From positions 6,934 to 16,885 of the forward strand of contig NZ_RARA01000014.1 of assembly GCF_003788695.1 (NCBI RefSeq): 9,952 bases of DNA. Direction: 5' to 3'. The notes under the pieces were generated by a model, which did not search any database, was not told the DNA's origin, and was given only the letters and a program-made list of their open reading frames with translations. How positions within the stretch are numbered: the first letter of the stretch is position 1; the number at the start of each line of letters is the position of its first letter. The translations under genes were made by a program, and so were the position numbers. Source of the stretch: Candidatus Cardinium hertigii (lineage in GTDB: Bacteria > Bacteroidota > Bacteroidia > Cytophagales_A > Amoebophilaceae). Shown here one piece after another: positions 1-9,952 of this stretch.

Positions 1-60
1 GGCTGAATACAATTTATCTTTAATTTCCGAAATAAAATTTTCCCCTAAAAACTCTTGCAT
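1..60 (-). CDS. 5' end of an unidentified protein gene (partial)
   Basis: Reading leftward from an ATG at 58-60, the minus strand gives 20 uninterrupted codons, MQEFLGENFISEIKDKLYSA, and runs off the window. The composition (mixed charged and hydrophobic residues, no low complexity) looks like a real amphipathic N-terminus. A second in-frame ATG at 73-75 would add MIHFF, which looks less natural, and the frame stays open back to a TAA at 166-168. An exact TAnnTTTG box lies 74 bp upstream (134-141). I do not recognise the product. It could also be a chance open frame, because only 60 bases are visible. Confidence 0.45.
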   Translation of the reverse strand, partial: MQEFLGENFISEIKDKLYSA

Positions 61-133
61 AAAAAAATGTATCATACACTTTTTTATGAAATAATAAAAA
101 AAGAATTTATTCGCTAAATAAGAAGCAATGTAG

Positions 134-141
134 CAAATGTA
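134..141 (-). promoter_or_regulatory. candidate -7 box (TACATTTG) for the left-edge gene
   Basis: On the minus strand TACATTTG matches the Bacteroidota -7 consensus TAnnTTTG and lies about 74 bp before the ATG at 58-60. No TTG lies at the usual 17-23 nt upstream; the nearest is about 27-28 nt away, so the -33 part is weak. The rest of 61-195 is A/T-rich DNA in which I see nothing else. Confidence 0.25.
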
Positions 142-195
142 AAAAAAATATCCTATTCTACTTGGTTATCAATAACAGCTAAACCTTAAGTTGAC

Positions 196-245
196 GCCAT
201 TGAGTGAACGGATAAAAATATTTTTGCCACGCAAGTGAACGGATA
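196..245. repeat. two tandem copies of a MITE-like terminal sequence
   Basis: GCCATTGAGTGAACGGATA (196-214) and GCCACGCAAGTGAACGGATA (226-245) are near-identical. Both match the outer end of the palindromic element at 8427-8543, whose right end reads GGCTGCCACGCAAGTGAACAG. They are probably decayed or solo ends of that repeat family. Confidence 0.6.
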
Positions 246-250
246 TTTCT

Positions 251-279
251 TTTAAAGCTACTTTTTTTGTTTGATCATA
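251..279 (-). repeat. truncated copy of the GATC-loop hairpin module
   Basis: TTTAAAGCTAC, a T-run and GTTTGATCA match the start of the conserved module of copy B (1855 onward). The sequence stops matching after the GATCA loop, so the second stem arm is missing. It sits 5 bp from the MITE-like end at 226-245, an association repeated elsewhere in the window. Confidence 0.6.
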
Positions 280-398
280 GGTACGAAGTATCCGTTCAGT
301 CATGTGGCTTATACGTATCCGTATTCGTAAACAATTAGAAATAGGTACAAGTTCAATTATGTGGCCTATGTGTATCCGTGTTCGTCAATTAGCAATAG
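277..398. repeat. imperfect tandem duplication of about 60 bp
   Basis: Unit 1 (277-340) and unit 2 (341-398) both begin ATAGGTAC and continue through an ATGTGGCYTAT block, a GTATCCGTRTTCGT block and AATTAGMAATAG. Unit 2 is about 6-7 bp shorter. No coding frame is supported. TATCCGTTCAGTCATGTGGC within unit 1 loosely resembles the MITE-like terminus, so the units may be derived from it. Confidence 0.6.
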
Positions 399-421
399 TG
401 CAATAGTGCAATAGTGCAATA
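393..421. repeat. 8-bp tandem repeat, about 3.6 copies
   Basis: CAATAGTG occurs three times in a row (393-416), followed by a partial CAATA. It lies just outside copy A. Short arrays like this can vary in copy number by slippage; no gene is affected here. Confidence 0.8.
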
Positions 422-454
422 TTATAAAAAATGCACCATTATAAAAAATGCGCC
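421..454. repeat. 17-bp direct repeat, two copies
   Basis: ATTATAAAAAATGCACC (421-437) is followed directly by ATTATAAAAAATGCGCC (438-454). The second copy corresponds to the outer border of structured element A. The equivalent border in copy B (ATTATAAAAAACGCGCC, complement of 2044-2060) is present only once, so this looks like a local duplication of the element end. Confidence 0.75.
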
Positions 455-631
455 TTGAAAAAACTGTGGAAAGAAAAGAAAGGAAAAAAATCAAAAGAAA
501 ATCATTTTGTCTGAGCTCCGTAGGAGCGAGATTTGATTTTCGGTTTTTTTCCTTTCTTTTCAGCAGTTTTTTCACCAGCGCTTGATTTTTTTTGGCTACT
601 TTTTTTGATCAAGCAAAAAAAGTAGCTTTAA
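438..631 (+). repeat. structured repeat element, copy A
   Basis: Reading rightward, the element has three parts. First is a border, ATTATAAAAAATGCGCC. Second is a long hairpin (456-574). Its foot is TGAAAAAACTG (456-466) paired with CAGTTTTTTCA (564-574), then a perfect 18-bp purine-rich arm (473-490 with 544-561), then GAAAATCA/TGATTTTC (497-504 with 534-541), and a GCTCC-GTA-GGAGC tip (515-527). Third is a conserved module (575-631) with a 12-bp stem, GCTACTTTTTTT/AAAAAAAGTAGC, closing the loop GATCAAGC. Bases 571-631 are the exact reverse complement of 1855-1915 in copy B. It lies beyond the 3' end of the M23 gene, where it could also act as a transcription stop. No protein is encoded. It may be a small non-autonomous mobile element or a structured RNA; sequence alone does not decide. 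Confidence 0.7.
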
Positions 632-697
632 TTTCTATACCATAATAGAAAGGCTTTGCGGATGAAGAAAGGAAGTTGTTTAATTTTGCTAAAAAGT

Positions 698-1660
698 CTA
701 ATAGCAAAGTGTTTGTGTTTGATTTGCCGCTTGTTTACATACTTCATCATGTTCAGCTGCAGACAATTCTGCTGCAAAATATTGAACTGGATCCACCCGA
801 TTCCTATTTTGGAAGATTTCATAGTGCAGGTGGGGACCTGTTGAAGCACCTGAACTACCCACTGTGCCAATTTGCTGCCCCCTAACTATTTTTTGGCGTT
901 CTTTAACCGTTATGGAATACATATGAGCATAGAGTGTTTGAAATCCATTGCCATGCTCCAGTAGTAGATGATTACCTAGTCCTTTTTTATCATTTTTTAA
1001 CGATTTAACATATCCATCAGCAGCAGCATAAATAGGCGTATACATGGGAGCAGCAAAATCAACTCCTTCATGCATTTTACGTATTTTAAATATTGGATGC
1101 AAACGCATACCAAAAGATCCTGAAATTCTTTTTAAATGCTTTTTAGATAGGGGAGGGAAGGTAGGTTTAGATTTCAATGTACTGACATGTGTTTTAGCCA
1201 CTCCTAATATGTAATCGTAAGATTTTTTTTGAATGTTTAACTTACTAATGAGTTGGTCTACCTTAGACAAGGTTTGGGCAATTAACGTCTCTTTGCCTAA
1301 GTGGGCATATTTATCTACGCCTCCCATACCCGCATCACGTTCTGCAGTGGAAAGCGGATTTCTATTTAATAATACCCTGAGCGTATCTTCGCGTTCTTGT
1401 AACGCATTCAATATTTTTGTGCTGCTTTCTATTCTTCTTTGTATATCAATATAATAAGTTTTTAATTTTGTATTGTCCGCTAGTAGTTCAGCTTCTTTAG
1501 GAGAGACAAAATGACCTTTATAGTACCTGACTATGGCACTAGCTAGCACAAGCGATAAAGCTATAAAGCCACATCCACGTAAGATACATGCTAATATAGA
1601 TGTTTTTATGCTCTCATAGCTACAAGTAGCAGGGTTATAGTAGTACTTAGCCTTTCGCAT
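698..1660 (-). CDS. M23-family zinc metallopeptidase, membrane-anchored (murein endopeptidase-like)
   Basis: This 320-residue protein has a short cytosolic head, MRKAKYYYNPATCSYE, which resembles the start of many Bacteroidota M23 proteins. One membrane segment follows (about 23-46), then a helical, probably coiled-coil region (about 53-165) and a C-terminal LytM/M23 domain (about 175-297). The zinc and catalytic residues expected from LytM are visible: H197 and D201 in HEGVD, H246 in YAH, H277 and H279 in HLHYE. Such enzymes cleave peptide cross-links of peptidoglycan from the periplasmic side. Retaining an intact enzyme suggests some remaining murein or cell-division role in a reduced symbiont; that is inference. 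The ATG at 1658-1660 directly begins the conserved head. The last 23 residues are a non-conserved tail with two cysteines. The gene stands alone, between inverted structured repeats, with its own promoter. Substrate specificity cannot be read from sequence, and loss of activity is not indicated. Confidence 0.9.
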   Translation of the reverse strand: MRKAKYYYNPATCSYESIKTSILACILRGCGFIALSLVLASAIVRYYKGHFVSPKEAELLADNTKLKTYYIDIQRRIESSTKILNALQEREDTLRVLLNRNPLSTAERDAGMGGVDKYAHLGKETLIAQTLSKVDQLISKLNIQKKSYDYILGVAKTHVSTLKSKPTFPPLSKKHLKRISGSFGMRLHPIFKIRKMHEGVDFAAPMYTPIYAAADGYVKSLKNDKKGLGNHLLLEHGNGFQTLYAHMYSITVKERQKIVRGQQIGTVGSSGASTGPHLHYEIFQNRNRVDPVQYFAAELSAAEHDEVCKQAANQTQTLCY

Positions 1661-1685
1661 AAAATGTATATAATCATATATATAA

Positions 1686-1709
1686 AATAGGGACCTATAG
1701 GTCCCTATT
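1686..1709. promoter_or_regulatory. perfect 24-bp palindrome at the M23 gene start region
   Basis: AATAGGGACCTA and its exact complement TAGGTCCCTATT adjoin without a spacer, 25 bp before the M23 ATG. The palindrome directly abuts the -7 box at 1710-1717, so transcription would start inside or beside it. It could be a repressor operator overlapping the start site, or a stem at the 5' end of the mRNA. Read leftward it is followed by TTATATATATG, which is only a weak T-tract, so a terminator is a less likely alternative. Confidence 0.6.
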
Positions 1710-1740
1710 CAAATCTACTAATTTTAGGCTTAATAGGCAA
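1710..1740 (-). promoter_or_regulatory. Bacteroidota-type promoter for the M23 gene
   Basis: On the minus strand TTG (1738-1740), a 20-nt gap and TAGATTTG (1710-1717) match the -33 TTG / -7 TAnnTTTG architecture known for the Bacteroidota primary sigma factor. The ATG follows about 50 nt downstream. This is the best promoter match in the window. Confidence 0.5.
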
Positions 1741-1776
1741 CTGTTATATCAAAAATTGTGGCTTATTCAGAAAATA

Positions 1777-1840
1777 TGTGTCCGTTTACTTGCGTGGTAG
1801 CCATATTTTATAGATTATTGATGATTTTATCCATTTTTTA
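1777..1840 (+). repeat. left half of the MITE-like element
   Basis: From TGTCCGTTTACTTGCGTGG through the CATATTTTATAGATTATTG block to GATTTTATC this matches the left half of the complete copy at 8427-8543 with few differences. It then departs from it, and the conserved module of copy B starts about 15 bp further on. The right half is absent, so this is a truncated or interrupted copy. Confidence 0.75.
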
Positions 1841-1854
1841 AAAAACTGTTTATT

Positions 1855-2060
1855 TTAAAGCTACTTTTTTTGCTTGATCAAAAAAAGTAGCCAAAAAAAA
1901 TCAAGCGCTGGTGAACAAAGCTGTTAAAAATTCAGTCTGAAAGCTGAAAATCAGAACTCGCCCAGGCCTGTAGCCTAGGGCTCAAACAGGCTGATTTTCT
2001 ACTACCTTTCAGACTGAATTTTTCTAATCACAGCTTTGTTCAAGGCGCGTTTTTTATAAT
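1855..2060 (-). repeat. structured repeat element, copy B (inverted relative to A)
   Basis: Read on the minus strand it has the same order as copy A: border ATTATAAAAAACGCGCC, long hairpin (2042-1912), conserved GATC-loop module (1915-1855). The foot is TGAACAAAGCTGT (1912-1924) paired with ACAGCTTTGTTCA (2030-2042). A perfect 18-bp arm follows (1926-1943 with 2006-2023), whose sequence is unrelated to the arm in A, then the shared GAAAATCAG/CTGATTTTC pair (1946-1954 with 1991-1999) and a GC-rich tip (1960-1981). The 61 bases 1855-1915 are identical, in reverse complement, to 571-631. It lies beyond the 3' end of dnaK and may stop its transcripts. No protein is encoded. Confidence 0.7.
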
Positions 2061-2091
2061 CTTGCAATAATGCAAGCCATACAAAACGCGC
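2045..2091 (-). terminator. stem-loop downstream of dnaK (possible terminator)
   Basis: GCGCGTTTT (2045-2053) pairs with AAAACGCGC (2083-2091). Inside it sits a second small hairpin, CTTGCA-ATAA-TGCAAG (2061-2076). It starts 38 bp past the dnaK stop. There is no clear U-tract after it on the minus strand, so terminator function is uncertain. It overlaps the outer border of structured element B. Confidence 0.4.
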
Positions 2092-2128
2092 ATGTGAGCA
2101 AATACCTCTTAACGGGTAACATGGGAAG

Positions 2129-4048
2129 TTATTTTACCTCTTCAAATTCAGCATCTGCCACATTGTCTTCCCCTTCGCCCGTTTTTCCTTGTTCTTGCGT
2201 AGTGGCATTTGGCGTTGCTTGAGCGGTCTGAGCTTTTTGATAAACTTGCGTCATTATCTCACTCCAAACCTTCTGTAAGGATTGCAATTCCTTATCTATT
2301 GTAGCAAAATCTTTTTCCGCATGCGCTTTTTTTAAGCTTGCCAAAGCAGGTTCTACATTTTTCTTATCTCCCTCCTCAATTTTATCACCCAATTCTTTGA
2401 GTTGTTTCTCTATTTCAAATATTAAAGACTCGGCTTGATTGATTTTATCTATTTGCTCCCTTTCTGTTTTGTCTGCAGCTGCGTTTATTTCTGCTTCCTC
2501 CTTCATACGTTTGATTTCATTTTCCGTTAACCCAGACGAAGCTTCGATGCGAATTTTCTGCTCTTTTCCAGTGCCTCTATCTTTTGCAGAAACATGTAAT
2601 ATGCCATTAGCGTCTACATCAAAAGCGACCTCTATTTGCGGACCGCCTTTGGGAGCGGCTGGTATATCAGATAAGTGAAACTGGCCAATGGTACGGTTAT
2701 GCTTTGCCATCGGTCTATTGCCTTGTAGCACATGTACCATAACTGAAGATTGATTATCTGTAGCGGTAGAAAAAACTTCAGATTTTCTAGTTGGAATAGT
2801 AGTATTTGCCTCGATTAATTTAGTAAACACACCCCCTAATGTTTCAATACCTAACGAAAGTGGAATTACATCAAGCAGAAGAATATCTTTTACTTCTCCA
2901 GTTAATACACCACCTTGAATCGCAGCTCCTATGGCCACAACTTCATCAGGATTTACCCCTTTTGAAGGTTTTTTACCAAAAAAGCGTTCTACTTCTTCTT
3001 GTATTTTTGGTATACGAGTGGATCCACCTACTAAAATAACTTCATTAATCTTATTACATGGATTAGCCATATCACCAAAAGCATCTTTTAAAGCTTGCTC
3101 ACAAGGCCCTAATGTACGTTTAACCAATGGATCAACCAATTGTTCAAATTGTGCCCTAGATAATTGTTTTACTAAATGTTTAGGGACGCCATCAATAGCC
3201 GTAATGTAGGGCAAATTAATCTCTGTAGTGGTTGCACTAGAGAGCTCAATCTTTGCTTTTTCTGCTGCTTCTCTTAGACGCTGTAGAGCCGTTGGATCTT
3301 TTCTTAAGTCTACACGCTCTTCTTTTTGAAAATTATCTGCAAGCCAATCAGTTATTTTTTGATCAAAATCATCTCCACCTAGATGAATATCTCCGTTAGT
3401 TGATTTGACCTCAAAAACGCCATCACCTAACTCCAGAATTGAAATATCAAAAGTACCACCTCCTAGGTCAAATACCGCAATGGTTATATCTTTATTTTGC
3501 TTGTCTAGGCCGTAAGCTAAAGCAGCAGCAGTAGGTTCATTAATAATGCGTTTTACGGTAAGGCCAGCTATTTCTCCTGCTTCTTTAGTGGCTTGCCGTT
3601 CTGCATCATTAAAATAAGCAGGTACCGTAATAACAGCTTCTGTAACAGTAGTACCTAAATAATCTTCTGCAGCACTTTTCATCTTTTGCAAGATAATAGC
3701 TGAAATTTCTTGAGGCGTATACAGTCGATCACCTATTCGTACCCGAACGGTATTGTTACTCCCGGGTTCTATTTTGTAAGCCACCTCTTTGATTTCGTTT
3801 GCAACGCTACTGTAACTTTTACCCATAAAACGTTTAATGGAGCTTATGGTATTGTGCGGATTTATAATCGCCTGCCGTTTAGCAGGATCGCCTACTTTAC
3901 GCTCACCCTGCCCATTGTTTAAAAAGGCTACTACAGATGGCGTAGTTCTTTTTCCTTCGTTGTTCGCAATGATCACTGGCTCATTTCCTTCCATGACCGC
4001 TACACAGGAATTTGTTGTTCCTAAATCAATTCCAATTATTTTTCCCAT
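2129..4048 (-). CDS. dnaK: molecular chaperone DnaK (Hsp70)
   Basis: The 639-residue protein is full length for bacterial DnaK. It uses ATP hydrolysis to bind and release exposed hydrophobic stretches of client proteins in the cytosol, working with DnaJ and GrpE. The three Hsp70 signatures are visible: IDLGTTNS (7-14), [14 protein letters not shown] (192-205, with the phosphate-contacting T199) and [14 protein letters not shown] (337-350). K72 in IKRFMG is the likely catalytic lysine. The interdomain linker DILLLDV is at 388-394, the substrate-binding domain at about 395-505, the helical lid to about 605 and a disordered Q/T-rich tail ending EFEEVK. The ATG at 4046-4048 gives the canonical [14 protein letters not shown] start. 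grpE and dnaJ are not adjacent, so the gene appears monocistronic. Two tandem palindromes lie 47-71 bp upstream; no exact TAnnTTTG box is present in the first 250 bp. Confidence 0.98.
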
Positions 4049-4094
4049 TTCTATTTCGTTTGAATTGTATTGATATTTTTTCCTCTATTTTCTA

Positions 4095-4119
4095 TGTACA
4101 GTACGCTATGTACAGTACA
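4095..4119. promoter_or_regulatory. tandem palindromic sites upstream of dnaK
   Basis: TGTACAGTACG (4095-4105) and TGTACAGTACA (4109-4119) are copies of an 11-base palindrome, TGTAC-A-GTACA, repeated at 14 bp within a 14-bp tandem repeat (CTATGTACAGTAC, 4092-4119). They lie 47-71 bp before the dnaK ATG. The position suits an operator or a start-site-proximal control element. The regulator is unknown, and the sequence is not the CIRCE element of HrcA. Confidence 0.4.
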
Positions 4120-4142
4120 GAGGGATTTAATAATTTATTATT

Positions 4143-4191
4143 AAGTTGATATAAAGTCCTTATAACTTATTATAAAGTTAATACAAAGTCC
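4143..4191. repeat. short direct repeat, period 32 bp
   Basis: AAGTTGATATAAAGTCC (4143-4159) and AAGTTAATACAAAGTCC (4175-4191) differ at two positions and are spaced exactly 32 bp apart, about three helical turns, upstream of dnaK. They may be a decayed duplication or paired protein-binding sites. Confidence 0.45.
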
Positions 4192-4218
4192 ATGCCAAAT
4201 TGGGCACACCTAGGAAGC

Positions 4219-4235
4219 TATGTCATTTTGACATA
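4219..4235. promoter_or_regulatory. operator-like palindrome TATGTCA-TTT-TGACATA
   Basis: Perfect 7-bp arms separated by TTT, about 170 bp upstream of dnaK and more than 350 bp past the ferritin stop. The form is typical of a dimeric repressor or activator site, but no regulator can be named. Confidence 0.3.
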
Positions 4236-4295
4236 ATTGATCAAAAAATATATTTTCATCTTCCGATATAAGGAAAATAACAGGCCTTTATACAA

Positions 4296-4314
4296 GGAGG
4301 AGGGGAGGGGAGGG
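4296..4314 (+). other. G-rich run with quadruplex potential
   Basis: GGAGGAGGGGAGGGGAGGG stands out in A/T-rich DNA. It has at least four G-tracts, but only three of them are three or more bases long, so a two-layer quadruplex is the realistic limit. It also resembles an over-extended Shine-Dalgarno sequence, but no start codon with an open frame follows it. Confidence 0.35.
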
Positions 4315-4323
4315 AAAATATTG

Positions 4324-4516
4324 TATCCTTCACTTGCGTGGCAGAAATGTTTTTAAATTAATTATTTAATTACTAAATTATTCGTTACTTTTTTTGATCA
4401 AGCAAAAAAAGTAGCTTTAAAAGAAGTAGTTTTAAAAAAATGGACATCAATTATTAATTATTAGCCATTTTCTGTAATCTATATAAAATATGGCTGCCAT
4501 GCAGGTGAACAGACAC
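4324..4516. repeat. MITE-like element interrupted by a GATC-loop hairpin
   Basis: The left end, CTTCACTTGCGTGGCAG (4327-4343), and the right half, ATCAATTATTAATTATTAGC through TATGGCTGCCATGCAGGTGAACAG (4446-4514), match the complete copy at 8427-8543. Between them lie about 100 bp of unrelated A/T-rich sequence containing a conserved GATC-loop hairpin (4384-4420: GTTACTTTTTTT, loop GATCAAGC, AAAAAAAGTAGC). One mismatch weakens the hairpin stem. The arrangement suggests that the hairpin module went into, or replaced the centre of, a MITE copy. It lies about 80 bp past the ferritin stop. Confidence 0.6.
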
Positions 4517-4593
4517 CTTAATATGTAAAATATCTGTATATCAATATTAAATATATATTTAGAACAAAAACTCAAAAATCTATTATTGGGTGC

Positions 4594-5130
4594 TTATACA
4601 GATTTCCCATTTGCAGCAAAGCCAATAGCTTTATCAATTTCGTAGAGTCCGATGCCTTCTTGAGGAATGAGGTCAAATAAGTCTAAATTTCTTCTGGCTG
4701 TAGCCTCTTCTTCTATCTGTTCTGTAACAAACCATTGTAAAAATCCAAAGGTAGCAAACGACTTATGCACTAAACAATAATCTACTAAGGTATGAATAGC
4801 TTTGGTAGTATGCATTTCATTTTGTAATGCTTGCAGAAAAACTTCTTTTAATGAAGAAAAAGTATCCAATATTCCTGTTGTAGTTTTGGGAGCTAATGCA
4901 TGGCCGCCAGCATTATTTACATAATGCATAATTTTAAGCATATGATGCCTTTCTTCTTCAGATTGCTTATATAAAAAGGAGGCTGCATACATATATTTTT
5001 GCGCATCGGCCCATGAAGCCATTGCTAAATATTGGACTGATGCATTATATTCCACCTCAATTTGTGCTTGCAGTAACACTAGAACGTCCTCACCTAAGAT
5101 ACATTTTAATTTTTTATCATTCATATTCAA
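4594..5130 (-). CDS. ferritin (FtnA-type, non-haem iron storage)
   Basis: The 178-residue protein resembles E. coli FtnA along its length; landmarks are the EVEYNAS, SEEERHHM and FLQWFVTEQIEEE segments. All dinuclear ferroxidase ligands have counterparts: E27, E60, H63, E105, E137, Q138 and E141. Such proteins assemble into 24-subunit shells that oxidise Fe2+ and store Fe3+ as mineral, limiting iron-driven oxidative damage. No bacterioferritin haem-binding methionine pattern is evident. About ten extra residues precede the first helix compared with E. coli FtnA. The ATG at 5128-5130 is used; another ATG two codons later would make no practical difference. The gene diverges from the nucleotide translocase gene across a spacer of about 270 bp and has repeat DNA at its 3' end, so it is probably a single-gene unit. 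A candidate -7 box lies 112 bp upstream. Iron-dependent control is plausible but no Fur-like box is recognised. Confidence 0.95.
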   Translation of the reverse strand: MNMNDKKLKCILGEDVLVLLQAQIEVEYNASVQYLAMASWADAQKYMYAASFLYKQSEEERHHMLKIMHYVNNAGGHALAPKTTTGILDTFSSLKEVFLQALQNEMHTTKAIHTLVDYCLVHKSFATFGFLQWFVTEQIEEEATARRNLDLFDLIPQEGIGLYEIDKAIGFAANGKSV

Positions 5131-5241
5131 TATAATATTTATTTAAATGGTTTTCTTTTTTGAGTTTGTCATATGCACCCTACATGACAAGATCAAGTCC
5201 TGTATATCTGCTATTGGGTTGCAGCATATCATGCGCTATTA

Positions 5242-5249
5242 CAAACCTA
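5242..5249 (-). promoter_or_regulatory. candidate -7 box (TAGGTTTG) for the ferritin gene
   Basis: TAGGTTTG on the minus strand matches TAnnTTTG, about 112 bp before the ferritin ATG. The upstream -33 position has only TTTC. A second match, TATTTTTG (5330-5337), is farther away. Either could be chance in A/T-rich DNA. Confidence 0.3.
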
Positions 5250-5355
5250 TGTTAGCCATAAACAGAAACGACTCGGCAAGCATACAATAAAAAATATTTG
5301 TGTTTATTTTAATTTGTAGGGTAGCCATACAAAAATATCTATATATTTCATTACA

Positions 5356-5389
5356 TTGCATTTAATTTTATAAAAGTAATGTATTTTTG
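5356..5389 (+). promoter_or_regulatory. candidate promoter of the translocase gene
   Basis: TTG (5356-5358), a 23-nt gap and TATTTTTG (5382-5389) fit the -33/-7 pattern at the long limit of the spacing. If it is used, transcription would begin around 5395 and leave about a 10-nt leader before the ATG at 5405. That would exclude the TTG at 5387 as the start codon. Confidence 0.3.
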
Positions 5390-5404
5390 GCCTATTTACC
5401 ACTT

Positions 5405-6880
5405 ATGACACAGTACTTTTTTTTATCGTATCTTAAAAGGTGGTTACAATTTATTTTTCCCATAAAAAAAACTGAAAGAAAAAAAGTTGTATTGTTATTG
5501 TTTTTAAAATTTCTTATTTCTTTTGTTTACTGCATTCTCACCGCGCTAAAAGATACTGCACTTATTACAGCCAGTCATTCTGCTGCTGAAGTGATTCCCA
5601 TTGTGAAAGGTTCTATTATTTTTCCTATTTCCATAGGAGCGCTCGTATTATATACCAAGTTAAACAATCACTACAAGCAATCTACCATCTTTTATGGTAC
5701 CGTCCTATTTTTTTTAGCCTTGATCCTTTTATATGGATTTGTTTTATATCCCAATGCAAACAAGGTAAGCCCCCATACTATAGCGGATGCATTGAGTATA
5801 TATACAGCTGGTAAACACCTCCATTGGATTGCTGTATTTCGCCATTGGATTCATGTATTATTTTTTGTGGTTGCAGAACTTTGGGGGCAAATAGCCCTGA
5901 CGGTGCTCTATTGGAGTTTTGTAAATAGTGTATGTACTATACAAGATGCCAAACGATTTTATGCCCTACTAATCGCTGCCGGAGATGTGGCACTGATTAG
6001 TACAGCTCCATTGATTATAGCTTATACTCAAAAATATAGCCATATTGATTTTTTATGTACTGTGCAAGTATTAATCGGATATGTTACTTTTTTTTGTTTA
6101 ATAATCATATTTATATACTACTTGGCCAATCGCAGTATAAAACGAGATATTCCCGTTGGACTAGGTAAAACGTCTACAAAACTTCAGTTATCGCTTTGGG
6201 ATAGCCTAAAGCATGTTGCCTCTTCTCGATATTTAGTAGGCGTAGCTATTATGGTGGTTTCCTGTGGGCTTTCTATTAATATTGTGGAAGGCATTTGGAA
6301 ATCTTATCTCAAAGAACTATTTCCAAAAGCCGCAGATTATCAAAGTTTCGTATCAGAATGTACTTTCTGGACAGGCATTATTGCCCTAATCTTCTCTCTC
6401 TTTTTTAGTGGGGGTATGTTGCGCAAATTTGGCTGGAAAGCAACTGCACGTGTGACGCCAGTAGTGGTTGGGGTGATGGGGCAGCTCTTTTTTTTAATGA
6501 GTTACATTAAAAATAATGTATTGTATTTAACAAATTGGCTAGAACCTAAATTGATCCTATACATTGCCATTTTTGGCGGTATCCAAAATGTAATAGCTAA
6601 AGCTGTAAAATATGCTTTTTTTGATAAAACAGCCCAAATGGCTTACATACCATTGGATCCAGAAACTAAAATTAAAGGGAAAGCTGCTGTAGATTTGCTA
6701 GGCTCTCGTTTGGGAAAAGCAGGCTCCTCCTGGATTCAAATTGCATTGCTAGAAATTTTTCATACCAATAGTATCCAGCCCCTTTCAGGGGTATTGTTTA
6801 TATTTTTACTAATAACCACTATTTGTTGGTATCAATCTATCGATTATGTCGATAAGAAGCTTACATTACTTGAAGTATAA
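5405..6880 (+). CDS. Tlc-family nucleotide (ATP/ADP-type) translocase
   Basis: An inner-membrane carrier of about 491 residues, the usual length for this family of 11-12 membrane helices. Members exchange host ATP for ADP or import nucleotides into intracellular bacteria (Rickettsia, Chlamydiae, Amoebophilus, Cardinium) and plastids. Family landmarks, numbered from a TTG at 5387, are LKDT (54-57), ELWGQ (164-168), QDAKRFY (186-192), EGIWKSYLKELFP (301-313), KYAFFDKTAQMAYIPLD (408-424) and KGKAAVDLLGSRLGKAG (430-446). The charged residues thought essential in plant AATP1 have likely counterparts K55, E164, E301 and K430/K432. I prefer the ATG at 5405, because it leaves a family-typical leader before FPIKKTERKK and avoids overlap with the candidate promoter. 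The TTG at 5387 would add six residues. Whether it is a strict ATP/ADP exchanger or a broader nucleotide importer cannot be told, because paralogues differ in substrate. Confidence 0.95.
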   Translation: MTQYFFLSYLKRWLQFIFPIKKTERKKVVLLLFLKFLISFVYCILTALKDTALITASHSAAEVIPIVKGSIIFPISIGALVLYTKLNNHYKQSTIFYGTVLFFLALILLYGFVLYPNANKVSPHTIADALSIYTAGKHLHWIAVFRHWIHVLFFVVAELWGQIALTVLYWSFVNSVCTIQDAKRFYALLIAAGDVALISTAPLIIAYTQKYSHIDFLCTVQVLIGYVTFFCLIIIFIYYLANRSIKRDIPVGLGKTSTKLQLSLWDSLKHVASSRYLVGVAIMVVSCGLSINIVEGIWKSYLKELFPKAADYQSFVSECTFWTGIIALIFSLFFSGGMLRKFGWKATARVTPVVVGVMGQLFFLMSYIKNNVLYLTNWLEPKLILYIAIFGGIQNVIAKAVKYAFFDKTAQMAYIPLDPETKIKGKAAVDLLGSRLGKAGSSWIQIALLEIFHTNSIQPLSGVLFIFLLITTICWYQSIDYVDKKLTLLEV

Positions 6881-6924
6881 GAGCACTGAAAAACTGAACT
6901 TCCGAACAAAACTTACCTCCTTCT

Positions 6925-8418
6925 TTATTCATAAAATTTATACCAGACCATGCCCATTATAGAAAAGACAACCAGGATGGTTATATTAAGGAATAGGTAG
7001 GCCCAGCCTAGACCTAAAAAAGCGAATCTTTCTGGCCATAAGGAGATTTTCCCTATCGCTAAAAAGGTAAATAAAAGAAGCAAAAATGCTTTTTTATGAT
7101 ATTGTATGGGGTAGCATTTTTGACCTATATAATACCCCAGTAGCGTCATAGCAGTTGCGCCACTAATATAGGCGTAGACACAGCCCCAATGGCCCCATAT
7201 CGGAATTAATAGCAGTGACATCACTAAAATAACTAAGCTGCCGAAAGCATTTATCCAAGTATTGTACCGTGGATTATTGCTAAGCTTAAATGCAACACTA
7301 ATGTTATAATAGATGCCTAAAACAATGTGCCAAAATGCCAAGTAGGGTACGGTATCAACTGTATTGCGATAATAGGTATTAGGAATGATGATTTTTGCAA
7401 TCCACTTTATATTTAAACTAAAAAGTAGTAGAGATATGCAAGCTGCTAGTATAAACAGGTACATAACTTGACCATATAATTTGGTGGCATTTTTGCGATC
7501 TGCATTAGCAAAAAAAAATGGTTCTGCAGCATATTTAAAGGCATGAATCCCTAGTGTTATAAATAGCATAAGTTTGGAAGAAATACCAAAACTGCCCAAT
7601 ATTTCCTCCTTAGTAGAGGTCGCATAAAAATTACTGGGTATCAATCTTCGAAATAGTAATCTGGGCAATATTTCACCAATCCGAGCAAATAGCGTCGTAA
7701 AAAAAAAGGTTGAGCCATACGCCCACATCATTTGTACAGTATTGCTATTCCAAATCAATCGAAAACCCTTGAACTGCGGTAATAAAAACCCTAAAGTGGC
7801 GATATTAGACAGCAAATTGGCGATAAAAACGGCATCTAAAGTATTTAATGCTATGGTTATATTAAAACAGCTATAAATCGAATGCTCTATAGAGATTAAA
7901 CAACAAGGAAAATAGAGTAAGATAAACGAAAAAAAAACGTTAGTAAAAGCTTGTAAAAATTTTATCAACAGAAATTGCAAAATTTTTTTTTCCACACGGA
8001 GGCTTACATAAGGTATAGCCAGCAAAGTATCTAACGTAAGAATAGCAGTTATGTAGTAGAAATAACGTATATGGGATAAGTGGTCAGTTATTTGTGCAAT
8101 TTGTGGTGTATAGATGATTAGGGAAATTGAAAGTAAAACACTAGAAATCAATAATATTGTTATAGTCGTATTGAAAGTGTGCTGTCTTCCTAGTTTATAT
8201 ACAAACCTACAATAGGCCATATCCATAGATAAAAGGAAGAGTACATGACCCAAGGAAATGTAATTTCCGTAAAATTCTGTGATGATACTATATTCACTGG
8301 TAACCAGTATATTCGTTTGTAGTCGTAAAACTAGATAAGAGCCTCCGCGTACTATAATACCGCTTAGACTGTACATAATTGTCTCCTTAGCAAGGGTTCT
8401 AACCGTATTATGCAGCAT
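6925..8418 (-). CDS. polysaccharide/lipid-linked oligosaccharide flippase-like membrane protein (MOP superfamily)
   Basis: A very hydrophobic 497-residue protein, probably with 12-14 membrane helices. Its opening, TLAKETIMYSLSGIIVRGGSY, resembles the LAG-x-TAIYGLSSIxGR start of Bacteroidota Wzx-like polysaccharide biosynthesis proteins, and the GHWGCVYAYISGATAM stretch in the last third resembles their C-terminal domain. Such proteins flip lipid-linked glycans across the inner membrane. The soluble loop around YATSTKEEILGSFGISSKLMLF is also typical of this group, where the Y-G-SSKL segment is common. The ATG at 8416-8418 fits the conserved start. The gene lies downstream of tsf in the same direction, separated by a 141-bp spacer almost filled by a palindromic repeat, and ends 44 bp from the convergent translocase gene. 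No other glycan genes are nearby, so its substrate is unknown. I am confident of the superfamily and less so of the exact role. Confidence 0.8.
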   Translation of the reverse strand: MLHNTVRTLAKETIMYSLSGIIVRGGSYLVLRLQTNILVTSEYSIITEFYGNYISLGHVLFLLSMDMAYCRFVYKLGRQHTFNTTITILLISSVLLSISLIIYTPQIAQITDHLSHIRYFYYITAILTLDTLLAIPYVSLRVEKKILQFLLIKFLQAFTNVFFSFILLYFPCCLISIEHSIYSCFNITIALNTLDAVFIANLLSNIATLGFLLPQFKGFRLIWNSNTVQMMWAYGSTFFFTTLFARIGEILPRLLFRRLIPSNFYATSTKEEILGSFGISSKLMLFITLGIHAFKYAAEPFFFANADRKNATKLYGQVMYLFILAACISLLLFSLNIKWIAKIIIPNTYYRNTVDTVPYLAFWHIVLGIYYNISVAFKLSNNPRYNTWINAFGSLVILVMSLLLIPIWGHWGCVYAYISGATAMTLLGYYIGQKCYPIQYHKKAFLLLLFTFLAIGKISLWPERFAFLGLGWAYLFLNITILVVFSIMGMVWYKFYE

Positions 8419-8426
8419 TATTAAGG

Positions 8427-8543
8427 TGTTCGCTCACCTGCGTGGCAGCCATATTTTATAGATTATTGGTGATTTTATCAATTATTAATTATTAGCCATT
8501 TGCTGTAATCTATACAATATGGCTGCCACGCAAGTGAACAGAT
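8427..8543. repeat. complete MITE-like palindromic element between tsf and the flippase gene
   Basis: The outer arms are inverted repeats of about 38 bp. The left arm runs from GTTCGCTCACCTGCGTGGC to the CATATTTTATAGATTA block; the right arm is the complement of TAATCTATACAATATGGC followed by TGCCACGCAAGTGAAC. A middle of about 40 bp is A/T-rich (ATCAATTATTAATTATTAGC). Parts of the same sequence occur at 196-245, 1777-1840 and 4324-4516. No transposase is encoded and no clear target-site duplication is seen at the edges. In RNA it would form a long hairpin between tsf and the flippase gene, which may attenuate transcription or shape processing. Confidence 0.75.
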
Positions 8544-8559
8544 ACTGCAAGAGTAGCTA

Positions 8560-9393
8560 CTATGTACCTACACTAATACGCCTAAATGCAGTAACCGTTA
8601 AAGCTGGCGCAATGGATTGAAGATACTGTGCTACAGTCAATTTATTATTTTTCACAAATGGTTGCTGTAATAGTGTGTTTTCTTTAAAAAATTTATGCAA
8701 TCTACCTTGTATTATTTTCTCTGCTTTATCTACCGTATATCCTTCACCTATTACCTGTTCTTGAATAATAGCCATTTCCCTAGCCACTATAGATTGGTCA
8801 ATTTGATCCGTATCCAGCGCTACTGGATTCATGGCAGCTATTTGCATAGCCACATCTCTTCCTGCAGCTATTACATTTTCTCCCTGGGCACCTTCCAAAA
8901 GTACCAATACCCCTAAGCTATTACCTGTATGTATATAAGATACCGCTATCTCCCCTTGTAACCTTTCATAAATAGAAATAGTAATTTTTTCACCTATAGT
9001 ACCAACAGATGCTATAACGGCTTCTTGAACAGTTTCCTTCTTCAATGGCAAACATTGTAGTGCTTCTATAGAAGCAGGTTTATATGCTACTGCACTTTCC
9101 AAGATAGATGTACCTAATTCTAAAAAAAGCGCATTTTTAGCTACAAAATCCGTTTCACAGTTCAATACCAATAAAAATGCCTCTGTATGGTCACTGTTTG
9201 TACAAGCAAAAACCGCTCCTTCACTTGCATTACGTGCCAAACGATCTGCAGATATTTTTTGTCCTTTTTTTCTAAGTAGATCAATAGCCTGTTCAAAATC
9301 ACCTCCGGATGCGTTAAGGGCATTTTTACAATCCATTATTCCTGCACCTGTTCTTTTCCTCAGTGTAGCCACATCTTGTGCTGTAATTGCCAT
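8560..9393 (-). CDS. tsf: translation elongation factor Ts
   Basis: The 277-residue factor releases GDP from EF-Tu so that it can be recharged with GTP. The N-terminal UBA-like region (MAITAQDVATLRKRTGAGIM and DCKNALNASGGDFEQAIDLL) and the signature TDFVAKN (81-87), which contacts EF-Tu, are present. The C-terminal dimerisation and coiled-coil part is complete to RISVGT. The ATG at 9391-9393 gives the standard N-terminus; an in-frame ATG at 9433-9435 would add 14 atypical residues. The gene follows rpsB by 81 bp, the arrangement found in most bacteria, so the two are very probably cotranscribed. A palindromic repeat begins 17 bp past its stop. Sequence length and motifs are normal for Bacteroidota. 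Confidence 0.97.
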   Translation of the reverse strand: MAITAQDVATLRKRTGAGIMDCKNALNASGGDFEQAIDLLRKKGQKISADRLARNASEGAVFACTNSDHTEAFLLVLNCETDFVAKNALFLELGTSILESAVAYKPASIEALQCLPLKKETVQEAVIASVGTIGEKITISIYERLQGEIAVSYIHTGNSLGVLVLLEGAQGENVIAAGRDVAMQIAAMNPVALDTDQIDQSIVAREMAIIQEQVIGEGYTVDKAEKIIQGRLHKFFKENTLLQQPFVKNNKLTVAQYLQSIAPALTVTAFRRISVGT

Positions 9394-9474
9394 ATGAAAA
9401 TAATTTGTATAAATACAATAGAGATTGATTAACAATCAAAAAAATGCTAAAATAATTCAACCAGCCCTTCCCTG

Positions 9475-9952
9475 CTACGATTCTGTTTTGGGGGGCTGAT
9501 CTGTAGGAGGCATAGATGCGTCTTGCCCAGGATCAGCTATTGCAGGGGCTGCAACCGTAATAGGCGTAATGGATACGGCGTGTTCCTTTGTTGGGGGCTG
9601 ATCTGTAAGAGGCATAGATGCGTCCTGTCTAGGATCAGCTATTGCAGGGGATGTAGCCGTAATAGGCGTAGTGGATACGGCTTGTTCCTTTGTTACAGAG
9701 CTCGCAACTTTAGTTTTGGGAGAGGGGGTGCTTTGTTTCATTACTACACCTTGAATTACTTTTATGCCTCTTTTAGGCGTAATTTTAGTTCCTGTGCTAC
9801 TCAACTGTTCTTCCTCTTTAGGCACAGTTTCTACTTTATCTTTTTTGTATGACTCTATCCCTTCTCTAATGGCATCAGCCACGTAACGAACTACAATATC
9901 AACAGAACGAAATGCGTCATCATTACCAGGAATAGGAAAATCAACCGCATCT
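9475..9952 (-). CDS. rpsB: 30S ribosomal protein S2, C-terminal part (partial) with extended repeat tail
   Basis: The visible 158 residues begin inside the conserved S2 core. DAVDFPIPGNDDAFRSVD and VADAIREGIESYKKDK correspond to the VDxxIPGNDDA...REG end of bacterial S2, and tsf lies directly downstream, as expected. The reading frame enters from the right edge; the GTG at 9880-9882 is an internal valine, not a start. After the core, where E. coli S2 soon ends, about 118 more residues follow. This tail is rich in P, T, A, K and E, probably disordered, and contains two 34-residue tandem repeats (PTKEQAVSTTPIT-type, then AIADPxQDASMPxTDQPP). Bacteroidota S2 proteins often have modest C-terminal extensions, but this one is long. 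S2 binds the 16S rRNA near the neck of the 30S subunit; the tail's role is unknown. Confidence 0.95.
   Translation of the reverse strand, partial: DAVDFPIPGNDDAFRSVDIVVRYVADAIREGIESYKKDKVETVPKEEEQLSSTGTKITPKRGIKVIQGVVMKQSTPSPKTKVASSVTKEQAVSTTPITATSPAIADPRQDASMPLTDQPPTKEHAVSITPITVAAPAIADPGQDASMPPTDQPPKTES
9491..9694 (-). repeat. two 102-bp tandem repeats within rpsB
   Basis: Unit 1 (9491-9592) and unit 2 (9593-9694) both start GGGGGCTGATCTGTARGAGG on the plus strand and match at most positions. The period of 102 bp is exactly 34 codons, so copy-number change keeps the frame. Several differences change amino acids (Q/H, T/I, T/V, R/G, L/P), so the protein sequence is not strictly constrained. 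Confidence 0.85.

Follow-up and report, generated by a model that had tools for sequence, protein, structure and literature searches.

A covarying hairpin as the probable cargo of a MITE family with copies in Cardinium-like bacteria

What kind of element is represented by two structured sequences that lie inverted to each other and share their outer parts, and how do their hairpin arms come to differ in sequence while each remains paired with its own partner? The window in which they lie (the whole stretch of DNA analysed, 9,952 bases, 36% G+C) carries Cardinium-like genes; its ORF at 5387–6880 is 72% identical to an ORF of Candidatus Cardinium sp. TP (hereafter TP), which was the one relative found among the scan's 40 pattern matches. 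The features of the pair, and of related sequences in the window, are the following.

438–631, plus strand: copy A, structured core and 3′ module
449–584, plus strand: main hairpin of A, with closing GCGC, foot (about 456–467/563–574), arm, inner stem and tip (RNA fold and alignment)
473–490, plus strand: 5′ arm of A, GAAAAGAAAGGAAAAAAA (18-bp perfect helix)
544–561, plus strand: 3′ arm of A (18-bp perfect helix)
508–532, plus strand: tip of A, TGTCTGAG-stem-CGAGAT
567–631, plus strand: 3′ module of A, a T-tract and then the hairpin GCTACTTTTTTTGATCAAGCAAAAAAAGTAGC (65 nt, 98% complementary to 1855–1919)
1778–2105, minus strand: 328-bp unit holding B, with inverted ends GTGTCCGTTTACTTGCGTGG (1778, plus strand) and GTATTTGCTCACATGCGCG (2105, minus strand)
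1902–2049, minus strand: main hairpin of B (fold and alignment)
2006–2023, minus strand: 5′ arm of B, AAAAATTCAGTCTGAAAG (18-bp perfect helix)
1926–1943, minus strand: 3′ arm of B (18-bp perfect helix)
1955–1990, minus strand: tip of B, TGTTTGAG-stem-CGAGTT
1855–1919, minus strand: 3′ module of B, complementary to the module of A
4323–4516, plus strand: related unit with inverted ends and a module hairpin (4388–4419), without the large hairpin
8426–8545, strand not given: related 120-bp unit with inverted ends only, a putative deletion derivative
252–277, minus strand: remnant of the 3′ module

The original prediction, made from the letters of the window, held that A (438–631, plus strand) and B (1855–2060, minus strand) form an inverted pair with border, foot and 3′ module in common and with differing arms that are each perfectly self-paired. 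Both are real copies, with matching 3′ blocks and with 5′ borders that agree at 88% over 32 nt, and the anatomy is as described, including the inner GAAAATCA/TGATTTTC pair and the 18-bp arms, which are the longest perfect Watson–Crick helix in each hairpin. A structural alignment of the two copies contains 39 pairs: 24 are the same in A and B, 11 have different bases on both sides yet pair in each copy, and 4 fall into neither class; the claim of compensated change between A and B is thus borne out. The fold of 438–631 has a predicted energy of −76.4 kcal/mol. Two details needed correction: the shared 3′ block exists and is 65 bp long rather than 61 bp, and the cores lie where they were placed, while the elements run farther, B being contained in the 328-bp unit. 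By eye, the 5′ end of A is at most a decayed one near 372 and no 3′ end of A was seen, and target duplications were not recognisable around the units at 1778–2105 (by eye), 4323–4516 and 8426–8545.

With the module (567–631) as query, 7 of the 21 TP-group genomes gave matches at E ≤ 0.001. The places number at least 40 in TP (G001) and at least 43 each in G012 and G014, counts that come from scoring 40 of 80–110 candidates in each of these three genomes, and 10 in G013, 4 in G010, 3 in G016 and 2 in G009. Many copies follow a single plan, in which a border is followed by a foot with a 5′ bulge, an arm, the inner GAAAAACAG/CTGTTTTTC stem, a tip hairpin, the returning foot, CTTGATTTTTTG and a second hairpin; other module copies have lost the upstream part. 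In TP the core sits within units of about 257 bp that have imperfect inverted ends of about 20–22 bp, the homology reaching to GTATSTGTTCA...TGGTT at the left and to AACCAGTATCGTGAACAGATAC at the right. Of the 24 TP units counted (23 distinct), 21 start with GTA, and 19 do so when read from the opposite end. The ends that would name the parents are GTATCTGTTCA..TGGTT and TAGGTTTARTCATYTA.

The flanks of these units point to transposition. Flanking 8-mers that match at seven or more of eight positions occur in 6 of 23 TP units, as against 0.33 with shuffled flanks, and the remaining 17 of 23 show no duplication. For lengths of 3 to 7 the TP counts are 6, 2, 1, 2 and 2 (4.8, 1.5, 1.0, 0.5 and 0.2 when shuffled), and for lengths of 9 to 11 they are 1, 0 and 0 (0.2, 0 and 0). 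Duplications of 8–9 bp were likewise found in 4 of 16 G012 and G014 units (0.24 expected), these 16 being the rows out of 35 in which both ends could be found; L150 has a further duplication that is visible by eye, the script having picked another end. The TP units therefore possess the features of a MITE: terminal inverted repeats, target duplication, short size, many copies and no transposase. The window copies appear to be of the same kind, with ends kept and duplications absent. It is probable, taking this account as a whole, that A and B belong to a MITE family, non-autonomous transposons whose ends are IS256-like and whose target duplications measure 8 bp, and that this family has become numerous in Cardinium-like bacteria with the structured core as its cargo. 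The predicted dispersed element family accordingly exists; in TP it does not stand alone but sits as the core within a MITE that has inverted ends and duplicates 8 bp of its target.

The likeness to the IS256 family lies in the 8-bp target duplication and in the end pattern G..TCTRTTCA....ACTG of a copy in G003, a related genome. This G003 transposon (PF00872) has ends GGGTCTATTCA..GAACTGTGTCA, an 8-bp duplication ATAGCTTA and 24-bp ends GGGTCTATTCAACGAACTGTGTCA/GGGTCTATTCATTGAACTGTGTCA; the MITE ends resemble its ends in pattern and are not identical to them. The MITE differs in carrying no transposase, and the exact parent was not found among the loci inspected. Seven transposase loci were inspected and only the G003 locus has related ends, GTATCTGTTCA being absent as ends at one TP, four G009 and one G010 IS256 loci. 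By eye, the ORFs of 20 TP stretches revealed neither a parent with GTATCTGTTCA ends nor a transposase between paired ends, an IS256 search of 19 genomes other than G012 gave no match in G014, and the ORFs neighbouring 12 module loci of other genomes did not look transposase-like by eye. In G216, 8 of 18 end-matching loci included 3 with paired ends and no ORF of 130 codons between them; the end pattern itself, at 3 mismatches, is hardly above its control there (18 versus 15). From the resemblance of the ends, the parent may have been of IS256 type, none with the same ends having been found.

The core extends well beyond this group. Among 197 further genomes of the class, 18 contain the module pattern (19 of 198 with TP), and 6 of the 296 genomes in a phylum sample that includes TP match a stricter one; the reversed control of the former and the control of the latter gave 0 hits. 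The 18 further genomes, of 2.5–5.1 Mb, are presumably those of free-living bacteria. Of these 18 genomes, all 12 that were inspected have a hairpin directly upstream of the module, that at L232 of G078 being a poor one; the folds are predictions with no shuffled control. The tip motif is present in both window copies, 4 of 24 G012, 2 of 11 G014, none of 39 TP and neither of the 2 other aligned copies, and beyond the group in 6 of 10 G078, 2 of 3 G115 and 2 of 2 G034 copies. It was found in none of 34 copies of G114, G178, G216, G167, G197 and G158, so kinship in these genomes rests on the module and its position. Five plasmid records match, four of which were read: plasmids of Aureibacter tunicatorum and Ilyobacter polytropus (Fusobacteriota) have hairpin, tip motif and module, and two Persicobacter sp. 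JZB09 records have another hairpin. Plasmid searches with copy A and with a G078-type copy gave no match. Viral contigs contain no match to the exact 32-base module and two to a looser module pattern, both with an upstream hairpin. The G216 units that contain the core have the ends TAGGTTTARTCATYT, and 3 of 5 (284–304 bp) show 8/8 duplications by script; by eye a fourth is seen at L242 and another at the further locus L290, and none at L244. These ends differ from those of TP, and the core is therefore carried by units with different ends.

Does pairing in the core covary? From 95 raw copies, filters for length (120–150) and fold energy (≤ −40) left 80, removal of near-duplicates left 79, and 78 were aligned, L003 being left out and eight TP rows being lengthened by 16 nt at the 5′ end. 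Over 36 pairs in these 78 copies, 94.7% of cells are paired compared with 89.8% after shuffling, percentages that are inflated because the energy filter favours paired rows, although the shuffles were made from those same rows. Both sides have changed in 143 cells, as against 37.3 when shuffled, and 0 of 500 shuffles were as high; sliding the partner by 1–3 columns gave 45–56% paired and 23–39 such cells. The covariation test across copies that the original prediction proposed thus came out in favour of pairing. The 78-copy test used the unshifted alignment with the columns concerned by the register shift left out, and the per-genome counts used an alignment in which one gap column was shifted to bring the arms of TP and G012 into register. 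In the arms and inner stem, both-side changes exceed shuffled values in G012 (50 versus 13.8; type-1 copies 17 versus 4.2, type-2 copies 4 versus 1.0) and in G014 (21 versus 8.4). The 39 TP copies show no covariation there (9 versus 9.7). In the foot the counts are 44 versus 15.5 for all copies, 4 versus 1.5 for G014 and 4 versus 2.9 for TP, with no covariation in G012 (1 versus 0.8). Outside the group, the G078-type copies (15 rows passed a motif filter and 13 of them are distinct, L191 and L230 being one locus counted once) are 98% paired versus 85% when shuffled and have 68 versus 19 both-side cells (0 of 300 shuffles as high), and the 23 G114-type rows have 18 versus 5, counts that lean toward pairing since both structures were predicted from the same alignments.

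The TP copies deserve closer attention. In their arms and foot, 166 pairs are changed on one side and 21 on both sides, as against 16.8 if the sides were independent, and 10 of these 21 are still paired. Mean divergence from the TP consensus is 0.084/0.057 in the arms, 0.064/0.128 in the foot, 0.094/0.113 in the bulges, 0.089 in the tip and 0.028/0.034 in the inner stem, which varies least and is therefore a part of the hairpin held by its sequence rather than by pairing. As covariation is missing among the TP copies, single copies do not seem each to be held to pairing. The TP copies drift with little sign of a pairing constraint, and the lineages differ by compensated arms, so that pairing is lost by drift in old copies and restored from one lineage to the next. 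Arms that do not pair, which the original prediction had named as evidence against itself, are accordingly found as many single pairs in TP copies and not in the family. Covariation between lineages of a mobile repeat is no proof that each copy is a working RNA.

Several copies carry traces of arms having been rewritten. Perfect helices of 35 bp in L082, 30 bp in L153 and 23 bp in L008 (TP) occupy the place where the family has a 5′ bulge, and they are perfect because the 3′ strand is the reverse complement of the copy's own bulge; the bulge versions (TAATC, TGATC and TAAAC, respectively) each match their own 5′ arm. The usual 5′ bulge of the G012 copies reads CGATCAG against CAG. Perfect helices of 24 bp in L006 and 28 bp in L151 were also found, and the interior of L150 is inverted, being identical to the reverse complement of L152 at 50 of 54 positions and to its forward sequence at 39 of 64. 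Template switching predicts such multi-base compensation and inversion and, in the available passages, has been described for RNA hairpins (PMC8794818). These tract events affect six copies, out of the 78 aligned plus L006, and so establish that template switching occurs without giving its share of the compensated changes. Selected pairing and hairpin-templated rewriting had been offered as alternative causes; there is evidence for both, with pairing kept between lineages and rewriting seen in a few copies.

Could mutation suffice, with quasipalindrome correction keeping the arms of a functionless, unselected hairpin paired? The replacements that abolish the family bulge in L082, L153 and L008, the events in L006 and L151, the L150 inversion and the precedent in RNA hairpins (PMC8794818, in the passages available) would all be expected of such a process. 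Mutation alone does not, however, explain why different genera have retained the module and the A/T tracts, and little correction is visible in the TP copies, so that we regard this account as unlikely. The opposite proposal, in which the core is a stand-alone functional RNA or a DNA hairpin substrate selected at each locus and the inverted ends are incidental, draws on the strong covariation across lineages, including the G078-type copies, and on the tip motif (TGTTTGAG..CGAGTT) common to the window, to part of the G012, G014 and G078-type copies, and to Aureibacter and Ilyobacter. It sits poorly with the 39 TP copies, which lack covariation and whose arms diverge nearly as much as bulges and tip, with ends and target duplications that show transposition as a unit, and with the lack of an Rfam match, and we think it quite improbable.

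A REP-like element, with the hairpin mobilised by a Y1 (RAYT) transposase, is suggested by the hairpin anatomy of the core and by the presence of Y1 transposases in 9 of 12 genomes searched. The module (≤ 6 edits) is nevertheless near none of 26 Y1 loci, within about 1.5 kb on each side where the contig allows, and TP, G012 and G014 have no Y1 match. Target duplications are, moreover, not expected for Y1 transposition. Mobilisation by Y1/RAYT is contradicted in the genomes tested and was rejected, with only the slightest chance left to it.

There is reason to think that the core could act on transcription. An A-run of at least 4 upstream and a T-run of at least 5 downstream of the closing stem are present in 38 of 39 TP copies, 20 of 24 in G012, 9 of 10 in G014 (one more row is without flank) and both window copies. 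By simple ORF calling at 29 of 30 TP loci, 12 are convergent, 14 tandem, 2 divergent and 1 undetermined, and 53 copies of other genomes (one locus twice) give 14, 14, 5 and 20, respectively, counts that stand without a genome-wide baseline. This arrangement suggests a core that would fit a bidirectional terminator, or else mere avoidance of promoters. A consensus scan of 300–2200 gave 3 terminator-like sites compared with 1.3 ± 1.3 when shuffled, which is not clearly above the shuffles and so adds nothing for a terminator. Damage to promoters could by itself explain why so few copies lie between divergent genes.

A mechanism can be sketched around the MITE. Its cargo would be the long hairpin, with an A-tract on one side and a T-tract on the other, and a second hairpin rich in A/T behind it, and an IS256-family transposase would move it in trans. 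In RNA the hairpin may act as a bidirectional terminator, letting insertions survive at gene 3′ ends; in DNA the polymerase may switch templates across the hairpin and re-copy one arm from the other, so that the arms stay paired. Well-paired source copies would then spread, and dead copies would drift. More tentatively, and as a possibility that we do not favour, the core might be a Bacteroidota-wide mobile two-way terminator, taken up by MITEs with different ends, its stem rewritten by template switching and its fold outliving its sequence. If so, a transposon carries a structural cargo that may lessen the harm of its own insertions, and the same plan persists in several Bacteroidota and in a Fusobacteriota plasmid even as its letters change. 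With dozens of copies per genome, the family also offers a test bed for compensated stems, in which selection can be set against one-step template switching.

Among known repeats, the nearest in kind are MITECca01/02 of Cardinium cOegib, which in the available passages are also MITEs of about 240 bp, with many mostly intergenic copies in a Cardinium genome (PMC9769881). According to the same passages, they descend from IS982 (ISCca4), AGMTTGTW adjoins their left end, and their authors found them in no other strain (PMC9769881). The present family, in contrast, has IS256-like ends and occurs in several genomes; AGMTTGTW is found within 60 nt of either end in 0 of 24 TP units (23 distinct) and is absent from the B unit of the window. 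IS982 ends begin with ACC, and GTATCTGTTCA is absent, even with one mismatch allowed, from L199, the IS982 locus of G012. With AGMTTGTW missing, the ends IS256-like and the family present in several genomes, identity with MITECca01 was rejected. The available passages of a paper on Amoebophilus insertion sequences contain neither 'MITE' nor 'IS256' (PMC3196728), and those of a Cardinium review neither 'miniature inverted' nor 'inverted repeat' (PMC12342168).

Searches of Rfam returned 0 matches for the window at the gathering threshold and, at E ≤ 1, 9 hits in 9 sources that all lie under the gathering scores. In the literature searched, which leaves out most subscription journals, five letter strings of the module occur in no paper and no description of the family was found. 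The label 'undescribed' consequently holds for the core, for which neither Rfam nor this literature has a counterpart, and does not hold for MITEs in Cardinium, which were already known. The kind of element is thus familiar, and the structured cargo, the spread in Bacteroidota and the traces of arm rewriting are absent from Rfam and the literature searched.

Other comparisons are by description. Rickettsia palindromic elements, BOX, SPRITE and QMITE2 of Coxiella are, in the passages available, also small dispersed repeats whose transcripts have stable stem-loops, and terminator-like sequences were noted in SPRITE (PMC10969869); the covarying arms and T-tract module are the feature here, which sets the present family apart from them by description rather than by sequence. 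REPs with RAYT are also palindromic and dispersed, and the available passages note a CGTC class in Bacteroidetes (PMC3733652), but they give REPs a length of 20–40 bp, and the present module has no adjoining Y1 gene (0 of 26 loci). A Porphyromonas gingivalis MITE with a minisatellite (PMC4596501, in part) is likewise a MITE in Bacteroidota, a likeness of description only. Repetitive hairpin-forming elements of sponge mitochondria are also said, in the part available, to have invaded genomes (PMC2800124), of another kind and again alike by description only. The hairpins made by template switching share with the present arms both multi-base compensatory change and loop inversion, and in the passages available they are found in rRNA and microRNA genes (PMC8794818).

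Two shorter units in the window carry inverted ends of the same kind as the MITE family, and both are probably deletion derivatives of it; they are listed here together with another repeat.

181-215: a different repeat, whose ends resemble GTATCYGTTCA..CAATGGCGTCAACTTAAGG
4323-4516: shorter unit bounded by inverted ends like those of the family, carrying the module only (the 65-bp 3' part of the core, a T-tract followed by a second hairpin)
8426-8545: shorter unit that has only such inverted ends

A plant microRNA model matches the 8426-8545 unit below threshold in an Rfam search. The repeat type represented at 181-215 adjoins the MITE-family repeat in the window and at several loci of Cardinium sp. 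TP, and may perhaps constitute a second MITE family. Elsewhere in the window, the tail of a minus-strand ORF contains a 102-bp (34-codon) tandem duplication at 9481-9684 that is 87% identical, and this ORF, named by its position beside an EF-Ts-like ORF, presumably resembles ribosomal protein S2.

In two genomes of the same bacterial class (G167 and G197; loci L276-L278), a conserved repeat that is longer (about 450-486 bp) ends close to the module. Copies are also found on plasmids of other bacteria. In Aureibacter tunicatorum pAT6 (L273, 2501-2541) a hairpin-plus-module copy lies within a type I-D CRISPR operon, with cas7d on one side and cas5d on the other. The Fusobacteriota plasmid pILYOP01 of Ilyobacter polytropus (L272, 2001-2042) holds one copy with the tip TGTTTGAGCAAAGCGAGTT, and its presence there suggests transfer between phyla.
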